From positions 1 to 64,000 of IMG/VR virus record IMGVR_UViG_3300048444_000123: a DNA stretch of 64,000 bases; one strand, given 5' to 3'. The position numbers were made by a program, and so were the translations under genes. Numbering within the stretch: the stretch's first letter is position 1; the number at the start of each line of letters is the position of its first letter. Below the pieces are notes generated by a model. That model was not told the DNA's origin, made no database searches, and was given only the letters and a program-made list of their open reading frames with translations. The DNA is from a virus. Shown in pieces: positions 1 through 64,000 of the stretch.

Positions 1-136
1 AAAATTCGAACCAATATTCATCGGAACCAAGTAAAAAATCAAGTGTTCTCTTTTTGTTCTCCTGTGCAAATTGGCACACCCTTAAAAAACCTAGTAAAAT
101 CAACAAAAATAAAAGCAAAAAAAAGCTCTAGGTCTA
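1..136. other. Upstream region of the CobT-like gene, no gene seen
   Basis: No convincing open reading frame is visible here. It holds the palindrome TGTGC-6 nt-GCACA at 63-78. It also holds two blocks, 44-61 and 82-104, that recur upstream of the prepilin gene at 51114-51131 and about 51133-51154. The first ~40 bases could be the tail of an element that starts outside the window. Confidence 0.5.
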
Positions 137-165
137 TTGACTTTTTGATTGTTTTCCTATATACT
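137..165 (+). promoter_or_regulatory. Sigma70-like promoter for the CobT-like gene
   Basis: TTGACT at 137-142 and TATACT at 160-165 with 17 bp spacing. The predicted transcription start lies near 172, almost on the ATG at 174. Confidence 0.75.
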
Positions 166-173
166 TACTGAAT

Positions 174-2285
174 ATGAAAACAAATACTATGAATATGAAA
201 AACACTATTGAAAATAAAAGTACACTTGCTAAACTACTTGCTACTGAAAATATTGAAGTACAAGAAAATGCTACACAAACTGCTTCATTTGATGTTGCGA
301 ATAGAATATTAACTATCCCAATATTTAAAGAAGAACACAAATCAAAACATGTTTATGATATGTTGATCGGCCATGAGGTATCTCATGCTTTACATACACC
401 ATCTGAATCATGGAAATCTATGTCTGATAGATCAAAAGAATTTAGATCATTTGTTAATGTTATTGAAGATGCTAGAATTGATAAACTTATTCAAAGTAAA
501 TATCCAGGTTTAACTGTTGATTATATTGAAGGTTTTAAAAAGTTATATGCTGATAACTTCTTCGGTACTAAAGACAAAGATATTAACAAAGATTATACAT
601 TAATTGATAAAATCAATCTATGGTTTAAATCTTCTAAAAATTTAGATATTAAATTTACATCTAAAGAAAACAAATTCGTTGAGGCAGTTGATAACTGTAA
701 ATCATTTGATGAAGTTTTAAAACTTGCTGAAGAAATCTTAGGTCACTGTAAAGAAGAATTGAAAAAACAACCTGAATTAACTAAGTCGTTTGAAATATCA
801 AAAGAAAAATCTAAAGATGAAGAAACTGAAACCGAACAAGACTCTATGTCTGCTGATCAAAAATTAGATCAGTGGGTAGAAAAACAAGAAGGTGAAAGTG
901 ATGAAGAAGTTAAAAAAGAAAAAGATCAATCATTTTCAAATGGTGCTGGCGGTGATTTAGAAATTAGATCATTGACTAATGAGGCATACGATAATGCTAG
1001 AAAGGATATGTCTGATGATAAACAAGAGGATAGAGTATATTCAACTCTTCCATCCGTTAATCTTAAAAATATTATCATTCCTTATTCTAAGTATATTAGA
1101 GATCATTACATACATGACTCTAAGTTAGATTCTTATGACAAGGCATTATTAACTAATGCAAAGGAAGAAACTAAAAAATTTATGAAAGAATCTAGTTCAG
1201 TTGTAAATTATCTAGTTAAAGAATTTGAAATGAAAAAAAATGCTAAGTTATATGCTCGTGCTTCACAAGATAAAACAGGTATTGTTGATCCTTTAAAATT
1301 ACATACTTATAAATTTGCTGAAGATATTTTCAAAAAAATTACTACTGTTCCTAATCAAAAAAATCATGGTATGATTTTATTACTTGATTGGTCTGGTTCT
1401 ATGGCAAAAAACTTATTGCCAACTGTTGAACAATTGCTAAACTTAGTTATGTTTTGTAAAAAGATCAACATACCTTTTTCAGTATATTCATTTATGAATC
1501 CTGATAAAACAGATAATAGTAATCCTTTTAAAATTACTAATACAACTTTACAGGCAGATCAAACTACAAGATTAGTACAGTTATTCTCACACAATCAAAG
1601 TAAAGTTGATTTTACTAGAGTATGTGAATTGTTACACCGATCTGCTAAGTATTTTTCTGGATACAGATCATATTATAACCATGAGAGAGTTCCAAGTATT
1701 CCACATGAATATTACCTATCATCAACTCCTTTAAACGAGTCGTTGATTGCTATGGATACAATCATTAAAAAGTTTAAGAATGATTATAAAGTAGAAAAAC
1801 TTGCTCTTGTTACATTAACAGACGGTGCTTCTAATTCACTTAGAGGCAATGGTGATGGTATGTATGGTAAAACTTATCTTAAATTGCATAACAAATATGT
1901 TCCTGTATCTGATTATAGTAGAGACAAAGAATGTTTAACAAATACTTTGATTGGTTACTTAAAGAAAAAATATGATTTACAAACTGTTGGTTTCTTTTTG
2001 GCAGATAAGTTTAGAGAGTTACAATGGAACCTGCCAATAAGTCTTAACTATAAACAAACAGAAACATTTAAAAGGATGTTTACTAAAGATAAATTTGTGC
2101 CAGACTATACAACTGCTTATGATGTTTATTTTTATGTTAAGGCAGATACTAAAGTTGTAAATACTGATATGTCTAATGTTGAGACAACTGATAAGAGAAC
2201 ATTGAAAAAAATGTTTATGTCTGGTATGAAAAAAAGATTGACGAGTCGAATCTTATTACAGAATTTTATAAAGAGAATCGCTTAA
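174..2285 (+). CDS. CobT-like protein with zincin HExxH motif and VWA domain
   Basis: The N-terminal part has HEVSH at residues 67-71 followed by an IEDAR segment near residue 98, as in zincin-like metallopeptidases where a downstream acidic residue completes the metal site. Residues ~205-260 are an acidic low-complexity linker. The C-terminal half is a von Willebrand A domain with MIDAS motif DWSGSM near residue 405 and TDG near residue 549. This layout resembles CobT-type partners of MoxR/CobS AAA+ ATPases, and such an ATPase follows immediately, so the two probably act as one chaperone or chelatase-like complex. A cobalamin role is not shown by the sequence. The start is uncertain: ATG 174 would be leaderless from the promoter at 137-165, and ATGs at 189 and 195 are in frame. 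The first ATGs lie in a sequence almost identical to the start of the HAD gene at 27678. Confidence 0.85.
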   Translation: MKTNTMNMKNTIENKSTLAKLLATENIEVQENATQTASFDVANRILTIPIFKEEHKSKHVYDMLIGHEVSHALHTPSESWKSMSDRSKEFRSFVNVIEDARIDKLIQSKYPGLTVDYIEGFKKLYADNFFGTKDKDINKDYTLIDKINLWFKSSKNLDIKFTSKENKFVEAVDNCKSFDEVLKLAEEILGHCKEELKKQPELTKSFEISKEKSKDEETETEQDSMSADQKLDQWVEKQEGESDEEVKKEKDQSFSNGAGGDLEIRSLTNEAYDNARKDMSDDKQEDRVYSTLPSVNLKNIIIPYSKYIRDHYIHDSKLDSYDKALLTNAKEETKKFMKESSSVVNYLVKEFEMKKNAKLYARASQDKTGIVDPLKLHTYKFAEDIFKKITTVPNQKNHGMILLLDWSGSMAKNLLPTVEQLLNLVMFCKKINIPFSVYSFMNPDKTDNSNPFKITNTTLQADQTTRLVQLFSHNQSKVDFTRVCELLHRSAKYFSGYRSYYNHERVPSIPHEYYLSSTPLNESLIAMDTIIKKFKNDYKVEKLALVTLTDGASNSLRGNGDGMYGKTYLKLHNKYVPVSDYSRDKECLTNTLIGYLKKKYDLQTVGFFLADKFRELQWNLPISLNYKQTETFKRMFTKDKFVPDYTTAYDVYFYVKADTKVVNTDMSNVETTDKRTLKKMFMSGMKKRLTSRILLQNFIKRIA

Positions 2286-2293
2286 AAAACATG

Positions 2294-2315
2294 AGTGTTG
2301 CAAATATGTCACACT
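2294..2315. repeat. Small inverted repeat AGTGT/ACACT
   Basis: AGTGT (2294-2298) and ACACT (2311-2315) flank 12 nt, just after the CobT-like gene and upstream of the CobS-like promoter. It may be a weak terminator or operator. It resembles the TGTG/CACA palindromes found upstream of other promoters in this window. Confidence 0.4.
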
Positions 2316-2347
2316 ATTTATTAAGTAAATCAATATAAAATAAGTGC

Positions 2348-2376
2348 TTGACTTTCATACGATTTTATGATAGGAT
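2348..2376 (+). promoter_or_regulatory. Sigma70-like promoter for the CobS-like gene
   Basis: TTGACT at 2348-2353 and TAGGAT at 2371-2376 with 17 bp spacing. The -10 sits in ATGATAGGAT, a string that recurs at the promoters at 52774 and 53362. Confidence 0.7.
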
Positions 2377-2413
2377 AGTACTATAAACAAATAAAAAAAA
2401 AGGAAAAAACACT

Positions 2414-3652
2414 ATGAAAAAAGTTGACTTAAATAAAAAACAAAAAGAATTTGTTAATTATGCTTTTAAGAAATACAAAAAAGTAGAATTGACAATTTCA
2501 GAATTAAAAGATGCTAATGCTCATTTTGGTTGCAAGTATGCACCACAATGGTTAGTTAAAAAACCTGAATTCAAAGTTGGTAAACAGTTATATAAGTTAC
2601 CTGTTGATGGTAGTATTGAAGAATATGCTGAACCAACATGTCAAGGTTCTATGGAACATCATGTAAAGAGTAAAAAGGTTGAATCTAAACCTGATACTAA
2701 GGCTGCTTACATTGTTAGCTCCCTAACAGACAATGTAGTTCCTCAAAAAGATAATGACTTTGTTACCTTTGGTAACTTTGGTGATGTAAAAAACATTATC
2801 AAATCTAAAAAGTTTTATCCAGTATTCATTACAGGATTATCTGGTAATGGTAAAACACTTGCTGTAACTCAGGCATGTGCTGAGGCAAAACGTGAAATGA
2901 TCAGAGTCAATATTACTATTGAAACTGATGAGGATGATTTACTTGGCGGATACAGACTAAGAGACGGTGCAACTGTTTGGCAAAACGGTCCTGTTATTGA
3001 GGCAATGGAAAGAGGTGCTGTTCTTTTACTTGATGAGATCGACCTTGCTTCAAATAAGATTATGTGTTTACAACCAATCTTAGAAGGTTCTGGTGTCTAT
3101 GTTAAAAAGATTAACAAGTTTATCAAACCTAAACTTGGTTTCAATGTGATTGCAACTGCTAACACTAAAGGTCAAGGTAGTGATGATGGTAAATTCATCG
3201 GTACTAATGTTCTTAACGAGGCATTCCTTGAAAGGTTTCCAGTTACATTTGAACAACAATATCCTTCTGCTAAAATAGAAGAAAAAATTGTATCAAACAA
3301 ACTAAAATCATTTGGTAAATCTGATGACAAGTTTGCTCATAACTTAGTTACTTGGGCAGATGTTATTAGAAAAACATATACCGATGGTGGTGTTGATGAA
3401 ATTATATCAACTAGACGATTAGTGCATATTGCTGAGGCATATGGTATCTTTAGAAATAAGATGAAGGCTATTTCAGTATGTACAAATAGATTTAACGATG
3501 ATACTAAAAAATCATTTGTTGATTTATATTCAAAAGTTGATAGTGGCGTTACTGCTGAACAGATCATGGATGATCAAAAGAAGGCTGAAGACGCTGCTAT
3601 ATTACAAGATACCAACGATAGTGAGGATGGTGAAGAAGACATAACTGTCTAA
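2414..3652 (+). CDS. CobS-like MoxR-family AAA+ ATPase
   Basis: An AAA+ ATPase with Walker A GLSGNGKT at residues 141-148 and Walker B VLLLDEID at 203-210. The module covers about residues 120-340 and ends in an acidic tail. Phages of marine bacteria often carry such a protein annotated as CobS (cobaltochelatase subunit). The family relationship is sound, but the substrate is unknown. It follows the VWA/zincin protein and has its own promoter, so a MoxR-VWA pair is likely. The N-terminal ~110 residues, lysine-rich, may be a substrate- or nucleic-acid-binding extension. The start is supported by the Shine-Dalgarno-like AGGAAAAAA directly before ACACTATG, a start context identical over 16 nt to that of the gene at 53426. 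Confidence 0.88.
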   Translation: MKKVDLNKKQKEFVNYAFKKYKKVELTISELKDANAHFGCKYAPQWLVKKPEFKVGKQLYKLPVDGSIEEYAEPTCQGSMEHHVKSKKVESKPDTKAAYIVSSLTDNVVPQKDNDFVTFGNFGDVKNIIKSKKFYPVFITGLSGNGKTLAVTQACAEAKREMIRVNITIETDEDDLLGGYRLRDGATVWQNGPVIEAMERGAVLLLDEIDLASNKIMCLQPILEGSGVYVKKINKFIKPKLGFNVIATANTKGQGSDDGKFIGTNVLNEAFLERFPVTFEQQYPSAKIEEKIVSNKLKSFGKSDDKFAHNLVTWADVIRKTYTDGGVDEIISTRRLVHIAEAYGIFRNKMKAISVCTNRFNDDTKKSFVDLYSKVDSGVTAEQIMDDQKKAEDAAILQDTNDSEDGEEDITV

Positions 3653-3678
3653 TCAGTAACCAAAAATCTATCATTCAT

Positions 3679-3728
3679 AGTGTAAGTCCACCTGTGGAGT
3701 TCAACGCTCCACAGGTTTTAATTACACT
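3679..3728 (+). terminator. Strong hairpin terminator after the CobS-like gene
   Basis: CCTGTGGAG (3691-3699) pairs perfectly with CTCCACAGG (3707-3715) around a 7-nt loop, followed by TTTTA. An outer repeat AGTGTAA/TTACACT (3679-3685, 3722-3728) can extend the stem. Confidence 0.75.
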
Positions 3729-3745
3729 ATAACAAAGGAATAAAT

Positions 3746-3907
3746 ATGAAGGACAATAGAGATAAACATTTTTACATATCAATGACCAAGAGTATGTTAA
3801 GACTTGGTGGATGTTATGGGTTATTTTTAACCGAAGATAAACTATTAATGGGCGTTGCAATTGTATTTGCTTTCGCTGAAATATTAGGAATTGCTGAGGA
3901 GTTTTAA
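3746..3907 (+). CDS. Small hydrophobic protein, 53 aa
   Basis: A short frame starting MKDNRDKHFY after the ribosome site AAAGGA (3734-3739), lying between the terminator and the next gene. Residues ~18-48 are hydrophobic and could form one or two membrane segments. It ends exactly one base before the next ATG (3908), and the next gene's site GAGGAG lies inside it, so the two are probably co-translated. Small proteins of this kind occur in T4-type marine phages; I do not recognise a function. Confidence 0.65.
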   Translation: MKDNRDKHFYISMTKSMLRLGGCYGLFLTEDKLLMGVAIVFAFAEILGIAEEF

Positions 3908-4219
3908 ATGGGAAAGTACGACTATGAATTAAACGCTAAACCTAAAATGACACAGGAAGAGCGTGACGAAAAAATGAAAAAGTTTTTAGAAAAAGGTGGT
4001 AAGATACAGAAACTTACTCCTGGTGCTGCTTATAATATGGGTTGCTTAGATAGAAGTGGTAAACCTGCTTTTACAAATGAAGAAATTAAAAAAGGTATTG
4101 GTGGCAAAACAGATATGCCAGATTATGATAATCATAAACCAAATACATACCACGATTTTGATTTAGGTGGAGACAACAAACCAGTGTTTCATCCTAACTC
4201 ATTAAAAACAAACAAATAA
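3908..4219 (+). CDS. Conserved hypothetical protein, 103 aa
   Basis: A hydrophilic, lysine- and glycine-rich protein with no signal peptide or membrane segment. Charged residues dominate the first 35 positions (PKMTQEERDEKMKKFLEKGG). The second half is rich in Asp, Asn, Gly and His. It follows the small hydrophobic protein without a gap and precedes bS21 by 12 nt, so the three probably form one operon. Function unknown. Confidence 0.7.
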   Translation: MGKYDYELNAKPKMTQEERDEKMKKFLEKGGKIQKLTPGAAYNMGCLDRSGKPAFTNEEIKKGIGGKTDMPDYDNHKPNTYHDFDLGGDNKPVFHPNSLKTNK

Positions 4220-4231
4220 TAGGAGAATAAG

Positions 4232-4474
4232 TTGAGTATAAATGTTGAAGTAAGAGGCGGAAACTTAGAGAAGGCTCTAAGAGTTCTAAAACGTAAAGTT
4301 CAAAAGGAAGGTATAGTAAATACACTAAGAGATAAACAGTATTTTCAAAAACCATCTGAAAAAAAACGTGTAAAAGCAAAAGAACGTGCTAAAGTTTTAA
4401 GAAAAAAACAACACCAAAACGATGAAATGCTAGGATATCGTATGGTTAAGGGTGTCAAAGTAAGAAAAATTTAA
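4232..4474 (+). CDS. rpsU: Ribosomal protein bS21 homologue
   Basis: An 80-aa basic protein that matches bacterial S21: NVEVRGGNLEKALRVLKRK at the N-terminus, then a K/R-rich helical tail. S21 is the small-subunit protein next to the anti-Shine-Dalgarno end of 16S rRNA, and it is one of the few ribosomal proteins known to be carried by phages, including pelagiphages. The start codon is TTG (4232) behind an AGGAG site at 4221-4225; no ATG is near. A phage S21 could replace the host copy on ribosomes and favour phage mRNAs, which is notable given the many unusual start sites in this window. That role is inference. Confidence 0.9.
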   Translation: MSINVEVRGGNLEKALRVLKRKVQKEGIVNTLRDKQYFQKPSEKKRVKAKERAKVLRKKQHQNDEMLGYRMVKGVKVRKI

Positions 4475-4514
4475 AGAATTTCTACGCCGTTTGTGTTTTG
4501 TATATATATTATTA

Positions 4515-4621
4515 CTACAAGGCGGTTCATAAGTCCTTGTAGAGGTGTAGGAAAAGGTGTTTAGGCACCTTTGAAATCGGTGATGTTTGCCAGTTTAACT
4601 CCGTGAAAAAACGAAACTGGC
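4515..4621 (+). ncRNA. Cluster of three perfect stem-loops, possible structured RNA
   Basis: In the 235-nt gap between bS21 and Hsp20 lie three successive perfect stems. They are CTACAAGG/CCTTGTAG (4515-4522, 4535-4542), AAAGGTG/CACCTTT (4553-4559, 4566-4572) and GCCAGTTT/AAACTGGC (4589-4596, 4614-4621). The last has an inner CGT/ACG helix. No open frame explains them. They could be a small RNA, a 3' UTR structure of the bS21 operon, or tandem terminators. No known RNA family was recognised. Confidence 0.5.
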
Positions 4622-4632
4622 GCTTGAAATTA

Positions 4633-4640
4633 TATAAATA
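4633..4640 (+). promoter_or_regulatory. T4-like late promoter box before hsp20
   Basis: TATAAATA followed by G is an exact match to the T4 late -10 consensus. It lies 70 nt upstream of the Hsp20 start and just after the third stem-loop. Confidence 0.7.
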
Positions 4641-4709
4641 GTTATTATATAATATATGAACGCCTTATAGGGTTCAGAAAATAAACTTTGCTTAACAAAA
4701 GGAGGTTAT

Positions 4710-5162
4710 ATGACCAATACAAAAGCACTATCTATTTTCAATCAATTAAGACCATTATCAGTAGGATTTGACGACATGTTCGATCATTTCGAATCTATGT
4801 TTGATCACCCTACAGTTAATTATCCACCATACAATCTAGTTAAGACAGGTACTCATCAATTCGATATTGAGATCGCTCTTGCAGGTTTCAATAAAAAAGA
4901 TATTGAAATCACTAGTGAGAACAATATATTAACTATCGAATCAAAAGTTAAATCTGTTGTTGACGATTCAGTAGGTGTTGATAAACCAAAAGATCAGGCA
5001 ATGATTCATAAAGGTATTTCAAAAAGATACTTTAAAAGATCGTTCACTATTGCTGATGATGTTGAAGTTAAAGGTGCCGAGTTAAAAGACGGCCTGTTAA
5101 AAGTATCAATGGAGAAAATTATTCCAGATGCTAAAAAACTAAAAACCATTAACATTAAATAA
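4710..5162 (+). CDS. hsp20: Hsp20/alpha-crystallin small heat-shock protein
   Basis: A 150-aa small heat-shock protein with an alpha-crystallin domain at about residues 42-140: TGTHQFDIEIALAGF, the DIEITSENNILTIES strand pair and the closing GLLKVSME. The class acts as an ATP-independent holdase that keeps unfolding proteins soluble. Hsp20 genes are a common feature of marine T4-type phages, where a role in capsid or tail assembly has been suggested. It has a strong ribosome site (AAAGGAGG at 4699-4706) and an upstream late promoter box, so expression is expected late. A GC-rich hairpin follows the stop. Confidence 0.93.
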   Translation: MTNTKALSIFNQLRPLSVGFDDMFDHFESMFDHPTVNYPPYNLVKTGTHQFDIEIALAGFNKKDIEITSENNILTIESKVKSVVDDSVGVDKPKDQAMIHKGISKRYFKRSFTIADDVEVKGAELKDGLLKVSMEKIIPDAKKLKTINIK

Positions 5163-5175
5163 AAACCTAGATAGG

Positions 5176-5191
5176 GCGGCCATTTGGCCGC
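5176..5191 (+). terminator. GC-rich hairpin after hsp20
   Basis: GCGGCC-ATTT-GGCCGC is a perfect 6-bp stem with a 4-nt loop. It stands out in this AT-rich sequence, though no long T tract follows. Confidence 0.6.
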
Positions 5192-5199
5192 TCTAAATA
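5192..5199 (+). promoter_or_regulatory. Late-type promoter box before the sulfotransferase gene
   Basis: TCTAAATA, one or two mismatches from TATAAATA, ends 8 nt before the ATG at 5207. No Shine-Dalgarno sequence separates the two. Confidence 0.45.
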
Positions 5200-5206
5200 A
5201 TATATT

Positions 5207-5938
5207 ATGACACAAGGACGATCATATGTTATTAACTCAAAAGAAAAATGGATTTACAATGTAATTCCTAAAAATTGTTGTAGTAGTATAAAACTTTCAA
5301 TAAGAGACAATTTATTTAAAAATTTTCCTGAATCAAAAGAGATAAAATATGATACTGATAATTTAGAATTAGTTTATGAGATTACTGCTGATCTTCATGT
5401 AAATTTTGAACAGACATTTGCTCCACATAAGATATACATATCACCAGAATTAAACAAATCAATTGAAAGTTTAAATATTAACTTAGAAGAATATTATAAG
5501 TTTACAGTTGTTAGAGATCCTTTTGCAAGATTTTCTTCCTTTTTTATTGACAAGATTCTTAATTCAAAATATTATCCTAGATATAGAAAATTAAATAGAT
5601 GGCTTCATGTTATAAATTCCGATGAAACAGATGAAAACAAACTACTACAAGTTTTAATTATATTAGATAATGAAAGTAACGAAAAAAGAGAAGAACACAC
5701 TAAGTCACAAACTTGGTTGATGGATTTAAAAAATATCAAATACGATAAAATTTTAAGAGTAGAAAATATAAATGAAGACTTTGAATCTATTAGAGAAAAA
5801 TATAACTTTAATCCTTTGAAAAAAATGAATAAAACATTTAAGGATCCTAAAGTATTAGAGTTATTAAACAAACATAAAGATAGGATTCTTTCAATATACA
5901 AAGATGATGTTGAGTTATTGACAAAATTAAAATTTTAG
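5207..5938 (+). CDS. Sulfotransferase-family protein
   Basis: The 243-aa protein has the two signature sites of carbohydrate-type sulfotransferases. The 5'-phosphosulfate loop-like VIPKNCCSSIK lies at residues ~19-29 and the 3'-phosphate site-like TVVRDPFARFSSF at ~100-112. These enzymes move sulfate from PAPS to a sugar or other hydroxyl. The usual K-x-G/A-x-T in the first loop is here K-N-C-C-S-S, so activity should be tested. It lies between Hsp20 and rubrerythrin, away from the glycan island at 45898-51109. The start has no clear ribosome site and sits right behind a late-type promoter box. Confidence 0.7.
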   Translation: MTQGRSYVINSKEKWIYNVIPKNCCSSIKLSIRDNLFKNFPESKEIKYDTDNLELVYEITADLHVNFEQTFAPHKIYISPELNKSIESLNINLEEYYKFTVVRDPFARFSSFFIDKILNSKYYPRYRKLNRWLHVINSDETDENKLLQVLIILDNESNEKREEHTKSQTWLMDLKNIKYDKILRVENINEDFESIREKYNFNPLKKMNKTFKDPKVLELLNKHKDRILSIYKDDVELLTKLKF

Positions 5939-5979
5939 TGTATAATAACAAACAATTTACATAATAGGAGAAATATATT

Positions 5980-6405
5980 ATGAGTGATTTAAAAGATACA
6001 AAAACAGCACAAAATTTAAGAGCTGCTTTTCAAGGCGAAAGTGAGGCAAATAGAAGATACCTTTACTTTGCACAAAAGGCAGATATTGAAGGTGCGAATG
6101 AGGTTGCTTCTGTATTCAGATCAACTGCTGAAGGTGAAACTGGCCATGCTCATGGTCATTTAGAATACCTTGAAGAAGTTGGCGATCCTGCAACAGGAGA
6201 ACCGATGGGTAACACAGAGCAAAATCTTCAATCAGCAATCAAAGGTGAAATACACGAATACACTGATATGTATCCAGGTATGGCTAGAACTGCTAGAGAA
6301 GAAGGTTTTGATGAAATTGCAGACTGGTTTGAGACACTTGCAAAAGCAGAAAAATCTCATGCTGGTAAATTTCAAAAAACATTAGACGCCTATAAAGGTG
6401 AATAA
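5980..6405 (+). CDS. Rubrerythrin-type diiron protein (no rubredoxin domain)
   Basis: A 141-aa ferritin-like four-helix protein of the rubrerythrin family, which reduces peroxide at a diiron centre. The metal ligands are in place: E20 in [11 protein letters not shown]53 with H56 in EGETGHA, E90/E93 in KGEIHEY and E124 with H127 in AKAEKSH. The C-terminal rubredoxin domain of classical rubrerythrins is absent, so an outside electron donor is needed; the glutaredoxin at 55584 is one candidate, by inference only. It has a good AGGAG site and is followed by a hairpin. A role against oxidative stress during infection is plausible. Confidence 0.9.
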
Positions 6406-6410
6406 TTATG

Positions 6411-6431
6411 TGGGTGGCGATTTGTCACCCA
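6411..6431 (+). terminator. Hairpin after the rubrerythrin gene
   Basis: TGGGTG (6411-6416) pairs with CACCCA (6426-6431). The right arm touches the -35 box of the next promoter. Confidence 0.5.
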
Positions 6432-6459
6432 TTGACAAATTAAAAAAATGTGATATAAT
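6432..6459 (+). promoter_or_regulatory. Sigma70-like promoter before the DUF3310 gene
   Basis: TTGACA at 6432-6437 and TATAAT at 6454-6459, 16 bp spacing. The -10 ends 7 nt before the ATG at 6466, which predicts a leaderless mRNA. Confidence 0.75.
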
Positions 6460-6465
6460 AATATT

Positions 6466-6729
6466 ATGAAATTCAGTGAAGATAAAATTTTAAAAGAAGT
6501 CCAAGACTATATTAAATCAACATACGGTCAACATTACTCCTCTGGTAAAGAGGGTATTCAGACATTAGATTTATTAAAGTCTATTGGAATTAAAAGTGAT
6601 TTTTGTTTAGGTAACGCTATAAAATATCTTAGTCGTTATGGCAAAAAAAATGGTAAAAATCGTAAAGACTTGCTTAAGGCAATTCATTACATTGTACTAT
6701 TATTAAATAATGAAGGAGAAAATAAATAA
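6466..6729 (+). CDS. DUF3310-like phage protein
   Basis: An 87-aa protein whose central part (FCLGNAIKYLSRYGKK, then DLLKAIHYIVLLL) matches the DUF3310 family, found in many phages and sometimes listed as a nucleotide-kinase-like or SaV-like protein. Its biochemical role is not established. No Shine-Dalgarno site precedes the ATG because the promoter -10 lies there. It overlaps the clamp gene start by one base (TAATG), so it heads the clamp operon. Confidence 0.8.
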   Translation: MKFSEDKILKEVQDYIKSTYGQHYSSGKEGIQTLDLLKSIGIKSDFCLGNAIKYLSRYGKKNGKNRKDLLKAIHYIVLLLNNEGENK

Positions 6730-7394
6730 TGAAAATAAGTGATAACACAGTTAGTATCTTAAAAAACTTTTCAGATATTAATAACAATATACTTTTCAAA
6801 CCAGGTAAAAGTATTTCAACAATGTCAACTATGAAAAACATCATGGCAAAGGCAGATGTTGAGGAAGAGTTCGAACAAGAATTTGGTGTATATGATTTGC
6901 CAGAATTTCTAAGAGCAATCGACTCATTCAAAAAACCAGTTCTTAAATTTAACGGTGCTGCTAATCTAAAAATAAATGATGAAGGTACTTCTTTATCAGC
7001 TAGATATGCATTTGCTGATAAATCAACTTTGGTTACACCACAAAAAGAAATTAACATGCCAGATCAAACAGTTTCTTTCACTTTAAAAAATAGTGATTAT
7101 GAATCTGTAAAAAGATTATATACTAATCTAAGTCTACCTGATATTGCATTTATAGGTGAAAAAGGTAAAATCAAATTAGTTGCGTTAGATAAGAAAAATA
7201 ATAACTCTAACGAAACATCAATTACAGTTGGTGAAACAGATGTTGATTTTACTGCTTACATCAAGGCAGAGAATATGAAAATTATTCCTGGTGAATATGA
7301 TGTTGCATTGTCTAAGGCTAAGATCGCACATTTCATAAACAAACAAGTAAAAGTTCAATATTGGATTGCTTTAGAAGCAGATAGTGTATTTTAA
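6729..7394 (+). CDS. 45: DNA polymerase sliding clamp (T4 gp45-like)
   Basis: The 221-aa protein matches the T4 gp45 clamp in length (228 aa in T4) and N-terminal sequence (ISDNTVSILKNFSDIN). The segment GVYDLPEFLRAIDSF is typical of the first clamp domain. Three copies form the ring that tethers gp43 to DNA and that also takes part in T4 late transcription with the late sigma factor. It follows the DUF3310-like gene with a one-base overlap and has a GAAGGAGAA ribosome site. The clamp-loader genes follow after one inserted glycosyltransferase gene. Confidence 0.92.
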   Translation: MKISDNTVSILKNFSDINNNILFKPGKSISTMSTMKNIMAKADVEEEFEQEFGVYDLPEFLRAIDSFKKPVLKFNGAANLKINDEGTSLSARYAFADKSTLVTPQKEINMPDQTVSFTLKNSDYESVKRLYTNLSLPDIAFIGEKGKIKLVALDKKNNNSNETSITVGETDVDFTAYIKAENMKIIPGEYDVALSKAKIAHFINKQVKVQYWIALEADSVF

Positions 7395-7398
7395 ATAG

Positions 7399-8739
7399 AT
7401 GAGTTTATTTGTTGAAGAACAAATAAAACCCAAAAAAACTATCAGAATTTTAGTATATCCAAATATTACATTTGGTAAAGACTTAGAAAAAGATAGTTAC
7501 ATACAAGTTATTAAAAAGCAAATATCTCTTTTAAACTCTATACGAGACGACTTGTGGTTTTATTTGATATTACCTAAGGAAGTTCCATCTTTACAATTTG
7601 ATAATGTAAGTCAATTGTATTTAGATTTGCCGACTCATCCTCCTACAATGAGAGTTCATTTTGATACAAAGGCAATTAAGTCTTTATGTTCAAAAGACCT
7701 TGATTTTGATTTGGTAATGTCACATCTTCCAGAACATACCTGTGAATTAAAAAATGTTTTGTATAATGTAACACAACATATTCCAAAATTCTTTGGATAT
7801 TGCCATTGGTTTGATTTGAAAAAAGTTGCTAACTGGCCTATGAATAGTTTTAGAAAAAACATTGTAGGCCTATTAGAAATGGATAGATGTTATTTAAATA
7901 CTCAATCTCAAAAGAATCTTGTTTTAGAAGAAGCAAAAGAAACTTTTAGTGATGATACAATAAAAAGATTAGATAAAATCTTAACAGTACAACATTTAGG
8001 TGTGGATAAAAAAGATATTATTAACACTGTAAAAAAAGTAAAAGAAAAAATTATTGTATTTAATCATAGACCTGATACTTATAAACACTATAAAGAATTT
8101 CTACAGGTTTGTGATAAGTTATATAAACAAAGACAAGATTTTAAAGTATGGGTTCCTCTATCAAGTAAACCAGATAGGGATTATATTATTACTGATAGTG
8201 GAGACAAAGATTTTTACTATAAGAAATTACAAGAATGTTATATAGGATATTCTCCTAAACAAACTTATGGTGGATGGTCTGTTGCAACAACAGACGGAAT
8301 GATGAATGGTGTTCCGTATTTAATGTATGATGCTGATTATTATAGAGAACTTTGGAATGAAGGTGCATTTATAAAAAATGATAATGAGTTAATAGATAAA
8401 TTAAATTTTTATTTAGATAATGAAGATCAAAGAAATAAATTGGCAAAAGAAAGTTTACAATATATTAAAACTGAATTAGTCTTTAAAAATGAAATAGAAC
8501 AAATGAGTAATTATATAAATGAGTTATATAACAAATTACCACTTGTTAAAAAAAGTGAAAAATTAAAAGAAATGACTTCTTGGATAAAAGAAGAAGGAAG
8601 TCTTTCTAAACAAGAAATTATAAACCGTTTAGGATGGGGAGTTGGTATTAAGTGGACACAATATCGCCACACATTATTGACTAATCCTAACATTTATGAT
8701 ACAATGAGTAAAAATCCAATATACAATTGGGTTAAATAA
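7399..8739 (+). CDS. GT-B-like glycosyltransferase inserted between 45 and 44
   Basis: The 446-aa protein looks like a two-domain GT-B glycosyltransferase. The C-terminal Rossmann half (residues ~215-375) has IIVFNHRPDTYKHY, a donor-site-like GGWSVATTDGMMNGVPYLMYD, and a closing helix. The last ~70 residues (SLSKQEIINRLGWG...) look like a small helix-turn-helix-like unit that could bind nucleic acid. In T4 the clamp and loader genes are adjacent; here this gene separates them. T4 uses GT-B enzymes to glucosylate its DNA, so a DNA-modifying role is possible, but no hydroxymethylase is seen in the window. The start at 7399 lies 4 nt after the clamp stop and has no clear ribosome site. Confidence 0.68.
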   Translation: MSLFVEEQIKPKKTIRILVYPNITFGKDLEKDSYIQVIKKQISLLNSIRDDLWFYLILPKEVPSLQFDNVSQLYLDLPTHPPTMRVHFDTKAIKSLCSKDLDFDLVMSHLPEHTCELKNVLYNVTQHIPKFFGYCHWFDLKKVANWPMNSFRKNIVGLLEMDRCYLNTQSQKNLVLEEAKETFSDDTIKRLDKILTVQHLGVDKKDIINTVKKVKEKIIVFNHRPDTYKHYKEFLQVCDKLYKQRQDFKVWVPLSSKPDRDYIITDSGDKDFYYKKLQECYIGYSPKQTYGGWSVATTDGMMNGVPYLMYDADYYRELWNEGAFIKNDNELIDKLNFYLDNEDQRNKLAKESLQYIKTELVFKNEIEQMSNYINELYNKLPLVKKSEKLKEMTSWIKEEGSLSKQEIINRLGWGVGIKWTQYRHTLLTNPNIYDTMSKNPIYNWVK

Positions 8740-8759
8740 ATTGAGGAATATATTATATT

Positions 8760-9704
8760 ATGAGTGACTTTTTATGGGTCGAAAAATATCGACCAAAGCG
8801 TATTGAAGATTGTATATTAAGTGAAGACTTAAAAAATACTTTTTCAAAGTTCTTAAATCAAAACGAGATTCCAAATCTTCTCCTTTCAGGCACAGCAGGT
8901 ACGGGCAAGACAACAGTTGCTCGTGCCTTATGTGAAGAATTAGGTTGTGATTATATCATAATCAATGGTTCAGATGAAGGTAGACATATTGATACATTAA
9001 GAACGACAATTAAAAACTTTGCATCCACAGTATCTTTAGACGATACAAAAAATCATAAAGTTGTTATAGTTGATGAGGCAGATTATATGAATCCTGACTC
9101 AGTTCAACCTGCATTAAGAAACTTTATGGAATCGTTTCATAAGAATTGTAGATTTATTTTTACTTGTAACTTTAAAAACAAAATCATACCTGCGTTACAT
9201 AGTCGTTGCACAGTTATTGATTTTCGTATTACAAATGGTCAAAAAGTAAAAACAGCACAGGCATTGCTTAAAAGACTTGGTAATATACTTGACGATGAAA
9301 GTATCGAGTATGATAAAAAGGTACTTGCCGAGTTGATACAAAGACACTATCCAGACTTTAGAAGAACGATCAATGAATTACAAAGATATTCTGTAAGAGG
9401 TAAGATTGATAGTGGCATACTTGTATCATTGTCTGAAATTAACAATAAAGAGTTAGTGAAGTTGTTAAAAGAAAAACGATTTACCGATATGAGAAAATGG
9501 GTTATTCAAAACTTAGATCAGGATCCGTCTTCTTTATTTACGGCTATCTATGATATTCTTTATAAGTCACTTCATCCACAATCGGTACCAGCTGCTGTAT
9601 TAACAATTGCTGACTATCAATACAAATCTGCTTTTGTGGCAGACCATGAGATCAATATGGTCGCATGTTTAACCCAAATTATGGCTGAATGTAAGTTCAA
9701 ATAA
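8760..9704 (+). CDS. 44: Clamp loader large subunit (T4 gp44-like)
   Basis: A 314-aa AAA+ ATPase of the clamp-loader type, opening with FLWVEKYRPKRIEDCIL as T4 gp44 and RFC subunits do. Walker A GTAGTGKT is at residues 44-51, the DEAD box at 105-108, and SRC with its arginine finger at 148-150. Four gp44 with one gp62 load the gp45 ring at primer ends. The site GAGGAATATATT precedes the ATG. gp62 follows after two small genes. Confidence 0.94.
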   Translation: MSDFLWVEKYRPKRIEDCILSEDLKNTFSKFLNQNEIPNLLLSGTAGTGKTTVARALCEELGCDYIIINGSDEGRHIDTLRTTIKNFASTVSLDDTKNHKVVIVDEADYMNPDSVQPALRNFMESFHKNCRFIFTCNFKNKIIPALHSRCTVIDFRITNGQKVKTAQALLKRLGNILDDESIEYDKKVLAELIQRHYPDFRRTINELQRYSVRGKIDSGILVSLSEINNKELVKLLKEKRFTDMRKWVIQNLDQDPSSLFTAIYDILYKSLHPQSVPAAVLTIADYQYKSAFVADHEINMVACLTQIMAECKFK

Positions 9705-9712
9705 AACTCAAA

Positions 9713-9856
9713 ATGACTACCAAGAAAAAACATAATCCATTCGCTTGTGAATTGAGACAAACTAAATACAAGCAAAGAGTTGTAAAACCTAAGAAAGGTA
9801 AAGGTTCTTTCAAAAGAAAAACAAAAGAAGACGAAGATTGGAGTGGAATAGTATAA
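9713..9856 (+). CDS. Small basic protein, 47 aa
   Basis: A short frame, MTTKKKHNPF to DWSGIV, 8 nt after gp44. It is very rich in Lys and Arg (about one third) with an acidic C-terminal patch. It overlaps the next small gene (TAATG). Similar small basic proteins sit between 44 and 62 in T4-type marine phages. Nucleic acid binding is a guess from charge only. Confidence 0.65.
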   Translation: MTTKKKHNPFACELRQTKYKQRVVKPKKGKGSFKRKTKEDEDWSGIV

Positions 9857-10008
9857 TGGCACGAAGAACATTTTTGAGAAAACTCATCGTAAGATGTAGA
9901 ATGTTTTGGGCTGACGTGAGAGGTCATCATGGTAAAGTTTGGGATTATGAACCAGGCGATTACTATATGGGTTCACACAAAGGACATAAAAAACACGAAA
10001 AACATTAA
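9856..10008 (+). CDS. Small protein, 50 aa
   Basis: Starts MARRTFLRKL on the ATG overlapping the previous stop and ends 2 nt before gp62. It has a basic amphipathic first third, a central WDYEPGDYY segment, and a His/Lys-rich tail (HKGHKKHEKH). Tight packing inside the replication operon supports translation. No family recognised. Confidence 0.6.
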   Translation: MARRTFLRKLIVRCRMFWADVRGHHGKVWDYEPGDYYMGSHKGHKKHEKH

Positions 10009-10010
10009 TA

Positions 10011-10409
10011 ATGATTGAATATAAATTAGGTGATTACTTAAATGCCATCAATTGGTCTAAGATAAACTTACTTGATGGTGATGATATAGTATGGGAAAAG
10101 AAGTTTGCTCCATTTATTATTAATCGTTGTTTATCACAACACGTTGATACAATAATGATGGCAAATGAAATGAATCAAAGACACGGCCTTCCTAAAAGGT
10201 TGCAATTTCATTTTTTACTAAATAGTATTCGTAAGAGAAAAAGATTTGGTGGTAAGTGGATATCTACCTCTAAATCTAAAAACTTAGAGTATGTAAAAGA
10301 ATATTATGGTTATAGTAACATCAAAGCTAAACAGGCCTTAGACATACTTGATAATAAACAATTGAAACTTATCAAAGAAAAACTTGATAAGGGTGGGAGA
10401 AGAAAATGA
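10011..10409 (+). CDS. 62: Clamp loader small subunit (T4 gp62-like)
   Basis: The 132-aa protein is shorter than T4 gp62 (187 aa) but has the expected pattern: a start like DYLNAINWSKINL, the FIINRCLSQHVDTIMMANEMN segment, and a basic C-terminal region. It sits between 44 and regA as in T4. It forms the single non-ATPase subunit of the 44/62 loader. It overlaps the regA start by 4 nt (ATGA). Confidence 0.85.
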   Translation: MIEYKLGDYLNAINWSKINLLDGDDIVWEKKFAPFIINRCLSQHVDTIMMANEMNQRHGLPKRLQFHFLLNSIRKRKRFGGKWISTSKSKNLEYVKEYYGYSNIKAKQALDILDNKQLKLIKEKLDKGGRRK

Positions 10410-10834
10410 GTGAAGGACTTAAATGGTCGCCTGACAGTATGTTAGAGGTTACCCTTAAACAACCCGATGATTTTCTAAAAGTAAGAGAGACACTTTCCAG
10501 AATAGGTGTGGCAAGTCGTAAAGATAAAACTTTATTTCAAAGTTGTCATATACTACACAAACAAGGAAAGTATTACATAGTTCATTTCAAAGAGTTATTT
10601 GCTTTAGACGGCAAACAAGCAACACTAGCTGAAAACGATATACAAAGAAGAAACACAATATCAATCTTATTACAAGATTGGAATTTGATCTCTATCGTTA
10701 AACCTAATGAAGCAGAAAACAAAGCACCATTATCTCAAATAAAGATAATTGCTTTTAAAGAGAAGAGCGAATGGAACTTACAGGCGAAATATAACATCGG
10801 TAAGAAAATAAATAAAGACGAAACAACTGAATAA
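10406..10834 (+). CDS. regA: RegA translational repressor
   Basis: The 142-aa protein matches T4 RegA (122 aa) in place and sequence: KWSPDSMLEVTL near the N-terminus, then SRIGVASRKDKTLFQSCHIL and YYIVHFKELFALDG. RegA binds AU-rich sites around the start codons of early phage mRNAs and blocks ribosome binding. The repeated A-rich start contexts in this window (for example at 2401-2416 and 53413-53428) would be natural places to look for its targets, which is inference. It overlaps gp62 by 4 nt. Confidence 0.92.
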   Translation: MSEGLKWSPDSMLEVTLKQPDDFLKVRETLSRIGVASRKDKTLFQSCHILHKQGKYYIVHFKELFALDGKQATLAENDIQRRNTISILLQDWNLISIVKPNEAENKAPLSQIKIIAFKEKSEWNLQAKYNIGKKINKDETTE

Positions 10835-10842
10835 AGGATATT

Positions 10843-11136
10843 ATGATTAAATTATATAGACTCACAACAGGTGAGGACGTGATAGGAACGTTTGAAGAAG
10901 AAACAGATTTATACGAACACATAAAGAAACCTTATGTATTGATTCCAATGCAAGGGCAACCAGGACAACCTATGCAAATAGGATTTCATTCTTACTTGCC
11001 ATATTCAAAAGATGAAATAGTAAAGATCAAAAAAGTAAATATTGTTTGTGATTCAAATCCAACAGAAAACATAATCGAAGCATATCAAAAAAATACTGGT
11101 GCGATTGTTACACCTAAAAAATCAATTATTACCTAG
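10843..11136 (+). CDS. Conserved hypothetical protein, possibly Sm-like
   Basis: A 97-aa protein, LYRLTTGEDVIGTFEE at the start, then short beta-rich segments (YVLIPM, QIGFHSYLPY, VKIKKVNIV). The leading 'gene-expression/Lsm-like' pattern of a strand followed by T-G-E-x-V-I-G is seen in small Sm-fold-like proteins of marine T4-type phages. I cannot confirm the fold. It lies between regA and polymerase 43, ending just before the polymerase promoter. Confidence 0.65.
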   Translation: MIKLYRLTTGEDVIGTFEEETDLYEHIKKPYVLIPMQGQPGQPMQIGFHSYLPYSKDEIVKIKKVNIVCDSNPTENIIEAYQKNTGAIVTPKKSIIT

Positions 11137-11165
11137 TTGACTTTTTTACATTTCTGTGTTATAAT
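11137..11165 (+). promoter_or_regulatory. Sigma70-like promoter for DNA polymerase 43
   Basis: TTGACT at 11137-11142 and TATAAT at 11160-11165 with 17 bp spacing. The -10 ends 6 nt before the polymerase ATG at 11171, so the predicted message is leaderless. Confidence 0.8.
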
Positions 11166-11170
11166 ATAAT

Positions 11171-13672
11171 ATGAATCTAGCGAGCTCTTTCTATACAAGT
11201 GTTTTAGAACACAAAGGTAAACTTCTTATAAGAGGCGTTGCCAACGGAGAGTCGTATCTAAGTAGAATCAATTATCGACCAACTTTGTTTATGCCTAGCA
11301 AAACACAAACGGCATATAAGTCACTAGACAATATACAATTGGCACCTAAAAGATTTGATTCTATTTCAAAGGCAAAACATTTCTATGACGAGTATAAATC
11401 TATTCCGGAATACAAAATCTATGGAATGAATCGTTATCAATATCAATATATTGCTGACGAATATAAAGACGACATAAGATGGAATAAAGATTATATTAAA
11501 ATATTTACACTTGATATAGAGACCGAGTGTGAAAACGGTTTTCCCGATCCTGATACTGCAAAAGAAACTATTATTTGTATAACAGTTAAGAACCATAGTA
11601 ACAAACAAATTCTTACATGGGGAACTGGTGATTTCATTGCTAAAAAATCAAATGTAACTTATATCAAATGTCAAAATGAAAAACATCTTCTATTAGAGTT
11701 TCTAAAATTCTGGTGTAAAAATCATCCTGATATATTGACTGGTTGGAATGTTAGATTTTTTGACATGCCATATTTGATGAATAGAATGAGATACCTTTTT
11801 GACAATGATACTATTAACAAAATGTCACCTTGGAATTATGTTAATGCTGATCGTGTTCAAATGGGTCAAAACAATAAACAGTATTGGAATATATTAGGTG
11901 TTTCTATATTAGATTACTTTGAACTGTATAGAAAATTTACCTATGTAAGGCAAGAGTCTTATAAACTAGATTACATTGGTAAAGTAGAACTAGGCGAACA
12001 GAAATTAGAAAATCCTTACGATACATTTAAAGAGTTTTATACAAAAGATTATCAAAAGTTTGTAGAATATAATATCCAAGACGTTGAACTTGTTGATAAA
12101 CTAGAAGACAAAATGCGTTTGATTGAGTTGTGTTTAACTATGGCATACGATTACAAAGTAAATTATAACGATGTGTATTCGCAAGTAAGATGTTGGGATA
12201 CATTAATCTATAATCATCTAAGAAAAAAGAATATAGTAATACCACCAAGAGAAGACCATGAGAAGTCAACTCAATATGAAGGTGCGTATGTAAAAGACCC
12301 ACAACCAGGATTGCATGAATGGATTTGTTCGTTTGATTTGAACTCACTATATCCACACTTGATTATGGAATATAATATTAGTCCTGAAATGTTTGCTGGT
12401 GTAGAACCTAGAGCGGTAGGTGTAGAAAACTTTTTAGCAGAAAAACTAAATCTTAAATTTGCAAAAGATAAAGATGTTACTATTGCACCAAACGGTGCCA
12501 TGTTTAAAAAAGATAAACAAGGTTTCTTGCCTGAACTAATGGAAAAAATGTATACCGATCGTGTTGTTTATAAAAAGAAAATGATCGAAGCAAAAAAAGA
12601 ATTTCAAAAGACAAAGGATCCTATCTATTCAAATGAGATTGCAAGATGTAATAATATTCAAATGGCAAAAAAGATTTCTTTAAACTCTGCTTATGGTGCC
12701 ATTGGTAATCAATACTTTAGATACTTTGATGTTAAACAGGCAGAAGCAATCACACTTGGTGGTCAGTTGGCAATTCGTTGGGTAGAACGTGATGTAAATG
12801 CATTTATGAATAAGATATTACAAACAACCAATGTAAACTATGTTGTGGCATCTGATACAGATTCTATCTACTTAAAACTAGATAAGTTAGTTGAAAAAGT
12901 TTGTAAAGATAAATCAATTGATCAAGTTGTAGATTTTATTAACAAGGCCGCTGAAGATAAAATACAAAAAGTAATTGATAAGAGTTATGAAAAACTTGCC
13001 GAATATATTAATGCGTATGATCAAAAAATGATTATGAAACGAGAGGCAATTGCAAACAAAGGTATATGGGTTGCTAAAAAACGTTACATGATGAACGTAT
13101 TTGATGAAGAAGGTATTAGATTTGAATCACCTAAGTTAAAGATTATGGGTGTTGAGGCAGTTAAGTCATCAACTCCAGAGGTTTGCCGAGGTAAAATTAA
13201 AGACGCAATTAAAATTATTATGAACTCAACGCAAGATGATTTGATTAAGTTTGTTGCAGACTTTAAAAAAGATTTCTTTAAATTAAAACCTGAAGACATT
13301 GCCTTTCCTAGATCATGTAATAATATTGACAAGTATATAGATTCTTCAAATCTGTATATAAAAGGCACACCAATACATGTAAAAGGTTCTTTAATATATA
13401 ATCATTATCTAAGAACTCATAAATTAGAATCTAAATATCCATTAATTAAAGATGGTGAAAAAATAAAATTCTTAATGTTGAAGTTACCTAATCCTGTTAA
13501 AGATACTGTGATTGCATTTTCAACTAAGATACCAAAAGAATTTAATTTACATAAGTATGTTGACTATGATGTTCAATTTGAAAAAACATTTTCCGATCCA
13601 TTGAAGTTTATCTTAAATGCTATCAACTGGAAACTTGAACATGAGGCAACTCTGGAGGCATTTTTCGGATGA
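11171..13672 (+). CDS. 43: Family B DNA polymerase (T4 gp43-like)
   Basis: An 833-aa replicative polymerase, slightly shorter than T4 gp43 (898 aa). The 3'-5' exonuclease motif I, FTLDIETE, has D115 and E117. Polymerase motif A, FDLNSLYPHLI, lies near residue 388, and motif C with SDTDS lies near residues 561-565. Motif B, KISLNSAYGAIGNQYFRYF, lies around residue 500. The protein ends LEAFFG, like the gp45-binding tail of gp43. The start codon follows a perfect -10 box by 6 nt with no room for a ribosome site. Confidence 0.96.
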   Translation: MNLASSFYTSVLEHKGKLLIRGVANGESYLSRINYRPTLFMPSKTQTAYKSLDNIQLAPKRFDSISKAKHFYDEYKSIPEYKIYGMNRYQYQYIADEYKDDIRWNKDYIKIFTLDIETECENGFPDPDTAKETIICITVKNHSNKQILTWGTGDFIAKKSNVTYIKCQNEKHLLLEFLKFWCKNHPDILTGWNVRFFDMPYLMNRMRYLFDNDTINKMSPWNYVNADRVQMGQNNKQYWNILGVSILDYFELYRKFTYVRQESYKLDYIGKVELGEQKLENPYDTFKEFYTKDYQKFVEYNIQDVELVDKLEDKMRLIELCLTMAYDYKVNYNDVYSQVRCWDTLIYNHLRKKNIVIPPREDHEKSTQYEGAYVKDPQPGLHEWICSFDLNSLYPHLIMEYNISPEMFAGVEPRAVGVENFLAEKLNLKFAKDKDVTIAPNGAMFKKDKQGFLPELMEKMYTDRVVYKKKMIEAKKEFQKTKDPIYSNEIARCNNIQMAKKISLNSAYGAIGNQYFRYFDVKQAEAITLGGQLAIRWVERDVNAFMNKILQTTNVNYVVASDTDSIYLKLDKLVEKVCKDKSIDQVVDFINKAAEDKIQKVIDKSYEKLAEYINAYDQKMIMKREAIANKGIWVAKKRYMMNVFDEEGIRFESPKLKIMGVEAVKSSTPEVCRGKIKDAIKIIMNSTQDDLIKFVADFKKDFFKLKPEDIAFPRSCNNIDKYIDSSNLYIKGTPIHVKGSLIYNHYLRTHKLESKYPLIKDGEKIKFLMLKLPNPVKDTVIAFSTKIPKEFNLHKYVDYDVQFEKTFSDPLKFILNAINWKLEHEATLEAFFG

Positions 13673-13821
13673 CAAATGCCATAATACTATTGATGCTATT
13701 TTATATGAGTATCTGGTTATTTTTTCATTGGGGTGAAAGACTTGCAATGACAAGAATAGATACTAAAACATTTTTAATTATAATATTGACAATATGGATA
13801 TCGATAAAAAGTATAACGTAA
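13669..13821 (+). CDS. Small membrane protein, 50 aa
   Basis: A short frame overlapping the polymerase stop (ATGA) and running into the start of the methyltransferase gene by 28 nt. It has two hydrophobic stretches, residues ~4-21 and ~36-48, joined by a charged linker (GERLAMTRIDTK), so a two-helix membrane hairpin is predicted. Coupled start and composition support it; function unknown. A holin-like role cannot be judged. Confidence 0.5.
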   Translation: MTNAIILLMLFYMSIWLFFHWGERLAMTRIDTKTFLIIILTIWISIKSIT

Positions 13822-14336
13822 TATATGCCGACCCACCATGGTCGTTTAAAACTTATTCTGACAAGGGCAAAGATAGAAGTCCTGAAAATCATTATAACGT
13901 TATGTCTTTACAGGACATAAAAGATTTGCCAGTAAATAAGATTGCAAATGATGATTCAGTTTTATTAATGTGGGTCATTGATCCTTTATTAGATAAAGCA
14001 TTTGAAGTAATAAACGCATGGGGATTTAAATATAAAACTGTTGCATTTACATGGGCAAAGACAAATAAAACTAAACCTGGTTTCTTTACAGGATTAGGAT
14101 ATTGGACTAGAGGCAATCCTGAAATGTGTTTACTTGCAACAAAGGGTAAACCTAAAAGACTAAGTAAGTCTGTACCACAACTAGTCGTAGAACAACGTAG
14201 AGAACATAGCAGAAAACCAGATATAATGTACAACCATATAGAGAACTTACTAGAGGGACCTTATATTGAAATGTTTGCTAGAACACAAAAACCTGGTTGG
14301 GATGCATGGGGCAATCAACTTGACAAATTTAAATAA
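13794..14336 (+). CDS. MT-A70-family adenine methyltransferase
   Basis: The 180-aa protein has the catalytic DPPW motif (YADPPWSFKTY, residues ~12-22) and the MT-A70 layout: LLMWVID, GFKYKTVAFTWAKTN, GYWTRGNPEMCLLATKG and the basic EQRREHSRKP segment. In bacteria and phages this family makes N6-methyladenine in DNA. It likely protects phage DNA or marks it for regulation. The start overlaps the upstream small membrane protein. A second methyltransferase follows 17 nt after the stop under its own promoter. Confidence 0.88.
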   Translation: MDIDKKYNVIYADPPWSFKTYSDKGKDRSPENHYNVMSLQDIKDLPVNKIANDDSVLLMWVIDPLLDKAFEVINAWGFKYKTVAFTWAKTNKTKPGFFTGLGYWTRGNPEMCLLATKGKPKRLSKSVPQLVVEQRREHSRKPDIMYNHIENLLEGPYIEMFARTQKPGWDAWGNQLDKFK

Positions 14337-14347
14337 TGTGTTATAAT
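14320..14347 (+). promoter_or_regulatory. Sigma70-like promoter for the second methyltransferase
   Basis: TTGACA at 14320-14325 (inside the 3' end of the MT-A70 gene) and TATAAT at 14342-14347, 16 bp spacing. The -10 ends 6 nt before the ATG at 14353. Confidence 0.7.
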
Positions 14348-14352
14348 ATAGT

Positions 14353-15618
14353 ATGAATTATTTGAAAAAATACGCAAATGAAAACAAGTTGCCTATAATG
14401 GATCAACTTACGTTTGAGCGTATAACAAACACTATTGGCAAAGAGAAATTTAGAGAAGACCTAGCAGAATATATTTCTGTTGTTAGGCCTGTATATCCTT
14501 TAAAACAAATCTCATATGACATAATGAGACAATCATTTAAGAGTTTACAAAAACAAGATGTTTGGGAATATGTTAAACCATTAGAACAACTAGAAAAAAA
14601 CGTTAAAGAAAAATATGATGATTTAAAATATAATTTTAAAGATCATGGTCTAGGTGTTATTGGTGCACCATCTATTTACAATGATGTTTCAAATTATTTT
14701 CACCAAGATTTAAGATTAAATTGTTCAAGTTATGGATTTAAAGCACCATTAGATGTGTGGTACAACGGCACAGCAAAAGATATATGGCGATGTTTAGGTC
14801 CTATATGGCGTGGTATCAATGGTATGAAACCTGCTATGATAGATGGCAAACAAGAACTAAGAGGTGGTGCATTGCATGAAGCAAGTTACATGAGTGCATT
14901 TAGATTAGGAACTTATATTGCAACACAATTTAAACCTAATGTTGCAAAAGCAATATATCAAATGACAGACGCAAAAAGAGTATTAGATACTAGTTGTGGT
15001 TGGGGTGATAGACTTGCTGGTTTCTTTACTAGTGACGCTGAAGAATATATCGGTTGCGATCCTAATCCTAACACTTATAAACTATACATGAAACAGATAG
15101 AAATTTATAATAGTTTTTTACCTGAAGATAAACAAAAAAAAGTTACTATCTATAATTGCGGTGCTGAAGATTTGCCATGGGATGAAATAAAAGATATTGA
15201 TTGTGCCTTTACAAGTCCACCTTATTTCTCAACTGAAAGATATAATGAAGGTGGTGAAAAAGAAGAAAATCAATCATGGTTTAAATTTGATGAATATGCT
15301 AAATGGCGTGATGACTTTTATTTACCAGTTGCACAAAAAAGTTTTGAGAGATCAAAACATATGTTTGTAAACATTATGGATCCAACAATTAAAGGTAAGA
15401 GATATTTTAGTTGTGATGAATTAGTTGATAGTTTAAAAGAACACTTTGTAGGACAAATCGGTATGAGAATAATGCAAAGACCTAAATCAGATAAACTATT
15501 TGAAAGTGAAGAAGCAAAAGCAGAATTTATGAATCGTATTTTTATTGAAAACGTTTGGTGTTTTTCAAAAGAAAAAATAGATTACTTTAGACACAGTAGA
15601 AAGGCAACCTTGTTTTAA
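14353..15618 (+). CDS. DNA methyltransferase with SPPY motif
   Basis: A 421-aa class I SAM-dependent methyltransferase. The SAM site is in LDTSCGWGDRLAGFF (residues ~213-227) followed by the acidic YIGCDPNP, and the catalytic TSPPYF is near residues 290-295. S-P-P-Y/W is typical of N4-cytosine and some N6-adenine enzymes. The N-terminal ~200 residues have no recognised domain and may give target recognition. Together with the MT-A70 enzyme it gives the phage two modification activities between polymerase and uvsX. The message is predicted to be leaderless. Confidence 0.82.
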   Translation: MNYLKKYANENKLPIMDQLTFERITNTIGKEKFREDLAEYISVVRPVYPLKQISYDIMRQSFKSLQKQDVWEYVKPLEQLEKNVKEKYDDLKYNFKDHGLGVIGAPSIYNDVSNYFHQDLRLNCSSYGFKAPLDVWYNGTAKDIWRCLGPIWRGINGMKPAMIDGKQELRGGALHEASYMSAFRLGTYIATQFKPNVAKAIYQMTDAKRVLDTSCGWGDRLAGFFTSDAEEYIGCDPNPNTYKLYMKQIEIYNSFLPEDKQKKVTIYNCGAEDLPWDEIKDIDCAFTSPPYFSTERYNEGGEKEENQSWFKFDEYAKWRDDFYLPVAQKSFERSKHMFVNIMDPTIKGKRYFSCDELVDSLKEHFVGQIGMRIMQRPKSDKLFESEEAKAEFMNRIFIENVWCFSKEKIDYFRHSRKATLF

Positions 15619-15624
15619 TAAATA
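15617..15624 (+). promoter_or_regulatory. Late-type promoter box
   Basis: AATAAATA, one mismatch from TATAAATA, overlaps the methyltransferase stop and ends 6 nt before ATG 15630. Confidence 0.45.
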
Positions 15625-15629
15625 TGATC

Positions 15630-15917
15630 ATGTCAATAACAAAAATAGATTACGAAGATAAAAAAGAATATTGGGATTACCAAAGACTTTTAGAATACAA
15701 TAGAGAACTATTGCAAAAAAGATTAAATAGAGTCGATGGTAAGATATTTGGTCCTTTAGGTAGAGTTGAAGCAGATGAATTTTATGATAACATTTGGGCA
15801 ACAGTTTCAAATGAAGACTTAGAAGAGGCACCTAAAGAATGGGTACCAAAAGACCCTAAATTTAGATTTGAATGGGAAGGTGAACCAGTTGACATTAATA
15901 ATATACAAGAACTGTAA
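15630..15917 (+). CDS. Hypothetical protein, 95 aa
   Basis: An acidic, aromatic-rich protein (MSITKIDYEDKKEYWDYQ...) with no membrane segment. Two ATGs exist, 15624 and 15630. The first overlaps the late-type box, so 15630 is the better start if that promoter is used; neither has a ribosome site. The middle segment DGKIFGPLGRVEADEFYDN is likely helical. Function unknown. It lies between the methyltransferases and uvsX. Confidence 0.65.
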   Translation: MSITKIDYEDKKEYWDYQRLLEYNRELLQKRLNRVDGKIFGPLGRVEADEFYDNIWATVSNEDLEEAPKEWVPKDPKFRFEWEGEPVDINNIQEL

Positions 15918-15952
15918 ACCCTTTGAACGATATAATTTTAACCCAAAGGATA

Positions 15953-15981
15953 TTGACAAAGTAAAGAAAATGTGTTATACT
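15953..15981 (+). promoter_or_regulatory. Sigma70-like promoter for uvsX
   Basis: TTGACA at 15953-15958 and TATACT at 15976-15981, 17 bp spacing. The leader is about 30 nt and holds AGGAG before the uvsX ATG. Confidence 0.75.
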
Positions 15982-16018
15982 AATAGTATAAAATGGTTTG
16001 TTATAATAGGAGAACAAG

Positions 16019-17038
16019 ATGAGTGATTTTTTAAAAGATATAATAAAAGAAACAGGTAATGAATACGCTACACTTATTAGTGAGGGTATTGAGGCAGGTG
16101 ATGTAGATAGTTTTATTGATACAGGATCCCATGCTTTAAATGCTTTATTATCAGGTTCTATATATGGTGGTATGCCATCAAATAAGATTACAGCGATTGC
16201 TGGTGAAGCTGCAACAGGTAAAACTTTCTTTGCATTAGGAATAGTAAAAGCATTTTTAGATAAGAACAAAGACGCAGGTGTAATTTACTTTGAATCAGAA
16301 AGTGCGTTAACAAAAGAATTAGTTGAGGCAAGAGGTATTGATAGTAAAAGAATGGTAGTTGTGCCAGTTGCAACAGTACAAGAATTTAGACATCAATCAA
16401 TAAAGGTTGTTGACAAATATTTAGAACAGGATGCTTCTAAAAGAAAACCTTTAATGTTTGTATTAGATAGTTTAGGTATGCTATCTACAACAAAAGAAAT
16501 GGAAGACACAGCAGAAGGTAAAGAAACTAGAGACATGACAAGATCACAAATTGTCAAGGCCGCATTTAGAGTATTAACATTGAAATTAGGTAAAGCAAAA
16601 GTTCCTATGATTATGACAAACCATACTTATGATGTTATTGGTTCAATGTTTCCACAAAAAGAAATGGGTGGTGGTTCTGGTTTAAAGTATGCTGCTTCTA
16701 ATATTGTTTATCTTTCAAAACGTAAAGAGAAAGATGGCAAAGAAATTGTGGGTAATATTATTCACTGTAAGAATTACAAGTCAAGGTTAACAAAAGAAAA
16801 TGCTTTAATAGATGTTAGATTAACATATAAAGATGGCCTTGATAAGTATTATGGGTTGCTTGATCTTGCATTGAAACATGAAATATTTAAATCTGTTTCA
16901 ACAAGAATTGAGTTACCAGATGGTACAAAACAATATGCTAAGACAATTAATAACGAACCCGAAAAGTTTTTTACTAAAGACATTCTTAAGCAGATTGATG
17001 AAGTAGCTAAAAAAGAGTTTCTATATGGACAAGACTAA
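16019..17038 (+). CDS. uvsX: UvsX RecA-like recombinase
   Basis: The 339-aa recombinase (391 in T4) has Walker A GEAATGKT at residues 62-69, Walker B-like [11 protein letters not shown], and the loop [19 protein letters not shown] typical of UvsX. It coats single-stranded DNA and drives strand exchange and recombination-dependent replication. A good TAGGAG site and its own promoter precede it. The next small gene overlaps its end by 14 nt. Confidence 0.94.
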
Positions 17039-17318
17039 GAAAAAATATCATTATGCTCAACGTGACGTTGACGATTATTCGTGTATCAAAATCAGCGAAG
17101 GAAAATATGAAGGTGTTATTTACACTTATGGTAAGGTTATGTTTGCTTCTGAAGCAAATCAACAAGACAAGTTACCATTAAAGTTTGAATATACTGTTAA
17201 GAAAAATCCTAAAGATGTTGATACCGAATCTCAGGAATTTAGAACGTTGATCGGTGATATATTAGTCGATGAAATAGAGGAACAATTAAAAAATGGAAAG
17301 CTACAACTCAACAAGTAA
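17025..17318 (+). CDS. Conserved hypothetical protein between uvsX and 41
   Basis: A 97-aa protein overlapping uvsX by 14 nt and helicase 41 by 26 nt. Segments [19 protein letters not shown] and [13 protein letters not shown] suggest a small beta-rich domain, then the acidic helix [15 protein letters not shown]. Proteins at this place are conserved in T4-type marine phages. The double overlap points to tight co-translation with recombinase and helicase; role unknown. Confidence 0.75.
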
Positions 17319-18699
17319 ATTTGAACAAACAATTTTAACTAATCTTATTCATAATGAAGAATTTGCCAGAAAGGCAGTTCCTTTTTTAAAAGAAGAATAT
17401 TTTAAAGATAGAGTTGAAATTACTTTGTTTAATATCATAAATACCTTTATAGGAAAATATAATAATCTTCCTACTAAAGAGGCGATCGGTATCGAGTTAT
17501 CAAACTTAAAAACAATTACCGAAGAAGAACATAATCAAGCAAAATCATTATTGAATACTTTGACTTACGAAGAAGTTGACTCAAAGTGGTTGATCGATAC
17601 AACTGAAAAATTTTGTAAAGATCGTGCTGTATATAATGCTGTATTATCAGGAATAAGGATTATAGATGGCAAAGATAAAAAACACACTCCCGAGGCGATA
17701 CCGAGCATCCTTAGTGAGGCTCTTGCTGTTTCTTTTGATCAGCATATTGGCCATGATTATCTAAAACAACCAGATGTTAGATTTGATTATTATCACAAAG
17801 TTGAAGAACGTCTAAGATTTGATTTAAACTATTTCAATCGTATTACAAAAGGTGGATTACCACCTAAAACTTTAAATGTTGCTCTTGCAGGAACAGGTGT
17901 TGGTAAATCGTTGTTTATGTGTCATGTTGCTTCTTCAATGTTGGCACAAGGCAGAAACGTCTTATACATCACTCTGGAGATGGCAGAGGAGAGAATAGCC
18001 GAGAGGATTGACGCTAACCTACTAGATGTGACTATTGATGATCTATATCAAATGCCAAGAGACCTATATGAGAATAAGATCAACAAAATGCAATCTAAGA
18101 TAAATGGTCAATTAATCATCAAAGAATATCCAACTGCGTCTGCTCATAGTGGACATTTCAAATCATTATTCGATGAACTGTCTTTAAAGAAATCTTTTAA
18201 ACCAGATATTGTATTCATAGATTATTTGAATATATGTACAAGTGCAAGATTTAAAGGTGGTAATATTAATTCATATACAATGATTAAATCTATTGCTGAA
18301 GAACTTAGAGGACTTGCTGTTCAATACAGTGTTCCTATCGTGTCTGCTACACAAACAACTAGAACTGGTTTTATGTCAAGTGATGTAGGACTAGAAGATA
18401 CATCAGAAAGTTTTGGTCTACCTGCAACTGCTGACTTTATGTTTGCCCTAATCTCAAATGAAGAACTTGAAGAACTAGGACAAATGAAAGTTAAACAATT
18501 GAAAAATCGTTACAATGATCCTGCTATTAATCGTGCCTTTATCATTGGTGTTGATAGATCAAAAATGAGATTGTATGATGTAGAAAACAATGCTCAACAA
18601 ATAGTAGATAGTAACCAAGAGTCACAGGAGAAGATAGATACACCATCTGGTCCTCAACCTGTTGACCCTTACGATAAATTTTCAGGATTTAAAGTATGA
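17293..18699 (+). CDS. 41: DnaB-like replicative helicase (T4 gp41-like)
   Basis: The 468-aa protein matches T4 gp41 (475 aa). It has an N-terminal helical domain, a linker and a RecA-like motor with Walker A AGTGVGKS near residues 199-206. The motor also has TLEMAEERIAERIDANLLD, Walker B PDIVFIDYLNIC and the VSATQTTRTG segment. It forms the hexamer that unwinds the fork and binds primase gp61. It overlaps the preceding gene by 26 nt and the next by 4 nt (ATGA). Confidence 0.94.
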   Translation: MESYNSTSKFEQTILTNLIHNEEFARKAVPFLKEEYFKDRVEITLFNIINTFIGKYNNLPTKEAIGIELSNLKTITEEEHNQAKSLLNTLTYEEVDSKWLIDTTEKFCKDRAVYNAVLSGIRIIDGKDKKHTPEAIPSILSEALAVSFDQHIGHDYLKQPDVRFDYYHKVEERLRFDLNYFNRITKGGLPPKTLNVALAGTGVGKSLFMCHVASSMLAQGRNVLYITLEMAEERIAERIDANLLDVTIDDLYQMPRDLYENKINKMQSKINGQLIIKEYPTASAHSGHFKSLFDELSLKKSFKPDIVFIDYLNICTSARFKGGNINSYTMIKSIAEELRGLAVQYSVPIVSATQTTRTGFMSSDVGLEDTSESFGLPATADFMFALISNEELEELGQMKVKQLKNRYNDPAINRAFIIGVDRSKMRLYDVENNAQQIVDSNQESQEKIDTPSGPQPVDPYDKFSGFKV

Positions 18700-18980
18700 T
18701 AAAAAAGAAACCATCAATATATTATAAGGCACAAATGGTAAAATTAAAAGGTAAGATTATCTGGCGTGCCGTAGAAATGCCTAGTAAACTTGTTTTCAAA
18801 GAGTCTTTTTTTGAAGAAGATATAAAAGAGATTGTCAAATTTCAAAATCAAAATAAGACATTTGGAGCGTTTGGGTTTCCACCATTTTTTGATTTAAGAA
18901 ATAGTAGTGAAAAACTATTAGACAATGGTAAAAGTAAATACAACTCCCCGCCAAGAACTAGAGGCCGAAGTCGTGCATAA
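18696..18980 (+). CDS. Conserved hypothetical protein, 94 aa
   Basis: A basic protein overlapping gp41 by 4 nt. It has a beta-like first half (IYYKAQMVKLKGKIIWRAVEMP), an acidic helix (FFEEDIKEIVKFQ), and a disordered basic tail ending RTRGRSRA. The basic tail suggests nucleic acid contact, as an inference. It ends the replication operon just before a late-type promoter box. Confidence 0.7.
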   Translation: MIKKKPSIYYKAQMVKLKGKIIWRAVEMPSKLVFKESFFEEDIKEIVKFQNQNKTFGAFGFPPFFDLRNSSEKLLDNGKSKYNSPPRTRGRSRA

Positions 18981-18983
18981 ATA
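18976..18983 (+). promoter_or_regulatory. Late-type promoter box before the 509-aa protein
   Basis: CATAAATA, one mismatch from the T4 late box, ends 6 nt before the ATG at 18989 and marks the switch from replication to virion-type genes. Confidence 0.55.
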
Positions 18984-18988
18984 TATGT

Positions 18989-20518
18989 ATGTCAACATTC
19001 ACATATGAAAAAGTCGGACAATACGGTAGCGAAGTAGTTGCTAGAATTGTAGCAGATAAAGGTAGAGTAAAAGTAAAAGATGGCAATTATTATGTCATTG
19101 ACATTTCTAAAAATAGTACCTTTGATCAGTTTAAACAGCTTGTTAAACAAGGTAAATTTAGAAAATTACAAGATTGGTTAAAAAATCATCAATTTGAAGT
19201 TAAAGAACCAAAGTCTCGTTCACCAAAATTTCAAAAGATAGGGTGGACTGAAATAGAAAAAACTGTATTCAGTTCCAAAAGTGTTAAAATATCAACACAA
19301 CAACAAGAACAAATAACTTTAGCAATAATCAAAGCAGTATTAGGGGATGATACCAAAACTTGGAAAACATTCTCTGAAATGTTTGAAGATAAAAAATCTC
19401 CAATAAAAAAAATATTTCCAGACTTAAAAAAACTTGATGACTGGTGGTCCCACTTTACGTTACAGTTTAACGAAATATCAGGTTTAGGTAAGTTTCCTAA
19501 TTCAAGTTATCAGGTTTACCTATATGATGGAAAAGGTTCTTTTATGGAATATATTAGTGACCTAGTTGTAAAAGAAATGAACTTATTTTCTAAAAAAGAT
19601 TCTTGGAACCCTGCTGATATTTGGTTGGTAAAATCTGCTAAGATTCAAAAAGAGTATGTAGAAAAATTTGATGATATAGCAAAAGAATTTAGTAAAGGTG
19701 ACAAGAGTAAATATGCTGAGAATCCAGATGAAGCAATAAGAGAAATTAACGCTATATTAAAAATGGCATATAATAAAAAAGATATAGTTGGTATATCTTT
19801 AAAGAAATCAGATGGTAAAAATATATATTATCAGGAGTTTAATCTACAAGCAAAATTTAAAGATCAAAAACTACCTGATGTTGCATTTGATAGAATAGAG
19901 ATTGATTGTACTTACAATAAAAAAACACATGCATTTGAATCAAAAACTTCCCAGGTCTATGTAAAAGATGGTGATAGAGGAGGATTTAAACTAGGATTTA
20001 AATCAAATACTGGTGCAGGTATAGGAAATATCACTTATGAATTTTTACCTGATGGAAAGGCATCTGCGTTTTTAGGTAAAGTACCTAAAGATAAATTAAA
20101 AGAATGGTTAGTAGATCATATTAATAAAAAAGTAAAAGGTAAATTAGTATCTGAAGATGTACAGATGCCACAAGGAAATCTTTTACCAGAGAAATGGACT
20201 AAAGCGTATGAAACTGAATGGAAAGAAAAAATAAAATTTATTAATAGTATGTTTAATAAATCAGAATTAAAAGAAGAACGATTAGAAGACTTTGTTAGTA
20301 ATTTAGCAGACTCATATAAACATGAAGGACTACATGGAAAAAATGCTTCAATGCAACAGATGGTAGATTTTGTATGGATTCTAGCAAAACTAAAATCTAA
20401 CAAGGCAGAGGGTAAAAATAAAGGAAATAACCTTACAAGGTTTCTGACATTATGTTATTATTTTGCACAAAAGAAAGGGCAAATATATAACTTTGGACCA
20501 TTCGCTAAAGTATATTAG
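18989..20518 (+). CDS. Large conserved hypothetical, probable virion protein
   Basis: A 509-aa hydrophilic, lysine-rich protein without signal peptide or membrane segments. Its start, STFTYEKVGQYGSEVVARIV, and the long central charged part resemble conserved proteins of T4-type marine phages that are often found in virions. I recognise no catalytic motif. It begins a run of late-type genes, some with a capsid-targeting-like tag, though this one lacks the tag. No ribosome site precedes the ATG; a late-type box ends 6 nt upstream. Confidence 0.7.
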   Translation: MSTFTYEKVGQYGSEVVARIVADKGRVKVKDGNYYVIDISKNSTFDQFKQLVKQGKFRKLQDWLKNHQFEVKEPKSRSPKFQKIGWTEIEKTVFSSKSVKISTQQQEQITLAIIKAVLGDDTKTWKTFSEMFEDKKSPIKKIFPDLKKLDDWWSHFTLQFNEISGLGKFPNSSYQVYLYDGKGSFMEYISDLVVKEMNLFSKKDSWNPADIWLVKSAKIQKEYVEKFDDIAKEFSKGDKSKYAENPDEAIREINAILKMAYNKKDIVGISLKKSDGKNIYYQEFNLQAKFKDQKLPDVAFDRIEIDCTYNKKTHAFESKTSQVYVKDGDRGGFKLGFKSNTGAGIGNITYEFLPDGKASAFLGKVPKDKLKEWLVDHINKKVKGKLVSEDVQMPQGNLLPEKWTKAYETEWKEKIKFINSMFNKSELKEERLEDFVSNLADSYKHEGLHGKNASMQQMVDFVWILAKLKSNKAEGKNKGNNLTRFLTLCYYFAQKKGQIYNFGPFAKVY

Positions 20519-20519
20519 T

Positions 20520-20527
20520 TATAAATA
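20520..20527 (+). promoter_or_regulatory. T4-like late promoter box
   Basis: Exact TATAAATA followed by G, right after the stop of the 509-aa protein. It would give a transcript reading through the sigma70-like promoter at 20564-20592 into the tagged-protein cluster. Confidence 0.65.
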
Positions 20528-20563
20528 GTAATAAAAAGATTGTATTTGTTGATGGAATAGTGC

Positions 20564-20592
20564 TTGACAAATAGCACTAAATTTGATATAAT
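20564..20592 (+). promoter_or_regulatory. Sigma70-like promoter with overlapping palindrome
   Basis: TTGACA at 20564-20569 and TATAAT at 20587-20592, 17 bp spacing. The -35 is inside AGTGCT-8 nt-AGCACT, a perfect 6-bp inverted repeat that could be an operator. Confidence 0.7.
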
Positions 20593-20619
20593 ATATTATA
20601 TGGATAACGTGGGAGAAAC

Positions 20620-21843
20620 ATGCAAAGTTTTAAACAATATTTAAGTGAGGCTAAAAATACTCACTTAGAACATTTAGAAGATTCTATCATTAATGATGGA
20701 TATGAAGGTGGTGTTAATGCCATTACATTTCTTAAATCATTAAGAGATATGCTTATAGGATCGTCAAGTAGAGGATTAAACGTTTCAGTAAAATGGGACG
20801 GTGCTCCTGCTGTGATCTGTGGAATCAATCCTGAAAACGGCAAATTCTTTGTTGGATCAAAATCAGTATTCAACGTAACTCCCAAAATAAATTATACATC
20901 TGCTGATATTAGAAGAAATCACACAGGTGGACTTGCTGAAAAATTACAAGTCGCATTAGTAGAATTAAAGAAATTAGGAATCAAAGGTGTTGTTCAAGGT
21001 GACTTTTTATACACTAACAACGAATTAAAAAGTGCCAACATAAGAGGTGAAAGTGTTTTAACTTTTACACCTAATACAATCACATATGCTGTGCCTACAG
21101 AAAGTGCAATAGGTAAAAGAATTGCCTCTGCTAAAATGGGTATCATATTTCATACAACATATACTGGTAGAAAAATGGCAGACTTAAAAGCAAACTTTGG
21201 TGTGAACATAAGTTCATTTAGAAAAACATCATCTGTATTTTTTGATGACGCAGGATATAAAGACGCTTCAGGTGTTGCTACGTTTACAACTGCTGAAAGT
21301 GAAAGATATGATGCTATGTTAAGAATGGCATTTGGTTCTGTAAGTAAAGGCAAACCAATATTAAACTTATTAAGTAAACAACAAAATTTATATTCTGTTG
21401 GTGCTAGACTTAAAATATTTTTCAATGACTTTATTAGAAGAGGAAAATCAATAGAAAATGTAAGTAAGTTAGTATCACAATTTAGAACATATTACATCAG
21501 TGTTTTAGACAAAGAAATAGCGGCAAGAAAAACACAAAATGCAAAAGATAAATTTGAAGCAATAAAAAATGAAGGACTAAGATTTATGGAAAAAAATGAA
21601 GTCGGTATATATTTTGCCATTGCTAGTTATGTCACATTACAAAGAGTAAAAGATTTCTTAATAAACAAAATGAATCAAATAAAAAGTATGGGAACATTTT
21701 TACAAAAAGATAATGGGTTTGAAGTTACAAATCCAGAAGGATATGTTGCCGTAGATAGAATGGGTAACGCTGTAAAACTAGTTGATAGATTAGAATTTTC
21801 AACTGCTAACTTTAATATTTCTAAGAACTGGATAAAAGGATAA
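20620..21843 (+). CDS. Tagged nucleotidyltransferase-like protein (DUF6267 type)
   Basis: The 407-aa protein has K-W-D-G (SVKWDGAPAVICG, near residue 60), which is motif I of the DNA ligase/RNA ligase/capping superfamily where the lysine takes the nucleotide. Downstream VVQGDFLYTN and SVLTFTPNTITYAV fit the positions of motifs III and IIIa. Similar proteins of T4-type phages are grouped as DUF6267, without a proven activity. The N-terminus MQSFKQYLSE-A resembles the T4 internal-protein capsid-targeting sequence, with the L-x-E pattern cut by the T4 gp21 prohead protease. If so, the enzyme would be packaged and injected. GGGAG precedes the ATG. Confidence 0.72.
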   Translation: MQSFKQYLSEAKNTHLEHLEDSIINDGYEGGVNAITFLKSLRDMLIGSSSRGLNVSVKWDGAPAVICGINPENGKFFVGSKSVFNVTPKINYTSADIRRNHTGGLAEKLQVALVELKKLGIKGVVQGDFLYTNNELKSANIRGESVLTFTPNTITYAVPTESAIGKRIASAKMGIIFHTTYTGRKMADLKANFGVNISSFRKTSSVFFDDAGYKDASGVATFTTAESERYDAMLRMAFGSVSKGKPILNLLSKQQNLYSVGARLKIFFNDFIRRGKSIENVSKLVSQFRTYYISVLDKEIAARKTQNAKDKFEAIKNEGLRFMEKNEVGIYFAIASYVTLQRVKDFLINKMNQIKSMGTFLQKDNGFEVTNPEGYVAVDRMGNAVKLVDRLEFSTANFNISKNWIKG

Positions 21844-22427
21844 TGAAAACATTTAGAACATATATTAAAGAGGCACAACAAAGACGAATAGTTATGTTAG
21901 GTGGTCCTGGTTCAGGTAAATCAACATACACTAAGTATTTGATGGATAGATATGGCATACCTCACATATATCCAGGTGGTATGTTAAGAAAAGAAGTTGA
22001 GAAAAATACAGAAATAGGAAAACAAATTAAAGATTTAATTACAAAAGGTAAGTTTGCACCTAGTGAAATGGTTTTAAAACTTATTAAAGACAGAATTGCA
22101 GAAAGTCCAGACGGATATGTATTAGACGGATGGCCTAGATATATGAAACAAGTAAGAGAAATGGAACGAGAAAATATCGGACATGATGTTGCTGTGTTTT
22201 TAGATGTAAGTAAAGAAGAAGTAATGAAACGATTACTTGCAAGAGGTAGAGTTGATGATACCGAAGAAGTTATCAACGATAGAATTAAACTATACAAAGA
22301 AGAAACTGGTCCTGTTGTAGAATACTTTAGAAATAAACCTGGTTTTATAAGTATTAAAGCAGAGGGTGATACACCAGAAAACATTAGTAAAAAAATTATT
22401 AGAGAAATAGAAAATGAAAAGCTTTAA
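21843..22427 (+). CDS. adk: Tagged adenylate kinase
   Basis: A 194-aa adenylate kinase: P-loop GGPGSGKST at residues 20-28, then YPGGMLRKEV (the AMP-site region), GYVLDGWPRYMKQ and the R-rich LLARGRVDDTEEVINDRI lid and hinge. It converts ATP and AMP to two ADP. The lid is short, without a zinc knuckle. The first ten residues (MKTFRTYIKE) precede the catalytic fold and match the shared tag with an I-x-E cleavage pattern, so the enzyme may ride in the capsid. The start overlaps the previous stop by one base and the end overlaps the next gene by 14 nt. Confidence 0.88.
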   Translation: MKTFRTYIKEAQQRRIVMLGGPGSGKSTYTKYLMDRYGIPHIYPGGMLRKEVEKNTEIGKQIKDLITKGKFAPSEMVLKLIKDRIAESPDGYVLDGWPRYMKQVREMERENIGHDVAVFLDVSKEEVMKRLLARGRVDDTEEVINDRIKLYKEETGPVVEYFRNKPGFISIKAEGDTPENISKKIIREIENEKL

Positions 22428-25368
22428 ACAATTTAACGAGTCTATTATAGACATACCAAGAAAAACGTATGCAAAGGCAGTATTTGATAATCCAGATACA
22501 TCTAATCCAGAGTTAAAAGCTTCAGTTAAAAAACAAGTATTAGACGGAATTAAGTCATTTGAAAAATTTGGAAAAATAGTTAAGTATGGTCTTATTGGAT
22601 CAATACTAACAAAACAATATAGAGGTGACGCTGACCTTGATGTTAATATTTTATTTGATATACCTGGTTCAAAAGAAGAACAGGAAAAGATACATGAAAA
22701 AATAAAAGAACATCAATATGAAATAAATGGTAAAACAATACCAGGCAGTGAACATCCTATAAACTATTTTTCTATCATAGATCCTGCTATATTTGATAAG
22801 GCAAATAAGATGGCAGATGGTATTTTTGATATCGATAAGAACAAATGGATCAAAAAACCAGAACCAGGCAAGTTTGAACCTGAAAAATATATGGCGGATT
22901 TTCAGAAACGAGTATCTGAAATAGATGTTGTTAAGGGTGAATTGGCAAGAGACATGATTGATTATGAAGAACTAAAAGAACTAGGTAAAGACGATATAGA
23001 AAACCTAGAAGGATTAGTTTCTAAAAAGTTAGCTGAGATTAAAGATTCCATTAACACATTAGTTGATATTGGTGCTAAAACTGTTACAGATCGTAAAGAT
23101 GCTTTCTTAGCAGATATGTCACCAGACGAAGTAAGAAAATTTGGAGTAAAAAACCGACTTCCTAAAAACGTGATTTATAAGATGTTAGAAAAGTATCATT
23201 ATCTCAAATTCTTTAAAACTTTGGAAGAAATTATGTCGGATGGTAAAATAACACCAGATGAACTTAAATCGTTATCTAAGATTAAAGAAGCCAAAGGTAG
23301 ACATATAGCGTTTACCTTTGGCCGATTTAATCCACCTACAATAGGACATGGAAAATTATTACAAAAATTATTTACAGTTAGAGCAGACAATCACTTTATA
23401 TTTTTAAGTAGATCGGAAGACTCAGATAAGAACCCATTATCATTTAGAGAGAAGTCAAAAGTTATGAAACAAATGTTTCCTAGATATGCTTCAAACATAA
23501 TAGTAAGTGGTTCAAATAGAGTATTTGATATAGTCACTGATCTTTATAATAAAGGTGCTACAGAATTATCAATGGTTGTTGGTTCAGATAGAGTAAGAGA
23601 ATTCGACACCACTATTAAAAAGTATAATGGTGTAAAAAGCAGACATGGTTATTATAACTTTGATAACATTAATATAGTTTCTGCTGGAGAAAGAGATCCA
23701 GATGCTGACGGCGCTACAGGAATGTCAGCAAGTAAAATGAGAGCAGCTGCTAAATCAAATGATTTAGAGGCATTTAAAAAAGGATTGCCATCTACTTTCA
23801 GTGACGCTGAAAGTTTACTAAAAAGATTAAGACAAGGCATGAGATTGGCTGCTTCAAACGATCCAGAAATAGAAGAAGGAACATTAAAGTTTAAACCATT
23901 TATAACTGCTTCTACAAAAGAGGAGTTAGAAAATATGATTATAAGAGACAAGTATTTAACAGAGCATTTATATGATGTAGGAGATATTGTTGATGATGTT
24001 GAAAATAAAGTTACAGGAGTTATCGTAAGACGAGGAACAAACTATGTAACACTTGAAGATGTTGATAATAAATTGCATAAGTCATGGTTATTTAATATCA
24101 TTGAATCGCCTGTTTATCCTAGAGAATTAGACGAGTCGGCAAGAAAATTAAAATACGACAAAGAGACAGATCAACCTAAAAAATATGTTGCTGGTTTATC
24201 AGACAAAGAGAAGAAGTCACACGACAGACATTTAGAAAAACAAGGCAAAAAATCTGATGATGATAAAAGTGCTTACAAACAATCGCCAGCAGATAAAGTT
24301 GCTAAAACTAAACCAAGTGTTCATACAAAGAAATTCAAACAAATGTATGGTGAACTTAAAACTGAAAAAGAACCACAAAAAAGAGGTGATGAATTTGTAG
24401 ATACTGGATTGCCTGAAAGTTATGAAATAGGCCATGATTATGCAAAATACACTTCATCTATAACCCCAGGTCAAAAAAATTATGACCCTAAATTTCAAGG
24501 TGGATCATACAAACCAAGTGAACCTAAAAACAACTTAATCAACGTTAATGCTGATAAAAAAGTTGATTTAAAAGATATTGAAGAATGGATAAGTGACAGT
24601 GAAACAATAGATAAATATAAAGAAAGATACGGCGAAGATTGGCAAACTAAGTTAGACGAAGTATATAATAAGATGTTTAACAAAGTTGTGGATACTAGTG
24701 AAAACAGTTACACAACAAAAGTCAAAGACGTTAAAGGTGATTTGAAAACAATGCCTGAAGAAGACTTTGAAAGTAAATACAAAAAGTCTAAATCAGAAAT
24801 GAAAATAGATGTAGGTGGAGATGATATGAAATTAAGAAGTTTTAAAGAATATGCTAATGTAAATGAGGCAATAGATTATCATTTACAAATGAATGTTCCT
24901 ATTTGTGAGAACATTTTTAGACATAATTCATCAGCATTCTTTGAGTTTTATAACAGACTTAGAGAAAAAGTTGAAAAAGAAAAAATTGAATTATCTGTTG
25001 AAGACAAAGAGTTTTTAAATACAGATATTGGAACCTTTGGATTATTTGAAGGCAATGAAGTTGCTTTAGATTGTCCAATGCTTGATGAAGAGGATGAGAA
25101 AAATCCTCCAATAGGTAAACCAAAACGAGGCGGACCTAAAAAGTTTTATGTCTATGTAAAAGATGGAGATAAAGTTAAAAAGGTCACATGGGGTGATACA
25201 TCAGGATTATCAGTTAAGATGAATGATCCTGAGGCAAGAAAAAGTTTTGCTGCTAGACACCAATGTTCTACACAAAAAGATAGAACAACGGCTGCATATT
25301 GGGCATGTAACACACCAAGATATGCTAAACAGTTAGGTTTATCTGGTGGTGGAAGTTTTTTCTGGTAA
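22414..25368 (+). CDS. 984-aa multidomain protein: two nucleotidyltransferase folds plus C-terminal phage domain
   Basis: At least three parts are visible. Residues ~50-90 hold a Pol-beta-like nucleotidyltransferase signature, G-S (62-63) then D-A-D-L-D (72-76). Residues ~300-480 form an NMNAT/cytidylyltransferase-like domain with GRFNPPTIGH and a matching SASKMR near 438-443, the pattern used to join a nucleotide to NMN or similar. The last ~85 residues (KKFYVYVKDG... GSFFW) are a small Cys-containing domain (AARHQCST, YWACNTPRYA) found in many T4-type phages, DUF5872-like. The N-terminus MKSFKQFNES carries the shared tag, and an internal copy, LRSFKEYANVNEA, occurs near residue 805-820. It could act in NAD metabolism or in virion structure. 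Confidence 0.75.
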   Translation: MKSFKQFNESIIDIPRKTYAKAVFDNPDTSNPELKASVKKQVLDGIKSFEKFGKIVKYGLIGSILTKQYRGDADLDVNILFDIPGSKEEQEKIHEKIKEHQYEINGKTIPGSEHPINYFSIIDPAIFDKANKMADGIFDIDKNKWIKKPEPGKFEPEKYMADFQKRVSEIDVVKGELARDMIDYEELKELGKDDIENLEGLVSKKLAEIKDSINTLVDIGAKTVTDRKDAFLADMSPDEVRKFGVKNRLPKNVIYKMLEKYHYLKFFKTLEEIMSDGKITPDELKSLSKIKEAKGRHIAFTFGRFNPPTIGHGKLLQKLFTVRADNHFIFLSRSEDSDKNPLSFREKSKVMKQMFPRYASNIIVSGSNRVFDIVTDLYNKGATELSMVVGSDRVREFDTTIKKYNGVKSRHGYYNFDNINIVSAGERDPDADGATGMSASKMRAAAKSNDLEAFKKGLPSTFSDAESLLKRLRQGMRLAASNDPEIEEGTLKFKPFITASTKEELENMIIRDKYLTEHLYDVGDIVDDVENKVTGVIVRRGTNYVTLEDVDNKLHKSWLFNIIESPVYPRELDESARKLKYDKETDQPKKYVAGLSDKEKKSHDRHLEKQGKKSDDDKSAYKQSPADKVAKTKPSVHTKKFKQMYGELKTEKEPQKRGDEFVDTGLPESYEIGHDYAKYTSSITPGQKNYDPKFQGGSYKPSEPKNNLINVNADKKVDLKDIEEWISDSETIDKYKERYGEDWQTKLDEVYNKMFNKVVDTSENSYTTKVKDVKGDLKTMPEEDFESKYKKSKSEMKIDVGGDDMKLRSFKEYANVNEAIDYHLQMNVPICENIFRHNSSAFFEFYNRLREKVEKEKIELSVEDKEFLNTDIGTFGLFEGNEVALDCPMLDEEDEKNPPIGKPKRGGPKKFYVYVKDGDKVKKVTWGDTSGLSVKMNDPEARKSFAARHQCSTQKDRTTAAYWACNTPRYAKQLGLSGGGSFFW

Positions 25369-25371
25369 GTT

Positions 25372-25662
25372 ATGAGTAAACCATATGATGATATAGTGAT
25401 TGAAGAAAACCATTTTATAAGAACTATTGACAATACTGCCGATAATTCAGAAATGGAAATGGTTTGGCATAGAGATAGAGCAGACCGAAAGGTAGTTGCT
25501 TTAGAAGGTGATGAATGGTATTTACAAATGGATAATGAAATGCCTCAACTTATAGAATTAAATAAACCGATGCATATTAAAAAGGGTGTGTATCATAGAG
25601 TAATAAGAGGAAAACAAAAATTAAAACTAGAAATTTGGGAAAGTAACCATGACAAAATATAG
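25372..25662 (+). CDS. Small cupin-like protein
   Basis: A 96-aa protein with a probable single small beta-barrel: MVWHRDRADRKVVALEG, WYLQMDN, MHIKKGVYHRVIRG and LKLEIWE. The spaced His residues and G-x-Y-H-R turn fit small cupins. Related proteins occur in marine T4-type phages, with unknown substrate. It sits in the run of virion-type genes and overlaps the next gene by 14 nt. Confidence 0.6.
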   Translation: MSKPYDDIVIEENHFIRTIDNTADNSEMEMVWHRDRADRKVVALEGDEWYLQMDNEMPQLIELNKPMHIKKGVYHRVIRGKQKLKLEIWESNHDKI

Positions 25663-26617
25663 AACAAGTTGGCAAGAAATAATGGAGAGTGTAAACGAAA
25701 GTCAAACCGTTTATGTTGCAAGATGGACATCTAAACAGGATGGCAAAAGATATGCATCTCCTTTTAAAACACAACCAGATGCTGATAAAAGAGCAAAAGA
25801 ATTAAAATCACAAGGTAACAGAAATATATCTGTAACGAAAGACACTTTAAGGGCAAACGTTAAATGGAAAAAAGATGGGTCTCCTGATATAAAAGGAATG
25901 CAAGAAGAAGTGCTAGACGAGGCAGTTTCAAAACAAAGATTGGATCAATTAAAAAGGTCTTGGGCTTCTATCAAAACAATGACACCTTCAAAGATTAATG
26001 ACTTGAAAAAGTTTTTAGAAAAACAATCATCAGACGTGTTATTACAACTAAGTCAATATGGCATTAACTTTGTTTCTCACATGGCAACATCTGTATTGAA
26101 AAAAAGAAAACCTGGATCAATGGCACATGCTGGTTCTCACAAAACATATGATTTAAAAATGAGTGAGGCAGTATCATCAGAGAAAAATCCAGAAGCAAAA
26201 TTTAAAGATGCTAGAGATGATATTTCAAAATCACAACAAGAATTAGATAAGTTAGATAAATCTAATCCTGACAATAGACAACAAGTTGAACTAGGTCAGA
26301 AAGAAATAGAAGTGCAAAAGTTAAAACTTAAGCACGACATAGATAAAGAAAAAGAAAAACAATTAACTCGTTCTGAACAATTCTTAGAACAGATTGAAGG
26401 TTTAAAAAAGAAAGCTGAAAAATCTGGTATGCCATATTCAATATTAAAACAAGTTTATAATAGAGGAATGGCCGCATGGAAAGGTGGTCACAGACCAGGA
26501 ACAACACCTCAACAATGGGCTTTCGCAAGAGTAAATAGTTTCATAACTAAGTCAAGTGGAACTTGGGGCAAAGCAGATTCAGATTTGGCTGATAAAGTAA
26601 GAGGAAGTAAAGACTAG
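25649..26617 (+). CDS. Conserved phage protein with DUF5824-like C-terminus, possible tag
   Basis: The 322-aa protein starts TKYRTSWQEIMESVNES, a looser version of the shared N-terminal tag with an I-x-E. Middle segments include a cationic domain (residues ~25-80), a helical block and a long coiled-coil-like stretch (~185-255). The C-terminal ~65 residues (YSILKQVYNRGMAAWKGGHRPG, then WAFARVNSFI) match a domain seen in many T4-type phage proteins (DUF5824-like, from memory). Function unknown; a virion or DNA-bound role is plausible. Confidence 0.65.
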   Translation: MTKYRTSWQEIMESVNESQTVYVARWTSKQDGKRYASPFKTQPDADKRAKELKSQGNRNISVTKDTLRANVKWKKDGSPDIKGMQEEVLDEAVSKQRLDQLKRSWASIKTMTPSKINDLKKFLEKQSSDVLLQLSQYGINFVSHMATSVLKKRKPGSMAHAGSHKTYDLKMSEAVSSEKNPEAKFKDARDDISKSQQELDKLDKSNPDNRQQVELGQKEIEVQKLKLKHDIDKEKEKQLTRSEQFLEQIEGLKKKAEKSGMPYSILKQVYNRGMAAWKGGHRPGTTPQQWAFARVNSFITKSSGTWGKADSDLADKVRGSKD

Positions 26618-26626
26618 GAGAAAACA

Positions 26627-27622
26627 ATGGATAAAAAATATTTTGAAACAAAACAGGGCAGCTTAGAAGATGTATCCACAAAGATCGCTAAAGAGCAGCC
26701 AACAATAACAAAACCAGAAACAAAAGTAAAACTAACAGCAGAAAAAAATTACTTTGAGAATAAACCAGGTTCGATTTCAGACATTGCTGCTAAGATTGTA
26801 AGTGAAGCAATTGATTCAGTAAACAAAGATGCTGTTAAAAAAGATTTTACAGATAGAAAAGATAAAGACCTTGATAACGATGGTGATACAGATTCATCAG
26901 ACGAATACTTGCATAAAAAAAGACAGGCAATTTCTAAAAATATGAAAGAAAGTAAAGCTGATTTCCTTCGTTTAAACTTTGCAAATAACCAAACTGTTAA
27001 AAAAGCAGAAAAATGGTTATATAACAATATGGGTCATTCTAATCCAGGATATACAAGTATAATTGCTGATAAAAATTCTATTGAGTTTAAAGATATGAAT
27101 GATGCTGATAGTGTTATGACAAAACTCAAAAGAGCAGGATTCAATTTTAAAGTAGATATGAGAGAAAGCAAAGCATACATGTTATCTTATGGCAAAAAAG
27201 GTGAAAAGGCAAAATTCTTTTATGGTGATACTATGTCAGTTATTCAAAACAAAGCACAAGAATTAAGAAAACAAGGTATCGTTGTTGATAAAATGGGTAG
27301 AACTGAACCAACTCATAAGTTAAGACAAACTATTGAGGCAGTAAATCCAGATGATGCTGGTGAAAAAATAAATGATAAGAAAAAAGAACTTGCTAAAAAA
27401 GGTGAGAAGTCTGTTATTAAACCTTTACAAGAATTAGAAAAAGAGTGTCCTCAATGTCAAGGTAAAGGATGTGACCATTGTGATGACAAAGGAACTCATA
27501 CTGTAAAAGAAAATAAAAAGACATTTAAAGAGATTCGAATACAGGCTGGTGAAGGTCCAAAAACTGATACAGGTAAAAAAACTGCTGTAATAGATACTGA
27601 ACCATCAACAAAACCAATATAA
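26627..27622 (+). CDS. Hypothetical protein with EF-hand-like loop and DnaJ-like zinc knuckle
   Basis: A 331-aa lysine-rich protein. The first ~60 residues hold two copies of a short unit (KYFETKQGSLEDVSTKI and NYFENKPGSISDIAAKI). Then DLDNDGDTDSSDE near residues 81-93 fits a calcium-binding D-x-D-x-D-G loop. Near residue 280, CPQCQGKGCDHC resembles the C-x-x-C-x-G-x-G zinc knuckles of DnaJ. No enzyme domain is seen. It closes the first tagged-gene run, with a promoter directly after it. AGGAG precedes the ATG. Confidence 0.65.
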   Translation: MDKKYFETKQGSLEDVSTKIAKEQPTITKPETKVKLTAEKNYFENKPGSISDIAAKIVSEAIDSVNKDAVKKDFTDRKDKDLDNDGDTDSSDEYLHKKRQAISKNMKESKADFLRLNFANNQTVKKAEKWLYNNMGHSNPGYTSIIADKNSIEFKDMNDADSVMTKLKRAGFNFKVDMRESKAYMLSYGKKGEKAKFFYGDTMSVIQNKAQELRKQGIVVDKMGRTEPTHKLRQTIEAVNPDDAGEKINDKKKELAKKGEKSVIKPLQELEKECPQCQGKGCDHCDDKGTHTVKENKKTFKEIRIQAGEGPKTDTGKKTAVIDTEPSTKPI

Positions 27623-27642
27623 AAAGTGCGTCAGAATAGCGC

Positions 27643-27671
27643 TTGACAAACACGCTCATATATGATAGTAT
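27643..27671 (+). promoter_or_regulatory. Sigma70-like promoter for the HAD phosphatase
   Basis: TTGACA at 27643-27648 and TAGTAT at 27666-27671, 17 bp spacing. The predicted start of transcription is near ATG 27678. Confidence 0.65.
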
Positions 27672-27677
27672 ATGAGT

Positions 27678-28178
27678 ATGAAAACAAACACTATGAATAA
27701 AATAATATATTGTGATATGGATGGTGTTCTTGCAGACTTTAAAAAAGGTGCTGAAAGAGCAACTAAAATGTCAATCAAACAATGGATGAATATCCCTTCT
27801 TCAAAAGAGAAGTGGAGACCTATTATAGAAATGCCTAATTTCTGGTCTTCTCTTCCTTGGATGCCAGGAGGGCAAAAATTATGGAGTTATATCTCTAAAT
27901 TTAATCCACACATACTAAGTGCATATGTTGAGGAAGAATTTGACCCTAACTGTATACCAGGCAAAAGAGAATGGTTAAGAAGAAATACAGGATTGTCAAG
28001 TCCTCAAAGAGTTAATTTAGTTAAAAGAAAAGAAAAAAAACAATTTTCTAAAAAAAATGCTATCCTAATAGATGATTATCAAAAAAACGTTGATGAATTT
28101 ACTAGATCAGGTGGTATTGGTATCTATCATACAGACACATCAAAAACAATCTCCCAACTCAAAAGACTAGGATTTTAA
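27678..28178 (+). CDS. HAD-superfamily 5'(3')-deoxyribonucleotidase-like phosphatase
   Basis: The protein starts soon after its N-terminus with the HAD motif I YCDMDGVLADF, has SAYVEEEF in the middle region and ends with AILIDDYQKNVDEF as motif IV. This is the pattern of 5'(3')-deoxyribonucleotidases, which remove phosphate from dNMPs and so affect nucleotide pools. The start is debatable. ATG 27672 lies next to the -10 and upstream of the predicted transcript start. ATG 27678 would be leaderless, and ATG 27693 has the A-rich ACACTATG context shared with other genes here. Confidence 0.82.
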   Translation: MKTNTMNKIIYCDMDGVLADFKKGAERATKMSIKQWMNIPSSKEKWRPIIEMPNFWSSLPWMPGGQKLWSYISKFNPHILSAYVEEEFDPNCIPGKREWLRRNTGLSSPQRVNLVKRKEKKQFSKKNAILIDDYQKNVDEFTRSGGIGIYHTDTSKTISQLKRLGF

Positions 28179-28181
28179 TCT

Positions 28182-28189
28182 TATAAATA
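28182..28189 (+). promoter_or_regulatory. T4-like late promoter box
   Basis: Exact TATAAATA followed by G, 69 nt upstream of the 93-aa virion-type protein at 28258. Confidence 0.7.
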
Positions 28190-28257
28190 GTCTAGTGTAA
28201 AACACGGTATAAATTTATATCAAAAATTGAGTACCTTTAACTAAGGGAGAGAATAAT

Positions 28258-28539
28258 ATGTCAAGTTGGGGAAAAACAGACGCTGCTGGATCAGCACCTT
28301 TATGGGCTACAGCACATGTAAATCAAGCGCCAACAAGTACGAATGCTTCGGACTTGTTTGAGAATAATACGCTTCCATTACCATATTTTAGTGATATGTT
28401 CGTGGCACTATTTAACTACACTTCAAGTGAAGTACCAGCTGGTGCTCACCAAGGGTGGGTTTTAACAAAGACATTTACAGGTGGAAGATCAGGCAGATCA
28501 CACCATGAGACACTTGTTGCATTAACAAGTAACTCGTAG
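28258..28539 (+). CDS. Small conserved marine phage protein, probable virion component
   Basis: A 93-aa Ser/Thr/Ala-rich protein (SSWGKTDAAGSAPLWATAHV... GGRSGRSHHETLVAL). Small proteins with this composition and a W-x-K-T-D-A-A start are widespread in marine T4-type phages. It has a late promoter and a strong site (AAGGGAGAG) and is followed by a hairpin, as expected for a highly made structural protein. The exact place in the particle is not known. Confidence 0.7.
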   Translation: MSSWGKTDAAGSAPLWATAHVNQAPTSTNASDLFENNTLPLPYFSDMFVALFNYTSSEVPAGAHQGWVLTKTFTGGRSGRSHHETLVALTSNS

Positions 28540-28556
28540 TAAATAAAATAACATAG

Positions 28557-28574
28557 GGGTCGCTTTGGCGGCCC
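28557..28574 (+). terminator. Hairpin after the 93-aa protein gene
   Basis: GGGTCGC (28557-28563) pairs with GCGGCCC (28568-28574), one G-T pair, 4-nt loop, followed by TTATATATA. Confidence 0.6.
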
Positions 28575-28601
28575 TTATATATATTAACAACGTGATGTAG
28601 G

Positions 28602-28633
28602 AATATACCTACAATAGCATTCCCGAAAGGGTT
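28602..28633 (+). promoter_or_regulatory. Two small hairpins in the leader of the 150-aa structural gene
   Basis: TGTAGG-6 nt-CCTACA and then CCC-GAAA-GGG lie between the terminator and the AGGAG site. They may stabilise or tune this leader. Confidence 0.4.
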
Positions 28634-28648
28634 TATAGGAGAATAAAA

Positions 28649-29101
28649 ATGGCAGATAAAAAAATAACACAATTAACGGATTTAGGTGATTCACTGGCAT
28701 CCGTAGATTTATTTCATGTAGTGGATGATCCATCAGGAACACCAATCAATAAGAAAATTGCAGCTGAAGATGTTTTCAATAACATTCCTAGTTACTTAGG
28801 ACTATCACAAACTAGTCAATCGTTAACTATGGATAGTTCATCACAAGTTGCAGATGTAACTTCGGCAATAACTGAACTTAACGCTGCTTCGGCACCAGGA
28901 ACAGTTACACTTGCTGACGGAACTAATGGGCAAATTAAAACTATCCTAATTACAACTGGATCAAATGCAGTAACAATAACACCATCTAATTTATCAGGAC
29001 ATACTTCGGTAGTTCTAAATGCTTTAGGTCAGTCTGTTACATTAATGTTCAAGTCTTCAAACTGGAACATTGTTGCTGGGCATGATTACACAGCAGTATA
29101 A
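28649..29101 (+). CDS. Probable tail fibre or virion surface protein, 150 aa
   Basis: Starts MADKKITQLTDLGDSLASVDLF, an N-terminus typical of fibre-like and surface proteins of marine T4-type phages. The C-terminal 80 residues are beta-rich and low in charge (GTVTLADGTNGQIKTILI, NAVTITPSNLSG), as in virion adhesin or decoration domains. No enzymatic motif. A strong AGGAG and a structured leader support high expression. Confidence 0.65.
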   Translation: MADKKITQLTDLGDSLASVDLFHVVDDPSGTPINKKIAAEDVFNNIPSYLGLSQTSQSLTMDSSSQVADVTSAITELNAASAPGTVTLADGTNGQIKTILITTGSNAVTITPSNLSGHTSVVLNALGQSVTLMFKSSNWNIVAGHDYTAV

Positions 29102-29116
29102 TTTTAGGAGTTAATT

Positions 29117-29371
29117 ATGATAGATAAGGCAAAACTTGAAAGTGAAAAGGCAACTTTGCAAAAAGATTATTCAGAGTTGTCTAATAAAATTGCTACCTTT
29201 GAAAAATCTTTGTTCAGTATGAAAAACAATTTACATGCTGTTCATGGTGCAATTCAACAAGTAGATAAATTTTTAAAAGATTTTGATGATGAAAAAAAAG
29301 TATTATTACAGGAGGGAGAACGTAGTGGTGAAAAACAAGATTACAAAGTCACATACAGTTTCGACGGATAA
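29117..29371 (+). CDS. Coiled-coil protein, 84 aa
   Basis: Residues ~3-65 form a probable coiled coil (KAKLESEKATLQKDYSELSNKI, then AIQQVDKFLKDFDDEKKVLLQEG). There is no membrane segment. The gene has TAGGAG before the ATG and overlaps the following GTG-started gene by about 45 nt. Small coiled-coil proteins of this type occur beside virion genes; role unknown. Confidence 0.65.
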   Translation: MIDKAKLESEKATLQKDYSELSNKIATFEKSLFSMKNNLHAVHGAIQQVDKFLKDFDDEKKVLLQEGERSGEKQDYKVTYSFDG

Positions 29372-29537
29372 TTTTTTATCTGATCTTGCTGATAATACAC
29401 CAAATGATAAACAATTTGAGGGAGTGCAATTAGAAGATAATTCTGAAGATTATGAATTGCAAGAAGTTGAAGAAGATTTATCAGGTGGTATAACATTTAA
29501 GTATTTAAAAAAAGAAGTAACGGAGAAAAAGAAATGA
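29325..29537 (+). CDS. Hypothetical acidic protein, GTG start
   Basis: The frame is open from 29283, but a strong site AGGAGGGAG (29310-29318) points to GTG 29325 or 29328, giving about 70 aa beginning VKNKITKSHTVSTDNF. The sequence is acidic in the middle (EDNSEDYELQEVEEDLSGG) with a lysine-rich tail. It overlaps the coiled-coil gene in another frame and overlaps the next start by 4 nt (ATGA). No family recognised. Confidence 0.6.
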   Translation: MVKNKITKSHTVSTDNFLSDLADNTPNDKQFEGVQLEDNSEDYELQEVEEDLSGGITFKYLKKEVTEKKK

Positions 29538-29968
29538 AAACTTTTAGACAACACATTAAAGAAGGTGGACAAATGGGTGTTGGAACAACTTCACACCATG
29601 ACTCAGTAGAGAATGGTAGTGTAGGAGTTCATAACATACATGAACCTGCTATAATGCAAAGAGTTAACGCATTTGTTGGTGCTGTTGCTGATAGAGAATA
29701 TATTAAACCCGAAGGCGCTCTTGCTGATTTAGAAGAAAAATTAGGAAGACTTGGTATCGGTTTTAAATCACCTATCAACATAGTAGGCAAAAACGGAAAC
29801 TTTAAAACTGAATTGACACAACACGGCGGACGTTTTGGTAAAGATACTGACGGCTCTGATATTAATGATGATGGTATAACACATAGAACAGGTAAAGCAT
29901 TAACATTAAAAGGAAAATATGAGACGTTAGAGAACGGCGCTGTAAGAGTATATGCAGAGCTTGGCTAA
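29534..29968 (+). CDS. Tagged conserved phage protein, 144 aa
   Basis: The N-terminus MKTFRQHIKE-G is one of the clearest copies of the capsid-targeting-like tag with an I-x-E cleavage pattern. The rest is a small glycine- and histidine-rich domain (GTTSHHDSVENGSVGVHNIHEP; ALADLEEKLGRLGIGF; GRFGKDTDGSDINDDG) conserved in T4-type phages. No catalytic site is evident. It overlaps both neighbours by 1-4 nt. Confidence 0.65.
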   Translation: MKTFRQHIKEGGQMGVGTTSHHDSVENGSVGVHNIHEPAIMQRVNAFVGAVADREYIKPEGALADLEEKLGRLGIGFKSPINIVGKNGNFKTELTQHGGRFGKDTDGSDINDDGITHRTGKALTLKGKYETLENGAVRVYAELG

Positions 29969-30330
29969 TGTTTACACAGATAACGAGTAAAAATTGGCTG
30001 TTTTATGCCATAAAAAACTATAATATTCCTAATCTGGATACAGAGCAGGAATTTTATGAAGATATAAAACGATTTAAGTATATTAAACGTTTATTTCGAA
30101 AGTTTAAGTCAACAGGTGAGTTAAAAACTAGACTTATACTTAATCATATAATAGTTTTAAATAATGTATTTGGAAATGAAGCAGCTTCAACACTGCTACT
30201 GTTTAAGATAGAAAGAGAGTTTTGGCCTTTATTAAAAACTTTTTTGATATTCTTAAATAATATAAAAGATGAGGAGTTACCATTAGTGAAAACTAACAAG
30301 ACTCTGTTATTAAGTTTGGAGAAAATATAA
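29968..30330 (+). CDS. Conserved T4-type phage protein, 120 aa
   Basis: A helical, aromatic-rich protein (NWLFYAIKNYNIPN, EFYEDIKRFKYIKRLFRKF, LILNHIIVLNNVFG). It resembles a small family widely conserved in T4-type phages at a place upstream of other neck- and virion-linked genes (DUF7207-like, from memory). It has no signal peptide. TAATG overlaps with both neighbours show translational coupling. Confidence 0.7.
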   Translation: MFTQITSKNWLFYAIKNYNIPNLDTEQEFYEDIKRFKYIKRLFRKFKSTGELKTRLILNHIIVLNNVFGNEAASTLLLFKIEREFWPLLKTFLIFLNNIKDEELPLVKTNKTLLLSLEKI

Positions 30331-30920
30331 TGGGAAGAGCAATAGACCTTTTAATTACATATAGAGTTATTAAGTTATTAGTAACTCCATGGGAAAAACA
30401 TGACGCTTATAAGTTAGGCATTATCGATGACACAGGTAAAGTAATAAGAAAAGCAAAAACACTAAAAACTAGTGAAGAAAAGAAATCTTATACTTTATTA
30501 CATAGATTTGTTTTTAATTTAAAAAGACTTATAGGAATAGTTCCTGGTGGTAAATCAAAACTAGGATCATATGCTGCCGCTTTAGGGTTATTATTAAAAG
30601 AAGAAAAAGAAATAAATTCTGTTGAGTTAGAAAAAGATTTATACAAACATCTTAGAGAAAATAACTTAATAGCATTAGATGATACATTGAATGAAAATGT
30701 TGGTTATGATTATCTACCTAAGTCTAAGTTCTTAATGATTGATGAACTAAGAGATTTAGAAGATAATGTTATCGCTGAAGTTGGCGATGTGGTTGAAAAT
30801 ATAGTAGATCAAAAACCGATAGACAAATACTTTGGTGTAAATTTATATAAAGTTATAAATGAAGATACACAAAATACAATTGTTGTATCGGAAGATAACA
30901 TAGAGAGGATAAAATTCTAA
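30330..30920 (+). CDS. Conserved T4-type phage protein, 196 aa
   Basis: The N-terminal half, RAIDLLITYRVIKLLVTPWEKHDAYKLGIID, followed by SYTLLHRFVFNLKRLIGIVPGGKSKLGSYAAALGLLL, is the recognisable part of a family found across T4-type phages of marine hosts. The C-terminal half is acidic. It follows the 120-aa protein with a one-base overlap, a pairing often conserved in these phages. Structural or assembly role presumed, not shown. Confidence 0.7.
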   Translation: MGRAIDLLITYRVIKLLVTPWEKHDAYKLGIIDDTGKVIRKAKTLKTSEEKKSYTLLHRFVFNLKRLIGIVPGGKSKLGSYAAALGLLLKEEKEINSVELEKDLYKHLRENNLIALDDTLNENVGYDYLPKSKFLMIDELRDLEDNVIAEVGDVVENIVDQKPIDKYFGVNLYKVINEDTQNTIVVSEDNIERIKF

Positions 30921-31585
30921 TGAAATCATTTAAGAACTGGTTTGAATCTTGTTGGGATGGATATAAACAAGTTGGTATGAAGAAAAAAGGTGACAAGATG
31001 GTACCAGATTGTGTGCCTGAAGAAGCACCAGCAAATTCAGTTGGTTCTGGTAATATTGCAGGAGTAGGAGTTGGACCTGATGGTGAACCAGGTGTTATGC
31101 CTGGCGCTGCTAACGTGTATAAGAAAAAGAACAAAGATGAATTTAAACAAAGATTATCTCAATTTCTAACTAAATTTAAAACTGTAAAAGAAGATAACGA
31201 TACAAAAGTTTTAGAGATAGCACAACAGATACAAGATGATGAGAAAGTCTATTCAAAACAAATAGAACCTATTTTAAAAAATCTAAGTAGAAAAAAAGTT
31301 AAAGACGAATATAACGAAGAAGAGGCAACAAAATTATTCAGATATGTTGTGGATAATAAAGTAAGAGAAGTTGCTAGAAACTCTAATATGAATAGTAGAA
31401 TGATTCCTGGTACAGTAAGAAATGAAGTTGCAACAAAACTACTTTCATCGTATAGTAAAAAGATTGATGAATATGTTGACACATATAGCCCAATGGCATC
31501 TATGGGATCGCAAGGGCAATTTCACCCTACTGGAAAAAGACGAGTAGTGGTAAACGCAGAAAACGAAAAAAACAAAAAGGACTAA
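30920..31585 (+). CDS. Conserved phage protein with tag-like start, 221 aa
   Basis: Starts MKSFKNWFES, close to the shared tag but without the L/I-x-E pattern. It is followed by CWDGYKQVGMKKKGDKMVPDC, a small motif common in T4-type phage proteins. After a Gly/Pro-rich linker the C-terminal ~130 residues are helical and highly charged. The two Cys may matter for structure. One-base overlap with the preceding gene. Function unknown. Confidence 0.65.
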   Translation: MKSFKNWFESCWDGYKQVGMKKKGDKMVPDCVPEEAPANSVGSGNIAGVGVGPDGEPGVMPGAANVYKKKNKDEFKQRLSQFLTKFKTVKEDNDTKVLEIAQQIQDDEKVYSKQIEPILKNLSRKKVKDEYNEEEATKLFRYVVDNKVREVARNSNMNSRMIPGTVRNEVATKLLSSYSKKIDEYVDTYSPMASMGSQGQFHPTGKRRVVVNAENEKNKKD

Positions 31586-31587
31586 CT

Positions 31588-32169
31588 ATGGAACTATTAA
31601 TAGCTTTGGCAATGAAATTTTGGCAATGGTCATTGTTGATACTACTTGTAATAGTAGGGTTTGTTATAAACTTATTAGACAAAAAGAAAGTTAATATAAA
31701 ATTCTCTTATGAAGAATTACCACACTTACAACCAGTAAAGATTTCCACAAAGGGAAAAGGATTCTGGAAAGGTATAATTATGTGGTTAACTTCAACAAGA
31801 AATTGGGTTATTACTAAAGATTGGAAATATAAACTTAACGGTGTTAATTATGTAATACCAGCAGGTTTTCAATTTGATGGTGCAAGTATACCTAAGTTTT
31901 TGAGAACATTTTTTTCACCTGTCGGTGTATTACTAATAGGTGGACTAGTGCATGATTACATGTACAAATACACTGCTTGCAAACCAGCAAGTAAAAAGAA
32001 CGCATTATTAATAGTAAATCAAAAGAAGGCAGATCAAATCTTTAGAGATATTAATATTGGTGTAAATGGATTTTATCTTATGAATTACTTAGCATACTGG
32101 TCATTAAGACTAGGCGGCTTTGTTGCGTGGAATGGTCATAGAAAAAGAAACGCTAAAATAGGAGACTAA
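31588..32169 (+). CDS. Membrane-anchored DUF1353 protein
   Basis: A 193-aa protein with an N-terminal transmembrane segment (residues ~14-30, WSLLILLVIVGFVINLL). It is followed by a DUF1353 domain: WVITKDWKYKLNG, VIPAGFQFDGASIPKF, GLVHDYMYKY and KADQIFRDIN. DUF1353 is common in phages and often lies near lysis genes, but its role is unproven. The H-D-x-x-Y pattern could be catalytic. It opens a block of membrane-related genes ending in the spanins. Confidence 0.75.
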   Translation: MELLIALAMKFWQWSLLILLVIVGFVINLLDKKKVNIKFSYEELPHLQPVKISTKGKGFWKGIIMWLTSTRNWVITKDWKYKLNGVNYVIPAGFQFDGASIPKFLRTFFSPVGVLLIGGLVHDYMYKYTACKPASKKNALLIVNQKKADQIFRDINIGVNGFYLMNYLAYWSLRLGGFVAWNGHRKRNAKIGD

Positions 32170-32170
32170 T

Positions 32171-32281
32171 ATGTTTTTAACATTAGGATTAATTATAGGA
32201 TTTATACTAGGTTGGTATGTAAACGAGAAGTTTGAAGACTTAGTTGAAATGTCTAACAAACTAAAGTTTTGGAAAAAATAA
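32171..32281 (+). CDS. Small membrane protein, 36 aa
   Basis: Starts 2 nt after the DUF1353 stop: MFLTLGLIIGFILGWYVNEK, one transmembrane helix with a glycine zipper-like pattern, then a charged tail (FEDLVEMSNKLKFWKK). It ends directly before the Rz-like ATG. Its site AGGAG lies in the end of the DUF1353 gene. A small holin- or antiholin-like protein is possible from place and shape. Confidence 0.55.
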   Translation: MFLTLGLIIGFILGWYVNEKFEDLVEMSNKLKFWKK

Positions 32282-32740
32282 ATGAGATTAATATTCATAG
32301 GCATTATCATCACGTCATTACTTGGTGCTGGTGCCTATGTTTTGAAGTTACAAAAAGATAATGTAATTTTGAAAGAGAACGCAGTTAAATTAGAGTCTGC
32401 TATTACTGAACAAAAAACTTTAATAGAAAATCAGAAAAAAGATTTTGAAGAAATATTAGATGCTAACAATAAGATGAATAAGTTAGTTAATGCTTTGAAA
32501 AAAGATTTAGATGATTTAGATAAAAGATTTAATAAAAAAAATAGAGACGTTGGCAAACTTGCAATTGCTAAAACGAAGTCTATTGAACGAATAACAAACG
32601 GTGCGTCAGCACTTGCTACAAGATGTATTGAGATCGCAAGTGGATCACCTCTAACTGAGGAAGAAAAAAATGCTACGAAGAAGTCGGAAATTAACACTGA
32701 ATGTCCTTCAATTAGTAATCCTAACTATATTCCTTACTAG
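32282..32740 (+). CDS. Rz: Rz-like inner membrane spanin
   Basis: A 152-aa protein with the layout of i-spanins: one N-terminal transmembrane anchor (RLIFIGIIITSLLGAGAYVL), a long coiled coil (residues ~22-90), then a Cys-containing region. Its last 71 nt overlap, in another reading frame, a lipoprotein gene, the embedded-overlap arrangement typical of Rz/Rz1. Together they join inner and outer membranes to complete lysis of a Gram-negative host. Identification rests on architecture rather than close sequence match. Confidence 0.72.
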   Translation: MRLIFIGIIITSLLGAGAYVLKLQKDNVILKENAVKLESAITEQKTLIENQKKDFEEILDANNKMNKLVNALKKDLDDLDKRFNKKNRDVGKLAIAKTKSIERITNGASALATRCIEIASGSPLTEEEKNATKKSEINTECPSISNPNYIPY

Positions 32741-33041
32741 TTGTAGTGGAGTAAAACAGTTAAGTATATTTAAAGAAGAAGTACCAAGGGCAAAACTTAA
32801 TTTAGAAAAACCCACACCATTAGAATTAGAAAACTTAAAATGGATTATTATAACATCTGAAAATGCCGAAGAAGTATTTAAGAAGTTAGAAGAACAAGGC
32901 ATAGACCCGGTTTTGTGGGGTTTAACTGATAAAGACTTTGAACTATTGGCAAAAAACTTTGCTCAAATAAGAAATCAATTAAAAATTACAAATGACTTAC
33001 TAGATAAGTATAAAGAATATTACGAAGAAGAGGACGCATAA
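32670..33041 (+). CDS. Rz1: Rz1-like outer membrane lipoprotein spanin
   Basis: A 123-aa lipoprotein: hydrophobic signal VILTIFLTSC with a lipobox L-T-S-C (Cys at ~25), followed by a short linker and a helical domain (NAEEVFKKLEEQGID, FELLAKNFAQIRNQL). It starts inside the Rz-like gene in a different frame. It is larger than phage lambda Rz1 but similar to the longer o-spanins of other phages. An alternative is an unrelated small envelope lipoprotein. Confidence 0.68.
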   Translation: MLRRSRKLTLNVLQLVILTIFLTSCSGVKQLSIFKEEVPRAKLNLEKPTPLELENLKWIIITSENAEEVFKKLEEQGIDPVLWGLTDKDFELLAKNFAQIRNQLKITNDLLDKYKEYYEEEDA

Positions 33042-33322
33042 TGGAATTATTTTTTGATATACTAGTTAAGTTTGGATTACCTGTAGCAGCTGCAAGTGTT
33101 ATGGGAATGTTTATCTATATAATTTTAAAATACATTTTAGGTGGTGTAGTTGGATCAGTAAAAGGATTGCACGGCATAATTATGGGTTTAGAAAATAGAG
33201 TTGAGACTATGAACAATGATCTAATACATATTGATACGTTACTTTCAGCTGCTTTACATTTAAGACCAGACTTAGATAGAATTGCCAGATCAGATGGTAA
33301 GAATGATGCTAGGAAAGATTAA
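33041..33322 (+). CDS. Small membrane protein, holin candidate A
   Basis: A 93-aa protein with one hydrophobic segment (residues ~10-37, GLPVAAASVMGMFIYIILKYI) and a C-terminal helical region (NRVETMNNDLIHIDTLL). It is paralogous to the next gene: both have K/Q-x-G-x-x-x-V-A-A at the membrane segment and N-D-L-I-x-I in the helix. Immediately downstream of the spanins, so a holin or antiholin is a fair guess. TAATG overlaps with both neighbours. Confidence 0.65.
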   Translation: MELFFDILVKFGLPVAAASVMGMFIYIILKYILGGVVGSVKGLHGIIMGLENRVETMNNDLIHIDTLLSAALHLRPDLDRIARSDGKNDARKD

Positions 33323-33576
33323 TGAACATATTACAAATACTTGAACAATATGGATTTGCAACTGTGGCCGCTATTGCCATGGGTTGGTTTATCTGGTTCA
33401 TCTATACATACATCACACAGGAAATTACATCTAAGTTGGCAGAGGCAAACAAGGCACTTATTGTTCTCCTAGACAAAATCAGACGACTAGATAACGATTT
33501 AATACGAATAAAGACTAAATTGAACACAGTATTAACCCTCCGAGAAGAAGAAAAAAGAAACAAAAAGAATAGATAA
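33322..33576 (+). CDS. Small membrane protein, holin candidate B
   Basis: An 84-aa paralogue of the preceding protein: GFATVAAIAMGWFIWFIYTYI as the membrane segment, then ANKALIVLLDKIRRLDNDLIRIKTKLNTVL. Similar proteins are common in marine T4-type phages. A tandem pair of related membrane proteins next to Rz/Rz1 could be holin and antiholin, but this is inference. It ends just before the late box that drives the curli cluster. Confidence 0.65.
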   Translation: MNILQILEQYGFATVAAIAMGWFIWFIYTYITQEITSKLAEANKALIVLLDKIRRLDNDLIRIKTKLNTVLTLREEEKRNKKNR

Positions 33577-33584
33577 TATAAATA
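33577..33584 (+). promoter_or_regulatory. T4-like late promoter box for the curli cluster
   Basis: Exact TATAAATA ending 6 nt before the csgF ATG at 33590; late and probably leaderless expression is predicted. Confidence 0.7.
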
Positions 33585-33589
33585 TAAGT

Positions 33590-34078
33590 ATGAAAACATC
33601 AATGAAAAAATTGATGTTAGTAGTGGGACTTATATCATTCACATCGATTACATCAATTCTAGCATCAGAATTAGTACATAATTTTAAGAATCCTGCCTTT
33701 AGTGGTAATGGATATTCTTCACATGTATTGTCTATCAATCAACTTGAAGTGCAAAGAGAGAAACAAGTTATTGATGACAGAAAATCAGCACAAGCATCTG
33801 CTGAAAGATTAGAAAAAAACAAGACGGTAAATAAATTTATCGCCAATGTTGAAAGTAGAATTTATGCCAACTTATCAAAACAGTTAGTTGATAATATGTT
33901 TGGTGAAAGTTGTGATAGTAGTACCACAACTTGTCCTACATCTGGTAATGCAGATATAGAAGGTGCTCAAATTTATTGGGTAAAAGATACTACAACTGAA
34001 ATAATTACATTAACAATTACAGCTGATGACGGAACAGTTACAACGATGGCAGTTCCAATAGGTGATTTTCAATTTTAG
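33590..34078 (+). CDS. csgF: CsgF-like curli assembly protein
   Basis: A 162-aa exported protein: signal peptide (residues ~1-26, ending ILASE), then LVHNFKNPAFSGNGYSSHVLSI, the conserved start of mature CsgF that inserts in the CsgG pore. It is followed by a helix with Q-x-E-V-Q-R and a C-terminal beta part. In bacteria CsgF sits at the outside of the CsgG channel and helps nucleate curli fibres. csgG follows 9 nt later. It has no ribosome site upstream; the late box ends 6 nt before ATG 33590, and a second in-frame ATG is at 33602. Confidence 0.85.
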   Translation: MKTSMKKLMLVVGLISFTSITSILASELVHNFKNPAFSGNGYSSHVLSINQLEVQREKQVIDDRKSAQASAERLEKNKTVNKFIANVESRIYANLSKQLVDNMFGESCDSSTTTCPTSGNADIEGAQIYWVKDTTTEIITLTITADDGTVTTMAVPIGDFQF

Positions 34079-34087
34079 GATATTATA

Positions 34088-34927
34088 ATGATAAAAATAT
34101 TAATGACTATAGTTATGACGTTTGCCTTGATTGGATGTCAAACAACTAAAGATATTGAAATATACAAAAATAAAGGACCATCTATACAAGTATCAACTAC
34201 TAAACAAAAGTTGAAGGCATTGCCTGATTTAGATGGACAACCTATTATAACAATAGCTGTTTACAGATTTACAGACCAAACAGGTCAGAGAAAACCTAGT
34301 ACAAAGTTTTCTCAACTATCAACTGCTGTCACACAAGGTGGTAGTATGTTTGTTGTGGATGCTTTAAAATCAGTTTCAGGTGGAGATTGGTTTCAAGTAT
34401 TAGAGAGAGAAGGATTAGACAATCTAATCAAAGAAAGACAGTTGATTAGATCAACTAGAACAGAATATGATGGTGAACAACAGGTTGGAAATATTTTAAA
34501 ACCTTTAGTGTTCGCTGGACTTCTAATGGAAGGATCCGTTGTAGGGTACGATAGTAATATACAATCGGGTGGACAAGGTGCGAGATATTTAGGTATTGGT
34601 TTAAGTGAACAGTATAGAGTAGATCAAGTAACAGTATCTATAAGACTTGTATCAGTTCAATCAGGTGAAATATTATTAACCTCAAATGTGACTAAAACTA
34701 TTGCTAGTCATTCAAAAGGTGGTGATGTATTTACATTCTTAGATATGAATACAAAAGCAATAGAGATAGAACGTGGCGTCGCTGCTAATGAACCAGTAAC
34801 ATACGCAGTAAGAAGTGCTATAGAATATGCCGTGCTAGATATAATTATGTGTGGTAAAGAAAAAGGATACTGGAAGTTTAAAGAAGAAAAAGAAAAAGGA
34901 TTACACGAAAATGAAAACAATAATTAG
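34088..34927 (+). CDS. csgG: CsgG-like outer membrane curli secretion channel
   Basis: A 279-aa lipoprotein: signal with lipobox L-I-G-C (Cys ~18), then the CsgG core with IITIAVYRFTDQTGQRKPS, the WFQVLEREGLDNLIKERQ segment, LLMEGSVVGYDSNIQSGG and the transmembrane-hairpin region VTVSIRLVSVQSGEILLTSNVTKTI. Nine CsgG subunits form the pore that exports curlin. The length matches bacterial CsgG (277 aa in E. coli). It overlaps the curlin gene by 17 nt. No csgE is seen, so export would use host or no accessory factor. An alternative use as a lysis or efflux pore has to be considered in a phage. Confidence 0.9.
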   Translation: MIKILMTIVMTFALIGCQTTKDIEIYKNKGPSIQVSTTKQKLKALPDLDGQPIITIAVYRFTDQTGQRKPSTKFSQLSTAVTQGGSMFVVDALKSVSGGDWFQVLEREGLDNLIKERQLIRSTRTEYDGEQQVGNILKPLVFAGLLMEGSVVGYDSNIQSGGQGARYLGIGLSEQYRVDQVTVSIRLVSVQSGEILLTSNVTKTIASHSKGGDVFTFLDMNTKAIEIERGVAANEPVTYAVRSAIEYAVLDIIMCGKEKGYWKFKEEKEKGLHENENNN

Positions 34928-35594
34928 TGTTATAATGTTCTTATTGATGTCAACTATGTTATGTGCCAATGACATATATGTCACTCAATCAGGTGCAAAC
35001 CTTGATTTAGATATAACGCAAGATGGATCAAACAACACAGTTGGTAACTCCACAACAGCTTCTGCTTCAAGTGGTGCAACCACTGTATTGAATATTGATC
35101 AAGTTGGTAACTCAAACGTAATTAAATATCAAATTAACGGTGCCACATACACAGGTACTATTAATTTAACAGGTAACTCAAATGATGTTGATTTAAATTG
35201 TGATAGTACAAGTGGTAATAGTTCTTGTGGAACTGTAACTGCTTCTATTACAATGACAGGAAATTCAAGTGATATAGACCTAGATATAGGGCAAACTAGT
35301 GATGCTTCAAACTCAACTGTATCTATAACTGGAGCATCTGGTTCAGATTCAAACACTATAGCTGCAACAGTTGACGGAACAAGTGCTATTCTAACTTTAT
35401 CAGTTAATGGTGATACAAACAACTATTTAATTGATATTGATGGTAATGGTGATGTTAATGGTCATACATTGATACATACACACACTGGTTCAATTGCTGA
35501 CGTTGACATAATACAATCAGGTGTTAATGACAATATGATCACTTTAACGACAAGTGGAGATAATGCAGATATCGACATATCGCAAACGGACTAA
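34911..35594 (+). CDS. Curlin-repeat protein 1 (CsgA/B-like)
   Basis: A 227-aa secreted protein. The open frame runs from 34851, but the signal peptide MKTIISVIMFLLMSTMLCAN begins at ATG 34911, which overlaps the end of csgG. The mature part is Asn/Asp/Ser/Thr/Gly-rich with degenerate curlin repeats of the form I-x-V/I-x-Q-x-G-x-x-N: IYVTQSGANLDLDITQDGSNN at the start, LNIDQVGNSN, then VDIIQSGVND and IDISQTD at the end. Its repeats fit an amyloid beta-solenoid exported by CsgG/F. It lacks the regular five repeats of E. coli CsgA, and the middle repeats have lost most Gln. Confidence 0.82.
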   Translation: MKTIISVIMFLLMSTMLCANDIYVTQSGANLDLDITQDGSNNTVGNSTTASASSGATTVLNIDQVGNSNVIKYQINGATYTGTINLTGNSNDVDLNCDSTSGNSSCGTVTASITMTGNSSDIDLDIGQTSDASNSTVSITGASGSDSNTIAATVDGTSAILTLSVNGDTNNYLIDIDGNGDVNGHTLIHTHTGSIADVDIIQSGVNDNMITLTTSGDNADIDISQTD

Positions 35595-35600
35595 ATCACA

Positions 35601-35702
35601 ATGATAACATTATTACTATTTACAGGATTAATAATATATGCGTGTTACAAGTTTTATAATTGGGTGCATACTCATAACCCTTACGACTTTAGCAACAAAT
35701 AG
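35601..35702 (+). CDS. Possible 33-aa membrane micro-protein
   Basis: A short frame between curlin 1 and the FecR-like gene: MITLLLFTGLIIYACYKFYN, one hydrophobic helix, then a polar tail. It overlaps the FecR-like start by 65 nt in another frame. There is no strong ribosome site, so it may be chance. Confidence 0.25.
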   Translation: MITLLLFTGLIIYACYKFYNWVHTHNPYDFSNK

Positions 35703-36750
35703 TCTTGCTTCTATCGGTGAAGTAACCTTACACACAGGAAATGCTGTTATCGATAGACAAGATGGATCTAAAGATATTGAGGTAAAGAAAGAGCTTGATG
35801 TTCTTTCATATGATACAGTTAAGACAGGACAAGGTAGAGTCGGTATAGAATTTATTGACGAAACCAGAGTTGATGTCACTGAGCATAGTAAATTGTTGAT
35901 TGATGATTTTGTCTATGATCCAAATACAAAGACTGGTGCATTATCATTAAAGGCCTCTTTAGGTACAGTTAGATATGCCTCAGGTCAAATTGCAAAAAAC
36001 TCAAAACAAAATGTAAAGATCAGTACCCCCACAGCTACAATTGCTGTAAGGGGAACTGATTTTGCTATGACCATAAATGAGATAGGTGGATCCACTATTG
36101 TATTATTACCTAGTTGCAATAATGAAGGATTTTGTTATGTGGGTGAAATTGAAGTTATAACAGACGCTGGTTTTGTAATTATGAATCAAGCATTTCAAGT
36201 AACTCAAGTTGATACAATGGAATCAAAACCTTTAAAACCTGTATTGCTAGATTTAGATTTAGATATGATTAATAATTTATTGATCATAACACCCCCTAAG
36301 AAACTTGACGAGGCAATAACTGAACAAAAAGCAAAATCAATTGCAAACGCATTAGATTTAGACTTCTTAAAGTTTGATGATTTAGAAGTAGATTTGCTAG
36401 AAATTGAAGAAGAAGAATTTACAGGACTTGATGTTGATTTTTTAGATCAGAATTTTTTAGTTGATATATTAGAACAGTTAAATAGACAACTTGCCTTACA
36501 AATGAGAAGTGAGTTTGATAAAGGTAAAGATAAAAGAAAAACAGGTAAAGATGAATTTGGTGTTATACTTCTAATAGAAGAACCTCAATGGGTGTGGATG
36601 AGAACAGACTCATCTGAAAACAATATAGTATTACGACTAGACCAAGAGTATAGTTATAATATAAATGTTATACAAGGTGATACAGAAATTATAGATTATG
36701 AATTGGGCGATAGTCCAACAAATCAAATAAGAATATATCAAAATCAATAA
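35638..36750 (+). CDS. Secreted FecR-domain protein
   Basis: The 370-aa protein has a signal peptide (residues ~1-24). It continues with a FecR domain at ~25-190: GEVTLHTGNAVIDRQ, a V-x-T-G-Q-G-R-V-G-I-E-F strand pair, FGT-like ASLGTVRYASGQIA and the IAVRGTDFAM core. The remaining half is acidic (DLDLDMINN, DDLEVDLLEIEEEEFTGLDVDF). FecR domains sit in the periplasm, and in many proteobacteria such proteins occur beside CHASE2-cyclase genes as here. A role as partner or ligand of the cyclase sensor, or as a surface scaffold for curlin, is inferred from this pairing. A one-base overlap links it to the next gene. Confidence 0.82.
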   Translation: MRVTSFIIGCILITLTTLATNSLASIGEVTLHTGNAVIDRQDGSKDIEVKKELDVLSYDTVKTGQGRVGIEFIDETRVDVTEHSKLLIDDFVYDPNTKTGALSLKASLGTVRYASGQIAKNSKQNVKISTPTATIAVRGTDFAMTINEIGGSTIVLLPSCNNEGFCYVGEIEVITDAGFVIMNQAFQVTQVDTMESKPLKPVLLDLDLDMINNLLIITPPKKLDEAITEQKAKSIANALDLDFLKFDDLEVDLLEIEEEEFTGLDVDFLDQNFLVDILEQLNRQLALQMRSEFDKGKDKRKTGKDEFGVILLIEEPQWVWMRTDSSENNIVLRLDQEYSYNINVIQGDTEIIDYELGDSPTNQIRIYQNQ

Positions 36751-38150
36751 TGTATAAATTTTTAAAAAGATTTACAATTTTTCTATTCATATGGATGGTG
36801 TTTTTTTCTATTATAGATAAGTTGAAAGCAGACACGGCCCATATAAATTACGTGTCCGGTACAAGTGACCACTACACACAATTGAAAAGTGAACTAGAAG
36901 ATTTAGGTTACACAGTCACAAGTACAAATAGTGGTAGTGTAACTCTATCAGATTTTAGTAGCAAAGATTTACATATCAATATTGCAGGTGATTCAAACTG
37001 TGGTAACAGTTGTAAGACGGCATATGAAACTTATATTGGTAATGGTGGTAATGTTATAATTGCAGGTAATGGTGTTTATAATAGTAATAGAACAAGTAGT
37101 ATTGAAGGATTGATAGAAAGTAAATTAAGTGTGGGTACAATTACAATACACCCATATAACGCAAACTATAGCTCTAATGCAAATGGTTCATATTCAGGTG
37201 ACGCAACATCAGGATATTGGCTTACAAGAAACTTATTTACTATGCAATCAGGTGGTACTGCTATAGCCACCAACAGTCCAGGTGGTTCCACCTACAAGTC
37301 ATGGGCAAAATATGACTATGGCAGTAATGGTGGCCAACTATTTGTTACCTTTGATCAATCACAATTTAAAAATTCTGTTAGTACCTGGATGACCAGATTT
37401 TATGCCTTTCTACAACAGACATTGGAGAACGAAGGCATATTAGTAACAACAACATTATCTGGCATAACTTCAAATCAAACAACAGAGTTTAATACATTTA
37501 GAAACAAGTCAGTGAACGGCAACCAGATATACGTCACACAAACAGGTGATAACAACACTTTGAATATAACACAAGACGGTGATGACAACCTGATCATCGG
37601 TACAGACTTAACATCATCTGCTGTAATAAACGGAGATAACAATGCTTTAGATTTAGATCAGATTGGTAATGATAATGTTTTGGGAATAGATATAGTAGGT
37701 TCTTCAAACAACGTAGCAGTTACACAAAACCAAGATCAAAGGGCAAAATTAGACTTAACAGGTTCATCAAACAATGTAGATTTAGATCAATCAGCAATTA
37801 ACTATATTGGTGAACACTATATGTCAGTAGTTATAAATGGCAATAGTAATAATGTTGATATAGATCAAACTGAAACAGGAAATAAAAAGGCATTTATAGA
37901 CATAGATGGTTCTAACAACTTGGCCTTAGATCAAAAAGGAACAGGTGATCACTATGCAGAAATAACACTAACTGATAGTCATAACGTAGATGTAACACAA
38001 GACGGAAGTGGTGATCATAATGCAACTATTAATTTAAGTGGTAATACTTCTAGTGTAACATTGACGCAAGATAGTAGTACCTCACAGAATTATTACTTAT
38101 ATCAAAATTGTACTCAATCAAGTTGCTCGGCAACTGTCACACAAAACTAA
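36750..38150 (+). CDS. Curlin-repeat protein 2 with N-terminal globular domain
   Basis: A 466-aa exported protein: signal anchor (~1-29), then a globular domain of about 220 residues starting DTAHINYVSGTSDHYTQLK. That domain resembles a Rossmann/GATase1-like fold (separate LHINIAGDSN, GGNVIIAGNG and QLFVTFDQSQF strands). From residue ~253 to the end there are at least eight curlin-type repeats: IYVTQTGDNN, LNITQDGDDN, LDLDQIGNDN, VAVTQNQDQ, VDLDQSAIN, VDIDQTETGN, LALDQKGTGD, VDVTQDGSGD. It probably forms amyloid and carries its first domain on the fibre, perhaps to bind a target. Such a fusion is unlike E. coli CsgA/B. Confidence 0.78.
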   Translation: MYKFLKRFTIFLFIWMVFFSIIDKLKADTAHINYVSGTSDHYTQLKSELEDLGYTVTSTNSGSVTLSDFSSKDLHINIAGDSNCGNSCKTAYETYIGNGGNVIIAGNGVYNSNRTSSIEGLIESKLSVGTITIHPYNANYSSNANGSYSGDATSGYWLTRNLFTMQSGGTAIATNSPGGSTYKSWAKYDYGSNGGQLFVTFDQSQFKNSVSTWMTRFYAFLQQTLENEGILVTTTLSGITSNQTTEFNTFRNKSVNGNQIYVTQTGDNNTLNITQDGDDNLIIGTDLTSSAVINGDNNALDLDQIGNDNVLGIDIVGSSNNVAVTQNQDQRAKLDLTGSSNNVDLDQSAINYIGEHYMSVVINGNSNNVDIDQTETGNKKAFIDIDGSNNLALDQKGTGDHYAEITLTDSHNVDVTQDGSGDHNATINLSGNTSSVTLTQDSSTSQNYYLYQNCTQSSCSATVTQN

Positions 38151-38153
38151 ATA
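38146..38153 (+). promoter_or_regulatory. Late-type promoter box before the nucleotide cyclase
   Basis: ACTAAATA followed by G overlaps the stop of curlin-repeat protein 2 and ends 4 nt before ATG 38157 and 7 nt before ATG 38160. It is a weaker match than TATAAATA. Confidence 0.35.
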
Positions 38154-38156
38154 GTT

Positions 38157-40082
38157 ATGATGAAGAAGATATTAACTCATTGGACAATCTCATTTCTTAC
38201 TCTATTCATTGTTACATACATTGGATTAAAAGACCCTCAAATAAAAGAAGTATTAAGATTAAAGGGATTTGATCTATTAATTCAATCAGAAAAAAAAGAA
38301 ATTTCAAAAGACATACACGTTGTTAGTATAGATGAAAAGGCCATAGAGAAGTATGGACAGTGGCCTTGGAAAAGAGACGTACTAGCAGACGTAGTAAATC
38401 AATTAAGAGAAAAAGGTGCTGGTATAATAGTCATACCTATACTATTTTCAGAGTATGATAGACTAGGTGGTGATGAAACATTTATCAATACAATACATCA
38501 AAATGGTGTAGTCATAGCACAAACAGGAACAAATCAAACAAATAGAAACGCTGTGCCAAGAGGTGTTGCAAAAATAGGTGATCCGTTACCTTGGTTATTT
38601 GAATGGAATGGTATGTTAGGTCCTGTAAAAGAATTTGGTGATTATGCAGATGGTGTGGGTGTAACAAATACAGCACCTGAAGTTGATGGAGTTGTAAGAA
38701 GAATACCTTTACTTATGAAAATAGGTGAAGATGTATATCCTGCTATGGCAATAGAAGTTATAAGAGTTTCAACAGGTGCACCAAGTTATCAAGTTAAGGC
38801 AGGACAAGGTGGTATTATTGCCATGAGAGTGCCTGGATATAAAACAATCAAAACAGACGCAAATGCTCGTATCTGGTTAAGATGGAACAAATCATACTAC
38901 ACAACATCAATTGCAGATTTAGAAACTGAAGAATTAAGATTAGAGGGTAAAACAGTTATTATAGGAATGAATGCTGAGGGATTAGGAAATATTATTGCAA
39001 CTCCTGTAGGTGAGAGATATGCTTATGAATTAACTGCCTCAACTCTATCAACTGTACTAGATGGAAAAAATATAGAAAGAGTTGATATATCTTTTATAGT
39101 AGAATTAGCAATTGCATTTATAGTTGGTTTGATAATTATAATACTTACAAGATACACATCATATTTTATTATTGCCTTTGCAATTATATTTTCAATTATA
39201 ACTTCATTAGTATATTCTAAGTTTTTATTTAATCAAAGTTTAATGTTAACAGATGTTACATGGATTATATTTACAGTTGTAGTTGTAGGATTTCATAGTG
39301 TCTTTAATAGATTTATCTTAGAGTTTAAATTAAAACAACAAATCAGAAAACAGTTTGAGAAGTATTTGGATCCTAGACAAGTTGCTATTCTTGTAAAGAA
39401 TCCTGAAAAGTTAAAACTTGGTGGTGAAAGAAAGGAAATGAGTTTCTTGTTTATGGACATTGTAGGATTCACACCTATTTCTGAACACTATAAAAACAAA
39501 GATGATCCAGAAGGATTAGTAGAAGTTATTAACGATTACTTAAATCGTATGAGTAAGATAGTATTAAAGAATGGTGGAACAATAGACAAGTATATGGGTG
39601 ATTGTATTATGGCATTTTGGAATGCACCACTTGATTGTCCTGATCATGCTGAAATGGCAGTTAAGACAGGTATAGAATGTGCTAACGAAACAGATAAAAT
39701 TAAAAAAGAATTTAGGGAGAGAGGTCTTCCTGATATCAATATAGGTTCTGGTGTAAATACAGGAACTTGTATTGTTGGTAATATGGGTAGTGAAATGAGA
39801 TTAGATTATTCAGTTATAGGCGATGCTGTAAACTTGGCGGCTAGACTTGAAGCCGCTACAAGGAACTATAAGAACAATGGCAAGGTTACACCTTTGATTT
39901 ATTCTTCATATACAAAAGAAAAACTGAAAAACATTGAGTCAATTGAACTAGATAGAATATTTGTTAAGGGTAAAGAGGAGTTAGTAACCATTTATAAACC
40001 GTCAACAAACTTAATGGAGGGTTATGACTTTACTTCAACAAAGAAAGTTACGACTAATAGTAAAAAGGATAACAAGAAATGA
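38157..40082 (+). CDS. CHASE2-domain class III adenylate/guanylate cyclase
   Basis: A 641-aa membrane sensor enzyme. One N-terminal membrane segment precedes a CHASE2 extracytoplasmic domain (~30-310: HVVSIDEKAIEKYGQWPWKRD, DGVVRRIPLLMKIG). Three transmembrane helices follow at ~315-385, then a class III cyclase catalytic domain at ~425-600. The two metal-binding Asp are present: FLFMDIVGFT near 434 and KYMGDCIMAFW near 480. GNMGSEMRLDYSVIGDAVNLAARLE carries the region with transition-state Asn and Arg. It should make cAMP or cGMP in response to a periplasmic signal. Starts at 38157 or 38160. It closes the curli cluster and overlaps a 29-aa frame (ATGA). A full-length sensor cyclase is very unusual for a phage. 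Confidence 0.88.
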   Translation: MMKKILTHWTISFLTLFIVTYIGLKDPQIKEVLRLKGFDLLIQSEKKEISKDIHVVSIDEKAIEKYGQWPWKRDVLADVVNQLREKGAGIIVIPILFSEYDRLGGDETFINTIHQNGVVIAQTGTNQTNRNAVPRGVAKIGDPLPWLFEWNGMLGPVKEFGDYADGVGVTNTAPEVDGVVRRIPLLMKIGEDVYPAMAIEVIRVSTGAPSYQVKAGQGGIIAMRVPGYKTIKTDANARIWLRWNKSYYTTSIADLETEELRLEGKTVIIGMNAEGLGNIIATPVGERYAYELTASTLSTVLDGKNIERVDISFIVELAIAFIVGLIIIILTRYTSYFIIAFAIIFSIITSLVYSKFLFNQSLMLTDVTWIIFTVVVVGFHSVFNRFILEFKLKQQIRKQFEKYLDPRQVAILVKNPEKLKLGGERKEMSFLFMDIVGFTPISEHYKNKDDPEGLVEVINDYLNRMSKIVLKNGGTIDKYMGDCIMAFWNAPLDCPDHAEMAVKTGIECANETDKIKKEFRERGLPDINIGSGVNTGTCIVGNMGSEMRLDYSVIGDAVNLAARLEAATRNYKNNGKVTPLIYSSYTKEKLKNIESIELDRIFVKGKEELVTIYKPSTNLMEGYDFTSTKKVTTNSKKDNKK

Positions 40083-40168
40083 AAAACAAAGAAAACTATA
40101 CTTACTCAATACACACTGGCTCAAAATTAGGAAACAAAAGTTACGGAGACGCCGAAAAACATTTGTGA
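40079..40168 (+). CDS. Possible 29-aa protein after the cyclase gene
   Basis: ATG overlaps the cyclase stop (ATGA), giving MKNKENYTYS to DAEKHL. An alternative frame, 40024-40224, encodes a very basic 66-aa product (LRRRRKTFVKLWKINRLREI) over the same DNA. I cannot decide between them; either could be chance, and the stretch 40083-40238 otherwise holds no clear gene. Confidence 0.3.
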   Translation: MKNKENYTYSIHTGSKLGNKSYGDAEKHL

Positions 40169-40225
40169 AACTCTGGAAAATTAATCGATTAAGAGAAATA
40201 AGAAGCATGGCTAAAGCCGCATAAG

Positions 40226-40233
40226 AATAAATA
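40226..40233 (+). promoter_or_regulatory. Late-type promoter box
   Basis: AATAAATA followed by G, one mismatch from the consensus, ends 6 nt before ATG 40239. Confidence 0.5.
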
Positions 40234-40238
40234 GTAAC

Positions 40239-40703
40239 ATGGCAGAATTAACAGACATACAAAAAATAGTAACAGACGTTCAAGTTCTAAAGAATGAAGT
40301 TGAGCAAGTTTCTAATGTTAATACAAAACTTGATAGTGCTATTGACAAGTTGACAGATATATCTAGCAGTATCAAGTCCATGTTAGCTGTCCATGAAGAA
40401 AGACTATCAAAACAAGAAGATATTGATAAAGCAATATTTAATCTAATGGAGAGTCGTAGAGTTGAGAGTGAATCGAAATTTGAAGACTTACATGCCAGGC
40501 TTAACAAATCTGTTAAAGAATTAAGAGACGAAGTCGAACTATCAGAAAAACGTATTTTATGTGACTTAAAAGAATTAAAATTAAACTTATCTGATAGAGT
40601 AGGTGTCCTTGAAAAATATCGTTGGATAATCATTGGGGCATCTATCATTTTAGGGCTATGGTTTCCACAAATGGTAGACTTTACTAAAATAATTAAGATA
40701 TAG
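40239..40703 (+). CDS. Coiled-coil protein with C-terminal membrane anchor
   Basis: A 154-aa protein: long heptad-rich stretch from residue ~5 to 125 (VQVLKNEVEQVSNVNTKLDSAI, ...), then one C-terminal transmembrane helix (YRWIIIGASIILGLWFPQM). Tail-anchored coiled-coil proteins of this design are common in T4-type marine phages and may act in lysis control or membrane remodelling; not proven. It is predicted to be leaderless from the late-type box. Confidence 0.68.
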   Translation: MAELTDIQKIVTDVQVLKNEVEQVSNVNTKLDSAIDKLTDISSSIKSMLAVHEERLSKQEDIDKAIFNLMESRRVESESKFEDLHARLNKSVKELRDEVELSEKRILCDLKELKLNLSDRVGVLEKYRWIIIGASIILGLWFPQMVDFTKIIKI

Positions 40704-40707
40704 GTAC

Positions 40708-40736
40708 TTGACTTTTTTGATGTTTTGATGTATAAT
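40708..40736 (+). promoter_or_regulatory. Sigma70-like promoter for primase 61
   Basis: TTGACT at 40708-40713 and TATAAT at 40731-40736, 17 bp spacing. The -10 ends 8 nt before ATG 40744. Confidence 0.8.
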
Positions 40737-40743
40737 ACTATCA

Positions 40744-41757
40744 ATGACTTCATACATCGATCTTAACTATATTAGTAAACTACAACCTAGACTACAACAG
40801 TTTAAAAAGAAACGAGACTATCTTTTTAATTTTCGTTGTCCAGTCTGTGGTGATTCTAAAAAGAATAAAACAAAAGCAAGAGCATACTTGTACAAAGTAA
40901 AAACAGATATGTTCTTTAAGTGTCATAATTGTGGGGCAGGTCACAATTTGGCAAACTTAATAAAATTACTAGATAAACCTTTATACGATCAGTATGTAGT
41001 TGAACGATATAAAGGTTCTAAACCTGTTAGTGAAAAAAACTTATTTGATAAGTTTAAAACTAACACAAAAGAAAGATTAAAAACTTCACCTCTACAAGGG
41101 CTTACGCCTATAAAAGAATTAGATAATGAACATCCTGCTAAGAAATATGTTACAAACAGGAAGATTTCTGAACAGTTTTTTGATAAACTATATTACTGTA
41201 AAAAGTTCCAAGATTATGTAAATAAGTTGCGTCCAGGAACTTTCAGTAGTATAAATAAATCTTACGAACATCCTAGATTAATCATTCCTTTCTATGATGT
41301 TGATAATGAAGTCTTTGCCATACAAGGCAGAGCATTTGGTAAAGAACAACCTAAGTACTTAACAATTAAACTAAAAGAAAATAAACAAAAAATATTTGGA
41401 CTTGAAAGAATAAATCTACATAGAAGATTATATATAGTAGAGGGTCCTTTAGATAGTTTGTTTTTAGATAATTGCCTTGCCGCTGCTGGTGCAGATTTAC
41501 AATTGCCAGTAGAAAAGAAAGATGTTGTTTTTATCTTTGATAATGAACCTAGAAATAAACAGATTGTAGATAGAATGTATAAGATGATTGAAAAAGATTA
41601 TATGATAGTAATATGGCCAGAAGGACAAAAAGAAAAAGATATTAACGACATGATAATAAACGGCAAGACAAAAGAAGAAGTACAGAAAATTATTTCAGAT
41701 AATACCTATTCAGGTTTATCAGCATTAACACAATTAAATTCATACAAACGTTGCTAA
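40744..41757 (+). CDS. 61: DNA primase (T4 gp61-like)
   Basis: A 337-aa primase matching T4 gp61 (342 aa). The zinc site uses C32-x-x-C35 in FRCPVCGD and C60-x-x-C63 in FKCHNCGAG. A TOPRIM domain begins with LYIVEGPLDSLF near residue 231 and has VVFIFDNEPR as its acidic D-x-E-like motif. It makes short RNA primers with helicase gp41. Unlike the rest of the replisome it lies apart, downstream of the curli cluster and upstream of nrdA, with its own promoter and a probably leaderless start. Confidence 0.92.
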   Translation: MTSYIDLNYISKLQPRLQQFKKKRDYLFNFRCPVCGDSKKNKTKARAYLYKVKTDMFFKCHNCGAGHNLANLIKLLDKPLYDQYVVERYKGSKPVSEKNLFDKFKTNTKERLKTSPLQGLTPIKELDNEHPAKKYVTNRKISEQFFDKLYYCKKFQDYVNKLRPGTFSSINKSYEHPRLIIPFYDVDNEVFAIQGRAFGKEQPKYLTIKLKENKQKIFGLERINLHRRLYIVEGPLDSLFLDNCLAAAGADLQLPVEKKDVVFIFDNEPRNKQIVDRMYKMIEKDYMIVIWPEGQKEKDINDMIINGKTKEEVQKIISDNTYSGLSALTQLNSYKRC

Positions 41758-41772
41758 GTTAGAGAGGGAAAA

Positions 41773-44085
41773 ATGGTTACAGGAAACGAGTCTATTAATG
41801 TTCAAAAAAGAAACGGTAGAGGATTAGAAAAATTAGATATTGATAAGATACACTCAATGGTAGAGTATGCCGTTGAAGATATAACAGGTGTATCTGCTTC
41901 GCAAGTTGAAATGAATAGTGGTTTGCAATTCTTTGATGGTATATCAACGGATGAAATACAACAAATATTAGTTAAGTCTGCTTCAGATTTGATTTCTTTA
42001 GAAAATCCTAATTACACATATGTTGCTGCTAGATTACTTTTATTTGGACTAAGAAAACAAGTTTTTAGAAAGTTGTGGGATCACCCACACCTTTACGATC
42101 ACACTAAAAAATTAGTTGGCATTGGATTATATGATGATGAAATACTAAAAAAATATGATCGTAAAGATTTTGATAGAATGGAAGGATGGATAAATCATGG
42201 CCGAGATTATGATTTTACCTATGCTGGATTAAGACAAGTTATAGACAAGTACTTAGTTCAGGATAGAAGTACAAATCAACTGTATGAAACACCACAGTTT
42301 ATGTACATGTTAATTTCAGCAACATTATTTGCCAACTATCCGATAAACACGAGGATGAGTTATGTTAAAAAATATTATGAAGCGATATCCACTTTTAGAA
42401 TCAATATACCGACGCCTGTTATGGCTGGTGTCAGGACTCCTTTACGTCAGTATGCTAGCTGTGTTTTGGTTGATACTGACGATACTTTATCTAGTATCTT
42501 CAGCTCTGATATGGCTATTGGAAGATATGTCGCTCAAAGAGCAGGAATCGGAATCAATGCTGGAAGAATACGAGGCATCAATGCTAGGATCAGAGGCGGA
42601 GAGGTACAACATACTGGAGTTATACCGTTCCTTAAAAAGTTTGAGGCGACAGTTAAATGTTGCACTCAAAACGGAGTAAGAGGTGGTTCTGCTACAGTAC
42701 ACTTTCCTATTTGGCACCAAGAAATAGAAGATATATTTGTTCTTAAAAACAATAAAGGTAGTGAAGATAACAGAGTTAGAAAATTAGATTACTCAATACA
42801 GTTATCAAAATTATTTTATGAAAGATTTATTGAAGACGCAGATATAACTTTATTTTCACCACATGAAGTACCAGAGTTATATGAGGCATGGGGAACACCT
42901 GAATTTGATGATCTGTATTTAAAGGCAGAAAGAAAAACAAGTGTAACTAAAAAGAAAATAAATGCTCAAACATTGTTTATGGACATGTTAAAAGAAAGAG
43001 CAGAAACAGGCCGTATCTATATTATGAATATTGATCACTGTAATTCTCATTCTAGTTTTAAAGATAGAGTTTACATGTCAAATCTATGCCAAGAGATTAC
43101 ATTACCAACAACACCTATTCAACACATAGATGGTGATGGTGAAATTGCATTGTGTATATTATCAGCAATCAATGTAGGTAAGATAAACAAGAGAGACGAA
43201 TTAGAAAATCTTTGTGATTTGGCAGTTAGAGGATTAGATGAAATTATAGATCATCAACAATATCCTATCAAGGCCGCAGAAATATCTACAAAGGCAAGAA
43301 GAAGTTTAGGTATTGGGTATATTGGTCTTGCACATTATCTTGCTAAAAAAGGTTACAAGTATGATCAGAAACTTGCATGGAAACAAGTTGATAAACTAAC
43401 TGAGGCATTTCAGTATTATCTATTAAGTGCTTCAAATGAACTTGCAAAAGAAAAAGGTCAGTGTGATTATTTTCATAGAACAAAATACAGTGATGGTATT
43501 TTACCTATTGATACATACAAAAAAGATGTTGATGAGATTGTTCAAAGAGAATTGTCTTATGATTGGGAATATTTAAGAAAAGAAATAAAAGAACATGGAT
43601 TAAGAAATTCAACACTATCGGCACAAATGCCAAGTGAGTCTTCATCTGTTGTATCAAATGAAACAAATGGTATTGAACCACCAAGAGATTATCTAAGTGT
43701 TAAGAAGTCTAAGAAAGGTCCTTTAAAACAGATAGTACCAGAATATAATAAATTAAAAAAATATTATACATTACTTTGGGACATGAAAGGGAATGAAGGA
43801 TATATAAATATAGTTGCAGTAATGCAAAAATATTTTGATCAGGCAATCAGTGGTAACTGGTCATACAATCCTGAAAATTATGAAGATGGTCAAGTGCCTG
43901 TATCAGTAATGGCACAAGACTTATTACAAACTTATAAACTTGGTTGGAAAACCTCGTATTATCAAAACACATATGATAGTAAGAGAGAAGAAGAAGAACC
44001 GGCACATAACATTGGTTGGAAAGATGAACAACCAGAAACAAAAGAAGAGGACGATCCAGAAAACTGTGATTCGTGTACAATTTAA
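41773..44085 (+). CDS. nrdA: Class I ribonucleotide reductase alpha subunit
   Basis: A 770-aa NrdA (754 in T4). It has the N-terminal ATP-cone (VQKRNGRGLEKLDIDKIHSMVE), substrate-site PTPVMAGVRTPLRQYASCVLVD with the first redox Cys, FNTNE-type SNLCQEITLPT region, and the C-terminal redox tail C-D-S-C-T-I that shuttles electrons. It reduces ribonucleoside diphosphates with NrdB. The redox tail would accept electrons from a thioredoxin or glutaredoxin such as the one encoded at 55584. AGAGAGGGA precedes the ATG; the stop overlaps the nrdB ATG by one base. Confidence 0.95.
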   Translation: MVTGNESINVQKRNGRGLEKLDIDKIHSMVEYAVEDITGVSASQVEMNSGLQFFDGISTDEIQQILVKSASDLISLENPNYTYVAARLLLFGLRKQVFRKLWDHPHLYDHTKKLVGIGLYDDEILKKYDRKDFDRMEGWINHGRDYDFTYAGLRQVIDKYLVQDRSTNQLYETPQFMYMLISATLFANYPINTRMSYVKKYYEAISTFRINIPTPVMAGVRTPLRQYASCVLVDTDDTLSSIFSSDMAIGRYVAQRAGIGINAGRIRGINARIRGGEVQHTGVIPFLKKFEATVKCCTQNGVRGGSATVHFPIWHQEIEDIFVLKNNKGSEDNRVRKLDYSIQLSKLFYERFIEDADITLFSPHEVPELYEAWGTPEFDDLYLKAERKTSVTKKKINAQTLFMDMLKERAETGRIYIMNIDHCNSHSSFKDRVYMSNLCQEITLPTTPIQHIDGDGEIALCILSAINVGKINKRDELENLCDLAVRGLDEIIDHQQYPIKAAEISTKARRSLGIGYIGLAHYLAKKGYKYDQKLAWKQVDKLTEAFQYYLLSASNELAKEKGQCDYFHRTKYSDGILPIDTYKKDVDEIVQRELSYDWEYLRKEIKEHGLRNSTLSAQMPSESSSVVSNETNGIEPPRDYLSVKKSKKGPLKQIVPEYNKLKKYYTLLWDMKGNEGYINIVAVMQKYFDQAISGNWSYNPENYEDGQVPVSVMAQDLLQTYKLGWKTSYYQNTYDSKREEEEPAHNIGWKDEQPETKEEDDPENCDSCTI

Positions 44086-45191
44086 TGAAAACTGTATTTA
44101 ACAAAGACAAGAAATTAAACACATTAAAACAACCAATGTTTTTCGGTGATGATTTGGCAGTTCAAAGATACGATAGTTTCAAGTATCCTGCTTTTGATAG
44201 ATTGGCACAACAACAATTAGGGTTCTTCTGGAGACCTGAAGAAGTATCTTTACAGAAAGATAGAAACGACTATGCTCAATTGTCAGAATCACAAAAGTTT
44301 ATATTTACTTCAAATCTTAAATATCAAACAATGTTAGATTCTGTACAAGGTAGAGGGCCATGTATTGCGTTTTTACCCTTTGTATCTTTGCCAGAATTAG
44401 AAGGTGCTATAGTTGCGTGGGACTTCATGGAGACCATTCATAGCCGTTCATACACTTACATTATCAAAAATCTGTACTCCGACCCCTCGGAAGTATTTGA
44501 CACGATTATAGAAGACGAGAAGATTGAGAAACGTGCAAAATCTGTCACTGAAGCATATGATAGATTAATTGCTATAGGTTACAAGTATAAGTTGAATCCT
44601 AAGTCAGTTGATGAATATGAATTAAAGAAGGCATTATGGCTTGCTTTAGTAAGTGTAAACATACTTGAAGGATTAAGATTCTATGTATCGTTTGCTTGTT
44701 CATTTGCATTTGGTGAATTAAAACTTATGGAAGGTTCTGCTAAGATATTATCTTTGATTGCTAGAGACGAAAGTCAACACCTTGCAATGTCACAAAATAT
44801 AATTAACAATTATAGAAATAAAGAAAATGACAAAGTAATGAACAAGGTAATAAAAGATTGTGAAGAAATGGTTTATAAATTATATGATGACGCAGTACAA
44901 GAAGAAAAACGTTGGGCAACTTATTTGTTTCAAAAAGGTTCTATGATAGGATTATCAGATAAATTATTACATCAATATGTTGAGTACACAGCAAATAGAA
45001 GAATGAGATTTATTGGATTAACACCTAAATATGAACAATCAACAAACAACAACCCACTACCATGGACACAACATTGGTTTAATAGTCGATCATTGCAAAA
45101 TGCTCCACAAGAAACTGAAATAGAAAGTTATGTTATTGGTGGTGTAAAACAAGATGTTAAAAAAGATCAATTCAAAAAGTTTAAACTATAA
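44085..45191 (+). CDS. nrdB: Class I ribonucleotide reductase beta subunit
   Basis: A 368-aa NrdB with diiron and radical machinery: FWRPEEVSLQKDRNDY, WDFMETIHSRSYTYI (E and H ligands, radical-region Tyr), and IARDESQHLAMSQ (E and H ligands). The frame is open from 44073, but the ATG at 44085 overlapping the nrdA stop (TAATG) is the natural coupled start, giving MKTVFNKDKK. It carries the tyrosyl radical used by NrdA. It overlaps the next small gene by one base. Confidence 0.95.
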   Translation: MKTVFNKDKKLNTLKQPMFFGDDLAVQRYDSFKYPAFDRLAQQQLGFFWRPEEVSLQKDRNDYAQLSESQKFIFTSNLKYQTMLDSVQGRGPCIAFLPFVSLPELEGAIVAWDFMETIHSRSYTYIIKNLYSDPSEVFDTIIEDEKIEKRAKSVTEAYDRLIAIGYKYKLNPKSVDEYELKKALWLALVSVNILEGLRFYVSFACSFAFGELKLMEGSAKILSLIARDESQHLAMSQNIINNYRNKENDKVMNKVIKDCEEMVYKLYDDAVQEEKRWATYLFQKGSMIGLSDKLLHQYVEYTANRRMRFIGLTPKYEQSTNNNPLPWTQHWFNSRSLQNAPQETEIESYVIGGVKQDVKKDQFKKFKL

Positions 45192-45391
45192 TGATTAAAA
45201 TTAAAAAAAATAAAGATAAAACAAATATAGCAGATTTAGAATGTCCTGAATGTGAGGAAGAATATTCTATCAAATGGTATGACGAAGAATTAGAACCTAC
45301 AACATGCCCATTTTGCGGTGCTGAGTCGTTAATTGAAGAAGAGGATGCTTATTTTGAACAAGACAAAGACGACATTTCAGATTGGAATTGA
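45191..45391 (+). CDS. Small zinc-ribbon protein
   Basis: A 66-aa acidic protein with two Cys pairs, LECPECEEEY and TCPFCGAE, 26 residues apart, that fit one zinc ribbon. The basic N-terminus (MIKIKKNKDK) may help nucleic acid or protein binding. It overlaps nrdB by one base and the RuvC-like gene by 47 nt. Similar small zinc proteins follow nrd genes in marine phages. Function unknown. Confidence 0.7.
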   Translation: MIKIKKNKDKTNIADLECPECEEEYSIKWYDEELEPTTCPFCGAESLIEEEDAYFEQDKDDISDWN

Positions 45392-45917
45392 TTATAGTTT
45401 AACAAGTCCTGCTATTTGTGTATGCAAGGGTAAGTTTGATTTTAAAAACTGTAATATATATTATTTAACAAACGTAAAAAAATATGAAGGCAATTTTTAT
45501 AATGGACAAATAAATGGTAGACTTCATTTACCCTATACCACCGAAACACAAAGACACGATCAAATTTCCGATTGGGCGATTGATATTATTAACGGCCATA
45601 CTAACAATATTTTTATAGAAGGATATAGTTATGGTAGTAAAGGACTTGTATTCAATCTAGCAGAGAATATGGGTACTTTAAAACATAAACTATATAAACT
45701 AAACAAAACATTTGAAAGTATTGTTCCAGGTAGAGTTAAAAAGATTGCCACAGGAAAAGGAAATGCAGATAAACTTAAAATGTATTTGCAGTTTAAATCA
45801 GATACAGGTATTGACTTGATGAAAGAGTTTGATCAAACAAAACTAAATAATCCAGTTACAGATGTAATAGACGCTTACTATATAGCAAAGGCAGGATATG
45901 AAAATAATACAGTTTGA
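45345..45917 (+). CDS. RuvC-like RNase H-fold nuclease
   Basis: About 190 aa with the RNase H/RuvC pattern: first strand QIGIDYSLTSPAICV with Asp, IFIEGYSYGS with Glu, and a C-terminal DVIDAYYIA with acidic pair, plus the GKGNADK segment. It fits Holliday-junction resolvase-like phage proteins and could cut branched DNA before packaging in place of T4 endonuclease VII; inference. The start is unclear: the frame overlaps the zinc-ribbon gene, TTG 45333 and ATG 45345 are possible, and neither has a good ribosome site. Confidence 0.7.
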   Translation: MLILNKTKTTFQIGIDYSLTSPAICVCKGKFDFKNCNIYYLTNVKKYEGNFYNGQINGRLHLPYTTETQRHDQISDWAIDIINGHTNNIFIEGYSYGSKGLVFNLAENMGTLKHKLYKLNKTFESIVPGRVKKIATGKGNADKLKMYLQFKSDTGIDLMKEFDQTKLNNPVTDVIDAYYIAKAGYENNTV

Positions 45918-46878
45918 TAAATCAAAAGCACCAACAGCCGTTTTAGACGCAATAAAATCAGAGCATGAAATTATTAACCTATCAAATGTTAGTAAGTTTG
46001 ATTATACACATTTTTATGAAATGAAAAATGCAGATTTCTTTATTAACAATGGAACATTTGGAAGTACTCACCCTAAAAGAGAATGGAAACCAAATGCAGA
46101 TAATCATAAACTAGCAGTTGGCAATCATAGAAACGATCTTGTTAATATGTTTGCACATCACTATGGTAAACCAATTATTCACTTTGAAAGTGCTACACTT
46201 AGTAGAATTAAATGTAACTATATCAATAGATTTTACAAAAAAATATCACCAAGATTTTACAGAATGGGTTTAAATCATTGGGTGTTTAGTCATACTAAAT
46301 GGTGCAAACCTATTAAAGGTAGATTAGAAAAAGTTTTAAAGTATATAGAAGACGAGAATACGATTGAGTTTCAAAATGTATTTAATCATAAATGGAAAAA
46401 CAATAAAGACGGATATATTTTAATTCTACCTGGATTAGAAGATGATCCTACTAGTTCAATTCCCGTAGATAAATTTGTTGAACAATCAGTAAAAACACTT
46501 AAACAAATTACAAAAAGAAAAATAGTAGTTAAATCACATCCTCATAGTAAGTTGACTTATGACAATTTAGATGTTGAAGTATTAACTGGTGACAGTAGAA
46601 TTGTTGATCTTAAAAAACAAGTTTATTGTGCTGTACTAGATAGTAGTACTAGTATATTTGAACTAACAGAATTAGGTATTCCTGCTATCACAACAAAACA
46701 TAGTTTTGGAATGTTATTAGGTAATACAGATTTAACAAAGGTAGAGAACCTACACTATGCAAATAGTGATGATGTTTTAAAATGGTATGAACGTATGGCT
46801 TCAACTGAATTTACTATATCAGAATATGAAGATAAAGATTTTATTTTTGCTAGAATGAAGGAGTTATTAAATGAGTAA
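45898..46878 (+). CDS. Glycosyltransferase/capsule-biosynthesis-like protein (island gene 1)
   Basis: A 326-aa protein. The C-terminal half looks like the donor-binding half of a GT-B or CDP-glycerol-transferase-like protein: YILILPGLEDDP, KRKIVVKSHPHSK, VYCAVLDSSTSIFELTELGIPAITTKH. It resembles in layout the proteins at 48771 and 49618, all ending in a helix where an (S/N)-Q/E-F-T-I motif recurs (STEFTISEYED here). It starts the glycan island, overlapping the RuvC-like gene by 20 nt. Sugar donor and acceptor unknown. Confidence 0.62.
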   Translation: MKIIQFDKSKAPTAVLDAIKSEHEIINLSNVSKFDYTHFYEMKNADFFINNGTFGSTHPKREWKPNADNHKLAVGNHRNDLVNMFAHHYGKPIIHFESATLSRIKCNYINRFYKKISPRFYRMGLNHWVFSHTKWCKPIKGRLEKVLKYIEDENTIEFQNVFNHKWKNNKDGYILILPGLEDDPTSSIPVDKFVEQSVKTLKQITKRKIVVKSHPHSKLTYDNLDVEVLTGDSRIVDLKKQVYCAVLDSSTSIFELTELGIPAITTKHSFGMLLGNTDLTKVENLHYANSDDVLKWYERMASTEFTISEYEDKDFIFARMKELLNE

Positions 46879-47428
46879 TATAAAGGGATTACCTAAACAC
46901 TTAGGTGGGCATGGTAATGTAACACATATAGATTCTGGTTTATTGCAATTTGCAAAAGATGAATTGAAATGTAAAACAATGTTAGATATAGGATGTGGAC
47001 CAGGTGGTATGGTGCATGAGGCAAACAGATTAGGATTAAATGCAAAAGGTGTTGATGGTGATTTTATAACTACAAGAGAAAAATCAGAATTGTTTATAAT
47101 ACACGATTTCACAAAAGGTAAATTAAACTTAGATGAAAAATATGATTTGATCTGGTGTTGTGAGTTTGTTGAACATGTTGAAAAACAATATGAAGACAAT
47201 TGGATGAGTTTAATGCAAAAGGGAAAATATATATTTGTTACTTATTCAGAACCAGGTAAACCAGGACATCATCATGTTAATTGTGAACCATTAGAGTATT
47301 GGATAAAACTATACGAAAAATATGGATTTAAATATAGAGAAGATTTAACAAAACAATCTAAAGAATTATCTACAATGAAAAGAGAATTTTGGAAAGATAC
47401 AGGATTAGTATTTGAAAATGTCAGTTAA
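46871..47428 (+). CDS. SAM-dependent methyltransferase (island gene 2)
   Basis: A 185-aa class I methyltransferase: motif I TMLDIGCGPGGMVHEA (~36-51), acidic GVDGDF after the second strand and YDLIWCCEFVEHVE as motif IV, the layout of Methyltransf_11-like small-molecule or sugar methylases. The HHHVNCEPLEYW segment may contribute to the active site. In a glycan cluster it may methylate a sugar. It overlaps both neighbours. Confidence 0.78.
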   Translation: MSNIKGLPKHLGGHGNVTHIDSGLLQFAKDELKCKTMLDIGCGPGGMVHEANRLGLNAKGVDGDFITTREKSELFIIHDFTKGKLNLDEKYDLIWCCEFVEHVEKQYEDNWMSLMQKGKYIFVTYSEPGKPGHHHVNCEPLEYWIKLYEKYGFKYREDLTKQSKELSTMKREFWKDTGLVFENVS

Positions 47429-48113
47429 ATTAGTTACAACATACAACGACACATTATATAAAGATTATGCTTTTAGATTTTTTCAAACCTATAATTGGAA
47501 GTTTGAATTAAAACATTATAATGAAGATAGAAATATGTATGATATTATTCCTGATTGTAAAAAGTTTGTTGAAAGGAATAAACATAGAAATGGACAATCA
47601 TCATATAAAGAAAAAAATACAACCTTTATAAAAGATGGTGTAAGATTTTGTTATAAAGTTTACGCCTATACACATGAAATATTACAGGCAAGTAATGGTG
47701 TTGATGGTATCATAGGTATTGATGTTGATAGTGTATTCTATAAATCAATCGATGAAGACTGGATATTTGAAAACATACACAGAGACGATTGTATGATAAC
47801 TTATTTAGGAAGACCTAATTACAGTGAGACTGGTTTTTTATATTTTAATATGAAACATCCTGAAATTAAAAACTATGCCAAAGAAATGAAACGAATGTAT
47901 GATGAAGATTTAATATATAATCTACCTGAATACCATGATAGTTATATTTGGGATCATGTAAGAAAACAATTTGAAAGTAAAGGTGTTAAAAACTATAATA
48001 TAGGTGATGGTAAAGGTGGACATATTCAAGCAAGATCAATACTAGGTTCTATATACGATCACACAAAAGGTCCTAGAAAACTAAAAGGTAGAAGTCCAGA
48101 GGCAAGAGCATGA
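47412..48113 (+). CDS. GT-A-like glycosyltransferase (island gene 3)
   Basis: A 233-aa protein with a D-x-D motif in GIIGIDVDSVFYKSID (~100-108), which in GT-A enzymes binds the metal-nucleotide sugar. The N-terminus VKLVTTYNDTLYKDYAFRFF and later FLYFNMKHPEIKNY are consistent with that fold. The last ~30 residues (KGPRKLKGRSPEARA) are basic and likely disordered. It overlaps the methyltransferase and the next GT by 4-17 nt. Confidence 0.65.
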   Translation: MKMSVKLVTTYNDTLYKDYAFRFFQTYNWKFELKHYNEDRNMYDIIPDCKKFVERNKHRNGQSSYKEKNTTFIKDGVRFCYKVYAYTHEILQASNGVDGIIGIDVDSVFYKSIDEDWIFENIHRDDCMITYLGRPNYSETGFLYFNMKHPEIKNYAKEMKRMYDEDLIYNLPEYHDSYIWDHVRKQFESKGVKNYNIGDGKGGHIQARSILGSIYDHTKGPRKLKGRSPEARA

Positions 48114-48808
48114 TAAACATTTTTATAGGAATGGATACTAAAGAGAAAGTCGCATATAATGTTTTAAGTTATAGTATAATAAAACATAGTACTAAACCTG
48201 TTTCGATAACACCTATCTATTTACCTAATATTAAAGATGACTTTGTAAGAGAAAGAGGTAACCTTTCATCAACAGAATTTAGTTTTAGTAGATTTATAAT
48301 ACCACACCTTATGAACTATCAAGGATGGGCATTGTTTATGGATTGTGATATGTTAACGTTTTCTGATATAAATGAGTTATGGAGAATGAGAGACGACAAA
48401 TATGCCATACAAGTTTGTAAACATGATTATACACCTAAACATAAAACAAAGTTTTTAGGGCAAACACAAACAGCATATCCTAAAAAGAACTGGTCTAGTT
48501 TTATGTTAATGAATTGCAGAAAATGTACATCACTAACACCCAACTATGTAAATAGAGCAAGTGGTTTAGAACTACATCAATTTAAATGGTTAGAAAACGA
48601 TAATCTAATAGGTGACTTACCATTAGAATGGAATTGGTTAGTAGGTGAATATGATTTTAATCCCGATGCCAAGAATGTTCATTACACTTTAGGTGGTCCT
48701 TGGTTTAAAGAATACGAGACATGTGAATATTCTTATGATTGGTTTGAAACAGAAAAAGAATGTAATAATTATGATAGTAGGATTTGGAACAAGAAAAGTA
48801 ACGGATGA
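48110..48808 (+). CDS. GT8-like glycosyltransferase (island gene 4)
   Basis: A 232-aa GT-A protein: IFIGMDTKEKVAYNVL at the start, the D-x-D in LFMDCDMLTFSDINELW (~80-96) and the SSFMLMNCRKC acceptor-side strand, as in family 8 and related transferases. Aromatic residues are common near the C-terminus (GGPWFKEYETCEYSYDWF). It overlaps the next gene by 38 nt if that gene starts at 48771. Confidence 0.72.
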   Translation: MINIFIGMDTKEKVAYNVLSYSIIKHSTKPVSITPIYLPNIKDDFVRERGNLSSTEFSFSRFIIPHLMNYQGWALFMDCDMLTFSDINELWRMRDDKYAIQVCKHDYTPKHKTKFLGQTQTAYPKKNWSSFMLMNCRKCTSLTPNYVNRASGLELHQFKWLENDNLIGDLPLEWNWLVGEYDFNPDAKNVHYTLGGPWFKEYETCEYSYDWFETEKECNNYDSRIWNKKSNG

Positions 48809-49634
48809 AGTAATAAAACCTTTTGTTGAGAATGAAGGTGGAATATTTTATAAGTCCTCTACAACAATGGTTGATAAGTTTGATCAGGCAACCTGGCCTA
48901 AGTTTAACACCTCATCTTTTAAATTAAATAAACCAGATGTTGCTGTGTTTGGTATACTAAGAGGTACCGAAAGAAAACTTTATGATTGTAAAAGATTAGG
49001 ATTAAACTACTACTACTTTGATCATGCTTATTTCTTTAGTGGACATAAACCACATGAATATACAAATTTTAGAGGATACAGAATAACAAAGAATGGTGAG
49101 GCACAGACAAAGATATTAAAACTTACATTGCCTGATATACACAGAATACAAAAGTATAAACAACCACACTTAAAAGAACATATTGAATTTACTGATAGTG
49201 TTCCTGGTAATAAGATAGTAATAATACCACCAACTGAAGCAGTTGCTAGATTTTATAAACTTGATGTAAACAATTGGATAGATGATAAAATAAAAGAAGT
49301 TAGAAAATACACAGATAAACAGTTTATTATAAGACTAAAAACATCAACACATCCTTTAGAAGAAGATTTGCAAAGGGCATTTGCAGTTGTAACATATCAA
49401 TCAACAGTAGGTATAAAATCAGTTATGAGAGGTATTAGAACTATTTGTGATGACGTTTCAATGTGTAAACCTGTATCTATCAAAATAGAGAATATAGAGA
49501 AAGACTATATAAGAGATAGGGACAAAGAACAGGCATGGATTGATAGTTTATTAGCAAGTCAATTTACAATGCAAGAAATAACAAATGGTATTGCCAAACA
49601 AGCAATAGATAGATTATATGATTATAACACATGA
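48771..49634 (+). CDS. Glycosyltransferase-like protein (island gene 5)
   Basis: The frame is open from 48693, but MIVGFGTRKVTDEVIKP at ATG 48771 is the natural N-terminus (287 aa). Features: YYFDHAYFFSGHK, IVIIPPTEAVARFY, KQFIIRLKTSTHPLEEDL and FAVVTYQSTVGIKSVMRGIRTIC, matching the donor half of CDP-glycerol/polysialyltransferase-like proteins. The terminal ASQFTMQEITNGIAKQAI is shared with island gene 6. It looks like a diverged tandem duplicate of that gene. Overlaps both neighbours. Confidence 0.6.
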   Translation: MIVGFGTRKVTDEVIKPFVENEGGIFYKSSTTMVDKFDQATWPKFNTSSFKLNKPDVAVFGILRGTERKLYDCKRLGLNYYYFDHAYFFSGHKPHEYTNFRGYRITKNGEAQTKILKLTLPDIHRIQKYKQPHLKEHIEFTDSVPGNKIVIIPPTEAVARFYKLDVNNWIDDKIKEVRKYTDKQFIIRLKTSTHPLEEDLQRAFAVVTYQSTVGIKSVMRGIRTICDDVSMCKPVSIKIENIEKDYIRDRDKEQAWIDSLLASQFTMQEITNGIAKQAIDRLYDYNT

Positions 49635-50430
49635 TATACCTTGGAATGAATGTTTATCCAAACAGTTATTTCCAGCAATAAAAAAAGGTTGGAAAGACGA
49701 GAACGCACCTATACATTTTTTTTGGGGATTAGGTGGACAAAATGTTAAAGGTATTAGGGAGTGTGTAGAGAAAAAAGAACAGTGGTATTATGTTGATGTC
49801 GGATACTTCACACAACAAATAACAAGATATCCTACTCCTAAAATACATGATTACGATAAAACATATTTCAGAATAGTAAAAGGTGGTTTACACACAATTA
49901 GAGGCAGACAAGGTAATGGTGCCAGAGTTACTGAATTAGAAAGAAAAGGAATAGATGTAAAATTTAAAGGTTGGAATACACACGATTGCAACCATATATT
50001 GTTATGTCCTTCTTCTCCTACAGTTACCTATCACATAAATGGTATTACACAGGAAGAATGGATACAACGAGTAACAGATGAAATTCAAAAACATACTGAT
50101 ATGAAAATTGTTGTAAGACAAAAACCAAGACCTAATAATTCTGAATGGGGAACAGATATAAAAGATAAGTTAGGTATGACTCATTGTATAGTTACAAATA
50201 TGAGTCTGGCTGCAATAGATGGTATTATGAATAGAGTACCTGTAATATGCCATCAAAATAACGTTGCAGGTTTTGTGAGTGGTAGAAGTTTGAAACATAT
50301 TAAAAAACCTATGAGACCTGGAAGAAAAACAGTTGAGTCATGGATTAAAATGGTTGTAGAAAACCAATTTACAATAGATGAGATAGAGAGGGGACTTGCT
50401 TGCAAGATTTTAAAACAACAAGATGTATAA
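49618..50430 (+). CDS. Glycosyltransferase-like protein (island gene 6)
   Basis: A 270-aa paralogue of gene 5: WYYVDVGYFTQ, HILLCPSSPTVTYHING, MKIVVRQKPRPNNSEWG, HCIVTNMSLAAIDGIMNRVPVIC, and the end VENQFTIDEIERGLACKIL. The conserved middle His, Arg and Ser/Thr positions fit a sugar-phosphate or glycosyl transferase. Substrate unknown. Overlaps genes 5 and 7. Confidence 0.6.
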   Translation: MIITHDIPWNECLSKQLFPAIKKGWKDENAPIHFFWGLGGQNVKGIRECVEKKEQWYYVDVGYFTQQITRYPTPKIHDYDKTYFRIVKGGLHTIRGRQGNGARVTELERKGIDVKFKGWNTHDCNHILLCPSSPTVTYHINGITQEEWIQRVTDEIQKHTDMKIVVRQKPRPNNSEWGTDIKDKLGMTHCIVTNMSLAAIDGIMNRVPVICHQNNVAGFVSGRSLKHIKKPMRPGRKTVESWIKMVVENQFTIDEIERGLACKILKQQDV

Positions 50431-51109
50431 TGTAATATGTGTTTATACTGGCACAAAGTATAATGTAAAATTTGTAAATATATTATATAATATGGTTGAG
50501 AGAAATCTATCAAAACCATTTAACTTCTATTGCCTAACAGATAATCAAGGACAGAAATTCAATTCAAATATAAAGTTATTAGATGTGCCACAACCTGTTT
50601 TAAGAACATGGTGGAATAAAATGCATTTGTTTAACCCAGCATTAAACATAGAGGGTAATATTTTATATGTAGATTTAGATGTAGTTATAACTGGTAGTTT
50701 AGATGAGTTTTTTACAGACTACAAAGATGAGGATTTTTGTGTGATAAGAGACTTTGGACAACCAGATGCTATATTCAACTCTAGCGTGTTAAGATATAAT
50801 ATAAAACATCACAAACATATTTGGCATACTTACATCGCAGATAAGATGAGATACCGAGGACACCATGGTGATCAGACAGTTATTACAGAAATAATGAAAG
50901 ATAAACCAGAAACAAAGATCATGCCAGACGCATGGACATATTCATTTAAATGGCAAGAACGTGGTAAAATAGGTTCATATATGAAAGATGATCCTAATGC
51001 ACACCCATGTAAACCTGGTTCGAAGATATGCGTATTTCATGGCAATCCCAATCCCGATGAGGCAATGAAGAATCGCAGTGGAAAATGGATAGAATCACAC
51101 TGGTTCTAG
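50423..51109 (+). CDS. GT-A glycosyltransferase (island gene 7)
   Basis: A 228-aa protein with the D-x-D in NILYVDLDVVITGSLDEFF (~77-95), the N-terminal YNVICVYTGTKYNVKFVNIL strand and a H-x-G-D in RGHHGDQTVI. C-terminal ICVFHGNPNPDEA also is typical of GT8-like enzymes. It ends the glycan island. Possible products are a capsid-fibre glycan, a phage-DNA sugar or a modified host surface; the sequence does not decide. Confidence 0.72.
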   Translation: MYNVICVYTGTKYNVKFVNILYNMVERNLSKPFNFYCLTDNQGQKFNSNIKLLDVPQPVLRTWWNKMHLFNPALNIEGNILYVDLDVVITGSLDEFFTDYKDEDFCVIRDFGQPDAIFNSSVLRYNIKHHKHIWHTYIADKMRYRGHHGDQTVITEIMKDKPETKIMPDAWTYSFKWQERGKIGSYMKDDPNAHPCKPGSKICVFHGNPNPDEAMKNRSGKWIESHWF

Positions 51110-51165
51110 CAAATGTTCACGTTTTGTTCTCATTAAAACCCAATAAAATCAACGTTTTTTAGTGC

Positions 51166-51194
51166 TTGACTTTTAAGCCTTTTTCCTGTATAGT
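51166..51194 (+). promoter_or_regulatory. Sigma70-like promoter for the prepilin gene
   Basis: TTGACT at 51166-51171 and TATAGT at 51189-51194, 17 bp spacing. Upstream (51114-51154) lies an element that also precedes the CobT-like gene. Confidence 0.75.
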
Positions 51195-51202
51195 ATGTGT
51201 AT

Positions 51203-51706
51203 ATGAAAAAAAAAAACACTATGAAAAAACAAAAAGGATTTAGTTTAGTTGAACTACTTGTAGTTGTTGCTATACTAGGTATATTATCATCAATTGGTAT
51301 TGTAACTTATTCAAAATTTACATACAGTGCTAAAATTGCTGTAACACATAAGTTCCATGAACAAGTGAAAAAATATATTATTGCAGAAACAAACAAATGT
51401 GATTTAGGATTTGATAAGATTTTTGAGGCAGATAACGGAACTCATATCACTTGTAGTGATTTGAATAGTAATTCAGGTTCTGCTTGGGATGGTTTTGATA
51501 TACAACTGATGAGAGTATTCAAAGGTGTACCAAATGCTTGGGGTGCAGACCCTTTTAAAGAGGCATTAAATGTTGATTGGCATCCAAAGGCAGGTTATGT
51601 TAATGTTAGACATAGAGGTGGTGAAGTGTTAATGCAGACTTGCTTAGAAAGAACTTGTAAAGATAATTATAAAATTAGAGAAATGGTAAAAATTAATGGA
51701 ATATAA
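51203..51706 (+). CDS. Type IV prepilin-like protein
   Basis: The N-terminus is a textbook class III signal: a short basic leader, KG, then FSLVELLVVVAILGILSSIG, with Glu at +5 of the mature protein and a hydrophobic helix. A prepilin peptidase would cut at G-F and methylate the Phe. The ~130-residue globular part contains four Cys (two pairs, CDLGF..HITC and LMQTCLERTC) that could form pilin disulfides. No pilus assembly genes lie nearby, so it would need host machinery. Starts: ATG 51203 is leaderless from the promoter; ATG 51221 has the ACACTATG context and gives a shorter leader. Confidence 0.85.
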   Translation: MKKKNTMKKQKGFSLVELLVVVAILGILSSIGIVTYSKFTYSAKIAVTHKFHEQVKKYIIAETNKCDLGFDKIFEADNGTHITCSDLNSNSGSAWDGFDIQLMRVFKGVPNAWGADPFKEALNVDWHPKAGYVNVRHRGGEVLMQTCLERTCKDNYKIREMVKINGI

Positions 51707-51725
51707 TATGAAGGAGAAAAACACT

Positions 51726-52148
51726 ATGGAAAAAAATACAGACAAATACTTTCAATCTTTTAACGTTGTTTATAAGAGAGAGTACCGTGATCCTGAGGAA
51801 GGTTATGAAACTTTTTGGATTTCATCTACTATGTACAGAAATGTACCTATCTCTAAGATTAAGTATTACAGAAAACAATTACTTAATTTTAAAGATTATG
51901 CAACCAAGATGTATAACGAAGAAGCAAGTAACTTCACAGGTGCTACTGCTATTGAGATAATATATCCAGATGAATATTATCAAACATATGCAGATGTATT
52001 CGGTCCAGAAACGGCTGCTGGTGATCATCATCTATTTAATGATTTTGGTCAGTTGTATAATGGCAGACAAGGGTTTAGAAAGGACTTTGATCCTGACTTA
52101 ACGAAAAATTATACAACAAGAAAAAACTATATTTACAATTTAAGTTAG
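51726..52148 (+). CDS. Hypothetical protein, 140 aa
   Basis: The frame is open from 51696, but the strong GGAGAAAAACACTATG context puts the start at 51726 (MEKNTDKYFQSFN). It is aromatic-rich with many Tyr and Asp (FQSFNVVYKREYRDPEEGYE, YPDEYYQTYADVFGPETAAG). There is no signal peptide or membrane segment, and no known domain seen. It follows the prepilin and may be co-transcribed. Confidence 0.65.
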   Translation: MEKNTDKYFQSFNVVYKREYRDPEEGYETFWISSTMYRNVPISKIKYYRKQLLNFKDYATKMYNEEASNFTGATAIEIIYPDEYYQTYADVFGPETAAGDHHLFNDFGQLYNGRQGFRKDFDPDLTKNYTTRKNYIYNLS

Positions 52149-52157
52149 GAGGACACT

Positions 52158-52571
52158 ATGACAGTAGAAACAAACATAATATACACAGACAAAGACTTAG
52201 GTAAAAATCTCTATAGACAAAAGAGATATTATACTTTAGTAGTAGAACAAGAAGTATTGGCAAATAACCAAGAAGAAGCAGATAATAAATTTGTAGAACA
52301 TGGCGGAATAAGTCACTCTATGATTAATGCTGAAATTACAAATGAAAACGAGGGTGTTCAAACATATATGATAGACGCTAACTATTCAGACAGTGGTAAA
52401 ACTGAATACATGGGTAAAATAGTATATGAGGATGATGAGTTTGCTAAAGAAGATGGTTTGGTTGAAATAGACAAATACATTGATGAAAATGCTTTAACTG
52501 ATAGAGACAAAGAAGAATCAGATATTGATGTGGCAATAACATTAGAAGCAGAAAATGAGAGAGGTAAATAA
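52158..52571 (+). CDS. Hypothetical acidic protein, 137 aa
   Basis: A protein with a beta-rich N-terminal half (IIYTDKDLGKNLYRQKRYYTLVVEQEVL) and an acidic C-terminal half ending AENERGK. An AGGAGG site and ACACTATG context precede the ATG. Its end overlaps the next gene's ATG (TAATG). No family recognised. Confidence 0.65.
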   Translation: MTVETNIIYTDKDLGKNLYRQKRYYTLVVEQEVLANNQEEADNKFVEHGGISHSMINAEITNENEGVQTYMIDANYSDSGKTEYMGKIVYEDDEFAKEDGLVEIDKYIDENALTDRDKEESDIDVAITLEAENERGK

Positions 52572-52744
52572 TGACAACTAGAAACGCAGTAATAATAAAA
52601 GTAAGAAAGCATAATCAAAAAGATTTTGAAACAGATAGTATCTATGTTGATCATATGCCAGGTTTTGAAAATAGAATCAAACAGCATATACAAAATGCAA
52701 AAGAAGACACTACCAATGCTGAAGTGAGAATCGAAGACTTATAA
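52571..52744 (+). CDS. Hypothetical protein, 57 aa
   Basis: A short frame overlapping the previous stop by one base: MTTRNAVIIKVRKHNQKDFE to EVRIEDL. It reads like a small beta-alpha unit (IIKVRKHN, SIYVDHM, then a helix FENRIKQHIQNAKED). Coupling and codon use support it. Function unknown. Confidence 0.55.
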   Translation: MTTRNAVIIKVRKHNQKDFETDSIYVDHMPGFENRIKQHIQNAKEDTTNAEVRIEDL

Positions 52745-52746
52745 AC

Positions 52747-52763
52747 TGTGACGTTTTAGCACA
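52747..52763. repeat. 17-nt palindromic element, copy 1
   Basis: TGTGACGTTTTAGCACA, inside the longer inverted repeat AACTGTG-9 nt-CACAGTT (52744-52766). The same 17 nt occur at 53335-53351. In both places exactly 10 nt separate it from the -35 box. Confidence 0.75.
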
Positions 52764-52773
52764 GTTAAATAGC

Positions 52774-52802
52774 TTGATTTTTATAAAAAAGTATGATAGG
52801 AT
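52774..52802 (+). promoter_or_regulatory. Sigma70-like promoter
   Basis: TTGATT at 52774-52779 and TAGGAT at 52797-52802, 17 bp spacing, -10 within ATGATAGGAT. Confidence 0.65.
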
Positions 52803-52833
52803 AAATCAAATAAAACACAATAAAGGAGTAATA

Positions 52834-53022
52834 ATGGTTAAAAAAATAGAAAAAGATTACGAACTTATGAAAGATAATGTTGATAAGTTATTAAAAAAAA
52901 TATCAAAACTTGTTGATAAATTTGATGATAAGTATGAAACTGATTTAACTAATGACTTAGATTATAAATTAGACGAAGTTGCTGATTTGATAGTTGACAA
53001 CTATGTAAATGAAGACGCATAA
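52834..53022 (+). CDS. Small coiled-coil-like protein, 62 aa
   Basis: Starts at ATG 52834 behind AAAGGAG (frame open from 52774, but the promoter lies there). The sequence is highly charged and helical (MVKKIEKDYELMKDNVDKLL, then KLVDKFDDKYETDLTND). It overlaps the next ATG by one base. Function unknown; the regulated promoter suggests early expression. Confidence 0.6.
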   Translation: MVKKIEKDYELMKDNVDKLLKKISKLVDKFDDKYETDLTNDLDYKLDEVADLIVDNYVNEDA

Positions 53023-53339
53023 TGAAAAAGAAAACAAAAGAACTGAATCAATCACACAACGCATGGATTAAGTCGTTAGGTGTTAATATTGATGTAAAGA
53101 CAGGCAAAGTAAAGAAAAAAGAATTTACTGGTTATGATATGCCTAATTACAATGCAGATATTAACGGTGTTGAGAGAGTATCTATACCACTAGGTAACAG
53201 AATACCTGTAGGTTGTACTAAAGTCAAAATGCCCAAAGTACAACTTCCAGAAGGCAAAACCATAGGAATTGCATATAATAAAGGGAATTATCAGATAGTT
53301 GATAGTGCCGACTTTAAAACAATGGGCAAAAAGGTGTGA
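53022..53339 (+). CDS. Hypothetical protein, 105 aa
   Basis: A lysine-rich protein with a beta-like C-terminal half (TKVKMPKVQLPEGKTIGIAY, NYQIVDSADFKTM). It contains no Cys-based or catalytic motif. The stop codon TGA lies inside copy 2 of the 17-nt palindromic element. It is coupled with the 62-aa gene upstream. Confidence 0.6.
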   Translation: MKKKTKELNQSHNAWIKSLGVNIDVKTGKVKKKEFTGYDMPNYNADINGVERVSIPLGNRIPVGCTKVKMPKVQLPEGKTIGIAYNKGNYQIVDSADFKTMGKKV

Positions 53340-53351
53340 CGTTTTAGCACA
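53335..53351. repeat. 17-nt palindromic element, copy 2
   Basis: TGTGACGTTTTAGCACA, within GTGTG-9 nt-CACAC (53334-53352), overlapping the upstream stop codon and ending 10 nt before the -35 at 53362. Confidence 0.75.
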
Positions 53352-53361
53352 CTTAAACATG

Positions 53362-53390
53362 TTGACTTTATGCTTAAAGTATGATAGGAT
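53362..53390 (+). promoter_or_regulatory. Sigma70-like promoter
   Basis: TTGACT at 53362-53367 and TAGGAT at 53385-53390, 17 bp spacing, preceded by the 17-nt palindrome. Confidence 0.7.
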
Positions 53391-53425
53391 AATGACAACT
53401 ATTAACAATAAAAGGAAAAAACACT

Positions 53426-53779
53426 ATGTTTGACAAAGATACAATATTTGCAGAATTTAATTATGCAAAACAAAAAGACTTAAAAATGTCTAAAAAGAAA
53501 TCGCCTTATGAGACTGTTTTTACAAACAGAATTGAGTTATTGAAATCTCATATTGAAGCAAAAAAATCGCATCCGAAGTATTACAGAGGATGCAATATAA
53601 AATTTGAAAACTTGTTACTTGCATATCAATCGCAAGTGCCAGTTGATCATTTTTATAAAGTCGGATTTAATATGTCTTATGCAGAATATCTAAGTCAGAA
53701 AAATGCCGAAGATAAAGATAAAAAAGACGAAACGTATAATAACGAAAGAAGTAATGTTAAAGAAGTTACTTTTAATTAG
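53426..53779 (+). CDS. Hypothetical protein, 117 aa
   Basis: A basic-then-acidic hydrophilic protein (FDKDTIFAEFNYAKQKDLKM; ending KDETYNNERSNVKEVTFN). The AGGAAAAAACACTATG start context is identical to that of the CobS-like gene. Its 3' end overlaps the following lipoprotein gene by 26 nt. Function unknown. Confidence 0.65.
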   Translation: MFDKDTIFAEFNYAKQKDLKMSKKKSPYETVFTNRIELLKSHIEAKKSHPKYYRGCNIKFENLLLAYQSQVPVDHFYKVGFNMSYAEYLSQKNAEDKDKKDETYNNERSNVKEVTFN

Positions 53780-54239
53780 TAGTTTAACTTTGTTGTTGAA
53801 TCAGTGTGCTGTTAAGAACGCCGCTGTTTCAACATCAGGTTCAACTTTAGGTGCTATAACGGCAGGAGGAACTTGTGCCTCTGTTGTAAGTACTGATCCT
53901 GCTGTAGTAGGTGCGTGTGCCGTTGTTGGTGCCGTGCATGGTGCAGATCAGATATGGAATGATGATTTTAATGTTCATAAGAAGTTTTTTGTTGATCACT
54001 TAATTGGTGCACCAAATAAACCGAATATAACAAATTGGTATAATCCTAAAACTAAAAGTTTTGGTATTATAAAAACAAACAATACTTGGTACAAAGGTCC
54101 TATTAAATGTAGAGATTACGAATCAACTATTAATATTACACCGTCTTGGCCAGTTGCTTACTTTGGTGGTCCTGTTAGAAGAACAGACTTTGGTATCGCA
54201 TGTATATTACCAGACGGAAGAGTGGAGATACAAGAATAA
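53754..54239 (+). CDS. Envelope lipoprotein, 161 aa
   Basis: The frame is open from 53703, but ATG 53754 begins a lipoprotein signal LKKLLLISSLTLLLNQC with lipobox ending in Cys (~18). The mature part starts with a small-residue-rich stretch (AAVSTSGSTLGAITAGGTCASVV) that may insert in or lie along the membrane, then FVDHLIGAPNKPNITNWYNPKT and a final beta-rich part. It likely sits on the inner face of the outer membrane. Four envelope proteins follow in a row. Confidence 0.68.
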   Translation: MLKKLLLISSLTLLLNQCAVKNAAVSTSGSTLGAITAGGTCASVVSTDPAVVGACAVVGAVHGADQIWNDDFNVHKKFFVDHLIGAPNKPNITNWYNPKTKSFGIIKTNNTWYKGPIKCRDYESTINITPSWPVAYFGGPVRRTDFGIACILPDGRVEIQE

Positions 54240-54829
54240 TGAAATTTGCAGACGAATTTATATCTTATTTGTTTTTAGTGTTGATTGTTACTTTGTTGTT
54301 AATGGTGAAAGGTCATGCTTGTGTTGAGTGTGACCTTTCAGGTGATACCTATCCCATTGAGAATATAAGTTTATCAACAGAAATAAAAGAAGATAAAAAT
54401 ACAAATATACAAATGGCAAAGGTCAACATTGATGACATAAAAGTTAAACCTATCACAGATACAATAAAAGATAGTGACGTGGTTAAATCAAAAATCAAAG
54501 ATGTATTCATGCAGAATGGACAATATTGTTTTATTGAAGTTGTTATTAAACAACAAGGTGATGATATTGTTAAAAAAGAAGTTATGAAATGTAGTGAAAC
54601 ACCTGAATTTGAGTCTGATAAAAAAGATCAAATAATTGAACAACTCAAAAAAGAAATAGAACTGGAAAAGGCTAGAAAACCAGGATATTGGGAGTTGTTT
54701 GCTGACTTCTATTATAGAGACGAGAATGCTCCTCTTTATTGTAGAAAATACTCTAGGCCCGACAGTTGGTTTAAAATTCCTGGAACTGCCTGTCTGAAAC
54801 CAACAGGAGAATGGACAATAATAAAATGA
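54239..54829 (+). CDS. Exported or membrane-anchored protein, 196 aa
   Basis: Starts at ATG 54239 (TAATG overlap). Residues ~7-25 (FISYLFLVLIVTLLLMVKG) form a signal anchor or uncleaved signal, followed by C-x-x-C (ACVEC). The rest is a charged domain with a coiled-coil-like stretch (~130-160) and several Cys (YCFIEVV, LYCRKYSR, TACLKP), so disulfides in the periplasm are likely. Unknown function. Confidence 0.6.
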   Translation: MKFADEFISYLFLVLIVTLLLMVKGHACVECDLSGDTYPIENISLSTEIKEDKNTNIQMAKVNIDDIKVKPITDTIKDSDVVKSKIKDVFMQNGQYCFIEVVIKQQGDDIVKKEVMKCSETPEFESDKKDQIIEQLKKEIELEKARKPGYWELFADFYYRDENAPLYCRKYSRPDSWFKIPGTACLKPTGEWTIIK

Positions 54830-54993
54830 TAAGACTAATATTTACAGCATCAATATTGTGGATTGCTGTTGCATTTACTTGGGATCCTTTTGTTGCTGCT
54901 GTTGAGAAAACACAGGCTGTTGACAAAACGAAAGAAATAGTGTATAATGTAATTAATAAAGTGAAGGAGAAAACTAATAATGTTGAAAGTTAA
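54826..54993 (+). CDS. Small membrane protein, 55 aa
   Basis: ATGA overlap with the preceding gene. One helix (RLIFTASILWIAVAFTWDPF) then a charged helical tail (VEKTQAVDKTKEIVYNVINKVKEK) that probably lies in the periplasm or cytoplasm. Overlaps the next lipoprotein gene by 14 nt. Confidence 0.6.
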   Translation: MIRLIFTASILWIAVAFTWDPFVAAVEKTQAVDKTKEIVYNVINKVKEKTNNVES

Positions 54994-55600
54994 TAAGTTA
55001 GTATTACTTTTTGTTGTAGGTTTAACATTAGGTGCATGTAGCACTGGAACTTACAAGATTAAAAGTGAGAAGAAAGATTCCGTTAGAAAGGTACCTGCTT
55101 GGTACATGGCGGATATTGCTGAAAGAAAAGCATGTGATAAGAAGATATACGGTGAATCAAAAGATAAACAGTGTATCTATGGTGTTGGAACAAGTGTTTC
55201 ACCAGACTTAGAACTTGCTATTGATAAGGCAAAGATGATTGCCAAGGCTGAAATGGCAGACATCATACAAGGTGAAATGAACAAAAAGATTAAAATTTTT
55301 GTTGCTGAGGTTGGTAAAACACAACAGAAAACTATTGTGTCAGATGTAGAGTCTGCTTTAGTGAACCAAATCTCACAGACACCTGTTAGAGGGTATGAAG
55401 TATTTGCTCAGGAAGTTACAATGACTAAGAATGGTTATTATCGTGCTTGGGTAGGTTTAAGATTACCTCTAGGTAACTTTAACAAAATGTATAACTATTC
55501 TGTTGATACAGTTGTGGATGCTTATAAGTTAAAACAACTTGCTGAAGAGGCATACAACGATGTTGAAATAGTAGAGGAAACAAATGGTAACAATTTATAG
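54980..55600 (+). CDS. LPP20-family lipoprotein
   Basis: A 206-aa lipoprotein: signal LVLLFVVGLTLGAC with Cys ~20, then an LPP20-like domain. Key parts are VPAWYMADIAERKACDKKIYG, CIYGVGTSVSPDLELAIDKAKMIAKAEMADII, and the end GYYRAWVGLRLPLG. LPP20 domains occur in outer-membrane proteins of proteobacteria, often in operons with other envelope genes, role unclear. It is the last of a run of four envelope proteins and overlaps the glutaredoxin gene by 17 nt. Confidence 0.8.
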   Translation: MLKVNKLVLLFVVGLTLGACSTGTYKIKSEKKDSVRKVPAWYMADIAERKACDKKIYGESKDKQCIYGVGTSVSPDLELAIDKAKMIAKAEMADIIQGEMNKKIKIFVAEVGKTQQKTIVSDVESALVNQISQTPVRGYEVFAQEVTMTKNGYYRAWVGLRLPLGNFNKMYNYSVDTVVDAYKLKQLAEEAYNDVEIVEETNGNNL

Positions 55601-55844
55601 TAAACCAAATTGTGTATTTTGTGATAAGTCTAAGGCCTTGTTAAAAGGCCTGGGCATTAAGTACGAAGAAAAAATGTTTGGTAAGGATTTTAATACACCT
55701 GAAGAACTATACGAAGCAGTAGGTAAACAAGTAAGAACTATGCCACAAGTTATTATTGATGATAAACATATTGGTGGTTATAATGAATTAGTTGAATACT
55801 ATACAGACAAAGGATTAGTTAATTTTAAAGGTGAAAAGGTTTAA
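55584..55844 (+). CDS. grx: Glutaredoxin
   Basis: An 86-aa glutaredoxin: VTIYSKPNCVFCDKSKALL with the C-V-F-C active site, the cis-Pro loop TMPQVIID, and GGYNELVEYY for glutathione binding. T4 also has a glutaredoxin-like NrdC that feeds its ribonucleotide reductase; this one could do the same for NrdA/B at 41773-45191. It overlaps the LPP20 gene and the next ATG. Confidence 0.92.
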   Translation: MVTIYSKPNCVFCDKSKALLKGLGIKYEEKMFGKDFNTPEELYEAVGKQVRTMPQVIIDDKHIGGYNELVEYYTDKGLVNFKGEKV

Positions 55845-56197
55845 TGTCAGTTGATAACATAATAGATTTTCCTAAGAAGTATAAAAGACAATCTACGGAA
55901 AAAGATGCAGAAATGCAAAAAAGAATTGCACAAGAACATCAAAAGATATTTTGTCAGGCAATGATGGATGAAATAACTGAAGCTATTTTAGTCAAGTTAC
56001 ATAGTGAAAACCTAAATGTAACAGGTAAAGAATTTTTAAAAGATTATAAACTCGTATCAGAGGCTATAAAATCTATGATGTATAGAACACAAGATTTAAA
56101 ACACGGATTGCAAGAAAGAGTTGATAGGGCAGTAACATCGACATATAATAAAAATAAAACTATCAACACAATATCGATAGACCTCGATAAACTATAG
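55844..56197 (+). CDS. Conserved marine phage protein, 117 aa
   Basis: A helical charged protein (SVDNIIDFPKKYKRQ; AMMDEITEAILVKLHSENLN; DYKLVSEAIKSMMYRTQDL). The opening V-D-N-I-I-D-F-P-K is typical of a small family in T4-type marine phages. No enzymatic motif. One-base overlap with the glutaredoxin gene; a hairpin follows. Confidence 0.7.
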   Translation: MSVDNIIDFPKKYKRQSTEKDAEMQKRIAQEHQKIFCQAMMDEITEAILVKLHSENLNVTGKEFLKDYKLVSEAIKSMMYRTQDLKHGLQERVDRAVTSTYNKNKTINTISIDLDKL

Positions 56198-56198
56198 A

Positions 56199-56220
56199 AT
56201 TCCATAAGGCACTTTGGAAT
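56199..56220 (+). terminator. Weak hairpin after the 117-aa gene
   Basis: ATTCCA (56199-56204) pairs with TGGAAT (56215-56220) around a 10-nt loop; no T tract follows. Confidence 0.35.
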
Positions 56221-56286
56221 AGATTGTATATGTGGCAAGTATATGATCTTATAATTAACGCCAACTATATAATAAGGAGTGAATAA

Positions 56287-56619
56287 ATGTTTAAATCATT
56301 ATTCTCAAACGACTCATTAAAAGTCGTATCAAAATCGAAAAAAACTGTAACAAAAGGCAGAAAAACTATGTCAAAAAGACAAAAAGTTTTAAACCTTTTA
56401 ACTAAAGGCAATGAAGTTTCTTGGAAAGTTTTAAGAACTAAATTTGATTTAGTTTCTCCAAGAGCATTAATTGATACTTTAAGATCAGAAGGTAACATGA
56501 TCTATATCAATAAAACTGCTAAGGGTACTTCTTACAGAATGGGTACACCAACAAAAGCGATCATCGCTGCTGGTATCCAAAAGTTATACGGAACTCCGTT
56601 CGCATATAACAATAACTAA
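56287..56619 (+). CDS. Winged-helix-like DNA-binding protein, 110 aa
   Basis: After a basic N-terminus (~1-35), a helix-turn-helix-type unit: KRQKVLNLLTKGNEVSWKVL, then FDLVSPRALIDTLRSEGN, YINKTAKGTSYRMG (wing). Proteins nearly like this are widespread in marine T4-type phages and strongly conserved, likely as a phage regulator or structural DNA binder; function not established. AAGGAG site; followed by a terminator, so it is probably expressed at a high level. Confidence 0.75.
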   Translation: MFKSLFSNDSLKVVSKSKKTVTKGRKTMSKRQKVLNLLTKGNEVSWKVLRTKFDLVSPRALIDTLRSEGNMIYINKTAKGTSYRMGTPTKAIIAAGIQKLYGTPFAYNNN

Positions 56620-56640
56620 TACTAGATTAGTACACATTTT

Positions 56641-56658
56641 GGTGGCCTTCGGGCCACC
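56641..56658 (+). terminator. Strong UUCG hairpin terminator
   Basis: GGTGGCC-TTCG-GGCCACC is a perfect 7-bp stem with a stable UUCG tetraloop, right after the HTH gene. No T tract. Confidence 0.75.
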
Positions 56659-56677
56659 ATATCCACAAAATTCCACT

Positions 56678-56685
56678 TATAAATA
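56678..56685 (+). promoter_or_regulatory. T4-like late promoter box
   Basis: Exact TATAAATA, 80 nt upstream of the DUF6433-like gene, followed by a structured leader. Confidence 0.65.
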
Positions 56686-56698
56686 ATATTACGATCGG

Positions 56699-56733
56699 AA
56701 GGTAAGTGAACGCTAGCGGTAGTAACTTACCTT
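56699..56733 (+). promoter_or_regulatory. Structured leader hairpin of the DUF6433-like gene
   Basis: AAGGTAAGT (56699-56707) pairs perfectly with ACTTACCTT (56725-56733); the loop holds the palindrome CGCTAGCG (56711-56718). It lies between the late box and the ribosome site GAGGAG. It may stabilise the mRNA or be a regulator site. Confidence 0.55.
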
Positions 56734-56764
56734 TAAAATTATATAACAAAATGAGGAGAAACTT

Positions 56765-57241
56765 ATGACAGTTCAATCACAAGCTTTGGATTACGCTGGT
56801 TCAACAGCACCAATGCTTTCAGAAATACTAACAAAAGTATCAGACGCTAAAGACAAAGCATCTAAAATTTCAATACTAAAAGAAAACGATTCAGTATCTT
56901 TAAGACAGGTATTAAAGGGGGCATTTTATTCTAAAATTCAATGGGATTTACCTACTGGTCAACCACCATACACCGAGAATGACGCACCTGCTGGGACGGA
57001 ACATACAACTTTACATACCGAGGCCAGACTATTATGGCACTTTGTTAAGGGTGCTGATCCAGCAACATCTAGGACTAAAAAAGAAAATATGTTTATTCAG
57101 ATGTTAGAAGGATTACACGCTGACGAGGCAAAACTTTTATTGAACGTAAAAGATAAGAAATTATCTAAGGTTTACAAGGGTTTAACCGAGACCGTGGTTA
57201 AGTCAGCATTCGATTGGAATGATGATTACAAAACTGCTTAA
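56765..57241 (+). CDS. DUF6433-like T4-type phage protein
   Basis: A 158-aa protein with AGSTAPMLSEILTKVSDAKDK, SLRQVLKGAFYSKIQWDLP and LLNVKDKKLSKVYKGLTETVV. This pattern is a family (DUF6433) widely conserved in T4-type phages, often near late genes; function not known. The GAGGAGAAA site, late promoter and stable leader hairpin suggest strong late expression. Confidence 0.8.
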   Translation: MTVQSQALDYAGSTAPMLSEILTKVSDAKDKASKISILKENDSVSLRQVLKGAFYSKIQWDLPTGQPPYTENDAPAGTEHTTLHTEARLLWHFVKGADPATSRTKKENMFIQMLEGLHADEAKLLLNVKDKKLSKVYKGLTETVVKSAFDWNDDYKTA

Positions 57242-57275
57242 TCACTAAATAATAAAAAGCGATTCGAATACTAAA

Positions 57276-57313
57276 GGTGTGACATTTTTGCAACAGTGCA
57301 GGATTGTCGCACC
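57276..57313 (+). terminator. Hairpin after the DUF6433-like gene
   Basis: GGTGTGAC (57276-57283) pairs with GTCGCACC (57306-57313) with one G-T pair; TGCA-ACAG-TGCA forms an inner hairpin. The rest of the 189-nt gap (57242-57430) holds a promoter. The arm GTGTGAC is like the palindromic elements at 52747 and 53335. Confidence 0.5.
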
Positions 57314-57368
57314 CTATATTATCCCTTATTTTACTTGATTATTTTATGAACTTTTTTGAATTTTTTGC

Positions 57369-57397
57369 TTGTATTATACAGAAAAATAGTGTATATT
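57369..57397 (+). promoter_or_regulatory. Sigma70-like promoter
   Basis: TTGTAT at 57369-57374 and TATATT at 57392-57397, 17 bp spacing, followed by an AAAGGAG leader. The -35 is a weak match. Confidence 0.5.
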
Positions 57398-57430
57398 ATA
57401 TGTATAAAAACAAACAAAAGGAGAATCAAT

Positions 57431-57616
57431 ATGTCAAAAATAAAACAATACATTGAAACATCAGTAGAAAATGCTGTTGATAAAATAATTAAAACATTAA
57501 GTGATGGTCAAATAGACTTTGATACTTGTAAATCAAAGATATTAGAACTTGATAACCTATCAATGGTAGGAATTGATTCAGAAAATGTTGATGAAGTTAT
57601 ATCGGAGAACATATAA
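57431..57616 (+). CDS. Small acidic protein, 61 aa
   Basis: Starts at ATG 57431 behind AAAGGAGA (frame open from 57356, where the promoter lies). Helical and acidic: SKIKQYIETSVENAVDKIIK, then KSKILELDNLSMVGID. Overlaps the next ATG by one base. Unknown function. Confidence 0.6.
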   Translation: MSKIKQYIETSVENAVDKIIKTLSDGQIDFDTCKSKILELDNLSMVGIDSENVDEVISENI

Positions 57617-57945
57617 TGAGAAAAACATTTTTTACATTATTTTTATTATTCATGTACACTTGGTCTTGGTCTATCTTTAATGTTGCCAAGGCAGATGAAT
57701 ATGGCAAGGCAGTTGTTGGTCATGTGATAACTAATGCTAAAGAGATTGATAAAACTGCTTTGTTAGAAGCAGAACTACAAAGACTTGCTCATAATTATTC
57801 TATTGAAATGATTAGTATATTACAGGTATATTTGCCTAGTATCTTAGACAGTGTTGCTGCTGAAATGAAACAAAATGCTGATAAAACTTTTAAATGTGCT
57901 TTATTAAAAGGAACAGGAAACGATTGCAAAAATGAAAACAACTAA
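57616..57945 (+). CDS. Small exported protein, 109 aa
   Basis: Signal peptide at residues ~1-26 (TFFTLFLLFMYTWSWSIFNVAKA), mature part helical with two Cys at its end (FKCALLKGTGNDC). Probably periplasmic with one disulfide. It precedes the SprT-like gene with a 14-nt overlap. Unknown function. Confidence 0.6.
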   Translation: MRKTFFTLFLLFMYTWSWSIFNVAKADEYGKAVVGHVITNAKEIDKTALLEAELQRLAHNYSIEMISILQVYLPSILDSVAAEMKQNADKTFKCALLKGTGNDCKNENN

Positions 57946-58345
57946 AAAATCAAAGGCATTGAAATTTAGAAAAAAGGTGAAAACTGATATGAGCACGAAT
58001 AAACAATATATTACCACCTACAAGGATATTAAAAAGTATTTTAAAGAATTAAACACACTTATATTTAACAATGAGTTGTCTCCGTTTAATCAGATTGAAA
58101 TTAAAGACCTAAGACGTGAGAAGTGTATAGGTCAAGTTGTAACTATGGAATGGAAAAGAAAAGGCACTAGAATATTTAAATTAGAAATGATGCCGAAGTA
58201 TTCCAACAAAAGAGATTTTATGGACACTTTAGTCCATGAAATGGTACATTTGTACCAAATGGTAAATAAAGGTGATACAGGTAACCACAATGAAATGTTT
58301 TATTCATTTGAGAGTAAAGTTAACTATATCGGATTACAACTATAA
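57932..58345 (+). CDS. SprT-like zinc metalloprotease
   Basis: A 137-aa protein: basic leader, TTYKDIKKYFKELNTLIFNNELSPF, then LVHEMVHLYQ with H-E-x-x-H and a downstream HNEMF that supplies the third ligand. This is the SprT/Spartan fold, which in other systems cleaves proteins stuck on DNA. A phage copy could clear host or phage DNA-protein complexes; inference. Start: ATG 57932 overlaps the preceding gene; ATG 57989 is an alternative that removes 19 basic residues. Confidence 0.82.
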   Translation: MKTTKKSKALKFRKKVKTDMSTNKQYITTYKDIKKYFKELNTLIFNNELSPFNQIEIKDLRREKCIGQVVTMEWKRKGTRIFKLEMMPKYSNKRDFMDTLVHEMVHLYQMVNKGDTGNHNEMFYSFESKVNYIGLQL

Positions 58346-58358
58346 TAAGGATAATATA

Positions 58359-58634
58359 ATGAGTAAAGGTGAGAAGAACCAGATTGATGAGTGGTTACAA
58401 AAACAAATCAGAAAAGGCATAAACATAGTTGATTATGTTTGGCAAAATAAATCTAACAAGTGGGAACTATATTACACAGGACATTTGCATAAAGATATCC
58501 TAGATAACTTTCCAGGTAGAACTAATAAAAAAATATTTGCAGGATACAAACAGTATTTAAATAAACCAAATCTAATGTTTACTCAAAAGAAATTTGATGA
58601 ACATGGATATAACTACTATGTAAGGAGTATATAA
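58359..58634 (+). CDS. Hypothetical protein, 91 aa
   Basis: Starts at ATG 58359 after AAGGATA (frame open from 58272 inside the SprT-like gene). A soluble, aromatic- and lysine-rich protein (INIVDYVWQNKSNKWELYYTG; KFDEHGYNYYVRSI). One-base overlap with the next gene. No family recognised. Confidence 0.6.
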   Translation: MSKGEKNQIDEWLQKQIRKGINIVDYVWQNKSNKWELYYTGHLHKDILDNFPGRTNKKIFAGYKQYLNKPNLMFTQKKFDEHGYNYYVRSI

Positions 58635-58942
58635 TGACACAACCAAGAGATCATGGACGAAAGTTGAAGAAAGAAGAAAGACAAATCCTACAAGGAGTTG
58701 TTGATGGTAAAGGATACTATAAAACACCAACAGTTAGTGTTGATAAAACTGAAAATTTAATTACAACATTGGTTGATTTATATCTTTCTAAAATAATTAA
58801 TTTTGAAAGAAAATATGACGTGGATTATGTAAGTGACTCTAGTAGGCACCTAATAAGACAGAAATGGTATGTTGTAACACCTGATAAGAATATGCCTTTA
58901 AAAAACCTTAAACTATTATTGAAAAATGGTAAAATTGCTTAA
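58634..58942 (+). CDS. Hypothetical protein, 102 aa
   Basis: A basic protein with a helical N-terminus (GRKLKKEERQILQGVVDGKG) and beta-like C-terminus (HLIRQKWYVVTPDKN). Coupled to both neighbours (TAATG, 17-nt overlap). Unknown function. Confidence 0.6.
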   Translation: MTQPRDHGRKLKKEERQILQGVVDGKGYYKTPTVSVDKTENLITTLVDLYLSKIINFERKYDVDYVSDSSRHLIRQKWYVVTPDKNMPLKNLKLLLKNGKIA

Positions 58943-59651
58943 AAATACTGATTGGGATTTAGTAGTAGATAGAACTTGGTTTTATACTAAACTTATTTTT
59001 TCTTTGTGTTTAGTTGCCTTTATTTCTTATAAAGTAGGACAATATTATCCTAGTAAGAAGGCACTGGCACATGAAATGATTAAGATGGAAGACCTTTATA
59101 TTGAAAAAATAAAAGTCTTAGAGTTAAAAGAACCAGAGTTTGCTTATACAAATGATGTTCAATTTGTAAGAGCAATGCATAAATGTATAGACTATGTAAA
59201 CTTTACATTACCTAGAGACAAAAGAATACCTTATGAAATGATTATTGCTCAGGCAGCTTTAGAAAGTGGTTGGGGAGAAAGTCGTTTTGCTAAAGAAGCA
59301 AATAATCTATTTGGTATTAGAACGTGGAGTAAAGATGTGCCAGGTTTGAGACCTTTAGGTGTTAAAAACACAACGTGGAAAGTAAGAATATTTGATACAA
59401 AGTGTGGAAGTGTAAAAGAATATATCCGTCTTTTAAACGAACATCCTGCCTATAAAGAATTTAGAGCAGTAAGAAAACAATATTTTGTTAAGAACTTGGA
59501 TCCTAATCCATTAGTATTAATAAAAAACATTGATAAATTTTCTACTACAAAAGACTATGATGTTAGAGTCAGTAGAATTATCAATAAGATAAGAAAACTT
59601 GAGTCAACTTATGCCAGTGACAAAAGTATAACTAATAACGAGGAGAGATAG
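58926..59651 (+). CDS. Membrane-anchored glucosaminidase (FlgJ/Bax-like)
   Basis: A 241-aa protein: transmembrane anchor (~19-38, LIFSLCLVAFISYKVG), then a glucosaminidase domain at ~75-220. The catalytic Glu is in AQAALESGWGESRFAKEANNLFGI, with KVRIFDTKCGSVKEYIRLLN downstream. It cuts the glycan chain of peptidoglycan. Anchored forms may act at DNA entry or lysis. The phage also has an M15 peptidase at 62354, so both sugar and peptide bonds of the wall can be cut. Confidence 0.82.
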   Translation: MVKLLKNTDWDLVVDRTWFYTKLIFSLCLVAFISYKVGQYYPSKKALAHEMIKMEDLYIEKIKVLELKEPEFAYTNDVQFVRAMHKCIDYVNFTLPRDKRIPYEMIIAQAALESGWGESRFAKEANNLFGIRTWSKDVPGLRPLGVKNTTWKVRIFDTKCGSVKEYIRLLNEHPAYKEFRAVRKQYFVKNLDPNPLVLIKNIDKFSTTKDYDVRVSRIINKIRKLESTYASDKSITNNEER

Positions 59652-59652
59652 T

Positions 59653-60054
59653 ATGAATAAATTAATGGCAACTATAATAACAATTATGTTATTAAACACA
59701 AACGTATATGCTCAGGAATTAACTGAGTTACAAAAGTGGCTTGCAAAACCAGGTGCTGAAGTTGAACAGTATGTTCAGGCAACCAGAGATAATTCTGATG
59801 GTACATGGAGAATACCTGATGAAAATCTAATAATGAAAAAGATTGATGACAAAGAGAATTTTTGGTTTGTCCTTAATACAAAAAACTGTTGGGTTTTTTA
59901 TGTAAAAGGTGATAGTGCTGAACAAGCATTTTACAACTATACATCTAATACAAGTAGTTATGGTTTTAACTTTGCAGGTAGAGAAGATGAGATTATGCAA
60001 CTTAAAAAGAAGTATGGAATCATTAAAACTTTGGGAGAAGTTAATCACTCTTAA
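59653..60054 (+). CDS. Exported protein, 133 aa
   Basis: Signal peptide at residues ~1-20 (LMATIITIMLLNTNVYAQE), mature part about 112 aa with aromatic residues (ENFWFVLNTKNCWVFYVKG), a single free Cys and a helical end. Likely periplasmic or a surface protein, next to the glucosaminidase (1 nt spacing). Perhaps an immunity or lysis-control protein, but no motif proves that. Confidence 0.6.
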   Translation: MNKLMATIITIMLLNTNVYAQELTELQKWLAKPGAEVEQYVQATRDNSDGTWRIPDENLIMKKIDDKENFWFVLNTKNCWVFYVKGDSAEQAFYNYTSNTSSYGFNFAGREDEIMQLKKKYGIIKTLGEVNHS

Positions 60055-60057
60055 TGC

Positions 60058-60086
60058 TTGACAAAGTGTTAAAAATGTGATAGTAT
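60058..60086 (+). promoter_or_regulatory. Sigma70-like promoter
   Basis: TTGACA at 60058-60063 and TAGTAT at 60081-60086, 17 bp spacing; the -10 ends 7 nt before ATG 60093. Confidence 0.65.
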
Positions 60087-60092
60087 ATGACT

Positions 60093-60251
60093 ATGAAAAA
60101 TAGACAAGATCAAAAAAGACTTATACAAAATGCTGAAAGAGCGTGTAAAAACGCTCAATCAGATTGGGCAAAGAAATACTGGTTCGGTGTATTTGAACAA
60201 TTGTGTAAGAAATATAATATGATGAACTACTATATAAAGGCAATACACTAA
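60093..60251 (+). CDS. Small basic protein, 52 aa
   Basis: MKNRQDQKRLIQNAERACKN to NYYIKAIH, predicted from a leaderless start 7 nt after the -10 box; ATG 60087 is just upstream and in frame. Helical with Cys at two places. Overlaps the next ATG by one base. Function unknown. Confidence 0.55.
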   Translation: MKNRQDQKRLIQNAERACKNAQSDWAKKYWFGVFEQLCKKYNMMNYYIKAIH

Positions 60252-60829
60252 TGAATATATTTTACGTTGATAAAAATCCTGTTACGGCAGCAAAGATGAT
60301 GTGTGATAAACACATTATCAAAATGATATTAGAGTCTGCTCAAATGCTATGCACGGCAAAACGTGTGCTAGACGGCAAAGAATATTTTGCTAAAACAAAG
60401 AACGGCAGAAATATCAAAAGATGGAAACTTGATAATCCTAATGAAGAAGCAACTATCTACAAGGCAGGTTGGTTAGGTCACCCTAGTACACAATGGGTTC
60501 TAAAGTCTGCTTACAATTACACATGGTTATACAAACACATGATTGCTCTAAATGAAGAATACAAACTAAGATGGCAAAAAGATAAAGATCATGTTTCTAT
60601 TACAAAACTAAGTCAACTGCTATCTGTTCCACCTAAAAATGCACCATTAGATGTTATAGGTACAGATGCTACACCAGCAATGCCAGATCATTGTAAAATA
60701 CCAGGTGATGTGGTAGGGTCTTATAGAAAATACTATATACTAGAGAAACGAAAGTTTGCTAAATGGGAAAAACCAAATGCAGTAATGCCTGACTGGTATA
60801 AAAAAGGAATAGAACAAGATGCCAGGTAA
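60251..60829 (+). CDS. Conserved phage protein with N-terminal glycosylase-like motif
   Basis: A 192-aa protein whose opening NIFYVDKNPVTAAKMMCDKHIIKMILESAQMLCTA is a conserved pattern in many T4-type phages and some bacteria. It resembles the start of pyrimidine-dimer glycosylase-like proteins. Further segments WLGHPSTQWVLKSAYNYTWL and AMPDHCKIPGDVVGSYRKYY (near the end) are also typical. A DNA-repair role is possible but not established. Confidence 0.7.
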   Translation: MNIFYVDKNPVTAAKMMCDKHIIKMILESAQMLCTAKRVLDGKEYFAKTKNGRNIKRWKLDNPNEEATIYKAGWLGHPSTQWVLKSAYNYTWLYKHMIALNEEYKLRWQKDKDHVSITKLSQLLSVPPKNAPLDVIGTDATPAMPDHCKIPGDVVGSYRKYYILEKRKFAKWEKPNAVMPDWYKKGIEQDAR

Positions 60830-60944
60830 GTGGGACGGAAAAAGCAGGATTCCTAATAAGCAATATAGGGAAAACTATGACAAAATCTTTAACAAAAAAA
60901 AGAGTACAAAAAGAGAAACCAAAAATATACGAAAGAAATCCTGA
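60819..60944 (+). CDS. Possible small basic protein, 41 aa
   Basis: MPGKWDGKSRIPNKQYRENY then a Lys/Arg-rich tail; starts inside the end of the previous gene and overlaps the next small frame by 68 nt. Weak support; it may be a shadow of the next gene. Confidence 0.35.
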   Translation: MPGKWDGKSRIPNKQYRENYDKIFNKKKSTKRETKNIRKKS

Positions 60945-61029
60945 TACAGGAGTTATTCGTTGGCGATATGTTGGTGAGTCACCAGATAAATATGGATGGC
61001 CGAACTATGGCAGAATATTACAAAAGTGA
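60877..61029 (+). CDS. Small protein, 50 aa
   Basis: MTKSLTKKRVQKEKPKIYER then NPDTGVIRWRYVGESPDKYG and WPNYGRILQK. The R-N-P-D-T-G segment is a small motif that I know from short proteins of T4-type phages. Its A-rich upstream context (GGGAAAACTATG) gives a fair ribosome site. It overlaps the next gene by 23 nt. Confidence 0.55.
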   Translation: MTKSLTKKRVQKEKPKIYERNPDTGVIRWRYVGESPDKYGWPNYGRILQK

Positions 61030-61213
61030 AAATGGGAAGAGAACATTAATGGCATTGAGTCAAGTAAAACAAAGTAAACAATTTAAACTTGATGTTACAG
61101 ACTATCAGGATGTTGCAGATTGTATAAGAAGTGATCAAGTACCTGCTAATCATATTGCAGAATACTTTAACGATAAAAAGTTTTTTAACTGGTACAAAAG
61201 GAAATACTTATGA
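61007..61213 (+). CDS. Hypothetical protein, 68 aa
   Basis: Starts at ATG 61007 (AEYYKSENGKRTLMALSQVK); the frame is open from 60968. Mostly helical with a basic end (FFNWYKRKYL). Overlaps the small membrane protein by 4 nt. Function unknown. Confidence 0.55.
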   Translation: MAEYYKSENGKRTLMALSQVKQSKQFKLDVTDYQDVADCIRSDQVPANHIAEYFNDKKFFNWYKRKYL

Positions 61214-61320
61214 CATTAGGATACGGCCTAGCATTAGGATTTATAGGAATAACATTAACAGTAGTGGTATGTTATGTACTACTAATTATGTATGAAGTAC
61301 ATAAAGGAGACGATAAATAA
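61210..61320 (+). CDS. Small membrane protein, 36 aa
   Basis: ATGA overlap with the previous gene. One long hydrophobic helix (GYGLALGFIGITLTVVVCYV) and a short charged tail (EVHKGDDK). Probable single-pass membrane peptide, function unknown. Confidence 0.55.
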   Translation: MTLGYGLALGFIGITLTVVVCYVLLIMYEVHKGDDK

Positions 61321-61324
61321 ACAT

Positions 61325-61510
61325 ATGATTAAAGAAGCATTAATAAAAAAATTAGAAGGTGATATAGCAGTTGCAGAAGCAGACTTAAAACTATTTTTAG
61401 CAGAACCTATTGGCGTTGCTGAACATATAGATTATGTTGAAACAGCAGAGAAGAAAACCGCTAAACTAGCAGAGGCAAAAGATAAGTTAGAAGCTATCAA
61501 AAATCTGTAA
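61325..61510 (+). CDS. Small helical protein, 61 aa
   Basis: MIKEALIKKLEGDIAVAEAD then an amphipathic helix pair (VAEHIDYVETAEKKTAKLAE). The start at 61325 is preferred to 61292 because it follows the small membrane gene's stop. Overlaps the next ATG by one base. Similar short helical proteins occur in marine phages. Confidence 0.6.
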   Translation: MIKEALIKKLEGDIAVAEADLKLFLAEPIGVAEHIDYVETAEKKTAKLAEAKDKLEAIKNL

Positions 61511-61824
61511 TGCCAATCTATACATTTGAAAATAAAAAGACTAATGAAGTCTATGATGAAATGATGACCATTTCTGAAATGGAAGAATATCTTAAAAAGA
61601 ACAAACATGTAAAACAACAGATTACAAGTGTTAATATTGTAGGTGGTGTTAGTGGTATTAGTTATAGAGGTGATCAAGGATGGAAAGAAGTGCAATCCAA
61701 GATAGCAGAAGCACATCCACAAAGTCATCTTGCAAAAGAACATAGAAAAAGATCAATTAAAGAGATAAAAACAGATCAAGTAATTAAAAAACATAGGGCT
61801 AGACAACGTGGAAAAAATAAATAA
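61510..61824 (+). CDS. Conserved phage protein, 104 aa
   Basis: Opens PIYTFENKKTNEVYDEMMTISEMEEYLKKN, which resembles FmdB-like regulatory proteins but lacks their zinc-binding Cys. The C-terminal ~40 residues are basic (HRKRSIKEIKTDQVIKKHRA). Common in T4-type marine phages as a protein of unknown function. The strong structured leader of the next gene follows. Confidence 0.7.
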   Translation: MPIYTFENKKTNEVYDEMMTISEMEEYLKKNKHVKQQITSVNIVGGVSGISYRGDQGWKEVQSKIAEAHPQSHLAKEHRKRSIKEIKTDQVIKKHRARQRGKNK

Positions 61825-61828
61825 TACT

Positions 61829-61897
61829 ATACAAAGTGAGCAACTGAAAAGCAACGGTCGTATACCAGAGACGAGTAGGTCAATCCACTTTTTGTAT
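61829..61897 (+). ncRNA. Aptamer-like structured RNA in the leader of the M15 operon
   Basis: ATACAAAGTG (61829-61838) pairs with CACTTTTTGTAT (61886-61897), with a two-base bulge, and encloses 47 nt that include short stems GTC/GAC and GG/CC. The layout (closing helix, then a second strong hairpin before the ribosome site) is riboswitch-like. I could not match it to a known class: GAGACGAGTAGG recalls the glutamine riboswitch core but the required flanks are missing. Confidence 0.45.
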
Positions 61898-61908
61898 AAT
61901 TCCATAAA

Positions 61909-61942
61909 AAGGGCAGGACTTCCTGCTAGGAAGCTTGCCCTT
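61909..61942 (+). terminator. Two-part hairpin just upstream of the ribosome site
   Basis: AAGGGCA (61909-61915) pairs with TGCCCTT (61936-61942), and CTTCC (61919-61923) pairs with GGAAG (61929-61933). It ends 5 nt before AAAGGAG. Could be an expression platform for the RNA above or a conditional terminator. Confidence 0.55.
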
Positions 61943-61958
61943 AATTAAAGGAGAACTC

Positions 61959-62357
61959 ATGGCAGATTTACCAGATTTTATGAGAGAGTTTGATACAGAT
62001 GTGGATTATGGTTTTACTGCTGTTTCTACAAAACCAGAAACAGAAACACAACCAACTATCGATCCATCAGTTATTGAAAACTCTAATTTAGAATTAGCAA
62101 AAGTTAAAACAGATGTTGCAGATATCAAAACAATGATGAATGAGATAATGCAAATCACAGCAGAAAAAGAAACTGTTACAAAAGAAATACAGGATGCTGA
62201 TACACAAAAGAGATTTAAAGAAATAGAAAAAATAGTATTACCATTTCTATACAACTTATCAAAATCAAATGAACCTTATATACACTGGCCGAATAGAGCG
62301 CCGATAATTAAGGCACAAATGGATAAGTTATTACAATTAACAAGAGGAAAAAAATGA
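61959..62357 (+). CDS. Conserved phage protein upstream of the M15 peptidase
   Basis: The protein begins MADLPDFMREFDTDVDYGFT at ATG 61959 (the frame is open from TTG 61935, within the hairpin). Middle: coiled-coil-like (NSNLELAKVKTDVADIKTMM...KETVTKEIQDADTQ). End: NEPYIHWPNRAPIIKAQMDKLLQL. The W-P-N-R end is conserved in T4-type marine phages. It overlaps the peptidase by 4 nt, suggesting a linked function in lysis or virion assembly. Confidence 0.72.
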   Translation: MADLPDFMREFDTDVDYGFTAVSTKPETETQPTIDPSVIENSNLELAKVKTDVADIKTMMNEIMQITAEKETVTKEIQDADTQKRFKEIEKIVLPFLYNLSKSNEPYIHWPNRAPIIKAQMDKLLQLTRGKK

Positions 62358-62824
62358 AACTAACTAATAATTTTAGTCTAAGCGAAATGACGAGAAGCCA
62401 AACAGCTACTCGTAGAGGAATTAATAATAATCCTAGTGAAGATCATATGAATAACTTAAAAGAGTTATGCGAAAAAGTATTACAACCTGTTAGAGATCAC
62501 TTTAAAAAAGTGGTTTCAATATCTAGCGGCTATAGAAGTCCAGAGTTATGCGAGGCAATTGGATCATCTAAAACGTCACAGCATGCCAAAGGCCAGGCTG
62601 CAGACTTTGAAATTCATAGTCTTTCAAATGCTGAACTAGTAAAATGGATCAGTGAAAATTGTGAATTTGACCAAATGATATTGGAATTTCATAACCTAGA
62701 TGAACCAAACAGTGGTTGGGTGCATTGCTCATATAGAGCAGATGGTGAAAACCGAAAACAAATATTGAGAGCATATAAAAACGATAGTAACAAAACTTGT
62801 TACGAATCTTACGATCCTAAATGA
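62354..62824 (+). CDS. Peptidase M15 (D-Ala-D-Ala carboxypeptidase-like endolysin)
   Basis: A 156-aa peptidase of the M15_3 type: LTNNFSLSEMTRSQTATRRG, then VSISSGYRSPELCEAIG, SQHAKGQAADFEIHSL (H and D zinc ligands) and WVHCSY (third His). It cuts peptide bonds of the cell wall and is the likely endolysin of this phage. M15 peptidases are the usual endolysin of pelagiphages. It works with the spanins at 32282 and the glucosaminidase at 58926. An AGAGGA site precedes the ATG. Confidence 0.88.
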   Translation: MKLTNNFSLSEMTRSQTATRRGINNNPSEDHMNNLKELCEKVLQPVRDHFKKVVSISSGYRSPELCEAIGSSKTSQHAKGQAADFEIHSLSNAELVKWISENCEFDQMILEFHNLDEPNSGWVHCSYRADGENRKQILRAYKNDSNKTCYESYDPK

Positions 62825-62833
62825 AAGGAAAAA

Positions 62834-62858
62834 CGGGATAATTTAAGACAAAGTCCCG
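62834..62858 (+). terminator. Hairpin after the M15 gene
   Basis: CGGGA (62834-62838) pairs with TCCCG (near 62851-62857) in the AT-rich gap 62825-62956; a second weak palindrome around ATGATCATATGATGG follows. Confidence 0.45.
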
Positions 62859-62903
62859 ATTTAATCAATGATCATATGATGGAATATAGATCATCATAGG
62901 TGC

Positions 62904-62932
62904 TTGACATTCTTCTATTTTTGTGTTATAAT
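62904..62932 (+). promoter_or_regulatory. Sigma70-like promoter
   Basis: TTGACA at 62904-62909 and TATAAT at 62927-62932, both perfect, 17 bp spacing. The best promoter in the window. Confidence 0.85.
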
Positions 62933-62956
62933 AGACACTTAAACAATAGGAGAAAT

Positions 62957-63118
62957 ATGGAAAATATAAAAAACTGGTTAATCGCAGAAAAAGAAAACAT
63001 TATCGAGTTTCAAAAAAATAGTTGGGAACAAGGTAAGACTCAATTGACTGAAAATGGTGAAACTATATCTCAAGCAGTTGAGACAGTTACAACTTTTATT
63101 CAATCATCTTTAATGTAA
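62957..63118 (+). CDS. Small acidic protein, 53 aa
   Basis: ATG 62957 behind TAGGAG (frame open from 62900, where the promoter lies): MENIKNWLIAEKENIIEFQK then TQLTENGETISQAVETVTTF. A helical acidic protein under the strongest promoter of the window, so probably made early and in quantity. Unknown function; small acidic early proteins of phages often inhibit host factors. Confidence 0.65.
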   Translation: MENIKNWLIAEKENIIEFQKNSWEQGKTQLTENGETISQAVETVTTFIQSSLM

Positions 63119-63136
63119 CAATAGGAAAAATATATT

Positions 63137-63853
63137 ATGACTTTTAAACATGTGAAATTAGATCAATCCGTCTTACCAAAAAACTTAGGTAAAAAGGGTA
63201 AGAATCAAAACGGAATTAGAATCTATGAAGTAGATGGCGTAAATATGCCATCCGTTACATCTATCTTAGGATCAATACCAGAGAAGAAACTAGTATTAGA
63301 GAAGTGGAGAAAGGCTGTTGGTGAAGCAATGGCAAACTATATCTCACTTCAGGCAACATCCAGAGGTAAGACAACCCATACTCTTATAGAAAATCATTTA
63401 AACAATGAAGATGATAAGTCTATAGGAATTACAAAAGTAGGACCATTAGGTCTTTTTAGAATTGTTAAACCTTACCTAGCAAGAATAGAAGAAATTTATT
63501 TGTTAGAGGAAATAATGTATTCAAAAGAATGGTCAGTTGCAGGTCAAGTTGATTGCGTTGCTAAGTACAAAGGTAAGTTATCTATTATTGATTTCAAAAC
63601 CTCAACAAAACAAAGAGACGAAAAATACAACTATGCTAACTTCTTACAATGTTCAGCATATGCTAAAATGTTTGAAGAACTATATCCAGAGAAGAAGATA
63701 GAACAAACAGTAATTTTAGCTGCTTGTGAAGATGGTTTTGTACAAGAATGGATACATGGTAAAGATAAGATTAAAGAACACCAAGAGTTATTCGTTAAAC
63801 ACACAACTGATTTTTTCAATAAACACAGTGAACAAATAGCAAATGTAGTATAA
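63137..63853 (+). CDS. PD-(D/E)XK nuclease (Cas4/RecB-like exonuclease)
   Basis: A 238-aa protein with the PD-(D/E)XK order: THTLIENHLN helix, AGQVDCVAKYKGKLSIIDFKTSTK (D, then D-x-K) and QCSAYAKMFEELYPEKKIEQ after. It is the type of exonuclease that T4-type marine phages carry, probably for host DNA degradation or recombination. GVNMPSVTSILGSIPEKKL at the start is typical as well. Follows the small acidic gene by 18 nt; a late box follows. Confidence 0.85.
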   Translation: MTFKHVKLDQSVLPKNLGKKGKNQNGIRIYEVDGVNMPSVTSILGSIPEKKLVLEKWRKAVGEAMANYISLQATSRGKTTHTLIENHLNNEDDKSIGITKVGPLGLFRIVKPYLARIEEIYLLEEIMYSKEWSVAGQVDCVAKYKGKLSIIDFKTSTKQRDEKYNYANFLQCSAYAKMFEELYPEKKIEQTVILAACEDGFVQEWIHGKDKIKEHQELFVKHTTDFFNKHSEQIANVV

Positions 63854-63856
63854 ATA
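63849..63856 (+). promoter_or_regulatory. T4-like late promoter box
   Basis: Exact TATAAATA followed by G, spanning the nuclease stop and 24 nt upstream of the next ATG, which has its own AAGGA site. Confidence 0.65.
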
Positions 63857-63879
63857 GTTAAGTCAATAAGGACTTACTA

Positions 63880-64000
63880 ATGAAAAAAATAATACTCACA
63901 TTGTTATTATGTTTATTTTCTACAGTATCATATTCAGATCACAATGGTAAACCATTTAAGTTTATAGAATCAACAGTGCCAGTTTGGTGTGGTCTTGCTG
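63880..64000 (+). CDS. Partial exported protein at window end
   Basis: Signal peptide KKIILTLLLCLFSTVSYSDH and then NGKPFKFIESTVPVWCGLA to the window edge. A secreted or periplasmic protein under a late promoter; the rest lies outside. Confidence 0.65.
   Translation, partial: MKKIILTLLLCLFSTVSYSDHNGKPFKFIESTVPVWCGLA

Follow-up and report, generated by a model that had tools for sequence, protein, structure and literature searches.

A module that combines T8SS (curli) genes with genes for FecR and an adenylate cyclase was previously described in pelagiphages in the searched text of Wittmers 2022 (PMC9599517). The module is located in a published hypervariable island (PMC7029224); it has been presented as a mystery and read via enterobacterial or iron-regulation analogies. 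As for bacterial systems, the CyaD1 cyclase of Sinorhizobium meliloti produces cAMP constitutively when its CHASE2 domain is removed (PMC5498481); therefore, CHASE2 restrains the enzyme. In a Burkholderia biofilm operon, FecR is paired with a CHASE2 kinase (PMC5192318).

The locus analyzed here belongs to the IMG/VR virus record IMGVR_UViG_3300048444_000123 (68,401 bp), and positions 1 to 64,000 of this record constitute the window, i.e., the whole stretch of DNA under analysis (64,000 nucleotides). The ribonucleotide reductase encoded by the record shows 82% identity with that of Pelagibacter phage Mosig and 77% identity with that of HTVC008M, and the record was therefore assigned to the T4-like pelagimyophages. 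Kinship with these two phages suggests that its host is SAR11, one of Earth's most abundant kinds of cell. No tRNA genes were found in the window.

Organization and linkage of the module

The gene order csgF-csgG-curlin-fecR-curlin-cyclase of the pelagiphage T8SS-FecR-AC module is present in the window, where csgF is preceded by genes of two small proteins, s1 and s2, and the cyclase gene stands last. The following features were identified:

33041..33322, + strand: small protein s1, 93 aa, resembling its neighbour s2 (phrog_18771)
33322..33576, + strand: small protein s2, 84 aa, with one hydrophobic segment and a coiled-coil-like tail
33577..33584, + strand: TATAAATA, a T4-type late-promoter-like motif, 5 nt ahead of the csgF ATG
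33590..34078, + strand: CsgF, pore-associated chaperone (Pfam, 46.6 bits)
34088..34927, + strand: CsgG, curli secretion pore (Pfam, 181 bits)
34851..35594, + strand: first curlin-like protein (Q-G-N curlin-like repeats seen by eye; no Pfam match)
35638..36750, + strand: FecR-domain protein, 370 aa (signal-like N-terminal helix; FecR domain at residues 59-153)
36750..38150, + strand: second curlin-repeat protein, 466 aa (Pfam; N-terminal domain non-curlin)
38157..40082, + strand: CHASE2-transmembrane class III nucleotide cyclase, 641 aa (ATG start, Pfam domains, AlphaFold model)

The ORF of the first curlin-like protein begins with a GTG at 34851 and overlaps csgG; its real start probably lies internal to the ORF. 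The counterparts of this protein in HTVC008M and Melnitz are annotated as curlin-associated. In the second curlin protein (36750-38150), approximately 220 N-terminal non-curlin residues have no Pfam match.

Relatives of the cyclase are common in marine viral contigs, where at least 596 stretches encode them. FecR was found within 4.5 kb upstream in 33 of 34 viral cyclase loci with sufficient upstream sequence and at all 37 phage csgG loci, while the cyclase was present at 25 of 27 csgG-FecR phage loci with sufficient downstream sequence; since the loci counted were the closest ones, these figures may overstate the linkage in remote phages. The operon with FecR and curlin that had been proposed for the cyclase is thus real, and the linkage in phage loci is tight. 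HTVC008M and the Melnitz strains are the named phages in which s1, CsgG, FecR, and the cyclase co-occur; a search for the same four proteins in phage Mosig gave zero matches. The cyclase is not essential, given that two of the 27 csgG-FecR loci do without it and that the module is unmatched in Mosig. Both HTVC008M and Mosig are recorded on HTCC1062, which provides a ready comparison of phages with and without a module match. Large tail-fibre-like genes were observed at two other loci: in one, they separate FecR from the cyclase by about 6 kb (L077:1745-7617), and in the other they occupy the place where the cyclase would stand (L226:13159-16245).

Of 83 phage csgF loci, 80 have s1, s2, or both upstream of csgF, 60 of them both. 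The phage records in which s1 was detected all carry the module. Neither s1 nor s2 has a Pfam match even at E 1, a kinase domain, or a known nucleotide-binding domain. In most phage csgF loci, NATAAATA occupies the same position before the csgF ATG as the motif of the window. Since motifs of the TATAAATA type show no overall excess within the window, late expression of the module is only suggested by this element; a sigma-70 promoter scan was uninformative in the AT-rich sequence of the window. Just upstream of the curli module, at 32282-33041, an ORF with an N-terminal membrane helix and a coiled coil overlaps a lipobox-bearing ORF. This region matches phrog_812 (Rz-like spanin) and resembles an i-spanin/o-spanin pair.

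Structure, conservation, and origin of the cyclase

The cyclase ORF (38157-40082) starts with ATG and contains no internal stop codon. Pfam analysis detected CHASE2 (PF05226) at residues 21-324 with 141.8 bits (cut-off 26.3) and Guanylate_cyc (PF00211) at residues 426-611 with 67.5 bits (cut-off 21.9); the catalytic domain spans approximately residues 420-616. The original prediction of a full-length CHASE2-transmembrane class III cyclase with a periplasmic-type sensor domain was thereby borne out. It had also assumed retention of both metal-binding Asp residues and of the substrate region, which agrees with the alignment of 81 homologues (the window and phage loci): D434 and D482 are each conserved in 81/81 sequences, as is the substrate Lys K478, and the second substrate position, S552, is Ser in 79/81. 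The transition-state residues N559 and R563 are found in 79/81 and 80/81 sequences, respectively.

K478, at the purine-selecting position where class IIIb enzymes specific for ATP have Lys, aligns with Lys in the adenylyl cyclase CyaB (3r5g) and with Glu in the guanylyl cyclase Cya2 (2w01); the chimera 6fht, named adenylate cyclase in the PDB, also has Lys at this position. Because K478 matches the Lys of CyaB and not the Glu of Cya2, ATP is the predicted substrate of the enzyme. This specificity is somewhat doubtful, since position 552 is occupied by Ser, which is neither Asp nor Thr.

The AlphaFold model of the cyclase has a mean pLDDT of 89.4. Three membrane helices had been expected, whereas the model shows four: one N-terminal, before CHASE2 (residues 8-25), and three past it (312-333, 336-361, and 368-400). 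Comparison of the modeled catalytic domain with CyaB (3r5g) gave a Z-score of 26.1 and an rmsd of 1.8 A over 188 residues, and BFVD holds a full-length viral counterpart (TM 0.89). When the complete fold including CHASE2 was sought in the PDB, the matches were to the catalytic domain alone, and the CHASE2 portion was barely probed by this search.

Pairwise comparisons with six relatives gave dN/dS values of 0.04-0.10 for the catalytic domain, 0.10-0.20 for CHASE2, and 0.24-0.67 for the membrane part. Premature stops in related phages were looked for; apart from homologues truncated by a contig end, essentially every one proved to have an open frame across the catalytic domain. The cyclase is thus kept by selection, and purifying selection is strong on its catalytic domain. 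Judging from these sequence features, the protein appears to work as a cAMP-making sensor enzyme.

In a quick phylogenetic tree, the cyclases of the window and the phages formed one supported group, which also included phage-like contigs from MAGs. The sister of this group was the cyclase of a Caulobacteraceae MAG contig (L089), whose operon has the order csgF-csgG-curlin-curlin-fecR-cyclase and is flanked by a glycosyltransferase gene on one side and by a PycTM gene, followed by an S9 peptidase gene, on the other. Small membrane/coiled-coil genes of the s1/s2 type (33041-33576 in the window) are missing from this operon. The PycTM gene (L089:8491-9084, + strand; PF18967, 87.6 bits) lies 440 bp beyond the CHASE2 cyclase of this curli operon and may encode a receptor for that cyclase. 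Curli are rare in the class: CsgF scored above the cut-off in 6 of 385 alphaproteobacterial genomes, and inspection of five other csgF regions with phage-derived models found no adjacent FecR or cyclase.

The tree and the sister operon suggest that the phage lineage acquired the curli-secretion/FecR/CHASE2-cyclase operon from an alphaproteobacterium, with a single origin, in agreement with the searched text of Wittmers 2022 (PMC9599517). SAR11 was rejected as the donor of the cyclase, the class III domain being present in 0/147 Pelagibacterales genomes. Several apparent bacterial relatives were also set aside. All four are likely phage contigs binned into MAGs: L085 and L086 fall within the phage clade, and in L087 and L090 csgF is preceded by the small genes specific to phages; L090 additionally has phage-like neighbour genes. 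Matches filed under Acinetobacter 'phage MD-2021a' were not accepted as phage, since they resemble a bacterial chromosome with mfd and hscA nearby. The locus L084 (CAKLQH020000011.1), filed as Acinetobacter phage, contains mfd, hscA, and hscB and is probably part of a bacterial chromosome.

FecR, candidate cAMP receptors, and the proposed mechanism

The phage FecR consists of a leading hydrophobic helix followed by the PF04773 domain, its sole Pfam domain. Pfam analysis found no cytoplasmic N-terminal anti-sigma domain in it, and no sigma factor was found among the neighbouring genes scanned around fecR. Its fold is nearest to the PupR periplasmic signalling domain (6ovk, E 3.7e-4), the pLDDT of the model being only 67. 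In 106 alphaproteobacterial genomes containing 109 CHASE2 genes, FecR lies within 5 kb of 38 of these genes, compared with 0.95 expected (about 40 times chance), and several pairs are separated by 250 bp or less. On the grounds of these neighbour statistics, the Burkholderia operon, the behaviour of CyaD1, and the lack of an anti-sigma part, FecR is probably the periplasmic partner of the CHASE2 sensor and not an iron regulator. It is the best candidate for the messenger to CHASE2. In one genome of the Pelagibacterales order (G108:C1:324111-327853), which has no class III cyclase, FecR lies 2.4 kb from a CHASE2 protein read in a frame of 683 aa, i.e., the same pairing with a different output.

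As for the reader of cAMP, the host survey comprised 147 genomes of an order identified as Pelagibacterales by the SAM-V riboswitch and a 16S probe sequence, which we take to be the SAR11 probe and which was exact in 75 of the 147 genomes. No class III cyclase was detected in these genomes. Matches to the cNMP-binding domain were found in 10/147 genomes; they were weak (27.7-29.2 bits), were not to CRP, and nearly all lay in an 870-aa frame with two cNMP-like domains followed by parts that look acyltransferase- or esterase-like by eye. The sole cNMP-binding candidate seen in the order is this 870-aa protein (L178:919-3264, + strand). The domain was absent from HTVC008M (147 kb), Melnitz (141 kb), a 152-kb relative, and the window record. 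The reader of cAMP therefore does not appear to be of the CRP type.

Taken together, the domains, the conserved active site, purifying selection, synteny, a single origin with a sister operon in a bacterium, and the absence of recognised receptors in the genomes surveyed point, with somewhat better than even probability, to a membrane-bound, catalytically competent receptor adenylate cyclase that was acquired along with an alphaproteobacterial curli/FecR operon and relays a late FecR signal into cAMP. Late in infection, the phage would express CsgF, CsgG, curlin-like subunits, and FecR, and FecR, curlin, and the CsgG/CsgF pore would be exported. The secreted FecR may then report the state of the periplasm, or assembly of CsgG and curlin, to CHASE2. 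The resulting change in CHASE2 would pass via the membrane helices to a presumably dimeric catalytic domain, which would make cAMP, probably from ATP, in a host that itself lacks class III cyclases. That the sensed event is surface assembly is a plausible inference. A tentative extension, which we regard as possible and on balance rather unlikely, is that FecR, the CHASE2 receptor, cAMP, and an unrecognised receptor form a complete private second-messenger branch in a streamlined host, by which the phage would tie the timing of late infection to curli assembly. The proposal replaces the enterobacterial and iron-regulation analogies with FecR as the partner of CHASE2 and cAMP orthogonal to the host, and it is testable.

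The main conservative rival is that the cyclase is an active passenger, inherited with the curli module and devoid of a signalling role in the present host. The module is unmatched in Mosig and sits in a hypervariable island (PMC7029224), and the phages and Pelagibacterales surveyed lack a recognised receptor, all of which would suit a passenger. However, a passenger gene in a phage genome should decay, whereas purifying selection acts strongly on the catalytic domain and the frames are unbroken down to 48% identity; selection argues against this reading, which we consider unlikely. A similarly low probability is given to the suggestion that the reader of cAMP is a protein not yet recognised and probably encoded by the phage, or that the cyclase works mainly at the membrane, timing secretion or lysis via partners such as s1/s2. 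The near-constant position of s1 and/or s2 before csgF (80/83 loci, both in 60), the restriction of s1 to module-carrying phage records, and the spanin-like gene just upstream in the window are consistent with it, but s1 and s2 contain no known nucleotide-binding domain and do not occur in the sister operon of the Caulobacteraceae MAG, and the suggestion is pure inference.

In proteobacteria, cAMP normally acts via CRP, and it had been predicted that the cyclase product feeds CAP-like regulation of phage late genes or lysis. The searched text of Wittmers 2022 (PMC9599517) likewise used the enterobacterial cAMP-CsgD route by analogy. The essentially negative cNMP surveys leave such regulation with no receptor on either the phage side (HTVC008M, Melnitz, the 152-kb phage, and the window record) or the Pelagibacterales side, where nearly all of the ten weak matches represent one kind of 870-aa protein; the prediction is thus not upheld and appears very improbable. 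Equally little weight can be placed on a Pycsar-like role, in which the product would counter host immunity or be a toxic or decoy nucleotide and not a regulator, and which we rank lowest. PycC models of PADLOC match the cyclase with up to 81.6 bits, and a PycTM effector gene follows the sister cyclase of the Caulobacteraceae MAG at 440 bp. However, the PycC matches reflect the class III domain alone, which is generic; the site, including Lys478, looks like that of adenylate cyclases; and this PycTM is the only such neighbour among about 75 bacterial loci. PycTM was found in 0/147 Pelagibacterales genomes and in none of HTVC008M, Melnitz, and the 152-kb relative. Since the match is generic and there is no paired effector in the phages or Pelagibacterales surveyed, membership of the cyclase in Pycsar was rejected. 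The FecR-driven receptor cyclase outlined above is the preferred explanation.

Comparison with known systems

Pycsar PycC likewise has a class III catalytic domain; the phage cyclase differs in its adenylate-type Lys and in having no paired effector in the phage or host. FecR/FecI iron-citrate signalling relies on an anti-sigma domain and a sigma partner, neither of which was found for the phage FecR. The catalytic folds of CyaB of Pseudomonas aeruginosa (3r5g) and CyaC of Spirulina (1wc1) are like that of the phage cyclase, and CyaB also shares its Lys/Asn/Arg active-site pattern. CyaB has Thr at the second substrate position, whereas the phage enzyme has Ser, and both structures represent catalytic domains without the CHASE2 domain that the phage cyclase possesses.

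CyaD1 of S. meliloti (PMC5498481) also joins a CHASE2 sensor to a class III cyclase. In that bacterium, cAMP acts on Clr, a CRP-family protein, whereas such a receptor was not found for the phage cyclase. The BiofilmReg system of Burkholderia (PMC5192318) similarly places a secreted FecR-domain protein beside a CHASE2 membrane sensor in a surface/biofilm context, but its output is a kinase and a response regulator and not a cyclase, and its FecR carries LysM.

The closest systems are the modules of HTVC008M and Melnitz, which have the same gene order; the window cyclase is 67% identical to that of HTVC008M and 48% to that of Melnitz. The HTVC008M copy (AGE60353.1) is already annotated as a cyclase, and together with Wittmers 2022 (PMC9599517) it precedes the original prediction, which had regarded a phage cyclase as new. 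The searched text of that work gives the module an alphaproteobacterial affinity, as found here for the window module. It treats FecR as an iron-dependent regulator, whereas we propose that FecR is a partner of CHASE2, a domain that the searched text does not mention. In podoviruses, according to the same text, csgF is preceded by a histidine kinase, whereas the myophage of the window has proteins of 84-93 aa without a kinase domain at this place. Relative to the searched text of Wittmers 2022, the additions made here are the identification of CHASE2, the FecR-CHASE2 statistics, the survey of hosts and phages for receptors, and the small membrane genes that constantly accompany the module.
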